DNA of 64,000 nt from Sulfuriflexus mobilis (GTDB lineage: Bacteria > Pseudomonadota > Gammaproteobacteria > AKS1): the NCBI RefSeq assembly GCF_003967195.1, contig NZ_AP018725.1:1364001-1428000 (forward strand). Direction: 5' to 3'. The number at the start of each line of letters is the position of its first letter. Position 1 is the first letter of the stretch. Both the position numbers and the translations under genes were made by a program. Below the pieces are notes generated by a model. The model saw only the letters and a program-made list of their open reading frames with translations, made no database searches and was not told where the DNA came from. Positions 1 through 64,000 of this stretch are shown here, piece by piece.

Positions 1-1507
1 TGGCGCCGGTTAGCAGCGCAACGGACAGGCGTAGGTCGGTAAACAGGACCATGATCAGGGCGATGGCGAAGAAAACGATGGCCCAGCTGAGTTTGTTCGG
101 GCGCAGTTGTTCTTCACGCGGGTATTCGGTGGTGACAACAATAAAGTTGCGATCTTTGGAAATACGCTCGAGTGCCGGCCAGGGCGTATGTACCACCAGG
201 GTGTCACCGGCCTGGAACGGGATGTTACGGATGTCATCGCCTTCACGCATGGTTTTGCCGTTGCGGTGCAGGCCGATCATGGCTATGCCATAGGTCTTGC
301 GCATCCATATGTCGCAGGCACTCTTGCCTATCAGGTCAGAGCCCGGCGGGATAACCACTTCGGCAATACCGGCCTTGGCGGCAGCCAGTGACTCGGCAAA
401 GGTGCGTAGCTTGTCGCGTTTCTTCAGGCCATATTTTTCGACAAAGGCTTCGAGTGCGTCGGGTTCGGCGACCACACCCAGCACCATGCCAGCGGCAATT
501 TCAGTATCCCGTGCGAGGGTACCCGGACCCATACGGCTTTCTTCACCGGCACGTTTACTGGCGATGATACGAACGCGGTTTGATGTTTCAATTTCATCGA
601 GGCGTTTGCCGATAATACCGCTGTCTTCCTGTACCACAAGCTCTGACATAGAATAGTCAACATGGTAAACGTCACGGAAGTACTGCATCGGGTCAGTGCC
701 GACGGTGCTGCTTTCGCTCTTCGTCGCAGGCAGAACAAAACGACCGGCGATCACGAAATAGAGAATACCGGTGACGACCAGGACCAGGCCGATCGGTGTT
801 ACTGAGAACAGTCCCCAGGTCGCCATCTGCTGGTCGGCAGGCAGGGCCTGATTCGAGGTCAGGATCAAATCATTCAACAGGATCAGCGGGCTGGAACCGA
901 CCATGGTAATGGTACCGCCGAGAATCGCACAAAAACCCATCGGCATGAGCAGGCGTGACATGGGCAGACCGGAACGGGCGGAGATACGTGATACCACCGG
1001 CAGGAACAGGGCCGCGGCGCCGACGTTTTGCATGAATGAAGAAATGATACCCACGGTTGAAGAAATGATCGGGATGATACGGCCTTCGGTGGTACCTCCG
1101 ACCTTCAGGATGAACCCCGCGACCTTGGTCATAATGCCGGTCTTATCAAGACCAACACCGATGATCATCACCGCGATAATCGACATAACGGCATTCGAGC
1201 CAAAGCCGTCGAACAGGTGGTTGGTATCGACCAGGCCCTGTTGCAAACCCATTATCGGCGCGAACAGGCTGGTGAGCCCGAGGAGCACCATGATCGAGGC
1301 GGCGGCGACATCGACAGGCACGACTTCAAACACAAACAAGTAAATAGTCAGGATCAGGATCGCGCTAACCCAGGCGATCTCGATCGTCGGCACAACCATG
1401 GCCACGTAGATCGCAAGCAGGGTAAAGAGCCCGGCGCCAATGATTTGTTTTAGAGAGGGTCGACCGGTCTGGCGGGTAGTCTGTTCTTCGTCAGCGAGCG
1501 CGTTCAT
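1..1507 (-). CDS. SLC13-family anion permease with TrkA-C domains (partial)
   Basis: Translating the complement from the ATG at 1507 gives an uninterrupted frame that runs off the window at base 1, so about 502 residues are present and the C-terminus is missing. Hydrophobic segments fill roughly residues 20-260. A soluble stretch follows that looks like two TrkA-C (RCK_C) regulatory domains, about residues 285-355 and 382-460, the second with EVVIPPGSDLIGK. Membrane segments resume after residue 475. This arrangement is typical of bacterial SLC13/DASS permeases, which move sulfate, dicarboxylates or similar anions into the cytoplasm; the substrate cannot be read from sequence. A GAGG ribosome site sits about 8 bases before the ATG. 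A long perfect palindrome lies about 54 bases upstream. Confidence 0.9.
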   Translation of the reverse strand, partial: MNALADEEQTTRQTGRPSLKQIIGAGLFTLLAIYVAMVVPTIEIAWVSAILILTIYLFVFEVVPVDVAAASIMVLLGLTSLFAPIMGLQQGLVDTNHLFDGFGSNAVMSIIAVMIIGVGLDKTGIMTKVAGFILKVGGTTEGRIIPIISSTVGIISSFMQNVGAAALFLPVVSRISARSGLPMSRLLMPMGFCAILGGTITMVGSSPLILLNDLILTSNQALPADQQMATWGLFSVTPIGLVLVVTGILYFVIAGRFVLPATKSESSTVGTDPMQYFRDVYHVDYSMSELVVQEDSGIIGKRLDEIETSNRVRIIASKRAGEESRMGPGTLARDTEIAAGMVLGVVAEPDALEAFVEKYGLKKRDKLRTFAESLAAAKAGIAEVVIPPGSDLIGKSACDIWMRKTYGIAMIGLHRNGKTMREGDDIRNIPFQAGDTLVVHTPWPALERISKDRNFIVVTTEYPREEQLRPNKLSWAIVFFAIALIMVLFTDLRLSVALLTGA

Positions 1508-1560
1508 TCTTAAAACCTCATTAATTTCAATAAGTTAACCACGAAAAAAACCGTCCTGAG

Positions 1561-1582
1561 TCGCTGATAACGTTATCAGCGA
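1561..1582. promoter_or_regulatory. 22-bp perfect palindrome, candidate operator
   Basis: Each half is TCGCTGATAAC or its exact complement, with no spacer, centred between 1571 and 1572. It lies 54 bases upstream of the SLC13 start codon, where a dimeric repressor or activator could act. It could instead form an mRNA hairpin in the leader, but there is no following T-run to make it a terminator. The regulator is unknown. Confidence 0.5.
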
Positions 1583-1734
1583 GCAAAAGAGATAGCCTGG
1601 TTTAATATTCCGGTCTGGAAATTTGCTTTAGGCGGGCCGCTTGGGTCAAATTCGCACAATTACGGCCAAAATACTCATAAGGCGGAAGATACTACGCCTC
1701 AGCTAATTAGTATTCAAATGAATATATAACTTCT

Positions 1735-1755
1735 AATATTCCTGGTGGGAATATT
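1735..1755. repeat. 8-bp inverted repeat between the two transporter genes
   Basis: AATATTCC and GGAATATT are separated by five bases, in the 294-base gap between the SulP stop and the SLC13 start. No T-run follows on either strand, so it is not a convincing terminator; a protein-binding site is as likely. The rest of this gap (1508-1801) shows nothing else recognisable. Confidence 0.3.
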
Positions 1756-1801
1756 TATGACCTGGAATAACGAGGCGGCATCGTCACCGGGTTAAGGGTG
1801 T

Positions 1802-3520
1802 TTATGTCGATTGACGTGCCTGGATATGCGCGAGGGCGGTCTTCAATATATCCAGTCGACTCATGTTAAGTTCATCCTCGCTGAATCTTGCTGTGATGCC
1901 TTGTTTTTTCAGCATGTTAGCGACTTGTGGGCGGCAGCCAACAATAAAGGCCTCGCGGCCACTGTCCCAGGCACTATGCAGCATGTCGTCCACGGCCCGG
2001 CTGGAGGTGTAGTCGATTTGCGGAACCTCGCTCAGGTCGATAATCAAGTCATCGTAGGCATCAAATCGGGCCAGGCGACGGGCCGTGCCCTTGGCGGCCC
2101 CGAAACTCATCGGCCCGGAAACCTGGAATAACAGGATACGCCCACCGGCCTCAGCCAGAATGGCGGACTCCTGCTCGGAGAGGTTGCTGCCCTCCTGCGG
2201 GCCGGTGAGGGTGTTGATCGAGTTGATTTGTAAGTCGACCATACGCTGCATAAACAGGAACGAGGCCATGATCATGCCAATGGCCACGGCAGTGACCAGA
2301 TCGACAAACACCGTCATGATCAGGACCACAAACATGATCGCGACGCCCCCCTTGGGGGCATGTTTGAGGCGCTTCAGATAGTCCCAGTCAATAATGTCGG
2401 TACCGACCTTGACCAGGATCCCGGCCAGCAGTGCATGCGGGATATAGCTGGCGACGACGCCGGCGCCGAGCACAATGGCCAGCAGGACGAGGGCATGCAA
2501 GGCACCGGAAATCGGCGTCAGGCCACCGGCGCGCACATTGACCACGGTGCGCATGGTCGCCCCGGCACCGGGCAGGCCGCCAAACAGGCCGGCGAGGGTG
2601 TTGCCGATGCCCTGGCCGATGAGTTCGCGATTGGATTCGTGGTAACTGTGTGTGACGTTATCGGCCACCAGAGAGGTGAGCAGGGAATCGATACTGCCGA
2701 GGGCGGCGAGGATCAGGGCGGATTTGAGCATCTCAACCAGCAAATCCAGCTCAAGGACAGGCCACATGGGTGAAGGGATACCGGTCGGGATGTCACCGAG
2801 TACGGAGACATCGCCCATCATAAACCGGGTAGAGCCATCGACAACGACGCGGGAGATCTCGCCACCTTGCCAGAAGAACAACACCAGGGTGCCGACAATC
2901 AGGGCCATCAAGGGCGAGGGCACAATACGGTTAATCTTCTGCGGTAACAAATACACAATCAACAGCGCCAGCCCGCCCATCATGAGTGCGGCGCCGACCG
3001 GGGCGGCCAAAATCCCGGGCAGGGCATTCAGCGAGGCCATAGGCCCGGGTTGCGTGGCATGGCCAAACAGCGGCCCCAGTTGCAGGAGGATAATAATGAC
3101 GCCGATGCCGCTCATAAAGCCGGAAACCACCGGGTGCGGGATCAGGTTGATAAAACGCCCAAGCTTGAGAACACCGAAGACAATCTGCAACAGGCCGCCC
3201 ATGATCACCACGGTAAAGGCCAGCGTCGCACCGTATTCGGGCCTATCCGGGAACATCGCGGTGTACTGGGTGAAGATGGCCGCCATGACAACGGTCATCG
3301 GTCCGGTTGGGCCAGAAACCTGTGCAGGGGTGCCGCCAAACAGGGCCGCAAACAGGCCGACGAAAATGGCGCCGTAGATTCCGGCAATCGGGCCGGCACC
3401 GGAGGAGACACCCATGGCCAGGGCGAGGGGCAGGGCGACCACGGCCGCGGTCAAACCACCATAGATATCACCGCGAAGATTATTAAAATGAAGGCCGTGT
3501 ACGAGTTGCATTCCCTTCAC
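1802..3520 (-). CDS. SulP-family inorganic anion transporter with STAS domain
   Basis: About 572 residues, normal for bacterial SulP/SLC26 proteins. The N-terminal 400 residues are hydrophobic and begin with GGLTAAVVALPLALAMG, the typical first helix of the family; a glycine-proline rich GGTPAQVSGPTGPM stretch follows. The C-terminus, about residues 455-560, is a STAS domain. Family members carry sulfate, bicarbonate or other anions across the inner membrane. The start is ambiguous: a GTG at 3520 has a GGAG almost touching it, while the ATG at 3511 places that GGAG about 10 bases away and may be the real start. It is transcribed away from ligA, from a possible promoter at 3560-3588. Confidence 0.9.
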   Translation of the reverse strand: MKGMQLVHGLHFNNLRGDIYGGLTAAVVALPLALAMGVSSGAGPIAGIYGAIFVGLFAALFGGTPAQVSGPTGPMTVVMAAIFTQYTAMFPDRPEYGATLAFTVVIMGGLLQIVFGVLKLGRFINLIPHPVVSGFMSGIGVIIILLQLGPLFGHATQPGPMASLNALPGILAAPVGAALMMGGLALLIVYLLPQKINRIVPSPLMALIVGTLVLFFWQGGEISRVVVDGSTRFMMGDVSVLGDIPTGIPSPMWPVLELDLLVEMLKSALILAALGSIDSLLTSLVADNVTHSYHESNRELIGQGIGNTLAGLFGGLPGAGATMRTVVNVRAGGLTPISGALHALVLLAIVLGAGVVASYIPHALLAGILVKVGTDIIDWDYLKRLKHAPKGGVAIMFVVLIMTVFVDLVTAVAIGMIMASFLFMQRMVDLQINSINTLTGPQEGSNLSEQESAILAEAGGRILLFQVSGPMSFGAAKGTARRLARFDAYDDLIIDLSEVPQIDYTSSRAVDDMLHSAWDSGREAFIVGCRPQVANMLKKQGITARFSEDELNMSRLDILKTALAHIQARQST

Positions 3521-3559
3521 ACTCCATTGCTATAACGTATTATTTTTAGTAAAAAAATC

Positions 3560-3588
3560 ATTATACACAAGCTGGCCCGGCCGATAAA
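3560..3588 (-). promoter_or_regulatory. Putative sigma-70 promoter for the SulP gene
   Basis: On the minus strand a perfect TATAAT lies at 3565-3560, with TTTATC 17 bases upstream as a weak -35. It is 40-50 bases before the SulP start, in the divergent gap with ligA. On the plus strand TTGACA (3596-3601) is visible for ligA, but the nearest -10-like TATAGT is 22 bases away, so that promoter is less certain. Confidence 0.4.
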
Positions 3589-3599
3589 TTGCCTTTTGA

Positions 3600-5735
<2,136 letters not shown>

Positions 5736-5926
5736 AGGCCCAGGCGTCGCCCGGCAAGCCTGTCTATCCGTAAAACTACCTACCACCCTGCATCCCGGGT
5801 TTGAAAGCTATCGCCTTTTCACACCGGGATAAGGCTTATTCAGCCACGTTCAGCATACCTCGAGGATATTTAAGGGAAAATTGCCTCGCACCCACGCGGG
5901 TAAAAGCCCGGTTTGATGCGCTTTAT

Positions 5927-5940
5927 TTGATATAGGTCAT
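5927..5940. promoter_or_regulatory. FNR/ANR-like box upstream of the hibernation factor gene
   Basis: TTGAT-N4-GTCAT resembles the FNR/ANR consensus TTGAT-N4-ATCAA, with a perfect left half and a weaker right half. It lies about 75 bases before the hpf start. A closely similar box, TTGAC-N4-GTCAT, with the same flanking bases, is found at 18149-18162, supporting it as a real conserved element. Oxygen-dependent control of a ribosome hibernation factor would make sense; this is inference. Confidence 0.45.
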
Positions 5941-5954
5941 GGACGATCAGCCTT

Positions 5955-5992
5955 GCCAGGTAGCAGACTGTTTATGATAATGATTACCTGGC
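5955..5992. repeat. Inverted repeat in the hpf leader
   Basis: GCCAGGTA (5955-5962) and TACCTGGC (5985-5992) are perfect complements separated by 22 bases and end 10 bases before the GGAGG ribosome site of the hpf gene. The hairpin could affect translation or be an operator. The earlier part of the 5736-5926 gap holds only a weak 7-bp inverted repeat (5792-5798 with 5824-5830). Confidence 0.35.
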
Positions 5993-6012
5993 TGTAACAA
6001 ATGGAGGTTGGC

Positions 6013-6582
6013 ATGAAGATCCCTTTACAGATCACCTTTCGAAATATGGAACCCTCTGATGCCGTTGAGGCAAAAATCAGGGAAAAGGCCGCGGGCCTGG
6101 AACAGTACGCCAAGGATATAATGAGTTGTCGTGTCATTGTCGAGGCCCCGCACAAACACCACCATAAAGGCAATATCTACGCCGTTATCATCGATGTCAC
6201 CCTGCCGGGTAATGAAGTTGTCGTCGATCGAAACCCCGGTCAGGATCATGCCCATGAAGACGTTTATGTGGCCATCAGGGATGCCTTTAATGCGGTGCGC
6301 CGCCAGCTTGAAGATTATCTCCGGCTGCGCCGGAACAAGGTAAAGACCCATGAAACCCTGCCACATGGGGCTATCAAGGAACTCTTCCCGGAACAGGATT
6401 ATGGCGTTATCGATACGCAGGATAGCCGGGATATATATTTTCATCGCAACAGCGTGATCAATGCGGATTTCGACAAGTTAAAAGTTGGCGATAGCGTACA
6501 TTTTAGCGAAGAGATGGGCGAGGAGGGGCCGCAGGCCAGCACGGTCCACGTGGAAGGCAAACATCACGCCGCTATAAAGTAA
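6013..6582 (+). CDS. HPF/RaiA-type ribosome hibernation factor fused to a cold-shock domain
   Basis: The N-terminal half (about residues 1-105) is an S30AE/HPF domain, which in the family binds the decoding centre of idle ribosomes. The C-terminal half, with GAIKELFPEQDYGVI and DIYFHRNSV, is a cold-shock (OB-fold) domain with the usual aromatic FPEQDYG and IYFH elements. Length is 189 residues. The start is set by the ribosome site: the upstream ATG at 6001 is part of the GGAGG sequence that serves the ATG at 6013 with a 5-base spacer, so 6013 is chosen. A fragment resembling its first codons and upstream region occurs at 18149-18241. Confidence 0.92.
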   Translation: MKIPLQITFRNMEPSDAVEAKIREKAAGLEQYAKDIMSCRVIVEAPHKHHHKGNIYAVIIDVTLPGNEVVVDRNPGQDHAHEDVYVAIRDAFNAVRRQLEDYLRLRRNKVKTHETLPHGAIKELFPEQDYGVIDTQDSRDIYFHRNSVINADFDKLKVGDSVHFSEEMGEEGPQASTVHVEGKHHAAIK

Positions 6583-6659
6583 CAAAAACAACTTAGCGAA
6601 TAGTGGCGGGTGGGTAATCGACGGCTTCGCCGTACTTCTTTCTGAGCAAGAGGCTATGT

Positions 6660-7913
6660 ATGTCGGATATCAAAGACCCGTCACTGGCAACTACGGGGGC
6701 GTCACGGATCGAATGGGCGCTCAGGGAGATGCCCGTTATTCATGGCCTGATGCAGAGTCTTGCTGACGAACGCCCACTGGAAGGTATACGCATCAGTGGC
6801 TGTCTGCATATCACAACCGAAACCGCGAACCTGGCGCGCACCCTGAAGGCGGCCGGTGCAGAGGTCGTCTTGTGTGCGAGCAACCCGCTTAGCACCCAGG
6901 ACGATGTGGCTGCGGCACTCGTATCCAAATACGAGATCCCTGTCTATGCCGTTCGCGGTGAGAGTACCGATGTCTATTACCAGCATATCCAGGCGGCATT
7001 GGATCACCGGCCGCAGCTGACCATGGACGATGGCGCCGACCTCGTCAGTGAACTACACAAGACTCGCACGGATTTACTCGACGGGATGATTGGCGGCACC
7101 GAGGAGACCACCACGGGTGTCATTCGCCTGCGCGCCATGGCGCGTGACAAGGCGCTCAGGTTCCCGGTCATCGCCGTCAACGACGCCATGACCAAACATT
7201 TATTTGATAACCGTTATGGCACGGGGCAGAGTGCACTCGACGGTATCATCCGCGCCACCAACATCCTCCTGGCCGGCAAGACCTTTACGGTAGTGGGCTA
7301 TGGCTGGTGTGGTCGCGGCGTGGCCATGCGCGCTGCGGGTCTGGGTGCCAACGTCATTGTCACCGAGGTGGATGCCCTGCGTGCACTCGAGGCGAGTATG
7401 GATGGCTACCGTGTCATGCCGCTTATCGATGCGGCCATTCAATCCGACTTTATTCTCACGGTTACCGGTAACAAACATGTTATCGATGAAACACATATGC
7501 GTGTGATGAAGGACGGTTGCGTACTGGCCAACGCCGGACACTTTAATGTCGAGATCAATATCCCGGTGCTTGAAGGGCTGAGTGTCAGCAAGTCACGGCC
7601 ACGACCGATGGTGGATGAATACCGGCTGGCGGATGGTCGACACCTGTGCCTGCTCGCCGAGGGCCGTCTGGTTAACCTGGCGGCGGCAGAGGGGCACCCC
7701 TCTGCCGTGATGGACATGAGTTTCGCCAACCAGGTGTTGTGCGCCATCTACATGTTTCATAACCGTGACACGCTGCAAGCTGCCGTGCACGCCGTCCCGC
7801 TCGAAATCGATGAGGAAATTGCACGACTGAAACTCACTGCCATGGGCAGACGTATCGATCAACTCACGGCAAATCAGCGCCACTACCTGTCTTCGTGGCA
7901 AGAGGGAACGTGA
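6660..7913 (+). CDS. ahcY: Adenosylhomocysteinase (S-adenosylhomocysteine hydrolase)
   Basis: Splits S-adenosylhomocysteine into adenosine and homocysteine with NAD+ as bound cofactor, keeping methyltransferases free of product inhibition. The NAD-binding stretch [19 protein letters not shown] is clear, as are [10 protein letters not shown] and [15 protein letters not shown], typical family blocks. At 417 residues it is of the short class common in archaea and some bacteria, without the insertion of longer proteobacterial enzymes. AAGAGG precedes the ATG by 6 bases. The stop is one base from the pcm start, so the two methyl-metabolism genes are probably one operon. No SAH riboswitch was recognised in the 77-base leader. 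Confidence 0.93.
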
Positions 7914-7914
7914 C

Positions 7915-8625
7915 ATGGGTGTCATTGATACGGTCAGGGATGAGCGACTCAAGCGTATGTTGCAGCAGATCGATACCGAGGCAGGTTATACCGCCTCGTA
8001 TACGGGCAGGCAAAAATTCGATGAGAGGGTAATGGCCGCAATGGCCGCAGTGCCCAGGGAAAAATTTGTTCCTGATGACCTGAAGCCGTTTGCCTATAAC
8101 AATGAGCCACTGCCGATAGGTTATGGGCAGACCATCTCGCAGCCCTATATCGTCGCGCTGATGACCGATATGCTGGACCTGACGCCGGAGAAAAGTGTGC
8201 TCGAGATCGGCACCGGTTCCGGCTACCAGGCGGCCGTGCTGTCGTTGCTGGCAAAAAAGGTATACAGCATCGAGAAAATTCCTGAGCTAGCCGAGTCGGC
8301 CAGCAAGAGGCTGCAGCAACTGGCCTATGACAATATCGAAACCCGTTGTTGCAATGGTTACCGGGGCTGGCAGGAAAAGGCCCCCTTTGACGCGATTATC
8401 GTCACTGCCGCGGCCACCCATATCCCCAGTGTGCTCGTCGAACAACTCAAGCCCGCGGGTCGTATGTTAATCCCCGTGGGCCTGCCGTATATGCCACAGG
8501 AACTCATGTTGGTGACAAAGGACGAGCAGGGCGCGAGCCAGAGCCGGTCGATTCTTGATGTCGCCTTTGTGCCGCTCGTTGTCGAGGAGGGAGAGAATGA
8601 AGGTGCGTCGCAGGAACAGGACTGA
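7915..8625 (+). CDS. pcm: Protein-L-isoaspartate O-methyltransferase
   Basis: Methylates isoaspartate formed by damage in aged proteins, using S-adenosylmethionine and starting its repair. The SAM-binding motif LEIGTGSGYQAAVLS is at about residues 100-115, and PREKFVPDDLKPFAY and GQTISQPYIVALM are typical of the family. Length is 236 residues, slightly longer than usual because of an acidic tail. It starts one base after ahcY, whose enzyme removes the SAH that this methyltransferase makes. Confidence 0.94.
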   Translation: MGVIDTVRDERLKRMLQQIDTEAGYTASYTGRQKFDERVMAAMAAVPREKFVPDDLKPFAYNNEPLPIGYGQTISQPYIVALMTDMLDLTPEKSVLEIGTGSGYQAAVLSLLAKKVYSIEKIPELAESASKRLQQLAYDNIETRCCNGYRGWQEKAPFDAIIVTAAATHIPSVLVEQLKPAGRMLIPVGLPYMPQELMLVTKDEQGASQSRSILDVAFVPLVVEEGENEGASQEQD

Positions 8626-8683
8626 AAGGAATGTTAACCCGCATCGGTTGTGCTGAAAAAAGTTTTACCAGGGATGTATATTT

Positions 8684-10087
8684 ATGTTCAAGATGATCAG
8701 GATATATGTGCTTATACCGCTGTTGTTGTCGGCAGGCCTGTTGCTGAATATGGTGTCTGCCGGCAACGGCACTGGCGAGGTTGTCGAGTTAAACATTGAG
8801 GGGGTTATTGGCCCGGCAACCGATGATTATATTGAACGCGCCCTGCAAACGGCGGCAGAGTCACGTGCCGAACTGGTAGTGATTAAAATGGATACGCCGG
8901 GTGGCCTGGACACGGCGATGCGCGGCATTGTCAAAAATATCTCAAATTCGGCCGTGCCGGTTGCAAGCTTTGTTACCCCGACCGGGGCGCGCGCCGCCAG
9001 TGCCGGCACCTATATTCTCTATGCCAGTCACATTGCCGCCATGGCCCCGGGTACGAACCTGGGGGCGGCCACACCCGTGCAGATAGGCGGGGGCGCGGCG
9101 CCCGCTAAAACAGACAAGGCGCAGGATAAAAACAAGGCCAATGACGCCGATAAGTCAGACAAACAACCCATCGCTGCAGCCGATGATGCCATGAAGCGCA
9201 AGCTGGTCAATGATGCCGTGGCCTACATCCGCGGACTGGCACAGCTGCATGGTCGTAACGAGGCGTGGGCGGAAAAGGCCGTGCGCGAAGGGGCCAGTTT
9301 GCCTGCAGGGGATGCCTTGAAAATGAAGGTCATCGATATTATCGCTACCGGCATGGGCGACTTGTTGAAGCAGATTGATGGTCGTGAGGTCAGCGTGCAA
9401 GGCCAGAAACGCATTCTGCATACCGACGGGCTCACTATCAGACTGCTGGAACCAGACTGGCGTAGTCGTTTCCTCAGCGTGATCACCAACCCGACGATCG
9501 CCTACATCCTGATGTTAATCGGCATCTATGGATTGATACTGGAATTCTCTAATCCCGGCGCCATTGTGCCGGGTACCGTCGGCGCAATTTCTATCCTGAT
9601 TGCACTCTATGCCTTCCAGTTGTTGCCGGTTAATTATGCCGGGATGGGGCTCATCCTGTTAGGGGTGGCGTTAATGGTCGGTGAGGCCTTTGAGCCGAGT
9701 TTCGGGATACTGGGGATCGGCGGGGTTATTGCCTTCGTTATCGGTTCAGTAATCTTGATAGACACAGATGTGCCCGGCTTTGATATAGATATTTCGGTTA
9801 TCATCATCTTCACCGTGATCAGTGCACTGATTTTTATTCTTGTTATTGGTATGGCGATAAGGGCGCGCAGGCGACCTGTAGTCAGTGGCCTTGAAGAAAT
9901 GATCGGTGGCGAGGCTGTTGTAAAAGATGATTTCGATCGCAAGGGTATGGTCAGTATACATAGTGAATTATGGCAGGCTGTTAGTGACAGGCCTTTGCAT
10001 AAAGGTCAATCAGTAAAGGTTACCGGCATCAGTGGTCTGACACTGGAAGTTGAGCCACATAATACATCAATAGAGGAGAAAGAATAA
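8684..10087 (+). CDS. NfeD-family membrane-bound serine protease (ClpP class)
   Basis: 467 residues in the standard long-NfeD order: signal sequence (about 1-26); ClpP-like protease domain with the presumed nucleophile in [10 protein letters not shown] and a lysine in [12 protein letters not shown]; four or more membrane helices (about 265-395); and a C-terminal soluble OB-fold domain (about 405-460). In characterised pairs such a protease cleaves the C-terminus of a stomatin partner. Its stop codon overlaps by one base the start of just such a partner. A lysine/aspartate-rich insertion lies at about residues 143-165. Confidence 0.92.
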
Positions 10088-10836
10088 TGACCGCATATAC
10101 ACTTTATATAGTGCTGGCACTTGTAGTCATGTTTCTGTTCAGCGCGATCAAGATCCTGCGCGAATACGAACGTGGCGTAGTGTTTCTGTTGGGGCGCTTC
10201 TGGAAGGTCAAGGGCCCGGGATTTATCATTATTATCCCGCTCATCCAGCAGATGGTCAGGGTTGATCTGCGCACGGTTGTCATGGACGTGCCCAGTCAGG
10301 ACGTTATATCGCGAGACAATGTCTCTGTGCATGTCAATGCTGTGGTCTATTTTCGTGTTATCGATCCGGAAAAGGCGATTATCCAGGTGGAAAACTTTTA
10401 TGTCGCCACCAGTCAGCTGGCACAAACGACCTTGCGTTCCGTGTTAGGTAAACACGAACTTGACGAAATGCTGGCTGAGCGCGAGCGCCTGAACGTCGAT
10501 ATTCAGAGTAGCCTGGATCAGCAAACCGATGCCTGGGGTATCAAGGTAAGCAATGTGGAAATCAAACACGTTGACCTGGACGAAAGTATGATACGGGCGA
10601 TCGCCAAGCAGGCCGAGGCCGAACGTGTCCGTCGGGCAAAAATTATTCATGCCGAAGGTGAAATGCAGGCCTCGGAAAAACTATTGGAGGCAGCGCAGAC
10701 GCTTTCGCAAAAATCCGAGGCCATGCAGTTGCGTTACCTGCAAACCCTGACCGAGATCGCAGGCGAGCGCTCCAATACGATTGTTTTTCCGCTGCCCATG
10801 GAACTGCTTGAAAAATTGACGACGACAGGCAAGTAA
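10087..10836 (+). CDS. Slipin / stomatin-family SPFH membrane protein
   Basis: One N-terminal membrane helix (about residues 4-22) is followed by an SPFH/Band-7 domain with [20 protein letters not shown] and [20 protein letters not shown], then a helical C-terminal region. 249 residues is typical. The start ATG shares its first base with the nfeD stop, and GGAG lies just upstream. Partner of the NfeD protease in membrane organisation, by family precedent. Confidence 0.94.
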
Positions 10837-10908
10837 ACCCGGTTACAGCATAATGGCCACTGGTTTTGAGTGAAGTCAGTGAATAACAGCAATGAAAAGG
10901 ACGAAGAG

Positions 10909-11019
10909 ATGGATGAAGAAACCAAAGCCTTGCTACGCAGTATTGCCCATCACCTGAAGTGGGTGATCGTCCTGCTGGTGGCCATCGTGGCCTTGTTGAT
11001 TACTTATAGCACGGAATAA
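10909..11019 (+). CDS. 36-residue single-span membrane peptide, copy 1
   Basis: ATG at 10909 has AAGGA about 7 bases upstream and the frame stops at 11017-11019. The peptide begins MDEETKALLRSIAHHLKW and continues as one hydrophobic helix (about residues 19-33), ending TYSTE. A second gene at 18262-18372 encodes nearly the same peptide: 32 of 36 residues match, all four differences are conservative, and about 89 percent of bases match. That pattern argues for a translated, selected product. It follows the slipin gene by 72 bases and may be in its operon. Function unknown. Confidence 0.75.
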   Translation: MDEETKALLRSIAHHLKWVIVLLVAIVALLITYSTE

Positions 11020-11023
11020 ATTT

Positions 11024-11416
11024 TCAAGGGGTCAGAACACTTGAAATCGCAGCATCTTTGATACGCTCTGCTCTGACGATGGCGTTACAAGCAAGTGAAT
11101 GTGATGGGTCATGAGCACATAGGCATGAATCGCGCAGCCGTTTTCCTCGGCGGCATGGGCAAGCGCATCAAGATATTGCTGATAATCGTCTGCGCAATAA
11201 AAGACGGCTTGTCGATTATTGCCACGTTGAATGACGACCAAGGATGGGCTAATACCGCGGGTGCATGGACGGACAGGAGCGGTGAACGTGTAAGGCTTGT
11301 CCAGGCACCACGATTCCGGGTAGTCGAGGTATCTCACCCTCCCTGGTAAGATTGATATGGCTTGTTACTCGATTAAATCAAAGTCTCAGGGCAAATCAAG
11401 TGTTCTGACTCCTTGA
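11024..11416 (-). mobile_element. Decayed REP-associated transposase element with terminal inverted repeats
   Basis: The ends at 11024-11044 and 11396-11416 are inverted copies agreeing at 20 of 21 positions; the shared core is GTCAGAACACTTGA. Between them lies a truncated Y1 (IS200-like/RAYT) transposase frame. The element is about 390 bp, far smaller than an intact one. It separates the slipin operon from the lipoprotein genes. Confidence 0.6.
11032..11337 (-). pseudogene. REP-associated tyrosine transposase (RAYT) fragment
   Basis: The frame contains VIQRGNNRQAVFY and HAYVLMTHHIHLLVTP, hallmarks of Y1 transposases; HIH corresponds to the metal-binding HUH motif. After SVSKML the frame runs straight into the terminal inverted repeat and stops, so the C-terminal half with the catalytic tyrosine region is gone. 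The N-terminus is also poorly matched and its start is uncertain. It cannot be an active transposase. Confidence 0.75.
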
Positions 11417-11438
11417 TTTTGCCTTGATTTGGATCGTT

Positions 11439-11768
11439 TTACCAGCAAAGCTGTTGGGCAGTACCATTAATGTCATACGTTGTCCAGCAAGTAAGCGTAT
11501 CCTCTACCCCCTGCTTCGCCTTCTTCTGAGTAGTTCTTGTACCCTCTTTTAGTGTCACAACAGTTGTTGGATTGGTGATACCACAATCACCCGTGCAGGG
11601 TGTGCCAGGGTTTCCATTCTTATCTTTAAGTTCATAGGTACCGTCCTCATAGAGAGTGATCTTGCCAGCCTTTTTCTTGGTGGCTTCGCTGCCGTCACCA
11701 CTGCAACCGGTGAGTAGGGTCAGCAGGGCAAAGGCGAGTATAGATAAGGATAGGGTGTTTTTCTTCAT
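11439..11768 (-). CDS. Small lipoprotein, tandem copy B
   Basis: 109 residues. Lipoprotein signal with lipobox LLTGCSG (Cys about residue 22), so probably exported and lipid-anchored. A lysine-rich linker leads to KITLYEDGTYELKD, then two cysteines (PCTGDC) and the C-terminal block CWTTYDINGTAQQLCW, which ends the protein. The paralogue at 11906-12280 has the same signal, the middle YxDGTYEL element and an identical C-terminal block. GGAG lies 7 bases before the ATG. Family not recognised. It is the last gene of the minus-strand cyclase/barrel locus. Confidence 0.85.
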   Translation of the reverse strand: MKKNTLSLSILAFALLTLLTGCSGDGSEATKKKAGKITLYEDGTYELKDKNGNPGTPCTGDCGITNPTTVVTLKEGTRTTQKKAKQGVEDTLTCWTTYDINGTAQQLCW

Positions 11769-11805
11769 TTCATGCTCCCGTGTATTTAGTCATTATCATG
11801 GTTAG

Positions 11806-11842
11806 GGTGTTAATCAAACGTTAACGCCATCCTTAGCTAAAT
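11806..11842. repeat. Duplicated tail of the beta-barrel gene
   Basis: Bases 11806-11837 are identical to 12317-12348, the last 28 bases of the barrel gene and just beyond. Here the copy no longer belongs to a gene. It marks the upstream edge of the tandem duplication that made the second lipoprotein gene. Confidence 0.7.
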
Positions 11843-11905
11843 TGTAGGTTGCCAGTAAAGCTTCAAGGAGCTAGACACGTTCAAGTGTTATGATCCTTTT
11901 ATTTT

Positions 11906-12280
11906 TTACCAGCAGAGTTGTTGAGCTGTTCCATTAATGTCATACGTTGTCCAGCAAGTAGAACCCTTGGTTCTCAGCAATGGGATCGTGACGATTTGTT
12001 CAATACCAACATCATTGGGCTTCTTATTACCCTGGAAGCCTTTACATTTTCCACTTGAGCCTGGCTTAATGTTGCAGCTTGGGGCGGCAACTCCTTCAGT
12101 ATTGGCCAATTCATAGGTGCCGTCTGCATAGACGAGTATCTTTGCAACGACAGGGTTCGATGGAGGGGTGCTACTACCGTCACCACCAGCGTTGGCCTGC
12201 TTAATGAGCCCGCTGCAACCCGTGAGCAGGGTCATCACGGCAAAGACGAATATGGATAAGGATAGAGTGTTATTTTTCAT
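11906..12280 (-). CDS. Small lipoprotein, tandem copy A
   Basis: 124 residues from the ATG at 12280, which has GGAG 7 bases upstream; the frame is open to 12328 but that extension would overlap the barrel gene end and precede the signal peptide. Lipobox LLTGCSG (Cys about residue 23). A linker of about 20 residues is followed by KILVYADGTYELAN, two cysteines, and the C-terminal block CWTTYDINGTAQQLCW, identical to the neighbour at 11439-11768. It begins 40 bases after the barrel gene and is probably co-transcribed. The paired end cysteines suggest disulfides in the envelope. Function unknown. Confidence 0.85.
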   Translation of the reverse strand: MKNNTLSLSIFVFAVMTLLTGCSGLIKQANAGGDGSSTPPSNPVVAKILVYADGTYELANTEGVAAPSCNIKPGSSGKCKGFQGNKKPNDVGIEQIVTIPLLRTKGSTCWTTYDINGTAQQLCW

Positions 12281-12320
12281 TAGGTACTCCCATTTTTTAG
12301 TCATCATCGTGTCTATGGTG

Positions 12321-15300
12321 TTAATCAAACGTTAACGCCATCCTTAGCCAAATACTCCGATCGTGGTAAATCGTCGGCGGCTGGGCCAGCCCAGTGCGGA
12401 AGTTCGCATCGCGGTAATTAAAGTCCTCTTCGAACAGGTTGCGGATCTCGAGATTGATCAACCCCTGGCGTTTCGGCAACCGGTAACCGAGGCGTGCATC
12501 AAAGATCCAGAAGTCATCTTCATCACGTCGTGAGGTGGTTGGCGAGAGCGGTTGGATGAGCTCCTGGTCATAGTAGGTCGCGGTCAGGCCGCCGGACCAG
12601 CCGTTCGGGTAATGCAGGTTCACACTCATGGGCAGCCGGTGCGTGGTCAACTCGCGTGGTTCACCTATATCCGATGCCACGGTAATTTCTCGCTCGAAGT
12701 CCTCGAACTCATACTCGGCGGCGAGAGATACAAACTTATGCGGCGTCCAGTACAGGTAGGCGCGGTGCGCGTATTCAGTCTGGTCCTCATCTCGAACATT
12801 ACTGCCGGTAGTTAATGGAACATCTAGGTCTCGCTTGGTTAGTTCCAATCCGGTATAAACTTGTTTATTAAAGCGATGTTCCAAAGCAATGCCGTAGTTT
12901 TTTGCATCCGTTGTATTGGGGTCATCGAAGAACTGGTTAAAACCCGCGACCTGGGTCGGTTCAAGTGTTTGGTTACCAGTCAGTGGCCGTTTCAGGGTGC
13001 GAAAGCCAGCGGCACGTAGACGGGTCTTTGGTGATACTTCCCATTGCAAGCCGAGTTTAGGGTTCGTTTGCTGAGTAGCAAGAACTGGGTCATCAAGGTC
13101 ATCATGACTCAGGCCGAGAGTCAGATTCACATTATTAAAGGCGCGCCACTGCGAATAGGCATAGGCATTGTCCGTCTTTATGTCGAACTTGTTATCAGAT
13201 GGCCCGCCTGCGAGCACGATGCCGCCCGAAGTTACTTGAAAAATATTCTCATTATCGAGCGCAGCGCGGTAATTTCCAGCGCCGATGATGAGTTCATACG
13301 TATCCTGTTTGCGAATATATTGCAGCTCGGCGGTACGTGCATTCGAGTCCTCTGTGCGTACATCCTCACCAATAACCGGCCCAAATGGACCAAATGGTGA
13401 AAGCTGGACATTCTCCTCCCGCGTAAACAGCGTATCACGGTAGATAAACGAACCGAGCAGGTGCGAGTTCGGGCTCAGCTGGTTGTGGTAACCAAGGCGG
13501 AAGGTGGTCTCGTCACGCGTTTCGCGCCTTACCTCCGAGAAGTTCTCAGGGTCGAAGCGCAGGCGCAGGTCACCATTTTCTCGTTCACTGGCTTTGAGTT
13601 CAAACTGCAGGCTCTGCTGCGGGGTGATGGCGGTCTGGATGAAGAAGTTGACGATGTCATGCTGGAAGTCGTTATTATCGCGGAAGCCGTCGGTCTGGAA
13701 GTGGTACTGGCCGACACTGATCGAGGTGTTATCGTAGAGTTCCGAGTAAACAACTTCATCACCGGCCGTGTTGTTGTTGCCGAGCAGGGCCGAGACCTGC
13801 CAGCGCGACTGGTTGCGCGCAAACAGCGGGTCGTATTCATTAAAACTGGCGCCACCCGGGCCGGCATTCGGCTGGATACCGAGTTCACTCTCGGACAGGT
13901 GCGGCGCGACCGGGTTGATGTTGAGCGGGGCGAGCAGTTGCGATTGCAGCAACTCACTAACGCGACCGATCTCATGCCGTGGCCGGTTGGCATACGACTC
14001 GGCGAGGAAGCGGTGTGCGGAGTGGTTGGCGAAATCCTCGTTGATCGAGCCGAAGGCCTCTTGTTGGGCGAGCTGGTCAAAGCCGAGGTCTTGATAGATG
14101 CGGGCCTGGCTGGCGCTGCGCGCGGCCTGGTCCTCATCGAGTAACAGTTTGGAGCGATACACGGCGCGGTTGTCGTTCAAGGCTTCGGATTTTTGCAGAT
14201 CCTCAAGGGCCTCGACCGGGCGATTTACGCTTTGTTTCTGGATGGCGCTGTAGAACCAGGCCGTCGGGTCGTTCGGGTCCAGCGCTTTGGCCATGTCGAA
14301 CTGACTCGTGGCGACCGTATCACGTTTTTCTTCGTAATAGGCCTTGCCGAGGTAACTGCGGATTAAGGCATTGTTCGGATCCAGGCTGGCGGCATATTCG
14401 ATCTCGCGGCGGCCATCTTCCAATTCGCCGCGGCGGATCTTCGCCAGGCCGAGGCCAAGGCGAGCCAGCGGCTCGGCCTGATCGCGTTCAATGGCCTGGT
14501 TAAACGAGGCGATGGCCGGCTCTATCTTTAATTGGGTCAGGTTGGCAAAGCCGAGCACGCTGTGGGATTTGGCGACAGCCGGATTGAGGGCGACGGCTGT
14601 TTCGGCAGCGGCCTGCGCCTGCTTGAGATCGCCCACCATTAAATACAGTTCGGCGAGGCGTGCCTGGGCGAGTGCGTTGTTGGCATCGAGGCCGGCGGCG
14701 GCCTGCATGGTCTCGAGTGCCCCGGGTACATCAAAATTGGCCTGCTGCGCATAGGACAGGGCCAGCCGGGCGACGGCACTTTGCGGATTACTGGCCACGG
14801 CCTGTTGCGCCCGTTGCAGGGCCATGGCCTTGTCATTATTGACCACGGCAATGATTGCCTGCAGCGCCAGTGCCTCGGTGTGTTGCGGTTGTTTGTCCAG
14901 CAGCGTGCTGAGGCCTTGTTGGGCCTCGCTAACACGGCCCGTGGCGAGTTGCTGTGCGGCCTGATTGATGGCCGCCTGCGGCTGCCCGGCATCAACGATG
15001 GCCGGGTAGTAGAGGGCCCACTGCACGGCATCGCGTGGTCGCACATGCAGTTTCAACACGGGTGCGGTGCCTTTTAGCGCCAGCGCGGTCTGGCCGGGGT
15101 TGAGCACGAGTTCGCCCTGGTCATTCGTGGCCCTGACCACGCCCTCGAAGACGGTGACCTCTGCTTGCCCGGCCTGTACGGCGACGACAAACTCGGTGCC
15201 CTCAATTGAGGCGTTGACGAACGGCGTGACGATCTTGAAGGCCTGTTTGACGCGGCTGATAAAGTGGGCGATGCCTGCCTTCAGGTCGAGGCTCGAGGGC

Positions 15301-15596
15301 TGCTCCAGTGACAGGTTGGTAAAGGTGATGGTGCTGTGCTGGTCGAGGCGCAGGATGGTGTCGTTGTTCAGCACCAGGGCGGCGCGGCTGTTGCTGCCGA
15401 CGCGGACGACATCGTTTTGACAGAAGCTGTCACCGAGGTTAACGGCCTGCCAGGTTGCCCCCGTTGCTGCGGCGACGCGCAATTCGACCGTACCCTGCAC
15501 GGAGACGGCCTTGGCCACCCCTTGCTGACAGCTCTCGGCATGTGCCAGTGTTGGCCATAACAGCCAGATTGAAACTACAATTCCCCAGTACCGCAT
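12321..15596 (-). CDS. FecR domain - TPR - outer-membrane beta-barrel fusion protein
   Basis: 1091 residues. A signal peptide ending AHAES (about 1-21) is followed by a FecR-like domain (about 28-180; GSNSRAALVLNNDTILRLD and a TPFVNASIEGTEFVV block). TPR repeats follow (about 190-545), many with a recognisable LDPNN/LNPAVA turn. From about 610 the sequence alternates beta strands with charged loops and ends like a TonB-dependent receptor (LINLEIRNLFEEDFNYRDA, then a strand ending ALTFD). No plug domain or TonB box is seen, so FecR plus TPR replaces the usual N-terminus. TPR followed by a barrel also recalls PgaA-like exporters. It lies 74 bases downstream of the CHASE2 cyclase, same strand. 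Substrate unknown. Confidence 0.85.
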   Translation of the reverse strand: MRYWGIVVSIWLLWPTLAHAESCQQGVAKAVSVQGTVELRVAAATGATWQAVNLGDSFCQNDVVRVGSNSRAALVLNNDTILRLDQHSTITFTNLSLEQPSSLDLKAGIAHFISRVKQAFKIVTPFVNASIEGTEFVVAVQAGQAEVTVFEGVVRATNDQGELVLNPGQTALALKGTAPVLKLHVRPRDAVQWALYYPAIVDAGQPQAAINQAAQQLATGRVSEAQQGLSTLLDKQPQHTEALALQAIIAVVNNDKAMALQRAQQAVASNPQSAVARLALSYAQQANFDVPGALETMQAAAGLDANNALAQARLAELYLMVGDLKQAQAAAETAVALNPAVAKSHSVLGFANLTQLKIEPAIASFNQAIERDQAEPLARLGLGLAKIRRGELEDGRREIEYAASLDPNNALIRSYLGKAYYEEKRDTVATSQFDMAKALDPNDPTAWFYSAIQKQSVNRPVEALEDLQKSEALNDNRAVYRSKLLLDEDQAARSASQARIYQDLGFDQLAQQEAFGSINEDFANHSAHRFLAESYANRPRHEIGRVSELLQSQLLAPLNINPVAPHLSESELGIQPNAGPGGASFNEYDPLFARNQSRWQVSALLGNNNTAGDEVVYSELYDNTSISVGQYHFQTDGFRDNNDFQHDIVNFFIQTAITPQQSLQFELKASERENGDLRLRFDPENFSEVRRETRDETTFRLGYHNQLSPNSHLLGSFIYRDTLFTREENVQLSPFGPFGPVIGEDVRTEDSNARTAELQYIRKQDTYELIIGAGNYRAALDNENIFQVTSGGIVLAGGPSDNKFDIKTDNAYAYSQWRAFNNVNLTLGLSHDDLDDPVLATQQTNPKLGLQWEVSPKTRLRAAGFRTLKRPLTGNQTLEPTQVAGFNQFFDDPNTTDAKNYGIALEHRFNKQVYTGLELTKRDLDVPLTTGSNVRDEDQTEYAHRAYLYWTPHKFVSLAAEYEFEDFEREITVASDIGEPRELTTHRLPMSVNLHYPNGWSGGLTATYYDQELIQPLSPTTSRRDEDDFWIFDARLGYRLPKRQGLINLEIRNLFEEDFNYRDANFRTGLAQPPTIYHDRSIWLRMALTFD

Positions 15597-15670
15597 AGAG
15601 CCCCCATAGCTATGACCCTGGTCGTGTAGTCTCCACGTCCATCCCTGTCAGTCGGTTTACCTTGCTTGTT

Positions 15671-17890
15671 CTATTTCTTATCTAGTGTGATAACGCCGTC
15701 CCATTCAGCGGGGGGCGGGTTATGTTTATATTTCTTACAGTATTGTAAATAAAACTGGGCGGCCTTGTCAGTAGTTATTTGTCGACTCATGTCGCCAAAC
15801 AGCTCCATGGCCTCGTCCCACTGGCGATTTTTCCAGGCCAGCAGGGCCTGGGCAAAGCGATCACAGTGCTGTTTGCTCGCGGCATCGAGGTCCTCTTCAC
15901 GACACAATAACTCAAACAGGTGGATGGCACGGGTCTTGCCGGCAAGCCGGAAATGCCCGAGTTCACGCATGGCAATGCCTTTTACCCCTTGAATTACCGG
16001 TGCGGAGGCGATCAGGTAGGTGCCGAGCCTTTTATTCAGGTGCTCGATGCGGTTCGAGGTGTTGACGATATCGCCAACCGCACGGTACTCGAAATGGTCC
16101 ATGGCGCCGACATTGCCGAGCATGATCTCACCGGCATGCAGGCCGATGCGCGTCGGCAGGACATGTGCAGGTCGGTCAGCCGTGACGGGGCCATTCATGA
16201 GACTGACGATCTCGAGTGCGGCGGCGCAGGCCTCGCTGCGCAGGACGACATCAGACTGCGGTGCCGACCAGATCGCCAACATCTCGTCACCGACGACGTC
16301 GGAGATAATGCCGTTATGGCGGCGTACCGGTTCGAATAACAGCTTGTAGTAGTTATTGATCAGCACGCTGAGTTGCTCGGGGGGGATCTGCTCGGCCATC
16401 CGCGTGTACTGTTCTGCATCGCTTGTCAGGCAGATGCCATACATTTGTTGTTGCTTCGCCTCGATATGGCCGGCATTCCTGGCGATCTTGTTGACCACGC
16501 TCTTGGGCAGGTAAAAACCAAAGGCCTCACGAATTTGCTCGCGTTCACGTCGCGTTTCCAGGTATTGCCAGAGGATGGCGACAAACAGTGCAAACGGAGT
16601 CTGTATGAGCAGCGGCACCACCCACGGCAGCCACAGGTAGTGATCGCGAAACACAACATAGCAAATGGCGGCATACGCGCCGGCCATGGCGAGGGCACTG
16701 ACAACGGCCGGCACGGTGGGTAGGGCACGGCTCAGGCTTGCGATAACAAAGCCATAAAGGAGGATAAGGGCGATAAAGTTCAGCGGGGTCAGTGGCCGGA
16801 TACCCTGGTGGTGCAACAGATTGCTGAAGGCGGTTGCGGCGATCTCGACACCACTCAGGTCGAGGCCGTTAGACTGCGAAAAGACCGTATAGAAGTTATC
16901 TTTCTGTTCCGGTTGCAGGAACTCCGAGAAGCCAACGAAGACGACCTTGTTCGTGAGGTCGGGTACCCCGGCCGAGTCGGGGTCGATGAACTTATAATAA
17001 GGAATAGTCGTGACTGTGCGCGGCGGGCCATAAAAATTCAGATAGTGCTGGTTTGGCCCGCTATACATGTTCAACAGTGCCTGCAGGCCGCTGTCTGATG
17101 GGCTGATCAATGCTGGGCCCAGTTCGGGCCGGGTATTGAACAGGTAGCGCAAGGCACTGACGACACGGCGCAGCTCGCCGTCTGCGAGCAAGTCCTCGGG
17201 CGTGGCGGGCAGTGCCTGTGCCGATTCCGGCAGGCGTTCGGCGATGGCCTGCCGTAAGGCCGGGTAATCCTGCAGCGTATACAACTGCAGGGCGAGCGCA
17301 GGCAGGTTGGGCACCTCGCCCGCCGGGACACGAAAGGTCCAGAACTTTGTGACCTTGTGCGGGTATTTCAACAGGGCAAACGGTGCCAGTGCCAGGGGCG
17401 CCTCGGCGATCACGCGGGTGGGCGGCACAAGCCGTTCGATATTGATGGTCTGGCTCATGTCCTCATGACTGGGCAGTGTGCCTTGTTCGGAAAGGATATC
17501 GCGCTGCAGGTGGGCAAACAGAATCACGTTACCGGCACGGCGGATGGCGGCGGCCAGTGCCCGATCCTGTTCGGCCCCGCGATCCTCTTTGAAGAAGATG
17601 TCTATGACAATGGCCTTTGCACCGCCTGCACGCAGTTTGTCAATAAGCTGTGCATGCAACTGGCGCGGCCACTTTGCCGGGTGGTTCGGCAGGCCGAAAT
17701 GATCAGAGGAGACCTTGTCTATGGCGACAATGACACTCTCCGCCGGGGCGACGATCTTGCCGCGTAGCCCGAACAGTACATCCAGACCGAGGTTTTCCTC
17801 GAGCTCAAAGCCTGCAAACAGGAAATACATCATGGTACCTAACAGGGCGGTGACGCTGCCGAGGCTGATGGCTTTGAGCGCTCGATGCAT
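15671..17890 (-). CDS. CHASE2-sensor class III adenylate/guanylate cyclase
   Basis: 739 residues. TM helix at about 8-28, a large periplasmic CHASE2 domain (about 30-360; VIVAIDKVSSDHFG and GGAKAIVIDIFFKED are typical), three TM helices (about 368-440), then a cytoplasmic cyclase domain (about 485-650) and a 75-residue C-terminal helical tail. The two metal-binding aspartates are present (D491 in LTSDAEQYT, D535 in VVGDEMLAIW), as are N610 and R614 for the transition state. The usual purine-selecting lysine four residues before D535 is an aspartate (D531), so substrate choice is unclear. CHASE2 and FecR domains often occur together, and the next gene carries FecR. Confidence 0.92.
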   Translation of the reverse strand: MHRALKAISLGSVTALLGTMMYFLFAGFELEENLGLDVLFGLRGKIVAPAESVIVAIDKVSSDHFGLPNHPAKWPRQLHAQLIDKLRAGGAKAIVIDIFFKEDRGAEQDRALAAAIRRAGNVILFAHLQRDILSEQGTLPSHEDMSQTINIERLVPPTRVIAEAPLALAPFALLKYPHKVTKFWTFRVPAGEVPNLPALALQLYTLQDYPALRQAIAERLPESAQALPATPEDLLADGELRRVVSALRYLFNTRPELGPALISPSDSGLQALLNMYSGPNQHYLNFYGPPRTVTTIPYYKFIDPDSAGVPDLTNKVVFVGFSEFLQPEQKDNFYTVFSQSNGLDLSGVEIAATAFSNLLHHQGIRPLTPLNFIALILLYGFVIASLSRALPTVPAVVSALAMAGAYAAICYVVFRDHYLWLPWVVPLLIQTPFALFVAILWQYLETRREREQIREAFGFYLPKSVVNKIARNAGHIEAKQQQMYGICLTSDAEQYTRMAEQIPPEQLSVLINNYYKLLFEPVRRHNGIISDVVGDEMLAIWSAPQSDVVLRSEACAAALEIVSLMNGPVTADRPAHVLPTRIGLHAGEIMLGNVGAMDHFEYRAVGDIVNTSNRIEHLNKRLGTYLIASAPVIQGVKGIAMRELGHFRLAGKTRAIHLFELLCREEDLDAASKQHCDRFAQALLAWKNRQWDEAMELFGDMSRQITTDKAAQFYLQYCKKYKHNPPPAEWDGVITLDKK

Positions 17891-18148
17891 AAAGACTGAC
17901 CTTGGACCTTATCATTATTGTAGGGAACAGGCGGATGCCGTGCCTGTTTCCAGTCGTTGAGGAGAGTTTACGAGAATATGACGCCGATGTGCAGTCTTGC
18001 CGAGATTACCGCCGGGCCGGATAACGACAGCCTCTCTGGAAGGGCATTATCCCTGGCCTCCTGGCTGAGTCGATGTGGGGTGGTAAGCCCACGTCAGCAC
18101 AAGTAATATCGAGTCACTGCCTCAGGTAAACATGAGCGTGCGGGGGCT
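17891..18148. other. Intergenic stretch without a recognised gene
   Basis: Upstream of the cyclase gene, read in both directions, no conserved frame is visible. A short inverted repeat, GTGGG and CCCAC near 18075-18095, is the only structure noticed. A promoter for the minus-strand cyclase must lie here but none stands out. The part from 18149 onward contains the diverged duplicated segments listed separately. Confidence 0.5.
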
Positions 18149-18162
18149 TTGACACAGGTCAT
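18149..18162. promoter_or_regulatory. Second FNR/ANR-like box
   Basis: TTGAC-N4-GTCAT, followed by GGA, parallels the box at 5927-5940. The likeness continues about 30 bases downstream, including an identical GTAGCAGACT. It is about 110 bases before the second 36-residue peptide gene, which it could drive. Confidence 0.45.
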
Positions 18163-18205
18163 GGAAGCATCGGCCTGTACGTAGCAGACTAACCTTTAAG
18201 TGGCT

Positions 18206-18241
18206 ATGAATATTCCTTTACGGGTTACTTTCAGTGACTAA
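18206..18241 (+). pseudogene. Remnant of a hibernation-factor (hpf) gene start
   Basis: An 11-codon frame reads MNIPLRVTFSD then stops. The intact HPF protein at 6013 begins MKIPLQITFRNMEPSD; eight of the first nine positions are identical or similar, and loss of five codons after TF would give the SD seen here. Upstream bases, including the FNR-like box, also match the hpf leader. Read as the stump of a second hpf copy whose body was lost; it may survive only as a leader for the next gene. Confidence 0.5.
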
Positions 18242-18261
18242 AGTCTAAGCGGGGTGAATGG

Positions 18262-18372
18262 ATGGATGAAGAAACCAAAGTATTGCTGCGTAGTATCGCC
18301 CATCACCTGAAGTGGGTGATTGTCCTGTTGGTGGCCATCGTGGCCTTGTTGGTCACTTATACCACGCAATGA
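18262..18372 (+). CDS. 36-residue single-span membrane peptide, copy 2
   Basis: Starts MDEETKVLLRSIAHHLKW, then a single hydrophobic helix, ending TYTTQ. It differs from the 10909-11019 peptide at only A/V, I/V, S/T and E/Q, although 12 of 111 bases differ. Its stop overlaps the start of the following kinase gene (ATGA), so the two are probably translated together, whereas copy 1 follows the slipin gene. This gives the peptide two different operon contexts. Cytoplasmic N-terminus with a membrane anchor is the likely topology; function unknown. Confidence 0.75.
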   Translation: MDEETKVLLRSIAHHLKWVIVLLVAIVALLVTYTTQ

Positions 18373-19949
18373 ATACTATCCAAGCACAGCAGCCTGCGCT
18401 TATTCGTTCAATGATGCAGCCTGCGCTTTACGGGGCCCCCGTAGAGAAGTGTCAGTTGATCGAAACCCATATCTCCTGGGTCATCCTGACCGGGCCTTAT
18501 GCCTACAAGATTAAAAAGCCGGTTAACCTGGGTTTTCTGGATTTCTCAACGTTAGAAAAACGCCATCTCTATTGCGATGAGGAAGTGCGCCTCAATCGCC
18601 GTTTGGCAGCGGATATCTATCTGGAGGTGGTGCCGATCACCGGTTCGGCAGAGCAGCCGTGTCTGGCGGGCAAGGGCGAGGTAATTGAATACGCCGTGAA
18701 GATGCTGGAGTTTCCACAGCAGATACAACTGGATCGACTGCTCGACGCAGGTGGGTTACAGGGCAGGCATATCGATGCGATTGCGACCATGATCGCCGAT
18801 TTCCACAACAATATAGCCGTGGCCGATAAGAGTATGGTTTACGGCTCACCGGAGCGGATTCTCAAGCCGGTTGTTGAGAACTTCACCCATATTCGTGAGC
18901 AACTCGGTCAGCAGCTGGAAACGTACGCATGCTCACCGATACTGGATGCCCTGCAGCAATGGAGTGAAAAAAGTTTTCGTGATCTACGGCCGTTGTTCGC
19001 CGCACGCAAAGACGGCGGTTATATACGCGAATGCCATGGTGACCTGCATTTGCGCAACCTCGCCTGGATTGCTGATGCCCCGCTGGCCTTTGATTGCATC
19101 GAGTTTAATCCTGATCTGCGCTGGATTGATGTCATCAGCGAAGTCGCCTTCCTGACCATGGACCTGCAGGCCCGGCAACAACCCGGGCTGGCGCAGCGAT
19201 TTCTGAATGCCTATCTTGAAAAGACGGGTGACTATGCGGGGGTGCGTGTCCTGCCGTTTTACCTGCTTTACCGCGCCATGGTACGGGCCAAGGTGGATGC
19301 CATACGTGCCTGCCAGGCCGGTATTACAGATGAGGAAAAGGCCGAAGCCGAGGAGGGGCTGGCGGATTATTTACGACTCGGGCAATCGTCTATACAACCG
19401 CGCAGTCCAAGGTTGATGATAACCCGCGGCATGTCCGCCTCGGGTAAAACCTCATTGACACAGCCCCTGCTGGAGGCCCTGGCGGCGTTGCGGATACGTT
19501 CCGATGTGGAAAGAAAACGCCTGTTTGGTATTGAGGCAGAGCAGGCCGCTCATGCCGAGACCGGAGCAGGGATCTATACGGCTGAAGCGACGCAGCGTAC
19601 CTATAATAAGTTAGCGGAACTCGCCGGCGACGTCATTGATGCCGGCTATCCGGTAATTATTGACGCGACCTTTCAGAAGTATGAACAACGCGAACGCTTC
19701 AGGCAGCTGGCAGAGGCAAAAAAGGTGCCCTACGTGATTCTTGAATTTACCGCCTCGGCCGAAACCCTGCGGCAACGTATTGTTAGCCGGGAGAAGGGCG
19801 CCTCGGATGCGGACCTTGCCGTGCTTGAACAGCAGATGAAACATTGGCAACCACTCAGAGACGATGAGCATGTTCATGCCCTGAAGATTGATACCGAAAC
19901 GGCGCCCAATATGTCCTTACTTGCTGAACAGGTCGCACGTATGGCGTGA
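18369..19949 (+). CDS. Bifunctional aminoglycoside-phosphotransferase-like / P-loop ATPase protein
   Basis: 526 residues. The N-terminal two thirds is an APH-like fold: ISWVILTGPYAYKIKKPVNL near the start, then the catalytic-loop-like HGDLHLRNLAW and FDCIEFNPDLRWIDVISEVAF. The C-terminal third has a Walker A, TRGMSASGKTSL (about residue 355), and resembles small nucleoside-type kinases, with VIIDATFQKYEQRERFRQL. This fused family is widespread in Proteobacteria; no substrate is established, and drug resistance should not be assumed. The ATG at 18369 overlaps the stop of the small peptide. A longer frame from 18312 would overlap the whole C-terminal half of that peptide and is rejected. Confidence 0.9.
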   Translation: MNTIQAQQPALIRSMMQPALYGAPVEKCQLIETHISWVILTGPYAYKIKKPVNLGFLDFSTLEKRHLYCDEEVRLNRRLAADIYLEVVPITGSAEQPCLAGKGEVIEYAVKMLEFPQQIQLDRLLDAGGLQGRHIDAIATMIADFHNNIAVADKSMVYGSPERILKPVVENFTHIREQLGQQLETYACSPILDALQQWSEKSFRDLRPLFAARKDGGYIRECHGDLHLRNLAWIADAPLAFDCIEFNPDLRWIDVISEVAFLTMDLQARQQPGLAQRFLNAYLEKTGDYAGVRVLPFYLLYRAMVRAKVDAIRACQAGITDEEKAEAEEGLADYLRLGQSSIQPRSPRLMITRGMSASGKTSLTQPLLEALAALRIRSDVERKRLFGIEAEQAAHAETGAGIYTAEATQRTYNKLAELAGDVIDAGYPVIIDATFQKYEQRERFRQLAEAKKVPYVILEFTASAETLRQRIVSREKGASDADLAVLEQQMKHWQPLRDDEHVHALKIDTETAPNMSLLAEQVARMA

Positions 19950-20064
19950 TAAATCACGCTATAGTGAATGCCTCTATGTCGATCGATTATTTACCCGGAG
20001 CCCCCAGCATATAAATCCTAAACCACAATAAAATTATTGATATAGGTAGCTTGCAGAGGAGAGG

Positions 20065-20169
20065 ATGTCCAAACTGCGGCCCTGCATGAAACGGCACATG
20101 AATTATCAAGATCCTGGCATGGTGACCGATATAAGAATCTGTATGAGTCCCAATACGGGCGATGGGTGA
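20065..20169 (+). CDS. Possible 34-residue peptide ORF
   Basis: A GAGGAG-rich sequence directly precedes an ATG at 20065, opening a 34-codon frame starting MSKLRPCMKRHMNYQDPG with two cysteines. It lies in the 286-base gap before the HD-GYP gene and could be a leader peptide. The ribosome site is rather close to the ATG and no homologue is known to me. The rest of the gap shows nothing else. Confidence 0.2.
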   Translation: MSKLRPCMKRHMNYQDPGMVTDIRICMSPNTGDG

Positions 20170-20235
20170 CGTTCATAGACAAACTTCTCCTGACGGCTGT
20201 TCACGACCATATCGGCAAAAACCCGGGATCAAGAA

Positions 20236-21522
20236 ATGGATAAGGAATATCATAATAATTATCTTCGCCATGTAACCGCACTGGGAGACAGCCATGATGT
20301 GCTGACCCATGAAGATATTTATGCACAGAACGGCATAAAGCTGGTGAATAAGAATGCCAGAATTAATCGTCACCTATATGAAAACCTGATACATCACAAA
20401 CTGCTCAAACCCATCGATTTTTCATTGACGATTAATAATGCGGTGAGCGCCAACAGCCTATTCAAGGAAGCGAAACGGCTGATTGAAACAGAACCTTGCT
20501 TGAAGAAGGCTGTCGATGCCCTGAACGATCAAGAATTACCATTAAGGATAATGAGTGCGATAAATCTGCCCTCACCGCTGGCTTTTAAACTAACCGTTTT
20601 GCGCGAACGCAGCCTGAAGACATTTCAGCACAGTATAAGGGTTGCCCTGGTCAGTATTTTTCTTGGCGATAAAGCGGGATTTGATAGAGACACCCTGAAT
20701 TGTCTGGCGACCGCAGGCATGTTTCATGATGTTGGCATTCTACATCTCAATGAGGAGCTACTTGATTCTTCGCGAAAGTTCACAGATCAGGACCGGCATA
20801 ACCTATATGCACATCCGCTGCTCGGCTCCATGATCCTGGAGCAATTCCCTGAATATCATCCATCGATCAGTCAGGCCGTATTGGATCACCATGAGCGGTT
20901 GGATGGCAGTGGCTATCCGCGAGGTCTGACTCACGAAGATATTAGTGAACTCGGCAAGGTGCTGGCTATAGTTGAGCTCGCCACCGGATTTTTAGAAAAG
21001 TATACAGGGAACGACGCTGCGGCAAAGCTGCAGGTTATTTTAAAATTTAATTCTACCAAGTATTCGGCCGATTTAACCCGGCATCTACTCAGTCTGTATA
21101 AGGCCGCCGAAATGGATACTGCGGAACGTCAAATCACGATGGAATCGTTAGCTACAGATATGAAGAGTGTTTCAAGTATTTTACAACATTGGAAACAATT
21201 TAATAACAACGATAAGGCTGATGGCCAGAATATCAATGATAAAGAAGTTCAGGAACTAATTGATGACCGCATTCAGGAACTTGAGCACAACTTAATGCAT
21301 GTTGGTATGCGACTGGAAGATTTTCCTGGCATCATTAGCCAGATTCAGAATGATCCACAAAGCCTTAATGAGGTCTCCCTACTCAAGAATGAAATGGTTT
21401 ACCAGGTCAAGTCATTACTTGAAGAGGTCGAAAGACACCTTGAAAAGCACACGGAGAACTATAGAGAGCGGGATTGTGTGCTCACAAAGTGGCTGGAAAA
21501 GTCCAAGACCCTCTTGTTCTGA
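20236..21522 (+). CDS. HD-GYP domain phosphodiesterase
   Basis: 428 residues. The HD-GYP domain spans about 120-290 with HD at 164-165 (MFHDVGILHL), the HPLLG histidine, HHE at 218-220 and GSGYP at 224-228, all ligands present, so it should be an active c-di-GMP phosphodiesterase. The N-terminal 115 residues carry no recognised domain; it may be a small partner-binding or PilZ-like region, which I cannot decide. The C-terminal 130 residues look helical and charged (coiled coil). No membrane segment. It stands alone, convergent with the PpiC gene. Confidence 0.9.
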   Translation: MDKEYHNNYLRHVTALGDSHDVLTHEDIYAQNGIKLVNKNARINRHLYENLIHHKLLKPIDFSLTINNAVSANSLFKEAKRLIETEPCLKKAVDALNDQELPLRIMSAINLPSPLAFKLTVLRERSLKTFQHSIRVALVSIFLGDKAGFDRDTLNCLATAGMFHDVGILHLNEELLDSSRKFTDQDRHNLYAHPLLGSMILEQFPEYHPSISQAVLDHHERLDGSGYPRGLTHEDISELGKVLAIVELATGFLEKYTGNDAAAKLQVILKFNSTKYSADLTRHLLSLYKAAEMDTAERQITMESLATDMKSVSSILQHWKQFNNNDKADGQNINDKEVQELIDDRIQELEHNLMHVGMRLEDFPGIISQIQNDPQSLNEVSLLKNEMVYQVKSLLEEVERHLEKHTENYRERDCVLTKWLEKSKTLLF

Positions 21523-21584
21523 TCTTTGCGGCTGTCATGATGCAAATAATCATTAAACCTGTGAGATAGTTCTCATCTATTGTA

Positions 21585-22511
21585 TTAATAATTTTTCATC
21601 ATAATACCCGGCTTGTCATTCGCCTGAGGTGAGCTGGTGGACTGCTTGGGCGCGACCTCGGCGGGTTTGGTGATATCGATCTTGGCGGTGGCGCGCAGGC
21701 CGGCGATGTAATCTTCAATCTGGCGGCGTTGTAAGATATCGCGTACCCGGTCTTTGACTTCTTCAAACGCCGGCGGCGGGGTGTCGCGCCGGTCTTCCAG
21801 GTAAACCACGTGCCAGCCAAAGCGGGTCTTTATAATTTCTTTGACATGTTCACCCTTCTTCAGGGGCTTCACCTTGTCACGGATTGTTGATGGTATATCG
21901 GGCTCGGATTGCCAGCCAAGGTCACCGCCATTGGCAGCGGAAGGGTCAGAGGAATATTTTTTTGCCAGTTTAATGATATCGCCACCCTTATTGAGTTCGG
22001 CCAGTGCCTTATTGGCAGTGGCCTCATCCTCAGTGAGGATGTGTCGAAGCCTGTATTCGACCAGGGTCAGGTCTGCCATACGTGCCTCGTAGTCTTGACG
22101 CATTTGCTCGTCACTGAGAGGGTTTTTATCCACGTATTCACGGAAGGCGGCGTTGGCGAGGATGTTGCGACGTTGCAAGGCCAGTTCTGCGGCGGTGTCA
22201 GCTTGTTTGTCCAAGTCCTTGCTCAGGGCATCCTGAATGACCAGCTCAAAACTAATGAGTTCATCAAGGATATTCTGTCGGCTCGAGCCGGCAGGCAGGC
22301 TGGGTCCGCGTTGTTTGGCGTAGGCATTGAACTGTTCTTCCGATATGGCCTTGCCATTGACCACGGCGACGCTGTTGCTGTCCATGCCAGTCTGCGCAAC
22401 AGTCGTGTCATTGCTTGTTTGTGCCTTATCACTGCGATCAGTCTTGCCGTTATCACTGCAGGCCGTAAGTGTGAGCAACACAAGGCTGACTGTAATCAAT
22501 TTTCCGTTCAT
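21585..22511 (-). CDS. PpiC-type (parvulin) peptidylprolyl isomerase lipoprotein
   Basis: 308 residues from the ATG at 22511, which has AGGGA just upstream; an ATG at 22529 lacks a ribosome site. Lipobox LTACS near residue 18 predicts a lipid-anchored periplasmic protein. A SurA-like N-domain (VNGKAISEEQFNAYAKQRG) precedes one parvulin domain (about 155-255; LRHILTEDEATANKAL, KYSSDPSAANGGDLGW, FGWHVVYLE). The form resembles EpsD-like and general envelope foldases. It is the last gene of a minus-strand run behind yciB-yciI-bolA. Confidence 0.92.
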   Translation of the reverse strand: MNGKLITVSLVLLTLTACSDNGKTDRSDKAQTSNDTTVAQTGMDSNSVAVVNGKAISEEQFNAYAKQRGPSLPAGSSRQNILDELISFELVIQDALSKDLDKQADTAAELALQRRNILANAAFREYVDKNPLSDEQMRQDYEARMADLTLVEYRLRHILTEDEATANKALAELNKGGDIIKLAKKYSSDPSAANGGDLGWQSEPDIPSTIRDKVKPLKKGEHVKEIIKTRFGWHVVYLEDRRDTPPPAFEEVKDRVRDILQRRQIEDYIAGLRATAKIDITKPAEVAPKQSTSSPQANDKPGIMMKNY

Positions 22512-22540
22512 AAGTATCCCTGTTGTCATCTGCGGAGTTT

Positions 22541-22816
22541 TTATAATTCGTTCGTTGTATAGGCCTTGATACTCAGGGCATGAATATCGGTTTGCATCAT
22601 ATCGCCGAGCGCGGCATAGATCTGACGATGTCGCTCGATGAGTGATTTTCCGGTAAAGGCATCGGCAATAATGGTGACATTGAAATGTCCCATGCCGGTT
22701 TTCGCACCGGCATGTCCGGCGTGCATGTGACTTTCATCTATAACATCAACACTCTCGGCATCAAGCCCTTCAATAAGACGCTGCTTGATCTGTTTTATAC
22801 GCTGATTGTTATCCAT
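22541..22816 (-). CDS. BolA-family protein
   Basis: 91 residues, a whole BolA domain: DESHMHAGHAGAKTGMGHFNVTII, then FTGKSLIERHRQIYAAL with the helix-turn-helix-like segment. BolA proteins pair with monothiol glutaredoxins in iron-sulfur handling; no glutaredoxin gene is adjacent. The start codon overlaps by one base the stop of the yciI gene. The histidine-glycine rich segment HMHAGHAG is longer than in E. coli BolA and closer to the YrbA/IbaG or plant-type forms. Confidence 0.9.
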   Translation of the reverse strand: MDNNQRIKQIKQRLIEGLDAESVDVIDESHMHAGHAGAKTGMGHFNVTIIADAFTGKSLIERHRQIYAALGDMMQTDIHALSIKAYTTNEL

Positions 22817-23115
22817 TAGGGCATGACCTTCTTGAAGGGTTTTACTACTACTTGCGCATAAACACCGGCCTCTACATAGGGGTCGGCATCTGCCCAGGAC
22901 TGGGCCTCGTCGAGCGAGGCAAACTCGGCAATGACAAGGCTGCCGCTAAAGCCGGCCGGCCCCGGGTCTTCACTGTCAATGGCCGGGTGTGGCCCGGCGA
23001 TCAGCAGGCGCGCTTCATCACGTAATTGCTGAAGACGTGCGAGGTGTGCAGGGCGTGCGCCGAGGCGTTTCTCGAGGCTGTTTTCGATATCTTCGCTAAT
23101 TATCGCGTAGTACAT
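22816..23115 (-). CDS. yciI: YciI-like protein
   Basis: 99 residues from the ATG at 23115. Begins [17 protein letters not shown], then [20 protein letters not shown] and [22 protein letters not shown], the pattern of YciI (ferredoxin-like fold with a conserved His-Asp pair; enzymatic role uncertain). The frame runs further upstream to 23232 but that part overlaps yciB and lacks family similarity. The gene overlaps yciB by 20 bases and bolA by 1, giving a coupled yciB-yciI-bolA set common in Gammaproteobacteria. Confidence 0.92.
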
Positions 23116-23713
23116 CTTTTTCGGCCTTTTCGTTGTTCTCAGTTTCAGAATCCTTGTTGCTGTCTTCTGCTTCAGCATTATCGGTGTTGATATAACGCGA
23201 TAACACGGCCCCCTGGGCGATGATAAAGACAAAGGTTAGCCCAAGCATGCCAAAGGTCTTGAAGTTAACCCATGCCTCCTGGCTGAAATTATAAATGACA
23301 TACAGGTTAACGAAACCCATCAGGGCAAAGAAGCCGACCCAGGCAAAATTGAGTTTGGCCCAGACGCCATCCGGTGCGGTCATGGCCTTGCCCATCATGC
23401 GTTTGACGAAGTTGTCTTTGCCAATGTAGTGGCTGCCGAGAAATGCCAGGGCAAAGACCCACTCGAGGATGGTGGTCTTCCATTGTATATAGAGTGGGTT
23501 ATCCAGATAGATGGTGATGCCACCGAAGACGCTGATCAGGACGAGTGTGATCAGATGCATCTTTTCAAAGCGCCGGTGCCGCAGCCAGTGAATGGCGACC
23601 TGCAGGAAGGTCGCAGCGATACCGACCTCGGTGGCAATAATTATGTCATTGCCGGAAAGCTTGAAGGCGGCAAAGAATAAAATAATCGGAAAAAAGTCGA
23701 ACAACATTTTCAT
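23096..23713 (-). CDS. yciB: Inner-membrane protein YciB (septation protein A family)
   Basis: Starts [16 protein letters not shown] after a short MK, the invariant family N-terminus, and has about five membrane helices with [19 protein letters not shown] and [19 protein letters not shown] 35-residue acidic C-terminal tail ([19 protein letters not shown]) is longer than usual. 205 residues from 23713; an ATG four codons earlier is less likely. YciB affects envelope synthesis and division in E. coli. Confidence 0.93.
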
Positions 23714-23860
23714 AATGAAATACAAATCAACCGCAAGGCGGTGCTCCTGATGGTTTTGCCCGGTTATTATGCCGAGTCTTGCGCGGCTTGTCTGCCGTAT
23801 TGGGTATATCGCGTATTTAAGGGGTGTGTTTTGCGCTAATCCCTATACAATATCGGCGCT

Positions 23861-24718
23861 ATGTTATTTGACCTACATTCCCACAGTACCGCCTCGGATG
23901 GCACTCTCAGCCCGACCGCACTGGTCAAACGTGCGTCTGAACAGGGCGTGCAGGTGCTTGCCCTGACCGATCACGACACCACGGCCGGGCTGGCCGAGGC
24001 GCGACAGGCGGCGGGCACAGACCTGAACCTTATCAATGGAATCGAGGTCTCGGTGAGCTGGAACGGCCAGGCCATCCACATCGTCGGGCTGGGGCTGGAC
24101 CCCGATAATGCCGCCTTGCAGACGGGACTGGTCAGGCTGGGTGAGTTTCGTCAGTGGCGCGCCGAGGAAATTGCGCGTCGCCTGGAGAAGAAACGTATTC
24201 CGGGTGCCTTTGAAGGGGCCATGGCCTATGCCAAGGGCGAGCTGCTGAGCCGCACGCACTTTGCCCGTTTTCTGGTGGAAAAGGGTTATGCCGACTCGGT
24301 GGGCAAGGTCTTCAAGCACTACCTGGTGCAGGGTAAGCCCGGTTATGTACCCGGCAAGTGGGCCGGGCTCGAAGAGGCCGTGGGTTGGATCAAAGACGCA
24401 GGCGGTCTGGCCGTGGTGGCGCACCCGGCGCGTTATAGAATTTCGGCCACCCGCCTGCGAGCCCTGTTAGGGGAGTTCCGCGAGTGTGGCGGCCTGGCCA
24501 TGGAAGTGGTCTCCGGGAGTCACAGTAAGGACGATTGCCTGAGCATGGCCGCCCATGCCAAGCGCCAGCAACTGCTGGCCTCACAGGGCAGCGACTACCA
24601 TGGCCCGGAAAATCCGTGGATAGAACTGGGCCGCCTGCGTGACATGCCCGAGGGCTGCCTGCCGATCTGGGAAAGTGAACATTGGCCGGCTGCCGGGGGC
24701 GGAGACCTCCGGCCATGA
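23861..24718 (+). CDS. PHP-domain phosphoesterase (RNase AM / nucleoside 3',5'-bisphosphate phosphatase type)
   Basis: 285 residues. PHP metal-binding motifs: FDLHSHSTASDGTLSP at the N-terminus, ALTDHDTTAGLAEA, HAGG-like AVVAHPARYRI and GSDYHGPE near the C-terminus. This matches YciV-type proteins that remove 5' ends from short RNAs or dephosphorylate pAp. The yciO-like gene starts within its stop (ATGA), a pairing frequent in Gammaproteobacteria. Confidence 0.92.
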   Translation: MLFDLHSHSTASDGTLSPTALVKRASEQGVQVLALTDHDTTAGLAEARQAAGTDLNLINGIEVSVSWNGQAIHIVGLGLDPDNAALQTGLVRLGEFRQWRAEEIARRLEKKRIPGAFEGAMAYAKGELLSRTHFARFLVEKGYADSVGKVFKHYLVQGKPGYVPGKWAGLEEAVGWIKDAGGLAVVAHPARYRISATRLRALLGEFRECGGLAMEVVSGSHSKDDCLSMAAHAKRQQLLASQGSDYHGPENPWIELGRLRDMPEGCLPIWESEHWPAAGGGDLRP

Positions 24719-25335
24719 GCCAGTTTTTCGAGATCCACCCGGATAATCCGCAGGGGCGGTTGATCCACCAGGCCGTTGCGATCATCCGCGAGGGCGGGGT
24801 GATCGTCTATCCGACAGACTCCAGTTATGCACTGGGCTGCCATATCGATGACAAGGCCGCCATGGAGCGGATTGCACGTATCCGCCAGATGTCAAAGCGT
24901 CACAATTTTACCCTGATATGTCGCGATCTGGCGGAAATTTCCACCTATGCCAAGGTCGATAATCAGGCCTACCGACTCATGAAATCGCTGACCCCGGGGC
25001 CCTATACCTTCATTTTCAAGGCCACTCGTGAGGTGCCCAAACGGCTGTGGAACCCGAAGCGTAAGAGTATCGGCATCCGCGTGCCGGATAACCCTATCGT
25101 CCAGGCCCTGCTGGCGGAGCTGGGTGAGCCCATGATGAGTTCGACCCTGATCCTGCCCGATAATGACCGGCCGCTGAACGATGCCGAGGATATCCGCGAG
25201 GTCCTGGAGCACCATGTCGACCTGATTATCGATGGCGGCCACTGTCACCTGGAACCGACCACGGTGCTGGATTTATCCGAGGGTGAGCTGCAGGTCCTCC
25301 GACAGGGACTGGGGCCGATTGAAGGTATTATTTAA
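24715..25335 (+). CDS. YciO/Sua5-family (threonylcarbamoyl-AMP synthase-like) protein
   Basis: 206 residues of the YrdC/Sua5 fold: GGVIVYPTDSSYALGCHIDD, KRHNFTLICRDLAEIS, LTPGPYTFIFKATREVPKR and SIGIRVPDNPIVQALL. These place it with YciO rather than the essential TsaC; YciO proteins bind RNA and may make threonylcarbamoyl-AMP weakly. The start at 24715 overlaps the preceding stop; an earlier in-frame start at 24682 lies inside the PHP gene. Confidence 0.9.
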   Translation: MSQFFEIHPDNPQGRLIHQAVAIIREGGVIVYPTDSSYALGCHIDDKAAMERIARIRQMSKRHNFTLICRDLAEISTYAKVDNQAYRLMKSLTPGPYTFIFKATREVPKRLWNPKRKSIGIRVPDNPIVQALLAELGEPMMSSTLILPDNDRPLNDAEDIREVLEHHVDLIIDGGHCHLEPTTVLDLSEGELQVLRQGLGPIEGII

Positions 25336-25404
25336 CATTAAAAATACATTATAACTAATTGAAATATAGTTATTAATATATCAGGTTTTTCTTTTGAGAA
25401 TTCC

Positions 25405-25444
25405 CCGCCCACGGACTGATCATGGGCGGTAAACAAGGTATAAT
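25405..25444 (+). promoter_or_regulatory. Putative trpS promoter with adjacent hairpin
   Basis: A perfect TATAAT (25439-25444) lies 75 bases before the trpS start. No good -35 is seen at the right distance. CCGCCCA (25405-25411) and TGGGCGG (25423-25429) can pair just upstream; this may be the terminator of the PHP-yciO operon, though no T-run follows. No tryptophan-rich leader peptide or T-box was recognised. Confidence 0.35.
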
Positions 25445-25518
25445 CATGCCGTCCGCGCGTGGCGGTCAGAACAAGAATCAAGTGTGGCCTGCCTCGCGGG
25501 CGCAATTGGGAGGTTTAG

Positions 25519-26736
25519 TTGAGTTCTATCCCCGGTCAAAATGGCCGCGTGCTGTCTGGCATGCGACCCACAGGTCAACTCCATCTCGGTCATTACCACG
25601 GCGTACTCAAGAACTGGATCAGGCTGCAGCACGAATATGAGTGCTACTTTTTTGTTGCCGACTGGCACGCCCTGACCACGCACTACGAAGACCCGAGTAT
25701 TATCGCCGCGAGTGTCTGGGAGATGGTCATCGACTGGCTGGCCTGCGGTATTAACCCGAGTAACGCCACCCTGTTTATCCAGTCGCGTGTGCCCGAGCAT
25801 GCCGAACTGCACTTGCTGTTATCGATGATGACCCCGCTCGGTTGGCTGGAACGTGTGCCGAGCTACAAGGACCAGCAGGACAAGCTCAAGGAAAAAGACC
25901 TCGCCACTTACGGCTTTCTCGGTTACCCGCTGCTACAGAGTGCCGACATCCTCATGTACAAGGCCAGTCAGGTGCCGGTCGGTGAAGACCAGGTCGCGCA
26001 TGTCGAGCTGACCCGCGAGGTGGCGCGGCGCTTTAACCACCTCTATGGCCGTGAACCGGGTTTTGAGGAAAAGGCCGAGGCGGCGGCGAAAAAGATGGGC
26101 AAGAAGAACGCCAAGCTGTATCGCGAGCTACGTCGCCGTTACCAGGAGCAGGGCGATCACGAGGCCATCGAAACCGCGCGTGCACTCCTCGAGGAACAAC
26201 AGAATATTACCCTTATCGACCGTGAACGCCTGTTCGGCTATCTCGAGGGGGGCGGCAAGATCATCCTGCCGGAACCGCATGCCCTGTTAACACCGACCTC
26301 GAAGATGCCGGGACTGGACGGGCAGAAGATGTCCAAGTCCTATAACAACACCATTTCCCTGCGCGAGCCACCCGAGGCGGTCGAGCAGAAGCTGCGGACC
26401 ATGCCGACGGACCCGGCCCGCGTCCGCCGCAATGACCCGGGTGACCCGGCAAAGTGTCCGGTCTGGCAGTTGCATGAGGTCTACAGTGACGAGTCGGTGC
26501 GTGAAGGGGTGCAGCAAGGTTGCCGTTCAGCCGCCATTGGTTGTCTGGATTGCAAGAAGCACATCATCGACGCCATTCTCGAAGAGCAGGCACCGATACA
26601 CGAACGTGCACAGGAATACATGAACAACCCTGATATAGTGCGTAACATCATTAACGAAGGGTCTGAAAAGGCGCGTGATGTTGCCAAACAGACCATTGAT
26701 GAAGTACGACAGGCGATGGGCCTGGCCTACCGTTAA
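25519..26736 (+). CDS. trpS: Tryptophanyl-tRNA synthetase
   Basis: Class I synthetase charging tRNA-Trp. PTGQLHLGHYHG carries the HIGH-type motif and GQKMSKSYNN the KMSKS loop. 405 residues, longer than E. coli TrpS (334) because of a charged helical insertion at about residues 183-235 (EKAEAAAKKMGKKNAKLYRE), found in a class of beta/gammaproteobacterial enzymes. The start is a TTG: GGGAGG lies 5 bases upstream and no ATG fits. It heads trpS-scpA-scpB-rluB. Confidence 0.95.
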   Translation: MSSIPGQNGRVLSGMRPTGQLHLGHYHGVLKNWIRLQHEYECYFFVADWHALTTHYEDPSIIAASVWEMVIDWLACGINPSNATLFIQSRVPEHAELHLLLSMMTPLGWLERVPSYKDQQDKLKEKDLATYGFLGYPLLQSADILMYKASQVPVGEDQVAHVELTREVARRFNHLYGREPGFEEKAEAAAKKMGKKNAKLYRELRRRYQEQGDHEAIETARALLEEQQNITLIDRERLFGYLEGGGKIILPEPHALLTPTSKMPGLDGQKMSKSYNNTISLREPPEAVEQKLRTMPTDPARVRRNDPGDPAKCPVWQLHEVYSDESVREGVQQGCRSAAIGCLDCKKHIIDAILEEQAPIHERAQEYMNNPDIVRNIINEGSEKARDVAKQTIDEVRQAMGLAYR

Positions 26737-26747
26737 ACGGATAAACC

Positions 26748-27677
26748 ATGACTGAACCCGAAGTACAGGTCGCCGAAGAAGCACAGCTTGAAGAGGCAGC
26801 CGTGCCCGATGAGCAGCGGGCTGAGCAAAAAGCGCAAGAATCGGCTAAACATCCTCAACAGGGGGAGATGCCTTTTGCGATGGTGCATGGTGAAAGGCTT
26901 ACCCAGTTACCGCAGGACCTGTATATCCCGCCCGATGCCCTGGAGGTCTTTCTTGATGCCTTCGAAGGGCCGCTGGACCTGCTGTTATACCTGATTCGTC
27001 GTCAGAACCTCGATGTGCTGGATGTGCCGATCGCCGAGATCACACGCCAATATATGGAATATGTCGAGGTGATGAAGGAAATGCATCTCGAACTCGCCGC
27101 TGAATATCTGGTGATGGCGGCGATGCTGGCCGAGATCAAGTCGCGTATGTTATTGCCGCGTCGTGAGAATGAAGAGGGTGAGGAAGAAGACCCGCGTGCC
27201 GAACTGGTGCGCCGTTTGCAGGAATATGAACGTTACAAGCAGGCCGCCGAGAACCTTGATGGCTTGCCGCGCATGAATCGTGAACTCTATAGTGTTGAGA
27301 TACCGACACCGGAAGTCAGCACGACCAAACATCCGCCGGAAGTTGATTTGAAGGATGTCTTGTTTGCCTTCCAGAAGGTTCTTAAACGTGCCGAGATGTA
27401 TTCGCACCATCACATTCAGATGGAACCGCTTTCCGTACGTGAGCGTATGTCGAATGTCTTGAGTGGAATTTCAACAGACAAGTTTACAGATTTTGCTGCA
27501 TTGTTTACCCCGGAAGAGGGGCGCTCGGGAGTGGTGGTTACGCTGCTGGCAATCCTTGAACTACTCAAGGCACACATGATCGAAATGGTACAGAACGAAC
27601 CCTTTGGACCTATCTATGTTAAAGCGGCCTCATCCGATAAGGTAGAGTTGCCCGATGATATGACGGATTTGGATTGA
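26748..27677 (+). CDS. scpA: Segregation and condensation protein A
   Basis: Kleisin subunit bridging SMC heads with ScpB in chromosome condensation. 309 residues, with the conserved N-terminal EVFLDAFEGPLDLLLYLIRRQN, VPIAEITRQYMEYVEVM and a C-terminal winged-helix part (SGVVVTLLAILELLKAHMIEM). A 60-residue acidic/glutamine-rich N-terminal extension precedes the kleisin domain. It starts 11 bases after trpS and ends one base before scpB. Confidence 0.95.
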   Translation: MTEPEVQVAEEAQLEEAAVPDEQRAEQKAQESAKHPQQGEMPFAMVHGERLTQLPQDLYIPPDALEVFLDAFEGPLDLLLYLIRRQNLDVLDVPIAEITRQYMEYVEVMKEMHLELAAEYLVMAAMLAEIKSRMLLPRRENEEGEEEDPRAELVRRLQEYERYKQAAENLDGLPRMNRELYSVEIPTPEVSTTKHPPEVDLKDVLFAFQKVLKRAEMYSHHHIQMEPLSVRERMSNVLSGISTDKFTDFAALFTPEEGRSGVVVTLLAILELLKAHMIEMVQNEPFGPIYVKAASSDKVELPDDMTDLD

Positions 27678-27678
27678 T

Positions 27679-28437
27679 ATGAACCCTGATATTATAAAAA
27701 AAGTAGTCGAGGCCGCCTTGCTGGCATCCGGTCAGGCCCTGAACATTGATCGCATTATGAGCCTTTTTGCTGAAGGTGATTTTCAGCCAGAGAAGAAAGA
27801 CATTCGTGCAGCACTTGATGCCATTGCAGAAGATTGCAAAGACCGCGGCATCGAACTGCGTGAAGTCGCGAGTGGTTTTCGCCTGCAGGTCAGGGAGGAC
27901 ATGGCGCCGTGGATTTCACGCCTGTGGGAAGAAAAACCACAACGTTATACCCGCGCCTTGCTCGAGACACTGGCCCTGATCGCCTATCGCCAACCGGTTA
28001 CCCGTGGCGAGATTGAGAACGTACGCGGTGTCGCCGTCAGCAGTAACATTATAAAGTCCCTGACCGAACGTGAATGGATCAAGGTCGTGGGTCACCGTGA
28101 TGTGCCGGGCAAGCCTGCCATGTATGGTACAACCCGGGAGTTTCTGGATTACTTCAACCTGAAATCTCTTGATGAACTGCCCACCCTGGCCGAACTGCGT
28201 GATTTTGAAAGCATCAATGCCGAGCTCGACCTGCAGTTACCCGGTATGGAGATGCCGGGTGAGCCGGATGCACCGCATGCACAGGCCGTCGATGCCGGGG
28301 CCGAGGTGGGCGCTGATAAGGTTGAGAGTGAAACGGTTGCTGATGTCGCAGCGGATGAAATCGTTGCTGCAGAGCAGGACAATACAGAAACTGAATATGC
28401 GTCCGAAGAGGATGAAATAAACTCTACGGCGCAGTAA
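27679..28437 (+). CDS. scpB: Segregation and condensation protein B
   Basis: Two winged-helix domains in the first 185 residues, with EKPQRYTRALLETLALIAYRQPVTRGEIE and the GVAVSSNIIKSLTEREWIKVVGHRDVPGKP segment characteristic of ScpB. An acidic, alanine-rich tail of about 60 residues (VDAGAEVGADKVESETVAD) follows, unstructured and variable in the family. 252 residues. Starts one base after the scpA stop. Confidence 0.95.
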   Translation: MNPDIIKKVVEAALLASGQALNIDRIMSLFAEGDFQPEKKDIRAALDAIAEDCKDRGIELREVASGFRLQVREDMAPWISRLWEEKPQRYTRALLETLALIAYRQPVTRGEIENVRGVAVSSNIIKSLTEREWIKVVGHRDVPGKPAMYGTTREFLDYFNLKSLDELPTLAELRDFESINAELDLQLPGMEMPGEPDAPHAQAVDAGAEVGADKVESETVADVAADEIVAAEQDNTETEYASEEDEINSTAQ

Positions 28438-28474
28438 ATGGCGCGGTAGACCTTTCCCCAAGCAGGCCGGAACG

Positions 28475-29284
28475 ATGAGTGAAAAACTTCACAAGATGCT
28501 GGCCAATGCCGGTTATGGCTCGCGCCGCGAGATGGAACGCTGGATCGAGGCAGGGCGTCTGATGATCAATGGCAAACTCGCCATTACTGCCGATCGCGTA
28601 TCTGAAGATGACAAGATTAAACTTGATGGTCGTTACATTGATCTCAAGTTTACTTCTAATAAGCCCCGGGTATTGATGTACCACAAGCCAGAGGGCGAGA
28701 TATGCACACGTCATGACCCGGAAGGCCGTGCCAACGTTTTTGAAAATCTTCCGAAATTGAAAACGGCACGCTGGATTGCAGTCGGGCGACTGGATATCAA
28801 TACCAGCGGCTTGCTGTTATTCACTACGGATGGTGAACTGGCCAATAAGCTCATGCACCCCTCTGCCGAGATTGAACGCGAGTATGCGGTGCGCGTACTG
28901 GGTGAGGTCACCGATGACATGCTCAAGGTCATGAAATCAGGTGTTGAGCTGGAAGACGGCATGGCGCATTTCGACAATATCACCGATGCCGGTGGCACCG
29001 GAGCCAATCACTGGTATCACGTTGTTTTGCGCGAGGGTCGCAAGCGCGAGGTCAGACGACTCTGGGAATCTCAGGGTCTGCGGGTAAGCCGTTTACAACG
29101 TATTCGTTTCGGTGAACTGAGCCTGTCACGCAGCCTGCGCGTGGGTAAATGGCGTGACCTTGAGGGTGATGAATTAAGCCAGCTTTATGCAAGCGCAGGA
29201 CTCAGTCTGTCGGTTGAAGAAAAGCCGGCTAACACCCGCCGTCCACACCACGGTCGTCCCTATCGCAGGCCTAAACGCAAATAG
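28475..29284 (+). CDS. rluB: Ribosomal large-subunit pseudouridine synthase B
   Basis: S4 RNA-binding domain at residues 1-60 (KLHKMLANAGYGSRREMERW), then the RsuA/RluB catalytic domain with the nucleophilic aspartate in GRLDINTSGLLLFT and the REGRKREVRRLWESQGL signature. A short basic C-terminal tail ends the protein. RluB modifies U2605 of 23S rRNA in E. coli. 269 residues. Confidence 0.94.
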   Translation: MSEKLHKMLANAGYGSRREMERWIEAGRLMINGKLAITADRVSEDDKIKLDGRYIDLKFTSNKPRVLMYHKPEGEICTRHDPEGRANVFENLPKLKTARWIAVGRLDINTSGLLLFTTDGELANKLMHPSAEIEREYAVRVLGEVTDDMLKVMKSGVELEDGMAHFDNITDAGGTGANHWYHVVLREGRKREVRRLWESQGLRVSRLQRIRFGELSLSRSLRVGKWRDLEGDELSQLYASAGLSLSVEEKPANTRRPHHGRPYRRPKRK

Positions 29285-29292
29285 GTGAGTGG

Positions 29293-29940
29293 ATGCGGAT
29301 TCGATCCGTTTACCAGCGATTATACAAAACCTATGGTCCGCAACAGTGGTGGCCGGCCGATTCCCGTTTCGAGATCATGGTCGGTGCCGTGCTTACCCAA
29401 AACACCGCCTGGGTGAATGTGGAACGGGCCATTGCCAATCTCAAACAGGCCTCTGCCTTATCGACAGAGGCCATTCTTGACAGCTCACACGAACAACTCG
29501 CTGAGTGGATAAGGCCCTCAGGGTATTTCAATATCAAGGCAAGTCGCCTGCGAAACTTTTGTCAGTGGTATCAACAGCAGGGGCAATACGACAGACTGAA
29601 ACGATTAAAGACTGCGCTATTGCGGCAGCGGTTGTTGATGGTCAATGGGGTTGGCCCGGAGACGGCCGACGACATTATTCTCTATGCCTTTGCACGCAAG
29701 GTCTTTGTTATTGATGCCTATACCAAACGCATCTTTTCGCGACTGGGCCTGAGCGATCCATCCGCTGGTTATGAAAGTCTGCGCGCACAGTTTGAAAAGG
29801 CGCTGAGCAAGGAATCGGTAAAGACCTTTAATGAGTATCACGCCTTGATCGTGGTACACGGTAAGGATGTCTGTAAGGTCAAACCCAGGTGTGAGCAGTG
29901 TTGCCTGGCGCGCGTCTGTCAGAGAGTGGGGCTGGATTAG
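29293..29940 (+). CDS. Endonuclease III-like HhH-GPD DNA glycosylase
   Basis: 215 residues. The HhH-GPD core VNGVGPETADDIILYAF ... VFVIDAYTKRIFSRLG keeps the catalytic aspartate (VIDAYT), but the lysine that gives EndoIII its lyase activity is a glutamate (GPET), as in the separate 'endonuclease III domain' subfamily. Four cysteines (VCKVKPRCEQC ... VC) can hold the 4Fe-4S cluster. Probably a base-excision glycosylase without lyase activity; the lesion recognised is unknown. Its stop overlaps the stop of the convergent gene by two bases. Confidence 0.88.
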   Translation: MRIRSVYQRLYKTYGPQQWWPADSRFEIMVGAVLTQNTAWVNVERAIANLKQASALSTEAILDSSHEQLAEWIRPSGYFNIKASRLRNFCQWYQQQGQYDRLKRLKTALLRQRLLMVNGVGPETADDIILYAFARKVFVIDAYTKRIFSRLGLSDPSAGYESLRAQFEKALSKESVKTFNEYHALIVVHGKDVCKVKPRCEQCCLARVCQRVGLD

Positions 29941-30398
29941 CTCGCCTTGCGTGAACTGTCTGTCTGGCTGCTATGCAGGGTGTGGCGGATATGTGCTACA
30001 GAGGGCCGCAGGTCCGCCGGGATATCCATTTGATTACCGAGCAGGATGATCATCTTCGGATTGCTGTTGTAACCGGCAATGATCTTCTTCAGCATGTCGA
30101 CGTTATGCTGTTCCTTCAAGGCCTCGTCAAACTGACTGAGGAGGTAGACACCAAAATGCGGGGTACCATGAATCAGTTCAAGCAGGTGACGCGGGGTCTG
30201 GCTGCGGGGGATCATAATGTGACTCGCATCCATACGGTATAGACCGTTATCGGGGGTCCAGTGATAGATGGCCTTGCTCGAGGCCAGAGACAGACTTTTG
30301 AACAGGTCTGTTATATGCGCGCTACGCACGCTCTCGAAATAAACGAGGGAATAGGCCTTTTCGGTCAGTTTATCGATGCGTTCTAATGCCGGGTCCAT
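29937..30398 (-). CDS. Stand-alone Ycf46-type AAA N-terminal domain protein
   Basis: 153 residues from MDPALERIDKLT (an upstream ATG at 30431 adds 11). The order of blocks, KAYSLVYFESVRS near the start, YHWTPDNGLYRMD, a segment GVYLLSQFDEALKEQ, and KMIILLGNQMDIPADLRPSV near the end, matches the degenerate N-terminal domain of Ycf46-like AAA+ ATPases. The catalytic AAA domain that normally follows is absent and the frame ends cleanly. It may act as a partner or inhibitor of a full-length ATPase, or may have an unrelated role. This domain assignment rests on recalled pattern only. Confidence 0.6.
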   Translation of the reverse strand: MDPALERIDKLTEKAYSLVYFESVRSAHITDLFKSLSLASSKAIYHWTPDNGLYRMDASHIMIPRSQTPRHLLELIHGTPHFGVYLLSQFDEALKEQHNVDMLKKIIAGYNSNPKMIILLGNQMDIPADLRPSVAHIRHTLHSSQTDSSRKAS

Positions 30399-30519
30399 AG
30401 TGCTTTTCCTTGGCGGAAAATAACTTTCCATATTTTAAATATAGTAGACCCTGGCAGGAAAAAGTGCGACTCCCATCATAGAACAGATAAAAAGTCCTGG
30501 AATGATGCGGCTTTCAGGC

Positions 30520-31434
30520 TTATTTGGCGAGTAATACCTGGTTACGACCGGTGCGCTTGGCCTCATAAAGGGCCTTGTCGGCACGCTCAAACAGCTCGCT
30601 TCCAGACTCGGCGGTAACGAGTGTCGAGACGCCGATACTGACGGTAATACGTATGCTCGCATCATCATTAATATAAAGCATTTCTTCAATGGCCTCGCGG
30701 ATACGTTCAGCCAGTAACAGTGCTCCATCGGTGCCGGTATTGCTGAGGATAATGGTGAATTCCTCACCGCCGTAGCGGAACATGATGTCGGAGCTACGGA
30801 TCTTTTCATTGACGCGGTCGACCATGGCACGCAGGGCATTGTCACCCATGGCATGACCAAAGCTATCGTTGATGTTCTTGAAGTGATCGATGTCGAGTAC
30901 CAGTAGTGACAGCGGGTTATTGTGTCGTTCGGCGATCTCGATTTCCTTGGCGAGCATCGTATCAAAGGCCGCGCGATTAAGGGTGCCGGTGAGGGTATCG
31001 CGCATCGCCTGCTGTAAAGCAGCCTTATACATCAAGGCATTACGCAGGGGATAGACCAGCAGGCAGAGCAGTTCCTCGACACGCTGCAGGTCCTGTTCAC
31101 TGAAACGACGTGAACGGGTGAACCGCAGGCGGCCGAGGGATTCATTGGCCAGTTTTAACTGGTAATTGCAGGTATGGCGTTTGGCCTTGCCCTGGCTGAG
31201 TTCAAGTCCTGATTCCGGGCAATCGTAACTGAAATGTGTGCAGGCCAGCTCAGTGTGCACGGCCTCGAAGAAGAAATTGAGGATTTGGTTGATATCCAGT
31301 GATGTCTGTAACTTGCGATTCAGTTCCCACTCTATGCCCGTGCCGGGCGCCGGGCGCTGCAGGCCATGAGAATCCTGACTGGAGTCATTCTGGGCGTCTC
31401 GCAAGGTAGGTTCGCTGTGTAAAAGTATAGCCAT
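30520..31434 (-). CDS. Diguanylate cyclase (GGDEF)
   Basis: 304 residues. An N-terminal GAF-like region (about 35-135) with several cysteines (ELACTHFSYDCPE) precedes a GGDEF domain (about 145-302). The active site reads RYGGEEF, with D in LLVLDIDHFKNINDSFGH, and an inhibitory I-site RSSD lies just before, so it should make c-di-GMP and be product-inhibited. No membrane segment. The 85-base gap to the Ycf46-like gene and the 197-base gap upstream (31435-31631) show only a weak imperfect hairpin. Confidence 0.93.
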   Translation of the reverse strand: MAILLHSEPTLRDAQNDSSQDSHGLQRPAPGTGIEWELNRKLQTSLDINQILNFFFEAVHTELACTHFSYDCPESGLELSQGKAKRHTCNYQLKLANESLGRLRFTRSRRFSEQDLQRVEELLCLLVYPLRNALMYKAALQQAMRDTLTGTLNRAAFDTMLAKEIEIAERHNNPLSLLVLDIDHFKNINDSFGHAMGDNALRAMVDRVNEKIRSSDIMFRYGGEEFTIILSNTGTDGALLLAERIREAIEEMLYINDDASIRITVSIGVSTLVTAESGSELFERADKALYEAKRTGRNQVLLAK

Positions 31435-31631
31435 ATCGTTATACCATCATAAATCTCGTCTGATAGGGATAATGCGAATATCATGCCAATATCACAAATA
31501 TGTGAAAGGTATGAATAACAATGAGTTATGAGTCAACTAAATGATCGTGCGGGGAATCGACAGGAATTTGACGCGGCAATTTGCCGTCAGTCGGCTGGTT
31601 TTTGCCACAATACCCTGGTGCCTGAGCGGTA

Positions 31632-32402
31632 TTAGCCGCTTTTCTGGGCATCCAACAGCTGGCCACGAATGCCCGTACTGTCAGCACCCATTAGATAGAG
31701 GTAGGCGGGTAAAATCTGGCTGACTTCGGGCAGGGTGTTCGGGTTCTCACCCGGGTAGGCCTTGCTGCGCAGGTGGGTGCGTAATGGGCCGGGGTTAATG
31801 GCATTGACCCGGATGGCCGAGTTGTTTTCCAGTTCATCGGCGAGGATAAACATAAAGGCGTCCAGTCCCTGTTTGGATACGCCGTAGGCACCCCAGTAGG
31901 CGGCGGTCTTTTCATGCCTGTCGGTACTGCTAAAGAGAATGGCGGCGTCCGGTGCCTGGCGCAGCAAGGGCAGGCAGGCCTGGGTCAGCATAAAGGGGGC
32001 GGTCAGGTTGACCATGAGTGTGCGTTGCCACAGCTCCAGGCTGTAATGATCGATAGGCGTCAGGCTGCCGAGCTCAGCGGCATTGTGCAGCACCCCGTCG
32101 AGGCGGCCAAACTCCGTGGCAATACCACCGATCAGCCCGGCATATTCCGCCTCACCGGCCTTGTGCAATTCGAGGGGGAAAATCGCCGGTTGGGGATGTC
32201 CGGCGGCGAGGATCTCGTCATACACGGCCTCAAGCTTATGCGTGGTCCGGCCAAGCAGGATCACCGTCGCACCGTGTGCGGCATAGGCCCGGGCGACGCC
32301 GCGACCGATCCCGTCACCGGCACCGGTCACCAGAATCACCCGATCCTTGAGCAGTTCAGGACTGGCTGTGTAGTCGCTTGGGATCTGTGCTGTTGGGCTC
32401 AT
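31632..32402 (-). CDS. yciK: YciK-family short-chain dehydrogenase
   Basis: 256 residues from the ATG at 32402, which overlaps the hpnE stop (ATGA). Rossmann motif VTGAGDGIGRGVARAYA, active-site serine region LFSSTDRHEKTAAYWGAYGVSKQG with YxxxK, and INPGPLRTHLRSKAYPGE, as in YciK. In pseudomonads yciK follows mupP and ubiG; here squalene genes, rmuC and a kinase stand between. Substrate unknown. Confidence 0.93.
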   Translation of the reverse strand: MSPTAQIPSDYTASPELLKDRVILVTGAGDGIGRGVARAYAAHGATVILLGRTTHKLEAVYDEILAAGHPQPAIFPLELHKAGEAEYAGLIGGIATEFGRLDGVLHNAAELGSLTPIDHYSLELWQRTLMVNLTAPFMLTQACLPLLRQAPDAAILFSSTDRHEKTAAYWGAYGVSKQGLDAFMFILADELENNSAIRVNAINPGPLRTHLRSKAYPGENPNTLPEVSQILPAYLYLMGADSTGIRGQLLDAQKSG

Positions 32403-33733
32403 GCTGGGTTCCGCTTGTTGAGTTGAAGAATGGACGCGGCACATTGTACCCCACTGCGCACGGCCGCTTCGAGTGTTGATGGATAAGGACTACGTGTGTA
32501 GTCGCCGGCCAGCCAGAGATTTTGTACCGGTGTCGCATTTTCCGGGCGCAAGTTGTCGATATCGACACAGGCACTAAAGGTCGCGCGTTTTTCCCTTACC
32601 ACCAGGTGTTGCAAGGGTGCGGGCCAGTCAAAGGCGCTGCAGAGTTCTTCACTGACCTGTTGTGCGAGAGTGGCATTGTCTTGTTGCATGTGTGGGCCCT
32701 CGGCACTGATCACCACGGCCATCAGACCAGGTTGATCGGCAAAGCGGCGATCAAACAGCCATTGCCCGGTCATGCTCTGCAGGCCGGTCATGGCCTGCGG
32801 CAGTGAAACACTCTCCGGGTATTGCAGGTAAAGGGTACAGATGGGTTGGTATTCCAGTTGTCCGAGCCGGTCATGGATGTCAGCGAGTGCATCCTGTTTG
32901 GCCAACAGGTCCTGACAATGTCGGGGCGAGCCGGCGATGATGACCTGCGCAGCGGGAAAATATTCCTGATCGACATAGACGCCGTGACAGGCCCCATCGT
33001 GGATATCCAGCCGGCTAACACGTTGCGCGAGGGTGGCCTGACTACCCTGTGATTCAATATAGGCGATCGCCGGCTGGACAAAAAGCTGACCAAGGTCGGT
33101 ACGTGTATACATGGCGTCGGCATCGGCGGCATGTCGGGTAAAACTGTCACGGATAACATGGAGAAAAATACGCGCAGAGGCCTTTTTGATCGGGGTGTTC
33201 AGGGCCGCCAGGCAGATGGGCTCCCAGAGACTATCAATGACCTTTTTCGGTTGTCCCACCAGCAGGGCCATAACGCTGATGTCATCCGGCAAGGTATAGT
33301 CGCGCCGTTGCAGGGTATACATAAAACGCAGGGTCTTGAAACGTTCAGCCAGGGAATAGCCGTGTGCGCTGAGAATGGCAGTGAGAAAATTGAACGGTGC
33401 AGGCAGCCTGCCGACCCGCAGGCGTATCGCCTGGCCCTTTTTGTCTTGCATCTGCCAGGTCAGTCGCTCTCGCAGAAGGACCTTGTCGATATCAGTCTGG
33501 CAGGTCTGCATGATCTTCAGGGTCTCGGTATAGGCACCCAGTAACAAGTGTTGACCGTTATCAACCCGCAGACCATCAAAGGCTATGCAACGGGCGCGGC
33601 CACCGAATTGTTTTGCCGATTCCAGTAACCTGACGCTTTGTCCCTTACTGGCCAGGGCGACGGCGGCCGACAGGCCCGCCCAGCCACCGCCAACAATGAC
33701 TACCGGTAAATCCTGTGAACGGTTTTCATTCAT
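32399..33733 (-). CDS. hpnE: Squalene-associated FAD-dependent desaturase HpnE
   Basis: FAD-binding N-terminus VVIVGGGWAGLSAAVALASKG and ESAKQFGGRARC; 444 residues, as for HpnE and phytoene desaturase relatives. In the HpnC-HpnD-HpnE route it reduces hydroxysqualene to squalene. It lies downstream of hpnC and hpnD on the same strand, with 8 bases between its ATG and the hpnD stop. Confidence 0.93.
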   Translation of the reverse strand: MNENRSQDLPVVIVGGGWAGLSAAVALASKGQSVRLLESAKQFGGRARCIAFDGLRVDNGQHLLLGAYTETLKIMQTCQTDIDKVLLRERLTWQMQDKKGQAIRLRVGRLPAPFNFLTAILSAHGYSLAERFKTLRFMYTLQRRDYTLPDDISVMALLVGQPKKVIDSLWEPICLAALNTPIKKASARIFLHVIRDSFTRHAADADAMYTRTDLGQLFVQPAIAYIESQGSQATLAQRVSRLDIHDGACHGVYVDQEYFPAAQVIIAGSPRHCQDLLAKQDALADIHDRLGQLEYQPICTLYLQYPESVSLPQAMTGLQSMTGQWLFDRRFADQPGLMAVVISAEGPHMQQDNATLAQQVSEELCSAFDWPAPLQHLVVREKRATFSACVDIDNLRPENATPVQNLWLAGDYTRSPYPSTLEAAVRSGVQCAASILQLNKRNPA

Positions 33734-33741
33734 GGTAATGA

Positions 33742-34635
33742 TCAGGCGTGGCGCGCAGATTGTCGTTGGCGGCGGTTTTCACCGCGATGGGTACTCCAGG
33801 CGATCCAGAGTTTTCGTAACGGGCTGAGCGATGCACGTTGACGGAAGACCATCAATGGCTGTTTGCTTATCTGTTTGAGCAGGCGCTGATAGATAGCGGC
33901 CATGATAATACCACTGCGTTGGCTGTGGCGGTCGGCTTCCGGCAGCGCAGCAAAGGCCAGCCGGTAAAAATCCTGTGCGCGTTGAATTTGATACGTCAGC
34001 ATCTGCTGCATGGCATCGGATACACGCGCATCGATGATATCCTGATCGTTGAGACCAAATCGCTGCAGGTCTTCCTGAGGCAGGTAGATGCGATCCCGCC
34101 GGGCATCTTCATGGACATCACGGATGATATTGGTCAATTGAAAGGCCGTGCCCAGGTGTTTGGCGTAGTCAAGGGTGTGCGGGTCCTGGTAGCCGAAGAT
34201 CTCTGCCGCCAGCAAACCGACCACGCCGGCGACACGGTAACAATACAATGACAGCTCATCAAAGCTGGCATAACGATGTTGCGTGGTGTCCATAAGCATG
34301 CCATCGATAATGGCATGGAAGTGGGCCTCATCGAGGGCAAAATGTCCGAGGCTGTCTGCCAGTGCAGTACCCACCGGGTGTTGTGGTTTGCCATGAAACA
34401 CACGTTCAACCTCGGTGCGCCACCAGTCCAGCTTCTGCCTGGCGAGTGCCGGGTCAGAGCACTCATCGACACAGTCATCGACTTCACGGCAGAAGGCATA
34501 CAGGGCGGTAATGGCCTGTCGTTTTTCAGGCGGCAGAAACAGGAAACTGTAGTAAAAACTTGAGCCGCTGTTGGCGGCTCTTTCCTGGCAATAGTCATCG
34601 GGCTTCATGTGGGCAAACTTTAGCGGATTGATCAT
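33742..34635 (-). CDS. hpnD: Presqualene diphosphate synthase HpnD
   Basis: 297 residues of the squalene/phytoene synthase fold. Both aspartate-rich motifs are present: REVDDCVDE and the later NIIRDVHEDARRDRIYLP. This is the HpnD pattern; it joins two farnesyl diphosphates. The ATG at 34635 lies in a TGATG overlap with the hpnC stop, suggesting coupled translation; a second ATG at 34608 (MKPDDYCQERA) matches the family N-terminus and could be the real start. Confidence 0.92.
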   Translation of the reverse strand: MINPLKFAHMKPDDYCQERAANSGSSFYYSFLFLPPEKRQAITALYAFCREVDDCVDECSDPALARQKLDWWRTEVERVFHGKPQHPVGTALADSLGHFALDEAHFHAIIDGMLMDTTQHRYASFDELSLYCYRVAGVVGLLAAEIFGYQDPHTLDYAKHLGTAFQLTNIIRDVHEDARRDRIYLPQEDLQRFGLNDQDIIDARVSDAMQQMLTYQIQRAQDFYRLAFAALPEADRHSQRSGIIMAAIYQRLLKQISKQPLMVFRQRASLSPLRKLWIAWSTHRGENRRQRQSARHA

Positions 34636-35528
34636 CAGGCATCAACAAGCGGCTGATGTTTGAAGAGGCCCTGCAGGCCGATCATCAGCCAGTCGAGTTT
34701 TCCCAGGCGGGGGCGGCTATAGATGTCCCTTTGTTGCATGAGCTTTCTCGCCACCCGGTGGGCGCCAAGTAGCGTTATGCGTAACTCCAGGCCGAGGCGT
34801 CCGCCGAGGATGTCGATCAGCGGGTAACCGGAGAGCAGCATCCTGTCGGCACGCAGATACTGTTGCTGCATAAAGGCATGCAGCGCCGGGTTGATGTCAC
34901 GCCTGTGTAAATCTTGTTCAGTGATTCCGGCAGCCTGCATCTCATCCCCGGCCAGGTAGATGCGATCATTCTCAAGCAGGTCCTGCTCGAGGTCTTGTTG
35001 AAAGTTGATTAACTGCAAGGCCGTGCAGATAGCATCACTGTATTGACGGTTTATCGTATTGTCCTTGCCGGCAAGCTGGATGAGCAGGCGGCCCACCGGA
35101 TTGGCCGAATAACGGCAATAATGCAGCAGGGCATCGAAGTTGGCATAACGTCGGGTGTTGATGTCCATGCTGAATGCTGTCAGCAGGTCGTGAAAAAGTT
35201 GCGCGTCGAGGCGATGGCGGTGGATGGTATCGGCCGCCGCGATAAACAGCGACTCCATGTCGGTTTCACCGGCCAGGGCGCGCTCCAGTTTCTGGCCATG
35301 CTGGTGTAAGGCGGCAAGCCGTTGCGCGGGGCTGGCATCGCCCTCGTCGGCGATATCGTCGGCGGTGCGGGCAAAGGCATAAATGGCACTGACAGGTTTG
35401 CGCAGTTCCGGCGGCAACAGCCGCGAGGCGACTGGGAAGTTCTCATAGTGGCTGGCGGCCAGTGCCAGGCAATCGGCATAGGCACCGTCACTTGACGTAG
35501 CGGCAGGACTTGGTATCTTGGGCGACAT
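34635..35528 (-). CDS. hpnC: Hydroxysqualene synthase HpnC
   Basis: 297 residues, squalene-synthase fold with ENFPVASRLLPPELRKPVSAIYAFARTADDIADE (first aspartate motif at the end) and FQQDLEQDLLENDRIYLAGDEM (second). The HpnC class converts presqualene diphosphate to hydroxysqualene. An in-frame TTG at 35537 is possible but the ATG at 35528 is preferred. First gene of the hpnCDE set; no squalene-hopene cyclase lies in the window. Confidence 0.92.
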   Translation of the reverse strand: MSPKIPSPAATSSDGAYADCLALAASHYENFPVASRLLPPELRKPVSAIYAFARTADDIADEGDASPAQRLAALHQHGQKLERALAGETDMESLFIAAADTIHRHRLDAQLFHDLLTAFSMDINTRRYANFDALLHYCRYSANPVGRLLIQLAGKDNTINRQYSDAICTALQLINFQQDLEQDLLENDRIYLAGDEMQAAGITEQDLHRRDINPALHAFMQQQYLRADRMLLSGYPLIDILGGRLGLELRITLLGAHRVARKLMQQRDIYSRPRLGKLDWLMIGLQGLFKHQPLVDA

Positions 35529-35549
35529 TATTCGCAAAGGGCCTGAACG

Positions 35550-35750
35550 ATGAAAACATTTAACGGTATTATCATGGGCTTGCTGATCGGTATGGGGCTG
35601 GGTTTATGGTTTGGTGTTAATATTGGCAGGGAAGTGGATATCTTCAGTAATCCCTTTGTCGAACCGGACCTGGGTGACCGCATCAGTAACAAGGCCTCGG
35701 AACTTTACGAGGAAGGCCGTAAGACGATTGACAAAGAGCTGAATCAATAA
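35550..35750 (+). CDS. Small YtxH-like membrane protein
   Basis: 66 residues: a short N-terminal membrane helix (GIIMGLLIGMGLGLWFGV) then a charged, probably helical tail. The glycine-rich helix resembles YtxH-type proteins, which have no defined activity. It is the only plus-strand gene in a minus-strand block and sits between the divergent hpnC and convergent rmuC genes; AAGGG lies 8 bases before its ATG. rmuC ends one base after it. Confidence 0.65.
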   Translation: MKTFNGIIMGLLIGMGLGLWFGVNIGREVDIFSNPFVEPDLGDRISNKASELYEEGRKTIDKELNQ

Positions 35751-37016
35751 CTATTCATCCTGCTCCGAAATCTGTCGGGTAACCTTGTCGATCTGTTTGG
35801 TGTCTTTGATCACCTTTTTATCATTAATGCCCATTTCCTTGAAACGTCGGGCACTCGGCAGGATGCGACTGTCAAAAGACCCCACGGCCTTGTTAAAGTT
35901 TTCAACACTGCTGCCGAGGGAGTTGCCGAGTTTGTTCAGGTGCGTACTGAATCCGGCAAGCCGCTCATAAAGTGTCTCACCGAGTTCGCGGATGCGGTCG
36001 GCGTTCTCGGCCAGCGCCTCCTGACGCCAGCCAAAGGCAACGGCGCGGAGCAGGGCGACAAAACTACTCGGTGTGGCGAGGATGATCTGCTTACTCATGG
36101 CATCCTCAAGAATGTTCGGGTCGCGTTCCAGCGCCGCACTGAGGAATTGATCACCGGGGATAAACAGCACCACAAAGTCCGGTGCATCCTTAAACTGGTT
36201 CCAGTAGGCCTTGGCAGAGAGTTCACGGATGCGGTCGCGAACCTTGCGGGTATGCTGTTTAAGATGCTCTTCACGCACCGCATCATCATTCGCCTCAATG
36301 GCATTCAGGTAGGAATCGAGCGGGGTTTTCACATCGACGACGATCTCGCGGCGGTCGGGCAGGCGAATGATCATATCGGGCCGCATACGGCCTTCATCGG
36401 TGTCGACATGTTGTTGTTCATAAAAATCACAATGCTCAACCATGCCGGATAACTCAGCAAGGCGTTTCAGGGTCATCTCACCCCATTGCCCGCGGACCTC
36501 GGGTCGTCGCAGGGCCGTGACCAGGTTACGTGTTTCCAGTTGTAGCTGGCTTTGCGTGTGCGACATGCTTTCAAGGTGTTGCTTGAGTGAACCATAGGCC
36601 TGCTTGCGTTCCTGTTCCATATCGCGGATCTGCTTCTCGGTCTTGTTAAGGGCATCACGTATGGGCGCGACCAGGTCAGAAATGGATTTTTCCTTTTTCT
36701 CCAGTTCATTATGTGCGTTGGCCTGATATTGTTTCAGATTTTCCTGTGCCAGCTTGAGAAATTCATTGCTGTTATGAGACAGGGCCTTGCTCGCCAGTGA
36801 GGCAAAGGACTCTCCCAGTTGTTCACGTGCCTCGGCGATGTGCTTGATCTTTTCTGCATGGGTAGAACGCTCCATATCGAGCGTGGTTCTCAGCTCCGTA
36901 TTACGTTCACGAAGTTCGGTGATCTGTTTATGCGCGCGTACATAGCCGAGCAGGAACCCGGCAAAGGCGGTAATGATGCCAATGGTCGTGGCGATAAAAA
37001 TCAGGTTGGAGTCCAT
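35751..37016 (-). CDS. rmuC: DNA recombination protein RmuC
   Basis: 421 residues: N-terminal TM helix (about 5-25), a long coiled coil (about 30-150), then the RmuC nuclease-like domain with RRPEVRGQWGEMTLKRLAELSGM and MIIRLPDRREIVVDVKTPLDSY, the conserved PD-(D/E)xK-like core. RmuC limits inversions at short repeats. It follows the hybrid kinase by 16 bases. Confidence 0.94.
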   Translation of the reverse strand: MDSNLIFIATTIGIITAFAGFLLGYVRAHKQITELRERNTELRTTLDMERSTHAEKIKHIAEAREQLGESFASLASKALSHNSNEFLKLAQENLKQYQANAHNELEKKEKSISDLVAPIRDALNKTEKQIRDMEQERKQAYGSLKQHLESMSHTQSQLQLETRNLVTALRRPEVRGQWGEMTLKRLAELSGMVEHCDFYEQQHVDTDEGRMRPDMIIRLPDRREIVVDVKTPLDSYLNAIEANDDAVREEHLKQHTRKVRDRIRELSAKAYWNQFKDAPDFVVLFIPGDQFLSAALERDPNILEDAMSKQIILATPSSFVALLRAVAFGWRQEALAENADRIRELGETLYERLAGFSTHLNKLGNSLGSSVENFNKAVGSFDSRILPSARRFKEMGINDKKVIKDTKQIDKVTRQISEQDE

Positions 37017-37032
37017 GATGTTAATACACGCT

Positions 37033-38952
37033 TTATGCGTTTGATTCGGCTATGGGTCTGGCGAGTTGCAGCCAGAATGTAGAACCCCCTTCGGGGTTAT
37101 TATAGGCACCTATGCGGCCATGCATTTGTTTCACCAGTTGTTGGCATATTGCCAGCCCCAGGCCATTACCCTCGACCTTGGTTTTTTCGGCCCCCAGGCG
37201 GTTAAATGGGATGAACAGTTCATCGAGGCGATCTTCGGGAATGCCCATGCCGCTATCACGGATGTTGATCTTGATGTCTTTATCGGTCTCGGTTTCCAAT
37301 GCAATAACTATACGTCCATGGTCTTGGTTATATTTTACCGCGTTGGAGAGAATATTGACAAATATCTGACGAAGACGCATGGCATCGACAACCACCTCGG
37401 TATCTTCTTGCGGCAGACTATTCTCGATAGTGATATTACGGCTGCTTGCCGGTTGCTCAGTTAGCGAAATGGCCTCCTGCATGACGGACTGTATACTGGT
37501 CACTTCGGGTTTGAGTGGTACCTTGCCGGCCTCGATCTTGGACAGGTCCAGAATCTCGTTAATCAGTCCCAGCAGGTGCCAGCCGGCCTTGAGGATAATG
37601 GCGATATTGTTTTTTTGCAGCTCGGTCAGGTTTTCATCAACATTCATTTCCAGTAGTTGTGAAAAACCCAGAATGGAATTGAGTGGCGTACGCAGTTCAT
37701 GACTCATGTTGGCGATAAAGTCCGACTTGGCCTGGTTGGCGAGTTCGGCCTCACGTTTGGCATCCGAGAGGGCCTGCATGGAATGCTGCAGGTCATTACG
37801 CGCTTCATTGAGTGTGCGGGCGCGCTTAATGCGGGCGCTTACTGCCTGGGTGAGGAATGACCTTTCAACGGGTTTGACAATAAAATCATCGCCGCCAAGG
37901 TTCATGGCACTGAGTTGCTTGTCCATGCGTTGCTCGCCGGACAGGAATACAATCGGTATGGTGTCAAAGTCACTCATCTGGCGTAACACCATGGCAACCT
38001 CAAGGCCACTGCATTGGGGCATGTAGATATCCATGAGTACCAGTTCAGGATGAAACTCACGAACGATATCAACTGTCTTCAGGGGCTCATTCAGGGTCCT
38101 GACTTTCATCCCTGCTGTGCGTAACATCTCCGCATGCAGTTCAGCCAGGGCTTCTTCGTCATCGACAATCAATACCCGGTAGGGTGACGAATCGTCCTTA
38201 CTGATGATCTGCCTTACACAGGCTAACAGCAGGTTGAGATTGATCGGTTTTGTCAGGTAATAACGTGCCCCGGTGCGCAGGGCGCTGAGGCGCGATTCCA
38301 TATCATCACGGACCGACAGATAAATGACCGAGGTAATATCCTTGTTTTGTCGCAGCGTCTCAATGGCGCGGGCACCCTCGAGGTCACCTTCCGGGAAGGT
38401 CATGTCCATGATAATCAGCCCCGGTCTGAATGTTTCGACGACCTCGGCCAGCCGTCCTGTATCGTTCAGTACCTGCAGATCGTAGTCGTGACCTTCAAGC
38501 GTGGTCGAAAGATACTCGGTAAACGTGTGGTCATCGTCGACGATCAGGATGCGGTTATTGTTTTCCTGCGTGCGGCGGCGCGTAGGCGTTCCCGTGGCAG
38601 TAGACGCATTGCCCTGAATGGCATCGAGATGGGTAAGCACGGTATTGAGGAGCTCGGAAATCTTCGCTAGGGTGTCGTCATCGGCCTCGCTTTTATCCAC
38701 CAGCAGTTCACCGAGCAGGCGATCCAGTTCGCTTGATGCGGTGGAGAGCTCATAGAGGCCGAAAGTGCCGGCCGTCCCGGCCATGCTATGGATGATAATG
38801 CGCAGGCCATTGGCGAGTTCTTCTTGCCAGCCACTTTCGGTCAGCGCCTGCCAGTGCTTGCGCAGGCTTTCAGCCTTGTCGGGCAACTGGCCGACATAGG
38901 CATCTCTGATGGCGGCGATGCGGGTTTCGATGCTGTCCGTTTTATTGTTCAT
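37033..38952 (-). CDS. Hybrid histidine kinase with Hpt-REC-REC-kinase order
   Basis: 639 residues, no membrane segment. Hpt domain first, with H55 in [11 protein letters not shown]; two receiver domains (about 130-250, phospho-Asp in IIMDMTFPE; about 255-375, in [10 protein letters not shown]); then HisKA ([16 protein letters not shown]) and HATPase_c ([10 protein letters not shown] and [18 protein letters not shown]). The order is reversed from most hybrid kinases, where Hpt and receivers follow the kinase. No sensor domain is visible, so input probably comes by phosphotransfer or a partner. It lies between gph and rmuC. Confidence 0.9.
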
Positions 38953-39035
38953 ATTTGACGATATCGTTCCCTGATGGCAATGATGCTGGCATAGTGCCGG
39001 GACGCTGGCAACATATCCTTGTAAAATATATGATT

Positions 39036-39698
39036 TTAGCCAGGATGGCGAGCATCCAGCCAGTCGAGCAGGTCATGCGGCTGCTCGAGCATGCCGTCGG
39101 CCTGCCAGTCCTGGGGCCGGTCCTCGTCACCCAGATAGCCAAACAGGGCCACCAGGTTTGGCATGCGGGCATTTCTGGCCGCCTCGATATCACGCTGGGC
39201 GTCGCCGATATACAGGCAGTCCTCGATCCGGCTGCCCGTCAGGATGCAGGCATGCAGTAGCGGCGCCGGGTGGGGTTTGCGTTCCGTGAGGGTATCACCA
39301 CTGACGATACAGGCACAGCGGGTGTGCAGGTCGAGCTGTTCGAGCAGCGGCTCGGTGAGCCAGCCGGGTTTATTCGTCACCACGCCCCATTTGAGTTGCC
39401 GGGCCTCGAGCTCATCGAGCACCGGCCCCATGCCCGGGAACAGGCGGGTCTGGTTGGCGATATTGGCGCGGTAGACCTCCAGTAGACGCTGGCGGAGGGG
39501 CTCAAAGGCAGGGTCTTGCATCTCGATCTGGAAACCGCGACTGATCAGGGCCTGGCCACCGTGGGAGACCCACGGGCGAATGGTCTCAAACGGCAGGGCC
39601 TCGCGGCGGTTTTCGACCAGCACCTGATTCAGCGCCGCGGCCAGGTCGGGGGCGGTATCCAGCAGAGTGCCATCAAGGTCAAACAATATGGTCTGCAT
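39036..39698 (-). CDS. HAD phosphatase, Gph / MupP type
   Basis: 220 residues with the HAD motifs [31 protein letters not shown] and [15 protein letters not shown]. These fit phosphoglycolate phosphatase (Gph), but in pseudomonads the gene beside ubiG and yciK is MupP, which dephosphorylates MurNAc-6-phosphate. Position next to ubiG favours MupP; sequence alone does not decide. nagZ, another muropeptide-recycling gene, begins at 63737 but is far away. Confidence 0.88.
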
Positions 39699-39709
39699 GG
39701 GCTGCCGGT

Positions 39710-40414
39710 TCAGGCCAGGGTGCAGTGCATCAGGTAATTCACACTGATGTCCTTGCCCAGGCTGTATTGTTGGTTAAAGGGGTTGTAGCCCATGCCCGTG
39801 AGGTCCTGCAGTTGCAGCTCGGCGGCACGCGCCCAGGCCTCCAGTTCAGAGGGGCGAATGAACTTGGCATAATCGTGGGTGCCCTTGGGCAGCATTTGCA
39901 GCAGGTACTCGGCACCGACAATGGCAAACAGATAGGCCTTCATGTTGCGGTTAATGGTTGAGAAAAACACCTGGCCGCCGGGTTTGACGAGGGTCGCGCA
40001 GGCCTTTATCACTGAGGCCGGGTAGGGCACGTGTTCAAGCATTTCCATGCAGGTGACCACGTCGAAACGGCCGGGTTGCTCGGCGGCCATGGCCTCGGCT
40101 GTGACCTGGCGGTAATCGACCTGGGCGCCGGATTCGAGGCAGTGCAGCCGGGCCACCGAGAGCGGCGCCTCACCCATATCAATACCGGTAACCGTGGCCC
40201 CGCGCAGGGCCATGCTTTCCGAGAGGATGCCGCCGCCGCAGCCGACATCGAGCACGGCCTTGCCGGCCAGCCCGCCGCAATGGCCATCGATGTAGTCGAG
40301 GCGCAGCGGGTTGATCTCGTGCAGGGGTTTGAATTCACTGTTCGGGTCCCACCAGCGGTGGGCGAGTTCCTCGAACTTGGCGACCTCGGCCGCATCGACA
40401 TTGGTATGATTCAT
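39710..40414 (-). CDS. ubiG: Ubiquinone biosynthesis O-methyltransferase
   Basis: 234 residues. Motif I is [45 protein letters not shown] at the N-terminus and the terminal [10 protein letters not shown] ... SVNYLMH are characteristic of UbiG, which does both O-methylations of ubiquinone. Ends 11 bases before the gph start on the same strand. Confidence 0.95.
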
Positions 40415-40418
40415 GGGC

Positions 40419-40697
40419 TTAGCCGAAATCGTAGTGTTTTTCGACGTCTTCGCGGATTTCCCAGGTACAGGACAGCCCGGCCGGGAAGGTCACGAAGTCG
40501 CCTTCCTGGATATGCACAGGTTCACCGCCATCCGGGGTGACAATGACATCGCCGGCCAGCAGGTAGCATTTTTCCTGTTTGTCATAGCTCCAGGGAAAGG
40601 TCGAGACTTCCTTGCTCCAGATGGGCCAGTCGTAGACGCCGATGACATCAAGCTTGGCCGGGGAGGGATTGCGTTCAATGGTGATCGCTGCGGTCAC
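40419..40697 (-). CDS. Small cupin protein
   Basis: 92 residues making one cupin barrel: [20 protein letters not shown] and [16 protein letters not shown] (Cupin_3 / DUF861 type). Metal ligands are incomplete, so it may be a non-enzymatic binder. Ends 4 bases before ubiG and may be its first operon partner. Typical bacterial members have no assigned substrate. Confidence 0.85.
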
Positions 40698-40831
40698 AGT
40701 AGTACTCCGTATTGCAATGTTTAGATAATATATCGCTCGGACTCATATTCAGTACATTCTATTATATACGAACTCGCAGGGCCGGTGGCGGCGGCTTGTC
40801 ATCCCGGCAAACATCATGGATAGTGCGGATT

Positions 40832-41353
40832 ATGCGAAGAGGCATCTACCTGTTGTTGTTATTGGCCGTGGCCGGCTGGCTGGGCCGTGACAGCCTGTGG
40901 TCGGGGTACATGGCACTCAGTGGCCAGGGGCTGGCCGAGGCAAGCCTGACAACACCGCAAGCCCCCGCCCAGCCGCCCGTCCAGCTCGATGACGGCAAAC
41001 ACTATGCCTACGACATTGTCCTGCACACGCCCGAGCAAATCCGCGAGGTCTTGCAGCACGCCGAAAAAATCTCCCAGTCGCCGCGCCCGGCGAATGAAAA
41101 GCCCAGTATCGCCATGGTCCTGCACGGCCCCGAGATCGACTTCTTTTCCATTGAAAATTACCCAAAGTATCGCGACATTGTCGACCTCGCGGCAAAGCTC
41201 GATGCCTACAACGTCATCGAGGTAAAGATGTGCCAGACCATGATGCGCAAACGCGGCCTGAAGAATAATAACGTCCCGGGCTTTATCGAACTTGTGCCGT
41301 ACGGCCCAGGCGAGGTGGAGAAGCTGCGCCAGAACGGCTATGTGGTGTTGTGA
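40832..41353 (+). CDS. DsrE-family secreted or anchored protein
   Basis: 173 residues from the ATG at 40832 (MRRGIYLLLLLAVAGWLG gives a signal anchor); the frame extends 40 codons upstream without family likeness. The mature part, with YDIVLHTPEQIREVL, PSIAMVLHGPEIDFFSIENY and VIEVKMCQTMMRKRGL, follows the DsrE-like fold (periplasmic, YchN/DsrE class) that includes a cysteine in KMCQTMM. Sulfur handling is possible but unproven. It is divergent from the cupin gene. Confidence 0.8.
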   Translation: MRRGIYLLLLLAVAGWLGRDSLWSGYMALSGQGLAEASLTTPQAPAQPPVQLDDGKHYAYDIVLHTPEQIREVLQHAEKISQSPRPANEKPSIAMVLHGPEIDFFSIENYPKYRDIVDLAAKLDAYNVIEVKMCQTMMRKRGLKNNNVPGFIELVPYGPGEVEKLRQNGYVVL

Positions 41354-41438
41354 GGTTCTTGGTGTGGCAGAACAATCTGTCGCTTAACTCAATCCAAATA
41401 TAGAAGCAAAAAAATACGAAAAGAATCCGGAGGTAAGC

Positions 41439-41630
41439 ATGAGTATTTTACTTAAAGTGAACCTGGCTATTTTGGTTTTTTTAGCCGCTTCATCAGGGGT
41501 GACAAAAATTATGCTCATGCCACAAGACGTAGAATTCTTTGGCAATTATGGATTCACTAACCCCATTCTCATGTTATTTACAGTATGGCTTAGCTGGGTA
41601 AACATTAATCATGGTCTGAGGTTCCCCTAA
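41439..41630 (+). pseudogene. DoxX-like protein fragment
   Basis: 63 codons beginning MSILLKVNLAILVFLAASSG with DVEFFGNYGF, matching the first half of DoxX-like membrane proteins of about 120 residues. After PILMLF the frame diverges and soon stops, while another frame carries LAG and LIMV-type sequence expected from the family, suggesting frameshift and decay. First item of the AT-rich block; 41631-41832 holds no gene. Confidence 0.4.
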
Positions 41631-41832
41631 TTAAGAGTAAAGTCTAATAATGGTATATGTACTTGATAATAACAACAATATCCAAAAAAAGGCAAAAAGG
41701 CCATATATCACAGCTAATGTAATACGGAGAAGTGGTGAATAAGGACATGATTTTAAATGAATCAGGTTATATATTTTCAGGAATTAACCAAAAATGTGGC
41801 GTGCTATATGGCAGTTATGCCTCATATATATA

Positions 41833-41839
41833 GTTAGGC
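41833..41839. repeat. Possible integron core site before the LysE gene
   Basis: GTTAGGC fits the attC/attI core consensus GTTRRRY and lies 9 bases before the LysE-family start. Alone it is weak; it matters because the same gene ends on a GCCTAAC core (42464-42470) and a fuller attC-like site follows the next gene. Confidence 0.3.
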
Positions 41840-41848
41840 TAATGAAGA

Positions 41849-42469
41849 ATGAGCATTATTGAGACAATTTCACTATTCGGAATCATGGTTGCACTCGCGG
41901 CAATGCCAAGCGCAAGTGTTGCTTTAGTTATTACTCGCTCAGTTACCCTAGGTGTAGCCAATGGTATCGCTGTCTCAGTTGGAATTGTTTTGGGCGACTT
42001 GGTTTTTATCCTGCTAGCCATATTAGGCCTATCAGTTGTAGCAGAAACTATGGGCAGTCTCTTTATGGTTATTAAGTATCTGGGTGCTACATATCTACTT
42101 TGGCTGGGTTATACGCTATTAACATCAAAAAGCAATACCACAATTACACTAAATAAAACAATCGAAAAACGCAATCTCGCTGCTAGCTTCTTTGCGGGCT
42201 TTATTCTGACCTTGGGCGATATTAAAGCAATTGTTTTCTACGTAAGCTTATTCCCAGTATTTATCGATCTAACCGCGCTCAATGTGGCAGATATTCTGAT
42301 TATTATATCTGTAATGGTAGTCTGTGTTGGCAGTGTAAAAATTCTATATGCATTTTCAGCAACAAAGATCGCTTCTTTGGCAAGAAGTCACAAGCTGGAT
42401 AATGCAGCCAGAAAAACAGCGGGCTGCTTTATGGTTGGAGCTGGCAGTTATTTAATTGTAAAAGCCTAA
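41849..42469 (+). CDS. LysE-family amino acid exporter
   Basis: 206 residues with about six membrane helices and the LysE pattern GIMVALAAMPSASVALVITRS ... GVANGIAVSVGIVLGDL. Exports amino acids or derivatives; substrate unknown. Base composition is clearly more AT-rich than the housekeeping genes. Its stop is inside a GCCTAAC sequence (42464-42470) that fits an inverse integron core, so it looks like one cassette. Confidence 0.88.
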   Translation: MSIIETISLFGIMVALAAMPSASVALVITRSVTLGVANGIAVSVGIVLGDLVFILLAILGLSVVAETMGSLFMVIKYLGATYLLWLGYTLLTSKSNTTITLNKTIEKRNLAASFFAGFILTLGDIKAIVFYVSLFPVFIDLTALNVADILIIISVMVVCVGSVKILYAFSATKIASLARSHKLDNAARKTAGCFMVGAGSYLIVKA

Positions 42470-42506
42470 CAATCGCATGCACACGGACAACAAAAAGGAA
42501 CGAACA

Positions 42507-42875
42507 ATGTCACGTGTAATTCATTTTGATTTAAGCGCAGACAACCCTGAACGTGCTGCAGAATTCTACCGTGATGTATTTAATTGGAAAATCAATAAAT
42601 GGGATGGCCCAGAGGATTACTGGTTAATTCAAACAGGCACTGAAGAAGAACCTGGAGTGACAGGTGGCGTTGCTGGAAGAATTAAACCAGAAGATACCAC
42701 GGCAGTAGTGTTTGATGTTGAATCTGTAGATGAAGTATCTAAAAAGGTAATTGATGCCGGTGGAGCTATAAGAGAAGAGAAAAAGGCTATACCGGGTGTT
42801 GGCTATTTAATTATGTGCAGAGACACAGAAGGCAATACATTCGGCATCATGCAAATAGACGAGTCAGTTAAATAA
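42507..42875 (+). CDS. VOC (glyoxalase/bleomycin-resistance-like) protein
   Basis: 122 residues from the ATG at 42507, which has AAGGAA 6 bases upstream. Begins MSRVIHFDLSADNPERAAEFYRDVF and ends with TEGNTFGIMQ, a one-module VOC fold with metal-ligand H/E positions. Substrate unknown. AT-rich; followed directly by the attC-like site at 42882. Confidence 0.88.
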   Translation: MSRVIHFDLSADNPERAAEFYRDVFNWKINKWDGPEDYWLIQTGTEEEPGVTGGVAGRIKPEDTTAVVFDVESVDEVSKKVIDAGGAIREEKKAIPGVGYLIMCRDTEGNTFGIMQIDESVK

Positions 42876-42881
42876 ATTCGC

Positions 42882-42941
42882 GCCTAACAATGCGCTCGTT
42901 CGGACGCTCCTTACGTCGCGCCGCTTATTAAAGCGTTATGT
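42882..42941 (+). repeat. attC-like integron recombination site
   Basis: 60 bases begin with the inverse core GCCTAAC and end with GTTATGT. Between lie pairing arms GCGC ... GCGC and GACG ... CGTC around a short loop, as in attC hairpins. It starts 6 bases after the VOC stop and ends just before the next small gene, the expected cassette position. The right core departs from GTTRRRY at one base. No integrase gene is in the window. Confidence 0.6.
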
Positions 42942-42977
42942 GGCAAAACAGTTAATTATCAAGTGAGATCGCATTTA

Positions 42978-43343
42978 ATGGCTAAAAGTACAATTACATA
43001 TTGGAATGCATTAGATAAAGCCAATGATAATAAGTGGGAAGTCATTGAAGGAACCGATGGCCTTTTAGAGGAATTAACATTAGCCATTGATGAAAAGACA
43101 GGCGATTATACTCGTTTAACCCGCTTTAAACCGGGAGCAGATACTAAGTCATTTGGTGCAAAAAGCCATGACTATCCTGAAGAAATATTTATCATAAAGG
43201 GTAGGCTTTATGATGAGGCATTTGATAAATGGATAGAGGCAGGGAATTATGCAAGTCGTCCACCTGGAGAACTCCATGGACCTTTCAAAACTGATGTAGA
43301 GTGTGTTGTGCTAGAAATGTCTTATCCAAGCCAGTCAAATTAG
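42978..43343 (+). CDS. ChrR-like cupin protein
   Basis: 121 residues from the ATG at 42978 (frame open from a GTG at 42963). The segment TRFKPGADTKSFGAKSHDYPEEIFIIKGRLYDE holds the cupin histidine and glutamate ligands, and PPGELHGPF a further histidine. Resembles the cupin of ChrR anti-sigma factors, but without the zinc N-domain. Likely a metal-binding cupin enzyme. Cassette-sized and AT-rich. Confidence 0.8.
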   Translation: MAKSTITYWNALDKANDNKWEVIEGTDGLLEELTLAIDEKTGDYTRLTRFKPGADTKSFGAKSHDYPEEIFIIKGRLYDEAFDKWIEAGNYASRPPGELHGPFKTDVECVVLEMSYPSQSN

Positions 43344-43350
43344 TCAAATT

Positions 43351-43407
43351 AAAGGGGTCGGTAACAAATCGAAATACTAATGATTCTCATTTGTCACCGC
43401 CCCCTTT
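43351..43407. repeat. 19-bp inverted repeat (REP-like scar or terminator)
   Basis: Arms at 43351-43369 and 43389-43407 match at 17 of 19 positions, starting AAAGGGG and enclosing a 19-base loop. It begins 8 bases after the cupin stop and is followed by a T-rich stretch, so it may work as a terminator. The GGGGTC-type end recalls the terminal repeats of the decayed transposase at 11024-11416, so a miniature element is the alternative. Confidence 0.5.
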
Positions 43408-43510
43408 ATTGTTTATTTTTTCATTTGGACTTTGAGGCACTCGTCAAGAAGATCGAATACTAGACAACCCAGGGCTCAGGGTATTTGATTAGACAGCAAG
43501 GAGAGTAATA

Positions 43511-44020
43511 ATGGAAATTAATGCTTTACCTAAATACGACATGAGTGACAATCCCACAAACTGCTGCCCCAGGTTCAATTCAGAAGGATGGGATGAACAA
43601 GAGCTTCACTTTAAAAACAAATTATTTCTCAAGGCAAAAACCAGAAGCATATTTCATATCCCTATTAATATGAGCTCTGTCTTTCCGGCAATGCTTGACG
43701 CTATTGATAAGGCCAAGGCAAAGGCTGAAGACGAGTTTATTGTTTTATCTTATGACCCTTCCGCATGGACTGGAGAGCATTATTTCTCAGTGACTAAAGA
43801 TATTCCTGGGCAGACCATGACGCATATGACCGGAGATTATTTGACCAAGGTTTTCGAGGGGCCGTATAAGAATGTCTATAAGTGGGAGAAAGAGATGGAA
43901 ACATTTGTTAAAAGCAAAGGAAAGCATGTTAAGAGAACCTATTTTTTCTACACGACATGCCCAAAGTGCGCGAAATTTTATGGCAAAAACTATGTAGTTG
44001 CTGTATCCGAGATTCAATGA
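43511..44020 (+). CDS. Conserved hypothetical protein
   Basis: 169 residues, no signal or membrane segment. Contains NPTNCCPRFNSEGWDEQELHF, LSYDPSAWTGEHYFSV and a late CPKCAKFYGKNY cysteine pair. I recall similar uncharacterised proteins, sometimes labelled hydrolases, but cannot name a domain with certainty. GGAG sits upstream of the ATG. The cysteine pairs could bind metal or be redox-active. Confidence 0.75.
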   Translation: MEINALPKYDMSDNPTNCCPRFNSEGWDEQELHFKNKLFLKAKTRSIFHIPINMSSVFPAMLDAIDKAKAKAEDEFIVLSYDPSAWTGEHYFSVTKDIPGQTMTHMTGDYLTKVFEGPYKNVYKWEKEMETFVKSKGKHVKRTYFFYTTCPKCAKFYGKNYVVAVSEIQ

Positions 44021-44088
44021 CGTGCAAAATATTATGTATTTAGAAGCATATGGGCAATAGGAGGGTTTTGTGTCGAGGGGACGATACA

Positions 44089-44298
44089 ATGAATAAAGCA
44101 AGCTACATACTAATAATGTCGTCAATTGTTTTTATGCAGGCGTGTAGTTCCAGGCAGGTGTATGAATCGATACAGCTTAATCAAAAGCTGGAATGTCAAA
44201 AATTACCGCATTCTGAATATGCGGAGTGCATGGAGCGTGCCGGCGAGAACTATGAAAAATACACACAGGAACGTGAAGAGGTCATTAAGGGAAAATGA
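44089..44298 (+). CDS. Small lipoprotein
   Basis: 69 residues from the ATG at 44089 with GGGG upstream; the frame is open from 44050. Lipobox MQACSS (about residue 19) then a short charged chain with KLECQKLPHSEYAECMERAGENYEKYTQER. Two cysteines in the mature part. No family recognised. It lies 28 bases before the AlkC-like gene. Confidence 0.7.
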   Translation: MNKASYILIMSSIVFMQACSSRQVYESIQLNQKLECQKLPHSEYAECMERAGENYEKYTQEREEVIKGK

Positions 44299-44326
44299 CG
44301 TATATAAATAACATATAAGGCATTTT

Positions 44327-45457
44327 ATGGCAGAGCCATTCAAAAATTTACTTAATAAAAAAGTTATTGAGGGCATGGCAGGGCATTTCCAAAGTCAGTG
44401 GCCTGAGTTTGATGCCAGGGGGTTTGTGGCGGCTGCCACTAAAAACCTGGAAAAACTTGAGTTAAAGGCGCGTACTGAGCGTATTACCGATACGATGATT
44501 GAGTTTTTTCCTGCTGACTTTGAAAAATCCGGAAAAATCCTGCTCGCAAGTCTGGGTCCTCCATTGGGTGATGATATTTCCGCCGGGGCTGTCGATGCCA
44601 GAGGTATAGCCGGCTGGGCCATCACGCCCCTGACGCATTATGTGGGACTGCGCGGCCATGATCACTTTGAGTTATCGATGAGGTTGTTTAAGGAAATGAC
44701 CAAGCGTGCATCCGCTGAATTCGGCATACGTTTTTTTCTGTTGAGATCACCAATAAAAACCTTATCGACACTGAAAAACTGGGCAGCTGACGATAATCAA
44801 CATGTACGGCGCCTGGTTTCAGAAGGCAGCCGGCCTCGGCTGCCCTGGGCGATGAGGTTATCCGCATTTATTGAAGACCCCGCGCCCGTGATTGAACTAC
44901 TGGAACGGCTTAAAGACGATGATAAAGAGTATGTGCGACGTTCAGTCGCAAACAGCCTCAATGATATTTCCAAAGATCACCCTGAACTCGTGGCAAAAAT
45001 TGCCGAACAGTGGATGAAGGGTGCAAGTCAGGAGCGAATAAAATTAATTCGTCATGCTTGCAGGACATTGCTCAAAAACGGGAATAAAAAAGCATTGAAG
45101 GTGCATGGTTTTAAACCACCAAAAATCCAACAAACGAGTATCGACATAGCGACGCCGAAAGTGGTATTTGGTGATGCCTTGCAGTTTTCGCTGTCAATCC
45201 GCCCGGATTCCAAGCAGGATCAATCCTTGATGATTGATTATATCATTCATCATCAGAAGGCCAATGGCAAGACGTCGCCGAAAGTATTCAAGTGGCGAAC
45301 GGCAACGTTATCAGCAAACAATACGCTGACACTAACCAAAAAACATGCCATCAAAAAAATCACAACCCGCGTGTATTATCCGGGGTTGCACACGGTGGAA
45401 GTTATGGTAAATGGTGTTTCAGCGGGAAGAGCTGATTTTCAGTTGCTGATGCCTTAA
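44327..45457 (+). CDS. DNA alkylation repair protein, AlkC-like, with Ig-like C-terminus
   Basis: 376 residues. Helical HEAT-like repeats fill about 1-265, with DDNQHVRRLVSEGSRPRLPW and DDKEYVRRSVANSLNDISKDHPE as in AlkC/AlkD glycosylases, which excise methylated bases without base flipping. The C-terminal 105 residues (from about 272) are beta-rich and fit the Ig-like domain added in AlkC of some Proteobacteria. Catalytic residues were not individually checked. Last large gene of the AT-rich block. Confidence 0.85.
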   Translation: MAEPFKNLLNKKVIEGMAGHFQSQWPEFDARGFVAAATKNLEKLELKARTERITDTMIEFFPADFEKSGKILLASLGPPLGDDISAGAVDARGIAGWAITPLTHYVGLRGHDHFELSMRLFKEMTKRASAEFGIRFFLLRSPIKTLSTLKNWAADDNQHVRRLVSEGSRPRLPWAMRLSAFIEDPAPVIELLERLKDDDKEYVRRSVANSLNDISKDHPELVAKIAEQWMKGASQERIKLIRHACRTLLKNGNKKALKVHGFKPPKIQQTSIDIATPKVVFGDALQFSLSIRPDSKQDQSLMIDYIIHHQKANGKTSPKVFKWRTATLSANNTLTLTKKHAIKKITTRVYYPGLHTVEVMVNGVSAGRADFQLLMP

Positions 45458-45541
45458 TGGCATAAATAATAAACGTGTTACTTTATTAAACATGCATACA
45501 ATGCATATCCCATGAAAATGTAATGTTGACAAGGAAGCATC

Positions 45542-45772
45542 ATGGAAAAACCGACTCATTCTTTTACAACGTTATTTGATCAACTGGGCCTCGACAGCAC
45601 GGACCAGGAAATTGAGGACTTTATCAACAGACACAAGCCCCTGCCGGGCCATGTCGAGCTGAGCGAGGCGGAATTTTGGAACGCCTCACAGGCATCGTTT
45701 TTAAAGCAGGCAAAGAACGATGATGCCGACTGGGCTGAAATCGTCGACCAATTTGATTCAATGCTGCGTTGA
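45542..45772 (+). CDS. DUF2789 family protein
   Basis: 76 residues with HSFTTLFDQLGLDSTDQEIEDF and FWNASQASFLKQA, the DUF2789 pattern. Helical and small, no known activity. AAGGA precedes its start. It stands 84 bases after the AlkC gene and may mark return to native composition. Confidence 0.82.
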   Translation: MEKPTHSFTTLFDQLGLDSTDQEIEDFINRHKPLPGHVELSEAEFWNASQASFLKQAKNDDADWAEIVDQFDSMLR

Positions 45773-45889
45773 CCATAGGTATACCAACAACGGTTATTGT
45801 AGCCGCTGACAGGTGTTTGGTTTCAGGTCCTTTTGGGGCGACAAGCGCTAACACTGGCGTCAGCCTACAGGCCTTAGGCCGCGGAAGCT

Positions 45890-46372
45890 ATGACTAAAGT
45901 ATTACTCCTCAAACAAATACTGAAAGCGCTTGAGGCGGTTCATCAGGGCGCTGTTGCTGCTGCTTTGCAGGCCAGCGATACCGCCACCCATGAGGAGAAC
46001 GTTGCTGAAAATAAATATGATACCCTGGGGCTGGAGGCGGCTTATCTTGCCCAGGGTCAGGCTAAACGTGTTGCCGAGTGTGAAGAGGATGTGGCCGCGT
46101 TCAAACGGCTTGTGGCCACCGATTTCACCGAGACAACACCGATTGCTGTGGGTGCCGTGGTCACCCTTGAGGATGACCACGGCAGCGAACAAAGGCTTTT
46201 TTTAGGGCCCGCCGCCGGTGGGCTAAAAGTGCGCTTTAATGATAAAGATATCATCGTTATTACCCGCTCGGCACCACTGGGAGTGGCCTTGTTTGGGCGT
46301 TTTGAGGGTGACGAGGTCGACATTGACACTGGCGGTGAAAAGAAACGCTATGCGATCATCTCTGTTGATTAG
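45890..46372 (+). CDS. GreA/GreB-like elongation factor domain protein
   Basis: 160 residues. The C-terminal 75 residues (VGAVVTLEDDHGSEQRLFLGP ... ITRSAPLGVALFGRFEGDEVDI) form the GreA/GreB FKBP-like domain. The N-terminal 80 residues are helical but short, with THEENVAENKYDTLGLEAAYLA where GreA has its acidic coiled-coil tip; tip acids are partly retained. It may bind RNA polymerase as an anti-cleavage or Rnk/GfhA-like factor. It is known in other Gammaproteobacteria as an unassigned family. Confidence 0.8.
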   Translation: MTKVLLLKQILKALEAVHQGAVAAALQASDTATHEENVAENKYDTLGLEAAYLAQGQAKRVAECEEDVAAFKRLVATDFTETTPIAVGAVVTLEDDHGSEQRLFLGPAAGGLKVRFNDKDIIVITRSAPLGVALFGRFEGDEVDIDTGGEKKRYAIISVD

Positions 46373-46404
46373 GGACAGTGGCAAATGAGAAGGGTACATG
46401 ATGC

Positions 46405-46701
46405 ATGACTATTGATGTTAGCAACCCGCCTGAGAGCGAGGTGGCCTGTAGCAACTGCGAGGCCAGCTGCTGCCGCCTGCAGGTTATGCTCATTACCGAT
46501 ACGGGCGTACCTGATCATTTTATCGAGACCGATAAATGGGGTGGGCGAAGCATGATACGTCTGGAAGACGGCTGGTGTTCAGCCCTGGATCGAAATACCA
46601 TGCTTTGTACGATTTACGCGATGCGACCACTGATTTGTCGTGAGTTTGAGATGGGTTCATACGAATGTATTGCCGAGCGAGCCGCCTCTATTAACAGCTG
46701 A
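46405..46701 (+). CDS. YkgJ-family cysteine-cluster protein
   Basis: 98 residues with CSNCEASCC near the N-terminus and the RPLICREFEMGSYEC block near the end, the metal-binding (Zn or Fe-S) cysteine pattern of the family. Role unknown. It is convergent with mtaD; the 44 bases between show nothing. Confidence 0.9.
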   Translation: MTIDVSNPPESEVACSNCEASCCRLQVMLITDTGVPDHFIETDKWGGRSMIRLEDGWCSALDRNTMLCTIYAMRPLICREFEMGSYECIAERAASINS

Positions 46702-46745
46702 CTAAACCGGCCGCGACCGCAGATGAAAGGCGGTATCATCCCGCA

Positions 46746-48065
46746 TCAACCCTCCCTGATCCGCTTACCCCATTTTTTCGCCGTTTCCATGAGTGTTACT
46801 TCATCCATGCCGGTGAGTTTGCCCTCGTGCAGCAATTGCTTGCCGGCCACCCAGACATCGGTGACATGGTGCCGGCCGCTGGCATGAACGATTTGCGATA
46901 AGGGCTCGAACATCGGTTGGGTTTCGATGCGTTCCATGTCGAGGGCGATCACGTCGGCGGCCTTGCCGACTTCGAGCGAGCCGGTGACTTTGTCAAGGCC
47001 GAGTGCGGCGGCAGCATTAATGGTGGCCATGCGTAGTGCGGTGGTGACATCAACACTGCGGGGGTCACCGGATACCCCCTTGGCCAGCAGGGTGGCGGTG
47101 CGCAGTTCACCAAACATGTCGAGGTCGTTATTACTCGCGACGCTATCCGTGCCCAGACAGACATTGACCCCGGCATCGAGGAGCTTCTGCACCGGACAAA
47201 AGCCGCTGGCCAGTTTCAGGTTGGACTCGGGGCAATGCAGTACATGCGTGCCGGTGCTAACGAGTTTTTTTATGTCCTCGTCATTGAGCTGGGTCATGTG
47301 CACGGCAAGCAGGCGGGGTGAGAGCAGGCCGAGTTCGTGCAGGCGGTCAAGCGGGCGTTGACCGCTGGCCTCCATGCCCATGTTGACCTCGTGGGCGGTC
47401 TCATGCACGTGCATGTGAATCGGGATATCCAGTTGCTCGGCGAGCTGGCTGATTTTTTTCAGTGGTTTATCGGAAACCGAGTAGGGGGCGTGCGGGGCGA
47501 AGGCCGTGGTGATCAAGTCACTCTCTGCGCATGCCTGGTCATGGACCTTGAGGCCCTTGCGGATGTATTCATCGGCATCCTGGGCCCATACTGTCGGGAA
47601 GTCGATGACGATCAGGCCGATGCTGGCACGTATACCAATCTCGCTGGCCACGCGGGCGACCTGGTCCGGGTAAAAATACATATCATTGAAGCAGGTGGTG
47701 CCACCGCGGATCATCTCGGCAATCGCCAGGCGGGTGCCATCGCGGACAAAATCACTATTGACCCATTTTGCCTCGATCGGCCAGATGTGGTGCTCCAGCC
47801 ATTCCATCAGAGGCACGTCATCGGCAATGCCGCGCATCAGGTTCATGGCCGCATGGGTGTGGGTGTTTACCAGCCCAGGCATCAACACATGTTTGTCAAA
47901 GTGCTGTGTCTGTTTTGCCTGGTAACGCGGGGCGGCCTCAGCACTGGGGAGGATAGCGACGATCTGCCCGGCATCAATGGCCAGGCAATGGTCTTCGAGT
48001 ACCCGGTTGTCGGTGTCTACGGTGACAATCGAGCGGGCATGGAGTAAGAGGTCAATCTGGGACAT
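46746..48065 (-). CDS. mtaD: 5-methylthioadenosine / S-adenosylhomocysteine deaminase (TRZ/ATZ family)
   Basis: 439 residues from MSQIDLLLHARS at 48065. Amidohydrolase metal motifs: VNTHTHAAMNLMRGIADD, MHVHETAHEV, the zinc His in HMTQL and the late aspartate in LGTDSVASNNDLD. Converts MTA or SAH to inosyl compounds. In pseudomonads the order is mtaD-ubiG-mupP-yciK; here an accessory block separates mtaD from ubiG. Confidence 0.92.
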   Translation of the reverse strand: MSQIDLLLHARSIVTVDTDNRVLEDHCLAIDAGQIVAILPSAEAAPRYQAKQTQHFDKHVLMPGLVNTHTHAAMNLMRGIADDVPLMEWLEHHIWPIEAKWVNSDFVRDGTRLAIAEMIRGGTTCFNDMYFYPDQVARVASEIGIRASIGLIVIDFPTVWAQDADEYIRKGLKVHDQACAESDLITTAFAPHAPYSVSDKPLKKISQLAEQLDIPIHMHVHETAHEVNMGMEASGQRPLDRLHELGLLSPRLLAVHMTQLNDEDIKKLVSTGTHVLHCPESNLKLASGFCPVQKLLDAGVNVCLGTDSVASNNDLDMFGELRTATLLAKGVSGDPRSVDVTTALRMATINAAAALGLDKVTGSLEVGKAADVIALDMERIETQPMFEPLSQIVHASGRHHVTDVWVAGKQLLHEGKLTGMDEVTLMETAKKWGKRIREG

Positions 48066-48242
48066 GTGCATCATCGTTATCTGTTATACCGTGGCGCAGT
48101 ATAACGGCTTTGCCGAGCAGAGATACAACCGGTGAAGCCGTCGATATGGATGCCCCGCATTGAAAAGCAGACCGATAATAAATATCCTGCCAGAGGTTGG
48201 TGTGTTAATACGCCGCGTGGCGGCAGACAAGGGAACCCGTTT

Positions 48243-48710
48243 ATGGGTATTGAGATCGAACGCAAATTTTTACTCCGTAATGATGACTGGCGGGCCGCGG
48301 CCGATGCTGGCACGCGTATGCGCCAGGGGTATTTTGCCGGGCCGCAGCGGGCCTCGATCCGCGTACGCATTGAGGGTGAATCGGCCAACCTGAATATCAA
48401 GAGTGCCGAGTTGGGCATCCGTCGGCTGGAATTTGAATACCCCGTGCCGCTGGTCGAGGCCGAACAAATGCTCGACGGCCTCTGTGAGGGGCCGCTGGTT
48501 GAGAAGACCCGTTACCGGCTTGTGTACGCGGGCTTTACCTGGGAGGTTGATGTCTTTGCCGGTGACAATGCCGGGCTGGTGGTGGCCGAGATCGAATTGC
48601 CGACGGAAGACAGTGCCTTTGAAAAACCCGACTGGCTGGGCGAGGAGGTCTCTGCCGACCCGCGTTATTACAATGTCAGCCTCGTGACACACCCGTATTG
48701 TGACTGGTAA
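48243..48710 (+). CDS. CYTH domain protein (triphosphate-binding phosphatase type)
   Basis: 155 residues from the ATG at 48243 with AAGGGA upstream; the frame extends to 48132 without likeness. Opens with MGIEIERKFLLR, the ExExK motif of CYTH enzymes, followed by basic tunnel residues and FTWEVDVFAGDNAGLVVAEIEL. Related proteins hydrolyse inorganic triphosphate or, in class IV, act as adenylate cyclase. It leads the coupled peptide-transport operon, its end overlapping the next gene by 11 bases. Confidence 0.9.
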   Translation: MGIEIERKFLLRNDDWRAAADAGTRMRQGYFAGPQRASIRVRIEGESANLNIKSAELGIRRLEFEYPVPLVEAEQMLDGLCEGPLVEKTRYRLVYAGFTWEVDVFAGDNAGLVVAEIELPTEDSAFEKPDWLGEEVSADPRYYNVSLVTHPYCDW

Positions 48711-50184
48711 GGGCCTGCGCGGCTGGCTGCTGGTTTGTTGCCTGGCGCTGTCCGCCTGTGAGCGGCCGGACTTGTCCGAGGCAGAACAACAGGCCATACG
48801 TTTTGCCGTGGCCAGTGCGCCCCTGAGTCTGGACCCGCGCCTGGCCACCGATGCCACGGCCGAGCGCATTAATCAGCTTTTATATCGGGGTCTGGTGACG
48901 TTTGATGCCGCGGCCAGACCGGTGCCGGACCTGGCCAGCTGGCAGGCGCTGTCGGCACGGCATTACCGTTTTCTGCTGGGTGACGACGGGCGGCAGCTCG
49001 GTGATGGCAGTCGCCTGCTGGCCGCGCAGGTCAAGGCCTTTTACGATTTTGTGCTGGCGCCAGACAAGGCCTCGCCGCATCGCGGCAATCTCGCACATAT
49101 CCGGCGCATCGTCGTGCTTGATGATGACCGGCTGGATTTTTTCCTCAGCCGTGACGACGTGCTGTTTCCGTCTCGCCTGGCATTGGGGATCGCGGTGCCG
49201 GATCAACACGGCCGCCTGCAGGGCAGTGGGGATTTCATACGCTACCGCGACAAGGCCTTGCATGATATATGGCTGCGGCGACTGCGCGACGGGCAATTGT
49301 TTCGTTTCCTGCATGTGGCTGACCCGACGGTGCGGGTTTTGAAACTGTTGCGCGGTGAGGTCGATATGTTACAAAACGACCTGCCACCGGAGATGATCCA
49401 CTACCTCGAGGCGCAACCGGGGATCCGTATGCAGACACGCCCCGGTAGCAGCTTTACCTATCTGGGTTTTAATCTCGAGGATGCCCTGACCGGTCAGCAC
49501 AAATTGCGTCAGGCGATCGCCATGGCCATAGATCGCCGGGCCATTATTCAACACCTGTTTGCCGGGCGTGCCCGTGCGGCGGCCTCGGTGTTACCGCCCG
49601 AACACTGGGCGGGCATAAAGGGAGAGGAGGGCATAGCCTACGCACCGCACAAGGCCCGGCAATTGCTCGCCGAACTGGGGTACTCCGCAGGGCGACGCCT
49701 GACGATTAGCTACAAGACCTCGACAGACCCGGTGCGTCTGCGTATCGCCACGGTGATACGGCAACAACTGGCCGAGGTGGGGATTGATGTCGAGATTAAG
49801 AGTTATGACTGGGGGACATTTTTTGCCGACATCAAGGCCGGTAACTTCCAGATGTACAGCCTCAGCTGGGTTGGGGTGCGTTCACCGGATATCTTTCAGT
49901 ACCTCTTTCACAGCCAGTCACAGCCCCCGGTCGGGGCCAATCGCGGGCGGTATCGCAGTGCACACGCCGATGCCCTGATTGACAGTGCACTGGCAGAGGC
50001 CGATGAGGCCTTGATGCTTGACGGCTGGCAGAGATTACAGGCACAGCTACTTGCTGACCTGCCCTATGTGCCGTTATGGTATGAACATCAGGTGTTTGCC
50101 ACGACCAGGGGTCTCGATGGCTATCACCTGCAGGCCGATGGCAGTTATGTCGGCCTTGGAACAGTGGAACACACACCACCATGA
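48700..50184 (+). CDS. ABC peptide-binding lipoprotein (SBP family 5)
   Basis: 494 residues from a GTG at 48700. Lipobox ALSACER gives lipid anchoring. The body follows the oligopeptide-binding protein fold (VASAPLSLDPRLATDATAERIN; HKLRQAIAMAIDRRAIIQHLFAG), family OppA/DppA/MppA. It should bind peptides for the permeases two genes on. The ATP-binding subunits are absent nearby. Confidence 0.9.
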   Translation: MTGKGLRGWLLVCCLALSACERPDLSEAEQQAIRFAVASAPLSLDPRLATDATAERINQLLYRGLVTFDAAARPVPDLASWQALSARHYRFLLGDDGRQLGDGSRLLAAQVKAFYDFVLAPDKASPHRGNLAHIRRIVVLDDDRLDFFLSRDDVLFPSRLALGIAVPDQHGRLQGSGDFIRYRDKALHDIWLRRLRDGQLFRFLHVADPTVRVLKLLRGEVDMLQNDLPPEMIHYLEAQPGIRMQTRPGSSFTYLGFNLEDALTGQHKLRQAIAMAIDRRAIIQHLFAGRARAAASVLPPEHWAGIKGEEGIAYAPHKARQLLAELGYSAGRRLTISYKTSTDPVRLRIATVIRQQLAEVGIDVEIKSYDWGTFFADIKAGNFQMYSLSWVGVRSPDIFQYLFHSQSQPPVGANRGRYRSAHADALIDSALAEADEALMLDGWQRLQAQLLADLPYVPLWYEHQVFATTRGLDGYHLQADGSYVGLGTVEHTPP

Positions 50185-50687
50185 GCCACATGAGTCAGCA
50201 GACAGCCGCCATGATTAAAGTCAGTATTGCCAAGCAGACCCTGCAGCTCTGGCAGGGTGACGCCTGTGTGTTTGAGGCGCGGGTCGCAACGGCGAAGAAC
50301 GGCCCCGGCGAACAGTTCGGCAGTGAGTGCACCCCGCGCGGGGCCCACATCATTCGTGCCAGGATCGGTGCAGGCTGTGCCGCCAACACGGTGTTTGTCG
50401 GCCGTCGGCCCACCGGTGAACGTTATTCTCCTGCCTTGCGGGCTGAAAGCCCTGAACGCGACTGGATATTGACGCGCATCCTCTGGTTGAGTGGCACCGA
50501 GCCGGGCCGCAATCGCCTCGGTCAGGTCGATACCATGCGTCGCTACATATATATCCACGGTTGCCCGGAGGAAGACCCGATGGGCATCCCGAGTTCACAC
50601 GGCTGTATCAAGATGCGCAATGCGGATGTGATCGCCTTGTTTGATCGTGTTGCCGTGGGCACGCCAGTTATCATTTCTGAACAATAA
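50181..50687 (+). CDS. L,D-transpeptidase (YkuD fold)
   Basis: 168 residues. Catalytic motif HGCPEEDPMGIPSSHGCIKMRN with histidine and cysteine spaced as in YkuD enzymes, which cross-link peptidoglycan or anchor Braun lipoprotein. Unusually, no signal peptide is visible: the start MSHMSQQTAAMIKVSIAKQ leads straight into the domain, so export is uncertain. ATGA overlap with the binding protein, one-base overlap with the next permease. Confidence 0.9.
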   Translation: MSHMSQQTAAMIKVSIAKQTLQLWQGDACVFEARVATAKNGPGEQFGSECTPRGAHIIRARIGAGCAANTVFVGRRPTGERYSPALRAESPERDWILTRILWLSGTEPGRNRLGQVDTMRRYIYIHGCPEEDPMGIPSSHGCIKMRNADVIALFDRVAVGTPVIISEQ

Positions 50688-51610
50688 TGTTGAGTAGCAT
50701 CATTAGCCGCCTGCTGGGAACCTTGTTTGTCCTGTTTGGCGTTAGTCTGATGGTGTTCCTGCTCATTCACCTTGTGCCCGGTGACCCGGTTGAGGTCATT
50801 CTCGGTGAACAGGCACAGGCCGCAGATCGGGAAAGCCTGCGTCAGGCCCTTGGTCTGGACAAGCCGCTTGCCACGCAATGGTGGGATTATATGCGGGGCC
50901 TGTTACATGCCGATCTGGGTCATTCCTTATATATACATCGTCCGGTTAGTGCGCTGATCCTCGAGCGTCTGCCTGCCAGCATTGAGCTGGCGCTGTTATC
51001 ACTCCTGCTGGCCATGCTGCTGGCCCTGCCGCTGGGGCTGTTCGCGGCCACGCAGCGCGGCAGCGTTTGGGATTGGGCAACCAGTGGTTTTTCCCTGCTC
51101 GGTATCGCCATTCCCAACTTTGTTTTCGGGCCACTGCTTATACTGGTGTTCTCGATTTGGCTGGGCTGGTTCCCGGTCAGTGGCCGAGAGCAGGGGTTGT
51201 CGATTGTGCTGCCGGCCCTGACGCTGGCGACGGCGATGGCGGCGATCCTGTCACGCATGTTACGCAGCACGCTACTTGAGGTTCTGAGTGAAGAGTATAT
51301 CCGTTGTGCCCGTGCCCGCGGCCTGAGCCCACTACGGATATTGTTTCGTCATGCCCTGAGCAATGCCATGCTGCCATTGATCACGTTGTTAGGCCTGCAA
51401 CTCGGCGGCCTGTTGGCCGGGGCGGTGATAACGGAAACCGTGTTTGACTGGCCCGGGATAGGGCGCCTGACCGTCGAGGCCATTCAACGGCGTGATTACC
51501 CCTTGTTACAGGGCTGCGTATTATTCATCAGCGTGGTTTACGTCATGATTAACCTGCTCACGGACATGATGTATCGTTTCATCGACCCGCGTATCAGGGT
51601 GCAGGCATGA
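50687..51610 (+). CDS. ABC peptide permease, DppB/OppB type
   Basis: 307 residues, six TM helices. First helix block LLGTLFVLFGVSLMVFLLIHLVPGDPVEV is the family signature; the EAA-like loop with EEYIRCARARGLSPLRILFRHAL is intact for ATPase contact. Pairs with the next gene. Confidence 0.93.
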   Translation: MLSSIISRLLGTLFVLFGVSLMVFLLIHLVPGDPVEVILGEQAQAADRESLRQALGLDKPLATQWWDYMRGLLHADLGHSLYIHRPVSALILERLPASIELALLSLLLAMLLALPLGLFAATQRGSVWDWATSGFSLLGIAIPNFVFGPLLILVFSIWLGWFPVSGREQGLSIVLPALTLATAMAAILSRMLRSTLLEVLSEEYIRCARARGLSPLRILFRHALSNAMLPLITLLGLQLGGLLAGAVITETVFDWPGIGRLTVEAIQRRDYPLLQGCVLFISVVYVMINLLTDMMYRFIDPRIRVQA

Positions 51611-52407
51611 GAAGGGTTTTTGCCTACCTGCCTGCCGCCCTGTTACTCATTTGGGGCATTCTGGCGACAGCGGCATTCTGGTTGCCACTGACCCCGAACC
51701 ATATTGCCCTCGATGTCATCCTACAGTCACCGGCGGTGAGTAATGGCCTTGGTTATGATGACCTCGGTCGTCCGGTACTGGATCGCCTGCTGGTCGGTGC
51801 GGGCACATCCTTGTTGGTGGCCTTTACGGTGATGTTGATCAGCCTGGTCATCGGTAGCACCGTGGGCGTGCTCAGTGCCTGGTGGGGCGGGCGTGCCGAT
51901 CAGGTACTGATGCGCATTACCGATATCTTTCTCGCCTTCCCCGGTATCTTACTGGCTATTGCCCTGGCAGGACTGCTGGGTCCGGGCATCGGCAATCTCA
52001 TGATCGCATTGAGCATCGTCGGCTGGGTGGGCTTTGCCAGACTGTCACGCGCGCAGGTGCTGGTGTTGCGCGAACGCGAACATGTCCAGGCGGCACAGGC
52101 ACTCGGTACCGCCAGCTGGCGGATCCTGTTGTGGCATCTGTTGCCACTGATTGCCGCACCGCTGATCGTTGAGGCGACCTTTGCCGTGGCCGGGCTCATT
52201 ATCGCGGAGGCAGGCCTGTCGTTTCTCGGTCTTGGTGTGCAACCGCCTGCCCCCTCATGGGGGAGCATGATCCGTGACGGCGCGCGCTATCTGTTGGTCG
52301 CCCCGCACCTGGTGGTGGTGCCAGGTGTCGCCTTAATGAGTATCGTACTGGCCATTAACCTGCTCGGCGATCAATTACGAGACCGTTTGGATGTCAAAAC
52401 CGGGTAG
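51607..52407 (+). CDS. ABC peptide permease, DppC/OppC type
   Basis: 266 residues. Membrane helices with GTGTSLL-like and IGSTVGVLSAWWGG, and the EAA loop EREHVQAAQALGTASWRILL. Start overlaps the preceding stop (ATGA). It ends the operon; no DppD/DppF ATPase follows before the ccm genes, so energy coupling must use an ATPase encoded elsewhere. Confidence 0.92.
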   Translation: MRRVFAYLPAALLLIWGILATAAFWLPLTPNHIALDVILQSPAVSNGLGYDDLGRPVLDRLLVGAGTSLLVAFTVMLISLVIGSTVGVLSAWWGGRADQVLMRITDIFLAFPGILLAIALAGLLGPGIGNLMIALSIVGWVGFARLSRAQVLVLREREHVQAAQALGTASWRILLWHLLPLIAAPLIVEATFAVAGLIIAEAGLSFLGLGVQPPAPSWGSMIRDGARYLLVAPHLVVVPGVALMSIVLAINLLGDQLRDRLDVKTG

Positions 52408-52527
52408 TGCCGTAATAATCAAAGACCGGGTGATGGCTCGCCGCCTGGTTGCGTAAGCCTGGCAAATTCGCTAGCCTGACTTGAGTTGAAAAATACTATT
52501 CATTACTGGCCACTTACCTGAGCATCC

Positions 52528-53175
52528 ATGCAAGCCATTACCGCTGATGAAAGCCAGGATATCTGCCTGCAGGCACAAGGTTTGTGCTGTGTGCGCGATG
52601 ACCGTGAGCTGTTCAATGATCTGGGTTTTTCCTTGCGACCACAGCAGGCATTACTGGTAGAGGGCCGTAACGGCAGCGGCAAGTCCACATTATTGCGTAT
52701 CCTCTGCGGTATTCGTCGACAGGACAGTGGTGAAGTGAACTGGTGTGGAGAGGCCATCGACAGGCTCGGCACCGACTATCATGCGCAGCTTGCCTATGTC
52801 GGACACACAGACGGCAACAAACTGGATCTGACCGCAGAGGAAAACCTGTGTATCGCGCAGGCCCTGGGTAAGCCGGCCGGCATGAGCGTGGAGGATGCAC
52901 TGGAGCGGGTAGACTTGTATGGCTATGAAGATGTTTTGGCGCGTAGCCTGTCTGCCGGTCAGCGTCGCCGTCTTGCCCTGGCGCGGCTGCTGGTGACCGA
53001 TTGTCGCTTGTGGATACTCGATGAACCGTTTACGGCGATGGACAGACAAAGTCGGGGAGTGTTTTGTGAACTTCTGGAAAGTCACACCGCCCAGGGGGGG
53101 ATGCTGGTACTGACCGCGCATCACGACATCGCACTCGGCAACATTGATCTTATGCATCTTAATCTATCCGCATGA
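52528..53175 (+). CDS. ccmA: Cytochrome c biogenesis ATP-binding export protein
   Basis: 215 residues. Walker A GRNGSGKSTLLRIL, signature LSAGQRRRLALARLL and Walker B LWILDEPF. With CcmB it drives release of holo-CcmE. The 120-base gap upstream holds no clear promoter. First of nine genes, mostly joined by short overlaps. Confidence 0.96.
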   Translation: MQAITADESQDICLQAQGLCCVRDDRELFNDLGFSLRPQQALLVEGRNGSGKSTLLRILCGIRRQDSGEVNWCGEAIDRLGTDYHAQLAYVGHTDGNKLDLTAEENLCIAQALGKPAGMSVEDALERVDLYGYEDVLARSLSAGQRRRLALARLLVTDCRLWILDEPFTAMDRQSRGVFCELLESHTAQGGMLVLTAHHDIALGNIDLMHLNLSA

Positions 53176-53855
53176 GCCGTTCTTCACTCTCCCGGGCATT
53201 CTTTTTTCTCTTGCAACGCGATCTGCTGCTGGCCTTCCGTCGCCGTGCCGAGGTGGTGAACCCGCTGCTGTTCTTTGTACTGGTGATCAGCCTGTTTCCC
53301 CTCGGTGTCGGTAACAAGCCGCAATTGTTGCAGGACATGGCACCGGGAGTTATCTGGGTGGCGGCATTGCTGGCAGCGATGTTGTCGTTAGAGAGTATTT
53401 TTCGATCGGATTTCGAAGACGGTTCACTGGAACAGCTGTTGCTGAGTGCCCAGCCAGCGCCATTGCTGGTGTTGGCGAAGGTGACCGCGCACTGGTTAGT
53501 GACCGGTGTGCCACTGATTATCACGGCGCCATTACTCGGCATGCTGTTAGGGTTGCCCGGGCAGTCTATCGGCGTACTCATGCTTACCTTGTTGTTGGGG
53601 ACACCCGTATTGAGTCTGATTGGCGCCATCGGCGTGGCGCTGACGGTGGGGCTGCGACGGGGCGGTATTATTCTGTCATTGTTGGTACTGCCGCTATATG
53701 TGCCGGTGTTGATCTTCGCCAGCAATGCGGTAGAGATGGCCATGGCCGGACTGCCTATCGTGGCGCAGTTGAATATACTCGCGGCGCTATTGTTTCTGGC
53801 CCTGGCCTTGACGCCGCTGGCGACGACGGCCGCATTACGCATTAGTGTGAGTTGA
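53172..53855 (+). CDS. ccmB: Heme exporter protein CcmB
   Basis: 227 residues, six TM helices, opening with FFLLQRDLLLAFRRRAEVVNPLLFF, the family signature. Overlaps ccmA by four bases (ATGA). Membrane half of the CcmAB transporter. Confidence 0.95.
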   Translation: MSRSSLSRAFFFLLQRDLLLAFRRRAEVVNPLLFFVLVISLFPLGVGNKPQLLQDMAPGVIWVAALLAAMLSLESIFRSDFEDGSLEQLLLSAQPAPLLVLAKVTAHWLVTGVPLIITAPLLGMLLGLPGQSIGVLMLTLLLGTPVLSLIGAIGVALTVGLRRGGIILSLLVLPLYVPVLIFASNAVEMAMAGLPIVAQLNILAALLFLALALTPLATTAALRISVS

Positions 53856-53858
53856 ACG

Positions 53859-54596
53859 ATGATGAAATTTCTACACAAGCTGACATCACCGCCATACTTC
53901 TACCACTTCAGCGGGCGGCTGCTACCGTGGCTGTCCGGCTTATGCCTGTTGCTGCTGCTCGCCGGCCTGTACGGTGGGCTGGTACTGGCACCGGCCGATT
54001 ATCAGCAGGGTGACAGTTTCCGCATCATCTACGTGCATGTGCCCAGTGCGTGGATGTCACTCTTTATATATATCGTGATGGCGGTTGCCGGCGGTGTTGC
54101 CCTGGTGTGGCGCATAAAGCTGGCCGAGGTGATTGCCGTGAGCAGTGCGCCGGTGGGCGCGAGTTTTACCTTCCTCGCCCTGATAACCGGTTCGCTGTGG
54201 GGCAAGCCGATGTGGGGTGCCTGGTGGGTGTGGGATGCGCGCCTGACATCCGAATTGCTGTTGCTGTTCCTGTATCTCGGCGTCATTGCGTTATACAGTG
54301 CCATCGAGGATAAACGCGCAGCGGCCAGGGCAGTAGGCATCCTGGCGCTGGTGGGTGTGGTCAATATTCCGATTATTCATTATTCGGTGGAGTGGTGGAA
54401 TACTTTGCACCAGGGCCCGACGCTGACCAAGTTTGATGCACCGTCTATCCATACGTCCATGCTGATCCCACTGTTGCTAATGGCGGTGGCGTTCAAATTG
54501 TATTACGGCATTGCCGTATTGTTGCGTGCACGCAATGAGCTGTTGCAGCGCGAGCCTAACAGTGGCTGGGTCGCGGAACTCCCGGAGGTAAAATGA
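53859..54596 (+). CDS. ccmC: Heme handling membrane protein CcmC
   Basis: 245 residues, six TM helices. Tryptophan-rich heme loop: GKPMWGAWWVWDARLTSELL. Transfers heme to CcmE. Stop overlaps the ccmD start. Confidence 0.96.
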   Translation: MMKFLHKLTSPPYFYHFSGRLLPWLSGLCLLLLLAGLYGGLVLAPADYQQGDSFRIIYVHVPSAWMSLFIYIVMAVAGGVALVWRIKLAEVIAVSSAPVGASFTFLALITGSLWGKPMWGAWWVWDARLTSELLLLFLYLGVIALYSAIEDKRAAARAVGILALVGVVNIPIIHYSVEWWNTLHQGPTLTKFDAPSIHTSMLIPLLLMAVAFKLYYGIAVLLRARNELLQREPNSGWVAELPEVK

Positions 54597-54763
54597 ACCT
54601 GGCAGAATTTTTCGATATGGGCGGCTATGCCTTTTATGTGTGGATGTCCTATGGCATCGCATTGCTGGTATTAGCGGTCAATCTTGTTTTGCCGATGCGA
54701 CAGCACAAGGACCTGTTGCGCAGGATTGCCCGGCGAACAAGGCGGCAGGCAAAACAAGCATGA
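54593..54763 (+). CDS. ccmD: Heme exporter protein CcmD
   Basis: 56 residues, starting MNLAEFFDMGGYAFYVW, then one TM helix and a basic tail (RRIARRTRRQAK). This is the standard CcmD layout. Overlaps ccmC by ATGA and ccmE by ATGA. Confidence 0.93.
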   Translation: MNLAEFFDMGGYAFYVWMSYGIALLVLAVNLVLPMRQHKDLLRRIARRTRRQAKQA

Positions 54764-55206
54764 CACCGGCACGCAGGAAACGCCTGGTGCTCATCGGGCT
54801 GATGGTTCTCGGTATTGTTATTGCGACCGCGTTTGCCTTGAAGGCCTTTAACGAGAACCTGATGTTCTTCTTCTCGACCAGTGAGGTGGTTGCGGGCAAG
54901 GCACCGCAGAATGCCACGTTTCGTCTCGGTGGCATGGTGGTGAAGGGCAGCGTGCAACGCCCCGGCGATGGCCTGACCGTGTGGTTTGACCTCACCGACA
55001 ATGCCAGGGTGGTGCACGTGCAGTACACCGGCATCTTGCCGGACCTGTTCCGGGAAGGACAGGGCATCGTCGCCAACGGTCGACTGCGGGAGGATAAGCT
55101 GTTCGTCGCCGAGGAAGTACTGGCCAAACACGATGAAAACTATATGCCGCCGGAGGTCGCCGACAGCATGAAGCCGCGACAACAAGGCCTGGGTGCCGCG
55201 CAATGA
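54760..55206 (+). CDS. ccmE: Cytochrome c maturation heme chaperone CcmE
   Basis: 148 residues from the ATG at 54760, chosen because it overlaps the ccmD stop and gives the family N-terminus (MTPARRKRLVLIGLMVLG, a TM anchor); a longer frame from 54640 lies inside ccmD. The heme-attaching histidine is in VLAKHDENYMPPEV. Periplasmic OB fold. Confidence 0.95.
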   Translation: MTPARRKRLVLIGLMVLGIVIATAFALKAFNENLMFFFSTSEVVAGKAPQNATFRLGGMVVKGSVQRPGDGLTVWFDLTDNARVVHVQYTGILPDLFREGQGIVANGRLREDKLFVAEEVLAKHDENYMPPEVADSMKPRQQGLGAAQ

Positions 55207-57197
55207 TCCCGGAACTCGGTCACTTCGCCTTGATCCTGGCGTTGTCGATGGCACTGGTGCAGGCGGTCGTTCCCCTCGTTGGTGCCGCCCGCGGGTTATC
55301 GGGCTGGATTGCCGTGGCCCGACCCGCGGCCCGCGCCCAGTTGCTGTGCCTGGTCATCGCCTTTGCCTGCCTCACCTCTGCCTTCATTGGCAATGATTTT
55401 TCCGTGTTGTATGTGACGCGCAATTCTAATACCGACCTGCCGTTGCTGTACCGCATCGCCGCCGTTTGGGGTGCCCATGAAGGTTCGTTGTTATTGTGGG
55501 CCCTGGTGCTGGCGATGTGGAGCGGCGCGGTGACGGTGTTCAGCCGTAGTGTGCCGGAGACCATGGTGGCACGGGTCCTCGGTGTGATGGGGCTGGTCAG
55601 CGTGGGTTTCCTGTTGTTCATGTTGTTCACCTCGAATCCTTTTGAGCGCCAGTTCCCGATACCGCTGCAAGGTCGTGACCTGAATCCGTTGTTGCAGGAC
55701 TTCGGCCTGGCGATCCATCCGCCCATGCTGTACATGGGTTATGTCGGTTTCTCGGTAGCGTTTGCATTTGCCATTGCGGCCCTGCTCGGTGGCCACCTGG
55801 ATGCGGCCTGGGCGCGCTGGTCACGGCCGTGGACGAGTATCGCCTGGGTGTTTCTCACCGGCGGTATCGCCCTGGGCAGCTGGTGGGCCTATTACGAACT
55901 GGGTTGGGGTGGCTGGTGGTTCTGGGACCCGGTAGAAAATGCCTCCTTTATGCCGTGGCTGGTGGGAACAGCGTTGATGCATTCCCTGGCGGCGACTGAA
56001 AAACGCGGCACCTTCAAGGCGTGGACCGTGTTGCTGGCTATTTTCGCCTTTTCACTAAGCCTGCTGGGGACCTTCCTGGTGCGTTCCGGTGTGCTCACCT
56101 CGGTGCATGCCTTTGCCACTGATCCGAAACGCGGCGTCTTCATCCTGCTGTTCCTCGGCGTGGTGGTGGGTGGGTCACTGGCCTTGTATGCCTGGCGCGC
56201 GCCGCAGATACGCAGTACTGCGCACTTCGAACTCGTCTCACGCGAGACCGGTCTGCTACTCAACAACGTCCTGTTGGTGGTCGTGGCCGCGAGTATTTTG
56301 TTGGGCACGCTCTATCCGCTGGTCATCGATGCCCTGGGGATCGGCAAGATCTCGGTGGGACCACCGTACTTCAACAGTGTGTTCGTGCCGCTGACCATCC
56401 CGCTGGCACTGCTGGTGGGTGTCGGTGCGCTGGCGCGCTGGAAACAGGACAGTCTCAAGAGCCTGTTGTGGCGACTGCGTTACGTCTTCGGTGCCAGCCT
56501 GATCATCGGTGTGCTGTTTCCGCTGTTGTTCATGTCCCATGTGCTCTGGCAGGCGATGCTGGGCATGGTGCTGGCAGCGTGGGTGAGCCTGTCCACACTA
56601 TATGGTCTGGTGGATCGGGTAGCCAATAAGCCGCATCCGTGGCGGGCGTTGCGGTCGGTGCCGCGGGGATTTTATGGCATGAGCCTGGCGCACCTTGGCA
56701 TTGCCGTGTTCACTGTCGGCGTGACCCTCACCAGTCTCTATAGCGATGAACAGGATGTGCGCCTGGCGCCGGGTGAGGGGTATGAACTCGGCGGCTATCG
56801 TTTCCAGTTCGATGGCGTGAAACGTGTCAATGGCCCCAACTACCTTGCCAACGAAGGCCAGCTGAGCGTGACCCGCAATGGTGAGCAGGTGGCTGTCTTG
56901 ACGCCACAGAAACGTTTTTATGGCACCTCAACCAACCCCATGACCGAGGCGGCCATTGATGCCGGTCTTACCCGCGACCTGTTTGTTGCGCTGGGCGAAC
57001 CGCTCGGCAAGGAGGGCGCCTGGAGTGTGCGTCTATATCACAAGCCTTACATCCGCTGGATTTGGCTTGGTGCCGTATTCATGTCACTGGGTGGGCTGCT
57101 GGCGGCCACCGATAGACGTTACCGGTTGGCGGCGCGGCGCAGCCGCGACGACGCCCGCGTGACAGGTAGTGGCGCTGGCCTGGGGGCAACGTCATGA
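55203..57197 (+). CDS. ccmF: Cytochrome c heme lyase subunit CcmF
   Basis: 664 residues with many TM helices and the WWD heme-binding motif GWGGWWFWDPVENASFMPWL. Attaches heme to apocytochrome c with CcmH/CcmI. Overlaps ccmE and ccmG. Confidence 0.96.
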   Translation: MIPELGHFALILALSMALVQAVVPLVGAARGLSGWIAVARPAARAQLLCLVIAFACLTSAFIGNDFSVLYVTRNSNTDLPLLYRIAAVWGAHEGSLLLWALVLAMWSGAVTVFSRSVPETMVARVLGVMGLVSVGFLLFMLFTSNPFERQFPIPLQGRDLNPLLQDFGLAIHPPMLYMGYVGFSVAFAFAIAALLGGHLDAAWARWSRPWTSIAWVFLTGGIALGSWWAYYELGWGGWWFWDPVENASFMPWLVGTALMHSLAATEKRGTFKAWTVLLAIFAFSLSLLGTFLVRSGVLTSVHAFATDPKRGVFILLFLGVVVGGSLALYAWRAPQIRSTAHFELVSRETGLLLNNVLLVVVAASILLGTLYPLVIDALGIGKISVGPPYFNSVFVPLTIPLALLVGVGALARWKQDSLKSLLWRLRYVFGASLIIGVLFPLLFMSHVLWQAMLGMVLAAWVSLSTLYGLVDRVANKPHPWRALRSVPRGFYGMSLAHLGIAVFTVGVTLTSLYSDEQDVRLAPGEGYELGGYRFQFDGVKRVNGPNYLANEGQLSVTRNGEQVAVLTPQKRFYGTSTNPMTEAAIDAGLTRDLFVALGEPLGKEGAWSVRLYHKPYIRWIWLGAVFMSLGGLLAATDRRYRLAARRSRDDARVTGSGAGLGATS

Positions 57198-57727
57198 CAC
57201 GTTATCTTCTGCCACTGGGTATTTTTATTGGCCTGGTTGTGTTGCTGGCGGCGGGACTGACCCTTAACCCGCGATATGTGCCATCACCACTTATCGATAA
57301 ACCCGCGCCGGTCTTCAGTTTGCCGCAGTTGCACAGGCCGGACCAGAGCATTAGTCCGGCGGATATGTTGGGCAAGGTATGGTTGCTGAATGTGTGGGCC
57401 TCTTGGTGTGTGGCCTGTCGCGCCGAGCATCCACTGATGAATGAACTGGCGCGCAGCGGTGAGGTGGCGATCATCGGCCTGAATTATAAAGACCGCCCGG
57501 AGGCCGCATTGCAATGGCTCAGGCAGTTGGACAATCCCTATCGCATCAGCGCAGTGGACGAGGCGGGTCGAGCCGGTATCGATTGGGGTGTGTACGGCGT
57601 GCCGGAAACCTTCGTCGTCGATAAACAGGGCATTATTCGTTACAAGCATGTTGGCCCAGTGGAGAAAAAAGACTTAGAAGAGACGATCCTGCCACTGGTG
57701 CGGCAACTGGTGCAGAAACCCGCATGA
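57194..57727 (+). CDS. ccmG: Periplasmic thioredoxin CcmG/DsbE
   Basis: 177 residues. N-terminal TM anchor, then thioredoxin fold with WASWCVACRAEHP (CxxC) and GVYGVPETFVVD (cis-Pro). Reduces apocytochrome c cysteines. Overlaps both neighbours. Confidence 0.95.
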   Translation: MTRYLLPLGIFIGLVVLLAAGLTLNPRYVPSPLIDKPAPVFSLPQLHRPDQSISPADMLGKVWLLNVWASWCVACRAEHPLMNELARSGEVAIIGLNYKDRPEAALQWLRQLDNPYRISAVDEAGRAGIDWGVYGVPETFVVDKQGIIRYKHVGPVEKKDLEETILPLVRQLVQKPA

Positions 57728-58185
57728 GACGGATACTGACAACTGCGTTGTTGTTTGTGAGCCTGCTGCTGCAGGCCGGCGTTGAGGTGCAGCACTTCGA
57801 TACCCCGGAACAGGAAGCGCGCTACAAGACCCTGATCAACGAACTGCGTTGCCTGGTCTGCCAAAACCAGAACCTGGCGGACTCCAATGCCGAACTGGCA
57901 CAAGACCTGCGCCGGCAAACCTACGAGATGATCATCAAGGGTGACGCGGACGAGGAGATTGTCGGTTACATGGTGGCCCGCTATGGTGATTTTGTATTAT
58001 ACCGACCACCGTTTAAACGCAGCACCGCGTTGTTGTGGGCTGGGCCATTCATTCTTCTCTTCATTGGTCTGACAATCGTGTTCTTGTTTATCCGCCGTCG
58101 TAATCGGGAAGATGTGCCGCCGCTGAGTGAAGCGCAACGGCAACGGACTCGGCGCTTGCTTGAGGCGGGGGATAAAGACCAATGA
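57724..58185 (+). CDS. ccmH: Cytochrome c-type biogenesis protein CcmH
   Basis: 153 residues. Signal peptide, then the redox LRCLVCQNQNLADSNAELA motif, then a C-terminal TM helix (LLWAGPFILLFIGLTIVFLF). This is the short CcmH; the CcmI function is a separate gene. Confidence 0.95.
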   Translation: MRRILTTALLFVSLLLQAGVEVQHFDTPEQEARYKTLINELRCLVCQNQNLADSNAELAQDLRRQTYEMIIKGDADEEIVGYMVARYGDFVLYRPPFKRSTALLWAGPFILLFIGLTIVFLFIRRRNREDVPPLSEAQRQRTRRLLEAGDKDQ

Positions 58186-59429
58186 TCAGCTTCTGGATGA
58201 TTGCCATTACGCTAATGGTCGTGGTGTTGGCATGGCTGGCGCCTGCCCTGTTGGGGCGTCGCCATGCGCCGGAAGGGGATCGTAATGAACAAAATGTGCG
58301 CATCGCCCGCGAACGCCTGCGCGAACTGGAAGCGGATCTGCACAGTGGTGCGATCACCGCGGTGCAGTTTGATCAATCCCGCAACGAACTTGAGTTGGCG
58401 CTACTGACGGATGTCTCCGTGGATAGCGCGCAGGTTGTAAACAAGCAGACTGGCAGTGAGCCCTGGGCCATTGCCCTGTTGATATTGATAGTGCCGATAC
58501 TCTCCGCGTCCCTGTATCTGTACCTGGGCCACCCTGCCGCATTGCGTGGCGACAGCGCTTCAGACAAGGCGCAGCTGCCTGCAGATCATGTGGCGGCCGT
58601 GGGGACTGACGAACTGCCTAGCATGCAGGATATGCTGGCAAGACTGCAGACCCGGCTGGAACAACAGCCGGACGATGCCGAGGGCTGGTTTACCCTCGGT
58701 CGCACCTATATGACCATGGGGCGTTACCCCGAGGCCGCCGAGGCGCTGGAGACAGTGCATCGACTGGTGGGCGACCATCCTTCGGTGCTGTTGTCCTATG
58801 CCAATGCCCTGGTTATGAGCAATGGCGGGCGTCTCACCGGCAAAGCGTTTGCACTCATCCAGAAGGTTTTGCAGGCGACACCTGATGACCCTACCGCGCT
58901 ATGGCTGGCGGGCATCGGTTACGAAGAGCAGGGCGATTATGCCGCCGCAGTGCATCACTGGAAGCGCCTGCAAGCCTTGCTGGTGGATGAGGATGTCGAA
59001 TCGCAGACGGAGGTTCGGCAACGTATCGCCGGCGCCGAAGAAAAACGGGACCGTAAGTTGAACGTTGGGGGGGCGGCGCCTGCCGCAAGGCTGACGGTGA
59101 GGGTGTCACTGGACCCGGCACTACAGGACAGGGTCCGGCCCACGGATACACTGTTTGTGTTTGCCCGCGCCATGCAGGGGTCACCCATGCCACTGGCGGT
59201 GGTGCGTAAACAGGTACGCGATTTGCCCCTCGAGGTGACGCTGGATGATGCCATGGCCATGATGCCGAGCATGAGGCTGTCGAGATTCTCCGAGGTGCTG
59301 GTGGGGGCACGTATTTCCAAAAGTGGTAACGCCATGGTGCAAAGCGGTGACTTGAGTGGTGAGATCGGTGCTGTTTCCATTACCCGCACGTCACCGGTAC
59401 TGGTCGTCATCAATGCAGAGCAACCCTGA
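58182..59429 (+). CDS. ccmI: Cytochrome c-type biogenesis protein CcmI
   Basis: 415 residues: two TM helices (about 5-22 and 92-112), then TPR repeats (about 150-290; EGWFTLGRTYMTMGRYPEAAEAL) and a C-terminal periplasmic beta-rich domain that holds apocytochrome. Overlaps ccmH (ATGA). Last gene of the ccm run. Confidence 0.93.
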   Translation: MISFWMIAITLMVVVLAWLAPALLGRRHAPEGDRNEQNVRIARERLRELEADLHSGAITAVQFDQSRNELELALLTDVSVDSAQVVNKQTGSEPWAIALLILIVPILSASLYLYLGHPAALRGDSASDKAQLPADHVAAVGTDELPSMQDMLARLQTRLEQQPDDAEGWFTLGRTYMTMGRYPEAAEALETVHRLVGDHPSVLLSYANALVMSNGGRLTGKAFALIQKVLQATPDDPTALWLAGIGYEEQGDYAAAVHHWKRLQALLVDEDVESQTEVRQRIAGAEEKRDRKLNVGGAAPAARLTVRVSLDPALQDRVRPTDTLFVFARAMQGSPMPLAVVRKQVRDLPLEVTLDDAMAMMPSMRLSRFSEVLVGARISKSGNAMVQSGDLSGEIGAVSITRTSPVLVVINAEQP

Positions 59430-59516
59430 TGCGGGTCGTTGGGGGAGCTGTACTACTATCCGGGGGATCAAATACGTGACTGACCGGGCCTAAGGACCTA
59501 GAATCCGCTACAGGGA

Positions 59517-59522
59517 TATAAT
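59517..59522 (+). promoter_or_regulatory. Putative -10 of the RimK cluster
   Basis: TATAAT, 33 bases before the ATG of the RimB-like gene, in the 125-base gap after ccmI. The -35 is poor, so confidence is limited. Confidence 0.35.
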
Positions 59523-59554
59523 AACCGTTCCGACTTTGACGGGGTAATAAGGCT

Positions 59555-59995
59555 ATGCACAGAGAAAAAAAAATGCTCGGTTGGCGCGAGTGGGTATCAT
59601 TACCTGAGCTGGGGGTCCCGGCGATCAAGGCCAAGGTCGATACCGGGGCAAGAAGTTCGGCCCTGCATGCCTATTTTGTGGAACCCTACCATGAAGATGG
59701 TGTGTTAATGGTGAAGTTTGGCCTGCACCCTGAACAGGACAGCACGGATACTGAAATACTATGCACGGCAAGGGTAAAAGATGAACGCATGGTCACCGAT
59801 TCAGGTGGGCGTAGTGAGCATCGTTATGTCATCGAAACCATGATAAGTCTCGGTGATGAGAGCTGGCAGGCTGAGATGACCCTGACCAATCGTGATACAA
59901 TGGGCTTCAGGATGTTACTAGGACGTACGGCGATGGCGAAACGTTATATTGTCGATCCCCATGCCTCTTATCTTGAAGGTAAAAAAATAAAATAA
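59555..59995 (+). CDS. RimB-like retropepsin-fold (ATP-dependent zinc protease family) protein
   Basis: 146 residues with KAKVDTGARSSALHA, the aspartyl-protease-like DTG motif of the DUF785 family, and GFRMLLGRTAMAK near the end. In Pseudomonas rimABK the homologue RimB acts with RimK on ribosomal protein S6 modification. It leads the cluster and lies 81 bases before rimK. Confidence 0.88.
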   Translation: MHREKKMLGWREWVSLPELGVPAIKAKVDTGARSSALHAYFVEPYHEDGVLMVKFGLHPEQDSTDTEILCTARVKDERMVTDSGGRSEHRYVIETMISLGDESWQAEMTLTNRDTMGFRMLLGRTAMAKRYIVDPHASYLEGKKIK

Positions 59996-60076
59996 CCTAG
60001 TACCCCGTTTGTTCTTTGTTAAACTGTTCGTTAAAACTAATAACGTATCCGGAAAATAACTGGCCAGGTATTAATT

Positions 60077-60982
60077 ATGAAAATCGCAATCTTATCCAGA
60101 AATAAAAAACTCTATTCCACCCGTCGCCTCATCGAAGCAGCAGAGGCACTGGGCCACGAGGTCATGGTCGCCGATACCCTGCATTGTTATATGGATATTA
60201 CCTCGAACAAACCTACGGTTCAGTACAAGGGGGAGGAACTGAATGATTACGATGCAGTGATCCCGCGGATCGGTGCATCGATTACCTTCTATGGTACGGC
60301 GGTACTGCGCCAGTTTGAGATGATGGGGGTCTACCCCTTAAACGAATCCGTGGCGATCTCGCGCTCACGTGACAAGTTGCGCTCCCTGCAACTGCTGTCG
60401 CGCAAGGGTATCGGCCTGCCGGTAACGGGGTTTTGCCACGCACCCGATAATATCCAGGACCTGATCAAACTGGTTGGCGGTGCACCGTTGGTGATTAAAT
60501 TGCTCGAAGGTACACAGGGTATTGGTGTGGTACTGGCGGAGACCCACAAGGCAGCGGAGAGTGTCATCGAGGCCTTTATGGGACTGAAGGCCAATATCAT
60601 GGTGCAGGAATATATCAAGGAGGCCGGTGGTGCCGATATCCGTTGTCTGGTTATCGGTGACAAGGTCGTCGCGGCCATGAAGCGCCAGGCCCAGGAAGGG
60701 GAATTTCGTTCCAACCTGCATCGTGGTGGTTCGGCCGAGGTGATCAAGTTGACCCCGGAAGAACGATCCACTGCAGTTCGTTCAGCCAGGATCATGGGTT
60801 TGAATGTCGCCGGTGTAGATATCCTGCGTTCCAACCACGGGCCGGTCGTGATGGAGGTAAATTCCTCACCGGGCCTGCGCGGCATCGAGGAGGCCACCGG
60901 TAAGGATGTGGCAGGTATGATCATCAAGTTTATCGAAAAGCAGGCCAAGCCCTATAAGACCCAGACACGCGGTAAGGGATAA
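60077..60982 (+). CDS. rimK: RimK-type alpha-L-glutamate ligase
   Basis: 301 residues, ATP-grasp fold: [77 protein letters not shown] and [14 protein letters not shown]. RimK adds glutamates to the C-terminus of ribosomal protein S6. Stops directly before the next ATG. Confidence 0.95.
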
Positions 60983-62032
60983 ATGAGCGATAATCGTATT
61001 ACCATCAATGGCATCACAGTGCTGCCCGGGCAGCATAAGACTATCGACTTGCCATTGGGTACCTTGTATACGCATAGTCCATTGACGATGCCGGTGCGCG
61101 TGGTTTGTGGCAAAAAGCCCGGGCCGAAGCTTTTTGTCAGCGCCGCCATTCATGGCGACGAGTTGAACGGCGTTGAGATCATTCGTCGTCTGTTAAAATC
61201 TTCTTCCCTGAAACGTCTGCGGGGGGTATTGATTGCCATCCCTGTGGTCAATGTGCATGGCTTGTTACATCATTCTCGCTACCTGCCTGACCGGCGTGAT
61301 CTGAATCGCAGTTTTCCGGGCAGTAACAGCGGTTCACTGGCTGCACGTATGGCACATATTTTCATGCAACAGATCGTAAACCAGTGTGATTACGGTATTG
61401 ACCTGCATACCGGCGCCATTCATCGCAGCAACCTGCCGCAAATCCGGGCCAACCTTGATGATGAGGAAACGGCGCGCCTGGCCAAGACCTTTGGCGTGCC
61501 GGTACTCCTGAATTCCGACCTGCGTGACGGCTCTTTGCGTGAAGTGAGTGCGGCAGGTGGTACGCCGATCCTGTTATACGAAGGTGGTGAAGCCTTGCGT
61601 TTTGACGAGGTTTCGATCCGGGCAGGAGAAAAGGGTATCAGGAATGTTATGCGCGAGTTATCCATGCTGCCGCCGAGCAAATCCAAGAAAAAACCTCTCA
61701 AGTCAGTCGTGGCGCGTTCCAGTAGCTGGGCACGGGCCCAGATCAGTGGTGTGTTTCGTGCCGTGGTACCACTGGGGGCGCACATTACCGAGGAAACCGT
61801 GCTGGGTGTGATCGCGGACCCCTTTGGTGATAACGAATGGGAAGTGCGTGCCAATTATGAAGGCATTGTGATCGGCAGGAATAACCTGCCTCTGGTATAC
61901 GATGGCGATGCCCTGTTCCATATAGCGCGTTTCAAGGAGGCTGGTTCGGTAGCCGAGAAAATCGACAATTTCCATGTAGACTTTCAAGCTGAAATCTTTG
62001 ATAGCCCGGACATGGAATCTCCGATCATCTAA
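60983..62032 (+). CDS. Succinylglutamate desuccinylase/aspartoacylase-family zinc hydrolase
   Basis: 349 residues. Zinc motifs HGDELNG and DLHTG, DRRDLNRSFPG, and the catalytic glutamate in LYEGGE; the C-terminal domain is beta-rich. Such proteins are often next to rimK and may remove residues added by it, or act on a small acyl amino acid; not shown. No gap to rimK. Confidence 0.9.
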   Translation: MSDNRITINGITVLPGQHKTIDLPLGTLYTHSPLTMPVRVVCGKKPGPKLFVSAAIHGDELNGVEIIRRLLKSSSLKRLRGVLIAIPVVNVHGLLHHSRYLPDRRDLNRSFPGSNSGSLAARMAHIFMQQIVNQCDYGIDLHTGAIHRSNLPQIRANLDDEETARLAKTFGVPVLLNSDLRDGSLREVSAAGGTPILLYEGGEALRFDEVSIRAGEKGIRNVMRELSMLPPSKSKKKPLKSVVARSSSWARAQISGVFRAVVPLGAHITEETVLGVIADPFGDNEWEVRANYEGIVIGRNNLPLVYDGDALFHIARFKEAGSVAEKIDNFHVDFQAEIFDSPDMESPII

Positions 62033-62118
62033 GCCCCTTAGCAGTGGGTGATTTTTGCTTGCCAGCCATGGCGGATTGGAGTAAATAGTCAGCCCTAGTG
62101 TGCAGACATGAAGAGTAG

Positions 62119-62985
62119 GTGGCCTTGAGCGTTGACATTGATTTATTAAAGACCTTTCTGGAAGTCAACCGGACTCGTCATTTCGGTAGGGCTTCAGAAA
62201 ACCTGTTTGTCACCCAGTCGACGGTCAGTTCCCGTATCAAGCTTCTTGAAGAGGCCGTTGGCACCGCACTGTTTACGCGTACCCGCAATGACATTCAACT
62301 GACGGCGGCAGGCCAACGCCTGATCAGGCATGCAGAAAGTATGATCACGATCTGGAACCAGGCGCGACAGCAAATAGCCGTTGATGACGAAGACAAGATC
62401 CCCCTTACTATCGCCGGTATGCCCAGTCTCTGGGATATTGCCTTACAGGGCTGGTTGCACAAGTTATATGCCGAATATCGGCAGCTTGCACTGAGCGCGG
62501 AGGCGATCAGTAATGAGATGGTTAATCGTCGTCTCATGGAAGGTACTCTGGATATTGCCTTTACCTTTGATCCGGTAGTCTTAACGGGCATACAGAGTGT
62601 CGAGATCATGCACATCCCGCTGGTGATGGTCTCAACCAGGCCCGATCTGGATCTGCAGGCAGCTGTCAGGCGTGACTATGTACTCGTCGATTGGGGCACA
62701 ACCTTTGCCGGCATTCATGCCCGTAACTTTAGCGACATGTCGACCCCATCATTGCGCACGGGTCTCGGGCGGCTGGCGCTGGACTTTATCCTTGAGTGTG
62801 GAGGGACGGCCTATCTGGCGGAGCCGATGGTCGATGTGCATATTCGGCAAGGTCATTTACACAAGGTGGTGGATGCCCCGGTGATTGAAAGGCCAGCCTA
62901 TGCCTGTTTCCCTGAGGCTTCAGAAAAACAGGCATTGGTCATGAAGCTATTGGCGGATTTTACAGCCAGCCACTCGCCCTCATAA
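62119..62985 (+). CDS. LysR-family regulator, HdfR-like
   Basis: 288 residues. N-terminal helix-turn-helix: DIDLLKTFLEVNRTRHFGRA ... TQSTVSSRIKLLEEAVG, close to HdfR. The rest is the ligand-binding domain. Start is a GTG at 62119 or TTG at 62125; neither has a strong ribosome site. It follows the aspartoacylase gene by 86 bases and may regulate the cluster. It overlaps the convergent gene by 6 bases. Confidence 0.9.
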   Translation: MALSVDIDLLKTFLEVNRTRHFGRASENLFVTQSTVSSRIKLLEEAVGTALFTRTRNDIQLTAAGQRLIRHAESMITIWNQARQQIAVDDEDKIPLTIAGMPSLWDIALQGWLHKLYAEYRQLALSAEAISNEMVNRRLMEGTLDIAFTFDPVVLTGIQSVEIMHIPLVMVSTRPDLDLQAAVRRDYVLVDWGTTFAGIHARNFSDMSTPSLRTGLGRLALDFILECGGTAYLAEPMVDVHIRQGHLHKVVDAPVIERPAYACFPEASEKQALVMKLLADFTASHSPS

Positions 62986-63150
62986 AAAGTCATCGAGTGC
63001 CAGGCGCAGGCGTTTCGCCTCGAGCAGGTCCTCTATCTTCCGGCGTATTTCCAGGCTACTGTGACTGGAGTGGTCTTTCTCATCGATATCCGTATTTATC
63101 TCGGTGTCGGTTACCGAATCATCCTCATCAAAATCATTGAGCTTGGCCAT
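62980..63150 (-). CDS. PA3496-family small protein
   Basis: 56 residues: acidic start MAKLNDFDEDDSVTDTE, then SLEIRRKIEDLLEAKRLRLAL ending DDFL. The last 25 residues match the PA3496 family (once called putative envelope or regulatory). No signal peptide. Convergent with the LysR gene and overlapping its stop. Confidence 0.85.
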   Translation of the reverse strand: MAKLNDFDEDDSVTDTEINTDIDEKDHSSHSSLEIRRKIEDLLEAKRLRLALDDFL

Positions 63151-63330
63151 AGGACTTTTACCTCGCTATCTCTCAGTTAAGGGTTTACGTGCATGGCATT
63201 GTCGTTAATCTGGACCGGATAACAAATTAAGTTATCGATGTTCACAATCGAAATTTTCAATTAATTCCAGTCGGTAAGAGAATTTGCTTTTTCAATCGTA
63301 CGGCGCAGATTTTTTTGTTATACAAGGACA

Positions 63331-63403
63331 CCTCTATATCCTAAGTTCCTTGTGGCGGTATTTGGCCGCCATACTTTACCCAGCCGCGGGCGGGATATAG
63401 AGG
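63331..63403 (+). promoter_or_regulatory. 5' leader that can pair with the ribosome-binding region
   Basis: CCTCTATATCC (63331-63341) is the exact complement of GGATATAGAGG (63393-63403), and the second arm runs into the GAGGAG ribosome site of the small secreted protein gene. A smaller stem, TGGCGG with CCGCCA (63353-63371), is nested between. Pairing would partly hide the ribosome site, as in a thermometer or other riboregulator. The rest of the 63151-63411 gap has GATAAC ... GTTATC (63218-63236), a weak inverted repeat. Confidence 0.45.
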
Positions 63404-63411
63404 AGAAGGAA

Positions 63412-63615
63412 ATGAAATTACAGGTGGCATTATTGACAGCGGCATTGGTCTTATCCGGGCCGTTAGCCGCAGAAGAACAGGCAGAGGGCAGTAATGCCGA
63501 ACAATTGGCGGCATGCACCCAGCTGGCAGAAGAAAATGGCTTGCAGGGCGAAGACCTGCAAAGCTTTATGTCTGAATGTGTTACCGCAGACAGCCGCAAG
63601 GAAAGCGACGCCTGA
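63412..63615 (+). CDS. Small secreted cysteine-containing protein
   Basis: 67 residues from the ATG at 63412 with AAGGAA 3 bases and GGAG about 6 bases upstream; the frame opens at 63352 in a region predicted as leader. Signal peptide cleaved after LAAEE-type site (about residue 20). Mature part EQLAACTQLAEENGLQGEDL ... SFMSECV has two cysteines and is helical. No known function. Confidence 0.75.
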   Translation: MKLQVALLTAALVLSGPLAAEEQAEGSNAEQLAACTQLAEENGLQGEDLQSFMSECVTADSRKESDA

Positions 63616-63627
63616 TAGCACGCCGGT

Positions 63628-63654
63628 ACCGCCGTAGCGTCCTGCTACGGCGGT
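63628..63654. terminator. Strong hairpin after the small secreted protein gene
   Basis: An 11-bp perfect stem, ACCGCCGTAGC with GCTACGGCGGT, and a 5-base loop begin 13 bases after the stop. No T-run follows, so it may stabilise or end the transcript without being a canonical intrinsic terminator. Confidence 0.5.
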
Positions 63655-63736
63655 CCCACCACCCCTCAACAGGTATAGAACTTGTTAAAAACCTACATTC
63701 TATGTTTTCATGCACACAATGCATGGAGACGTATAG

Positions 63737-64000
63737 ATGTCGCTTGGCCCCCTGATGATAGATATTGCCGGTCTGGAGCTCGATACCCAGGACCGTAATC
63801 TATTAAAACACCCACTGGTTGGTGGTGTGATCCTGTTTGCACGCAATTTTGCGTCGACTGAACAGGTCAGTGAACTCGTCCGTAGCATCCATGCACTGCG
63901 CGAGACCCCCTTGCTGGTTGCCGTGGATCAGGAGGGCGGTCGTGTACAGCGTTTCCGTGAAGGTTTTACCCGCCTGCCACCGGTTGCCGACCTGGGAGAG
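63737..64000 (+). CDS. nagZ: Beta-N-acetylhexosaminidase NagZ (partial)
   Basis: 88 codons to the window end, in frame: [32 protein letters not shown] and [20 protein letters not shown], the substrate-binding start of NagZ. It removes GlcNAc from anhydromuropeptides in the cytoplasm during cell-wall recycling. The catalytic His/Asp pair lies beyond the window. Normal length is about 340 residues. Confidence 0.95.

Follow-up and report, generated by a model that had tools for sequence, protein, structure and literature searches.

A 64,000-nucleotide stretch of the Sulfuriflexus mobilis genome (the window) carries a CHASE2 cyclase gene, a FecR-TPR-barrel gene, and two paralogous lipoprotein genes, all on one strand. 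The reading frames are those given in a preliminary description of this DNA. The features, in window coordinates, are:

15671..17890, minus strand: inner-membrane CHASE2 nucleotide cyclase of 739 aa, whose gene opens the unit (Pfam)
16757..17830, minus strand: CHASE2 sensor domain (residues 21-378), predicted periplasmic (Pfam E 6.5e-32; co-variation with FecR)
15935..16426, minus strand: class III cyclase domain (residues 489-652), pocket D531/R603 (Guanylate_cyc E 6.8e-9; alignment to 5m27)
12321..15596, minus strand: FecR-TPR-barrel outer-membrane protein, 1091 aa (Pfam, 63-sequence alignment, AlphaFold)
15051..15515, minus strand: FecR domain in the model (residues 28-182) (PF04773 at 62-155; VIA-align to 4m0n)
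13932..14975, minus strand: TPR superhelix (residues 208-555) (Pfam TPR models, model helices)
12327..13811, minus strand: 22-strand outer-membrane barrel (residues 596-1090), without plug (model strands, Foldseek/VIA-align)
12909..12992, minus strand: conserved loop of 28 residues that joins strands 13 and 14, KRPLTGNQTLEPTQVAGFNQFFDDPNTT (homologue conservation)
11906..12280, minus strand: small lipoprotein 1, 124 aa, with a C-terminal C-x14-CW hairpin motif (family HMM E 2.7e-16)
11439..11768, minus strand: small lipoprotein 2, 109 aa, tandem duplicate of lipoprotein 1 (family HMM E 3.6e-6, alignment)
11802..11835, minus strand: copy of the barrel gene 3' end, TAAGGATGGCGTTAACGTTTGATTAACACC, marking the duplication breakpoint (sequence and alignment)

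The cyclase and barrel genes are separated by 74 nt in the window, and the lipoprotein 1 gene lies about 40 nt 3' of the barrel gene, a distance that suggests co-transcription of these two. The lipoprotein genes start at ATG 12280 and ATG 11768, and both encode the lipobox LLTGC. Their products had been called cysteine-ended, but the C-terminus is Cys-Trp in both. The tandem duplication unit begins within the last codons of the barrel gene, about 30 nt of whose 3' end recur after the lipoprotein 1 gene. Scans of the window for promoters (sigma-70-like sites) and terminators stayed at chance level. The 3.11-Mb genome has one CHASE2 gene and one FecR gene, both at this locus. Neighbours of the FecR-barrel gene in the Pfam scan are kinase-like, NfeD, SPFH, and HD, with no sigma factor gene among them.

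The FecR domain of the barrel protein is recognized by Pfam PF04773 (E 3e-16, residues 62-155), and several TPR models also match. No plug or TonB-receptor model of Pfam was found in the protein, even at E 1. Its AlphaFold model (pLDDT 89.4, pTM 0.86) has FecR followed by a superhelix of TPRs and a TonB-receptor-type barrel of 22 strands with no plug. The FecR part matches the solved FecR-like anti-sigma factor 4m0n (VIA-align Z 17.6, rmsd 2.0), and the barrel resembles the TonB-dependent receptors FpvA, FecA, and BtuB (Foldseek/VIA-align, best E 8.5e-17, Z 17-20). This agrees with the earlier reading of the barrel as a TonB receptor minus its plug. FecR and TPR precede the barrel in all 63 full-length homologues, and the fusion, kept across phyla, is genuine; misjoining of the barrel to the N-terminus, named at the outset as a refuting case, is excluded by this full-length alignment and by the single confident AlphaFold model. 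Cys59 in the FecR domain and Cys23 just before it are kept in at least 90% of homologues. The loop between strands 13 and 14 has a conservation of 0.77, versus 0.08-0.19 in loops 7-8, 9-10, 11-12, 15-16, 17-18, and 19-20. It is predicted to lie on the extracellular side and is perhaps folded into the barrel lumen.

These parts recall several known systems. The barrel shares its 22 strands with TonB-dependent receptors but lacks their N-terminal plug. Like the FecA-FecR-FecI system of ferric citrate signalling, the locus combines an outer-membrane receptor-type barrel with a FecR fold; unlike it, FecR is fused to the barrel, plug and sigma factor are missing, and the output is a cyclase. FecR anti-sigma systems have the same FecR fold, but their stand-alone FecR with sigma factor and receptor genes is not present here. 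The Burkholderia BiofilmReg operon (PMC5192318) likewise pairs a FecR-domain envelope protein with a CHASE2 receptor, whereas LysM replaces the TPR-barrel and the output is a histidine kinase with a response regulator. The Campylobacterota CHASE2 adenylate cyclase cluster (PMC9239204), compared by its description, has FecR and TPR as separate proteins and a cAMP phosphodiesterase.

The association of cyclase and barrel is widespread. In 55 of the 75 homologous loci with room for it, a CHASE2 cyclase gene immediately precedes the barrel gene on its strand; any CHASE2-cyclase match is present in 69, and the other 6 have no cyclase within the stretch examined. In one locus (L061) a SpoIIE phosphatase fused to CHASE2 replaces the cyclase, which is an output swap. 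Of 369 genomes drawn evenly from the class, 44 contain the barrel protein. A comparison of the two lists, among the matches listed, places a CHASE2 gene in 43 of these 44 genomes versus 159 of the 325 others. Among the loci fetched from this draw (33 for the cyclase, 34 for CRP), the cyclase is immediately upstream of the barrel gene in 25/33. Adjacency is far above chance in both sets, which excludes a chance neighbourhood; the genes are usually adjacent, contrary to the rare adjacency that had also been named as a refuting case. Genomes with FecR-TPR-barrel and CHASE2 genes belong to Gammaproteobacteria, Nitrosomonas, Nitrospirota, Desulfobacterota-type bacteria, and Myxococcota, and the system is spread over at least four phyla. 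The viral contigs searched contain no relatives and the plasmid matches are rhizobial FecR-type proteins; a viral or plasmid origin was rejected on these results.

FecR and CHASE2 distances correlate at r 0.80 (p-distance; 0.72 corrected), compared with 0.61 (0.42 corrected) between CHASE2 and the cyclase domain of the same protein and 0.52 (0.45 corrected) between FecR and the barrel to which it is fused. The two thus track each other better than each tracks its own partner domain, which upholds the FecR-CHASE2 link drawn earlier, although such correlations partly mirror shared ancestry. CHASE2 distances co-vary with both FecR and TPR. The partial correlation of CHASE2 with FecR given the cyclase is 0.71, and that of the cyclase with FecR given CHASE2 is 0.10; with Nitrosomonas removed, the difference between FecR and cyclase loses significance (95% -0.04 to 0.47). 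FecR (and the TPR arm) is the likely contact with CHASE2, judging from the sequence distances.

The class III set of two metal-binding Asp, the transition-state Asn, and Arg is intact in this cyclase. Among 64 homologues, D491 and D535 are present in 64, N610 in 63, and R614 in 64. The canonical purine-selecting pair is Lys and Thr (K with T/D or S/T), while alignment to the photoactivated cyclase 5m27 places D531/R603 at these positions. Asp/Arg occupies the pocket in 39/64 homologues, and the canonical Lys in 1/64. The product had been proposed as cAMP or cGMP; with Asp/Arg in place of Lys/Thr, it is not callable from sequence.

The FecR, TPR, and barrel regions of the barrel protein all align with a protein encoded on pSymB of the legume symbiont Sinorhizobium meliloti (hhalign Prob 99.9, E 1.4e-33), with 21% identity in 955 columns (columns 45-1073). 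The S. meliloti reading frame encodes 1219 aa, with the barrel in the C-terminal half, and a CHASE2 adenylate cyclase gene lies directly downstream. The preliminary description had not recognized this combination of FecR-TPR-barrel and cyclase, but the pSymB pair has the same architecture and is identified as NsrA-CyaK; we take the reading frame to be nsrA from its locus number, SMb20775, beside cyaK, and from its length and C-terminal barrel. The cyaK gene is SMb20776 (PMC5498481), and genetically NsrA and CyaK are the receptor and the cyclase of one Clr-activating cAMP signal (PMC7529298, PMC10463352, PMC13001267). In both species the gene for the FecR-TPR-barrel outer-membrane protein adjoins the CHASE2 cyclase gene, but the order is barrel then cyclase in S. 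meliloti and cyclase then barrel in S. mobilis. The pocket of CyaK retains the Lys, paired with Ser, whereas the S. mobilis cyclase has Asp/Arg. No small cysteine-rich gene lies between or after the S. meliloti pair, where S. mobilis has two, and the FecR cysteines conserved in the S. mobilis clade appear to be missing from the S. meliloti protein. Since D531/R603 is not a canonical adenylate-type pocket, the system is counted as an NsrA-CyaK-type variant.

The NsrA-CyaK-Clr system has a CRP-family regulator as output (PMC7529298, PMC10463352). Next to the cyclase, 17 aligned loci of relatives encode a CRP-type regulator with a conserved cyclic-nucleotide cassette (GELAL...RSA), and one is nearby in 18/34 even-draw loci. 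In the window, no dedicated CRP-type regulator accompanies the cyclase; genome-wide, the closest relative is a Crp adjoining a speD-like gene, 37% identical. No convincing CRP box was found between the regulator and cyclase genes of relatives (best single case among 15, shuffle fraction 0.04).

The locus probably encodes a receptor-cyclase system that spans the envelope and belongs to the NsrA-CyaK kind. The domain architecture, gene order, FecR-CHASE2 co-variation, intact catalytic residues, and CRP linkage in relatives were obtained directly, and the conserved gene order and fusion across phyla support the envelope-to-cytoplasm signalling unit first suggested. The plug-less barrel in the outer membrane would report on a ligand outside the cell or on the state of the barrel itself. 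The periplasmic TPR arm and FecR would reach the inner membrane and touch CHASE2, and this contact or its release would switch the cytoplasmic cyclase. The presumed cyclic nucleotide would then act on a CRP-family regulator, dedicated and adjoining the cyclase in many relatives and presumably the general Crp in S. mobilis. An ordinary TonB-type nutrient importer with a merely co-regulated cyclase neighbour would share the 22-strand receptor fold, but it is very unlikely given the missing Pfam plug, the FecR and TPR before every homologous barrel, the co-variation of CHASE2 with both, and the precedent of NsrA as a signal receptor.

The small cysteine-rich proteins have no convincing match in Pfam, NCBIfam, or PDB. 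Lipoprotein 1 is modelled with low-to-medium confidence (pLDDT 67.5, pTM 0.30), its C-terminal hairpin lying between Cys108 and Cys123. A family gene directly 3' of the barrel gene is HMM-supported in 30 of 71 loci, and the family is confined to this locus in 8/8 genomes with matches. Because the family recurs at that position, the lipoproteins are not incidental. The placement, and the TPR-then-barrel order of PgaA and BcsC, would also suit an exporter that secretes or displays the small protein or a polymer while the cyclase monitors export. This is improbable: PgaA scores 18.5 bits against a cut-off of 366.65 and BcsC 16 against 858 (NCBIfam), the barrel matches 22-strand receptors, no polymer synthase genes adjoin its gene, and 14/38 family members lack an obvious signal sequence in a crude pattern test. 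The exported-polymer sensing proposed earlier is therefore unsupported, on account of the receptor-type barrel and the PgaA/BcsC scores.

Within the NsrA-CyaK-type reading, the small lipoproteins would be accessory envelope parts, most likely a ligand, plug, or modulator on the barrel/FecR side. They might instead be pathway output, as regulon members and not sensor parts, which is possible but clearly the weaker prospect. Extra copies and unrelated small reading frames take the same slot in other genomes. In S. meliloti, Clr targets two genes located near cyaD1 and clr, smc02177 (FecR-domain) and smc02178; their products are periplasmic, and the signal was still perceived when these genes were lost (PMC5498481). 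Against output stands the close spacing behind the barrel gene, and no CRP box came to support it; the promoter scan of the window covered sigma-70-like sites, at chance level. A bolder reading, rather unlikely as a whole, makes the small protein a signal or gate read by the barrel, a self-encoded ligand-receptor pair of the envelope, kept across phyla and coupled through FecR/CHASE2 to a cyclase that, owing to its Asp/Arg pocket, makes a non-cAMP product.

CHASE2 is widespread as a receptor domain, and to our knowledge NsrA is its only well-studied outer-membrane partner. The system is not new in kind. What is new is its spread over these phyla, the unannotated small cysteine-rich family as an undescribed third gene, and the unusual Asp/Arg pocket, which by alignment appears new relative to NsrA-CyaK; the naming of FecR (and the TPR arm) as likely CHASE2 contact is a further addition. 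These findings point to FecR-TPR-barrel proteins as a general source of input for CHASE2 cyclases across the bacterial groups listed above.

The preliminary description placed a CHASE2 cyclase, a FecR-TPR-barrel protein and two lipoproteins side by side, and all of these are found on the minus strand as described:

17890-15671, minus strand: CHASE2 cyclase, 739 aa (ORF call, domain match)
15596-12321, minus strand: FecR-TPR-barrel protein, 1091 aa (ORF call, domain match)
likely start ATG 12280, minus strand: lipoprotein 1 (ORF call)
likely start ATG 11768, minus strand: lipoprotein 2 (ORF call)

A spacer of 74 nt separates the cyclase and barrel genes, lipoprotein gene 1 follows after about 40 nt, and about 137 nt lie between the two lipoprotein genes. 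This third spacer contains a copy of the 3' end of the barrel gene, and lipoprotein 2 is thus the product of a tandem duplication starting in that gene's last codons. The genome (3.11 Mb, one contig) has a single CHASE2 gene and a single FecR gene, both at this locus. It also encodes one class I adenylate cyclase and one additional class III cyclase, and about eleven of its stretches match CRP-type proteins, the closest being a Crp that adjoins a speD-like gene. An APH-like and AAA_33 kinase fusion (18312-19949) is divergent from the cyclase gene, on the side where many relatives carry a CRP-type regulator. Just behind lipoprotein 2, the minus strand carries a truncated transposase ORF of IS200/Y1 type (11032-11337; PF01797, E 2.4e-7). 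Perfect 17-nt inverted repeats TCAAGTGTTCTGACYCC flank it (11028-11412), and a third copy of the repeat is found at genome position 2817459.

The adjacency of barrel and cyclase is conserved. When 84,980 species genomes were scanned with the alignment, 361 of the candidates scored were relatives; the best 80 of these 361 were retained and, by record title, comprise Gammaproteobacteria, Nitrosomonas, Nitrospirota, Thermodesulfobacteriota and Myxococcota. The CHASE2 cyclase is immediately upstream on the same strand in 55 of the 75 loci with room, farther upstream in 7 (in 4 cases beyond a second, tandem barrel gene) and downstream in 7; in 6 it is absent from the stretch covered. An even draw of 369 genomes of the same class, searched against best-hit bias, contains the barrel family in 44. 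CHASE2 co-occurs in 43 of these 44 versus 159 of the 325 others, the lists being compared by eye. Among 34 loci from such class genomes, the cyclase is immediately upstream in 25 of the 33 with room, and a CRP-type regulator of one subfamily is present in 18 of the 34. The barrel protein is absent from all three other genomes of the genus, so the system is patchily distributed. Tandem barrel gene pairs occur within single homologous loci, mostly of Nitrosomonas (L064, L072, L074, L086, L090, L113), and several diverged barrel copies are frequent in Nitrosomonas genomes. A recurring Nitrosomonas ORF family with the motif EEHLAKL...FI...VGVLDHSFLG is found on the opposite strand beside barrel loci (L064 12070-12813, L086 10362-11114, L103 9705-11283).

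The AlphaFold model of the barrel protein is confident (pLDDT 89.4, pTM 0.86) and comprises three parts:

residues 28-182: beta-rich FecR part
residues 208-555: TPR helices
residues 596-1090: 22 barrel strands

The top Foldseek matches are TonB-dependent receptors (FpvA, E 8.5e-17); PirA, FoxA, BtuB and others reach VIA-align Z scores of 17-20. The FecR part aligns with the FecR-like anti-sigma factor 4m0n (VIA-align Z 17.6, rmsd 2.0). No plug domain was found by domain search. The protein aligns with 63 full-length homologues. Conservation is strongest in three places: the C-terminal TPRs, residues 543-557, and a loop of 28 residues (GFNQFFDD region) that is predicted to face outward; the remaining outer loops are mostly highly variable. 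We infer that the GFNQFFDD loop may turn into the lumen and contribute to pore closure. Where the FecR part begins, Cys23 and Cys59 are retained in 90% or more of homologues, and they possibly form a disulphide or redox switch.

The metal aspartates D491 and D535, together with N610 and R614, are kept in at least 63 of 64 cyclase homologues, and cyclase activity is therefore expected from sequence. The purine-selecting positions are D531 and R603, where the photoactivated cyclase 5m27 has Lys and Thr. The pocket pair is Asp/Arg in 39 of the 64, Asn/Arg in 7 and Glu/Arg in 5, with the canonical Lys in one. To our knowledge, no characterised cyclase has an Asp/Arg pair. The acidic residue at the first of the two positions is reminiscent of the Glu in guanylate cyclases, a sequence resemblance that does not fix the product.

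Over 49 loci, the distances of FecR and CHASE2 correlate at r 0.80 (0.72 when corrected for multiple changes), as against 0.52 (corrected 0.45) for FecR and the barrel of the same protein, and 0.61 (corrected 0.42) for CHASE2 and its own cyclase domain. Once CHASE2 is given, hardly any correlation is left between the cyclase domain and FecR (0.10), and TPR distances follow a FecR-like pattern. By bootstrap, the difference between FecR and cyclase in their correlation with CHASE2 is significant over all loci (0.10-0.48) and not significant without Nitrosomonas (-0.04 to 0.47). This co-variation supports a putative contact of FecR/TPR with CHASE2 but stops short of proof, because common ancestry contributes to distance correlations. 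In locus L061 (4974-7190), CHASE2 is fused to a SpoIIE-type phosphatase that replaces the cyclase, with the barrel and small gene alongside; this output swap, with CHASE2 retained beside the barrel, likewise suggests that CHASE2 does the coupling.

A small ORF lies directly 3' of the barrel gene in many loci. A profile built from 24 seeds matches 38 ORFs at E <1e-3 over all loci searched, every one immediately behind a barrel gene; of the 71 loci with room, 30 have a member. When built from gammaproteobacterial seeds only, the profile recovers Thermodesulfobacteriota (E 4e-13) and Nitrosomonas (1e-9) members in the same position. Whole-genome search of 12 genomes found the family in 8, without exception beside the CHASE2/barrel locus. 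The usual C-terminus is C-x12-C-W with Gly mid-way, or GSHYYL..GG.YY.IPLPH, whereas 14 residues separate the cysteines in the two lipoproteins of the window. No match stands out in Pfam, NCBIfam or PDB. About half of the members have a lipobox; those of L039, L042, L047, L054, L056, L090 and L100 seemingly have no obvious signal sequence, their relatives being lipoproteins. Unrelated small ORFs fill the same slot in other loci, and no small-family gene was detected in L106, the closest relative of the window locus (barrel 60% identical).

The architecture, at first thought unrecognised, is already known in kind. Sinorhizobium meliloti pSymB has a 1219-aa FecR-TPR-barrel ORF followed directly by a CHASE2 adenylate cyclase, and the window-family profile aligns with this ORF across FecR, TPR and barrel. 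We take this pair to be NsrA-CyaK, going by the nsrA locus number. NsrA is needed to perceive a protein signal, its cognate cyclase is CyaK, and the CRP-type output is Clr (PMC7529298, PMC10463352, PMC13001267, PMC5498481). Related pairings of FecR with CHASE2 have been described from Campylobacterota (PMC9239204) and from Burkholderia (PMC5192318), and in magnetotactic bacteria a CHASE2 cyclase comes after mtxA (PMC4439547).

The window locus thus belongs with NsrA-CyaK as a conserved signalling unit, a FecR-TPR-barrel gene adjoining a CHASE2 cyclase gene in both, and it represents a separate variant. Its gene order is reversed, with the cyclase first, whereas the barrel is first in S. meliloti. 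The pocket is Asp/Arg in contrast to Lys/Ser in CyaK, the FecR cysteines are conserved in the window clade while the S. meliloti protein appears to have none there, and the small cysteine-rich protein is specific to the locus. In the best-supported reading, the barrel would pass a signal to TPR/FecR, which would act on CHASE2; CHASE2 would control the cyclase, and the cyclase output would act on a CRP-type regulator.
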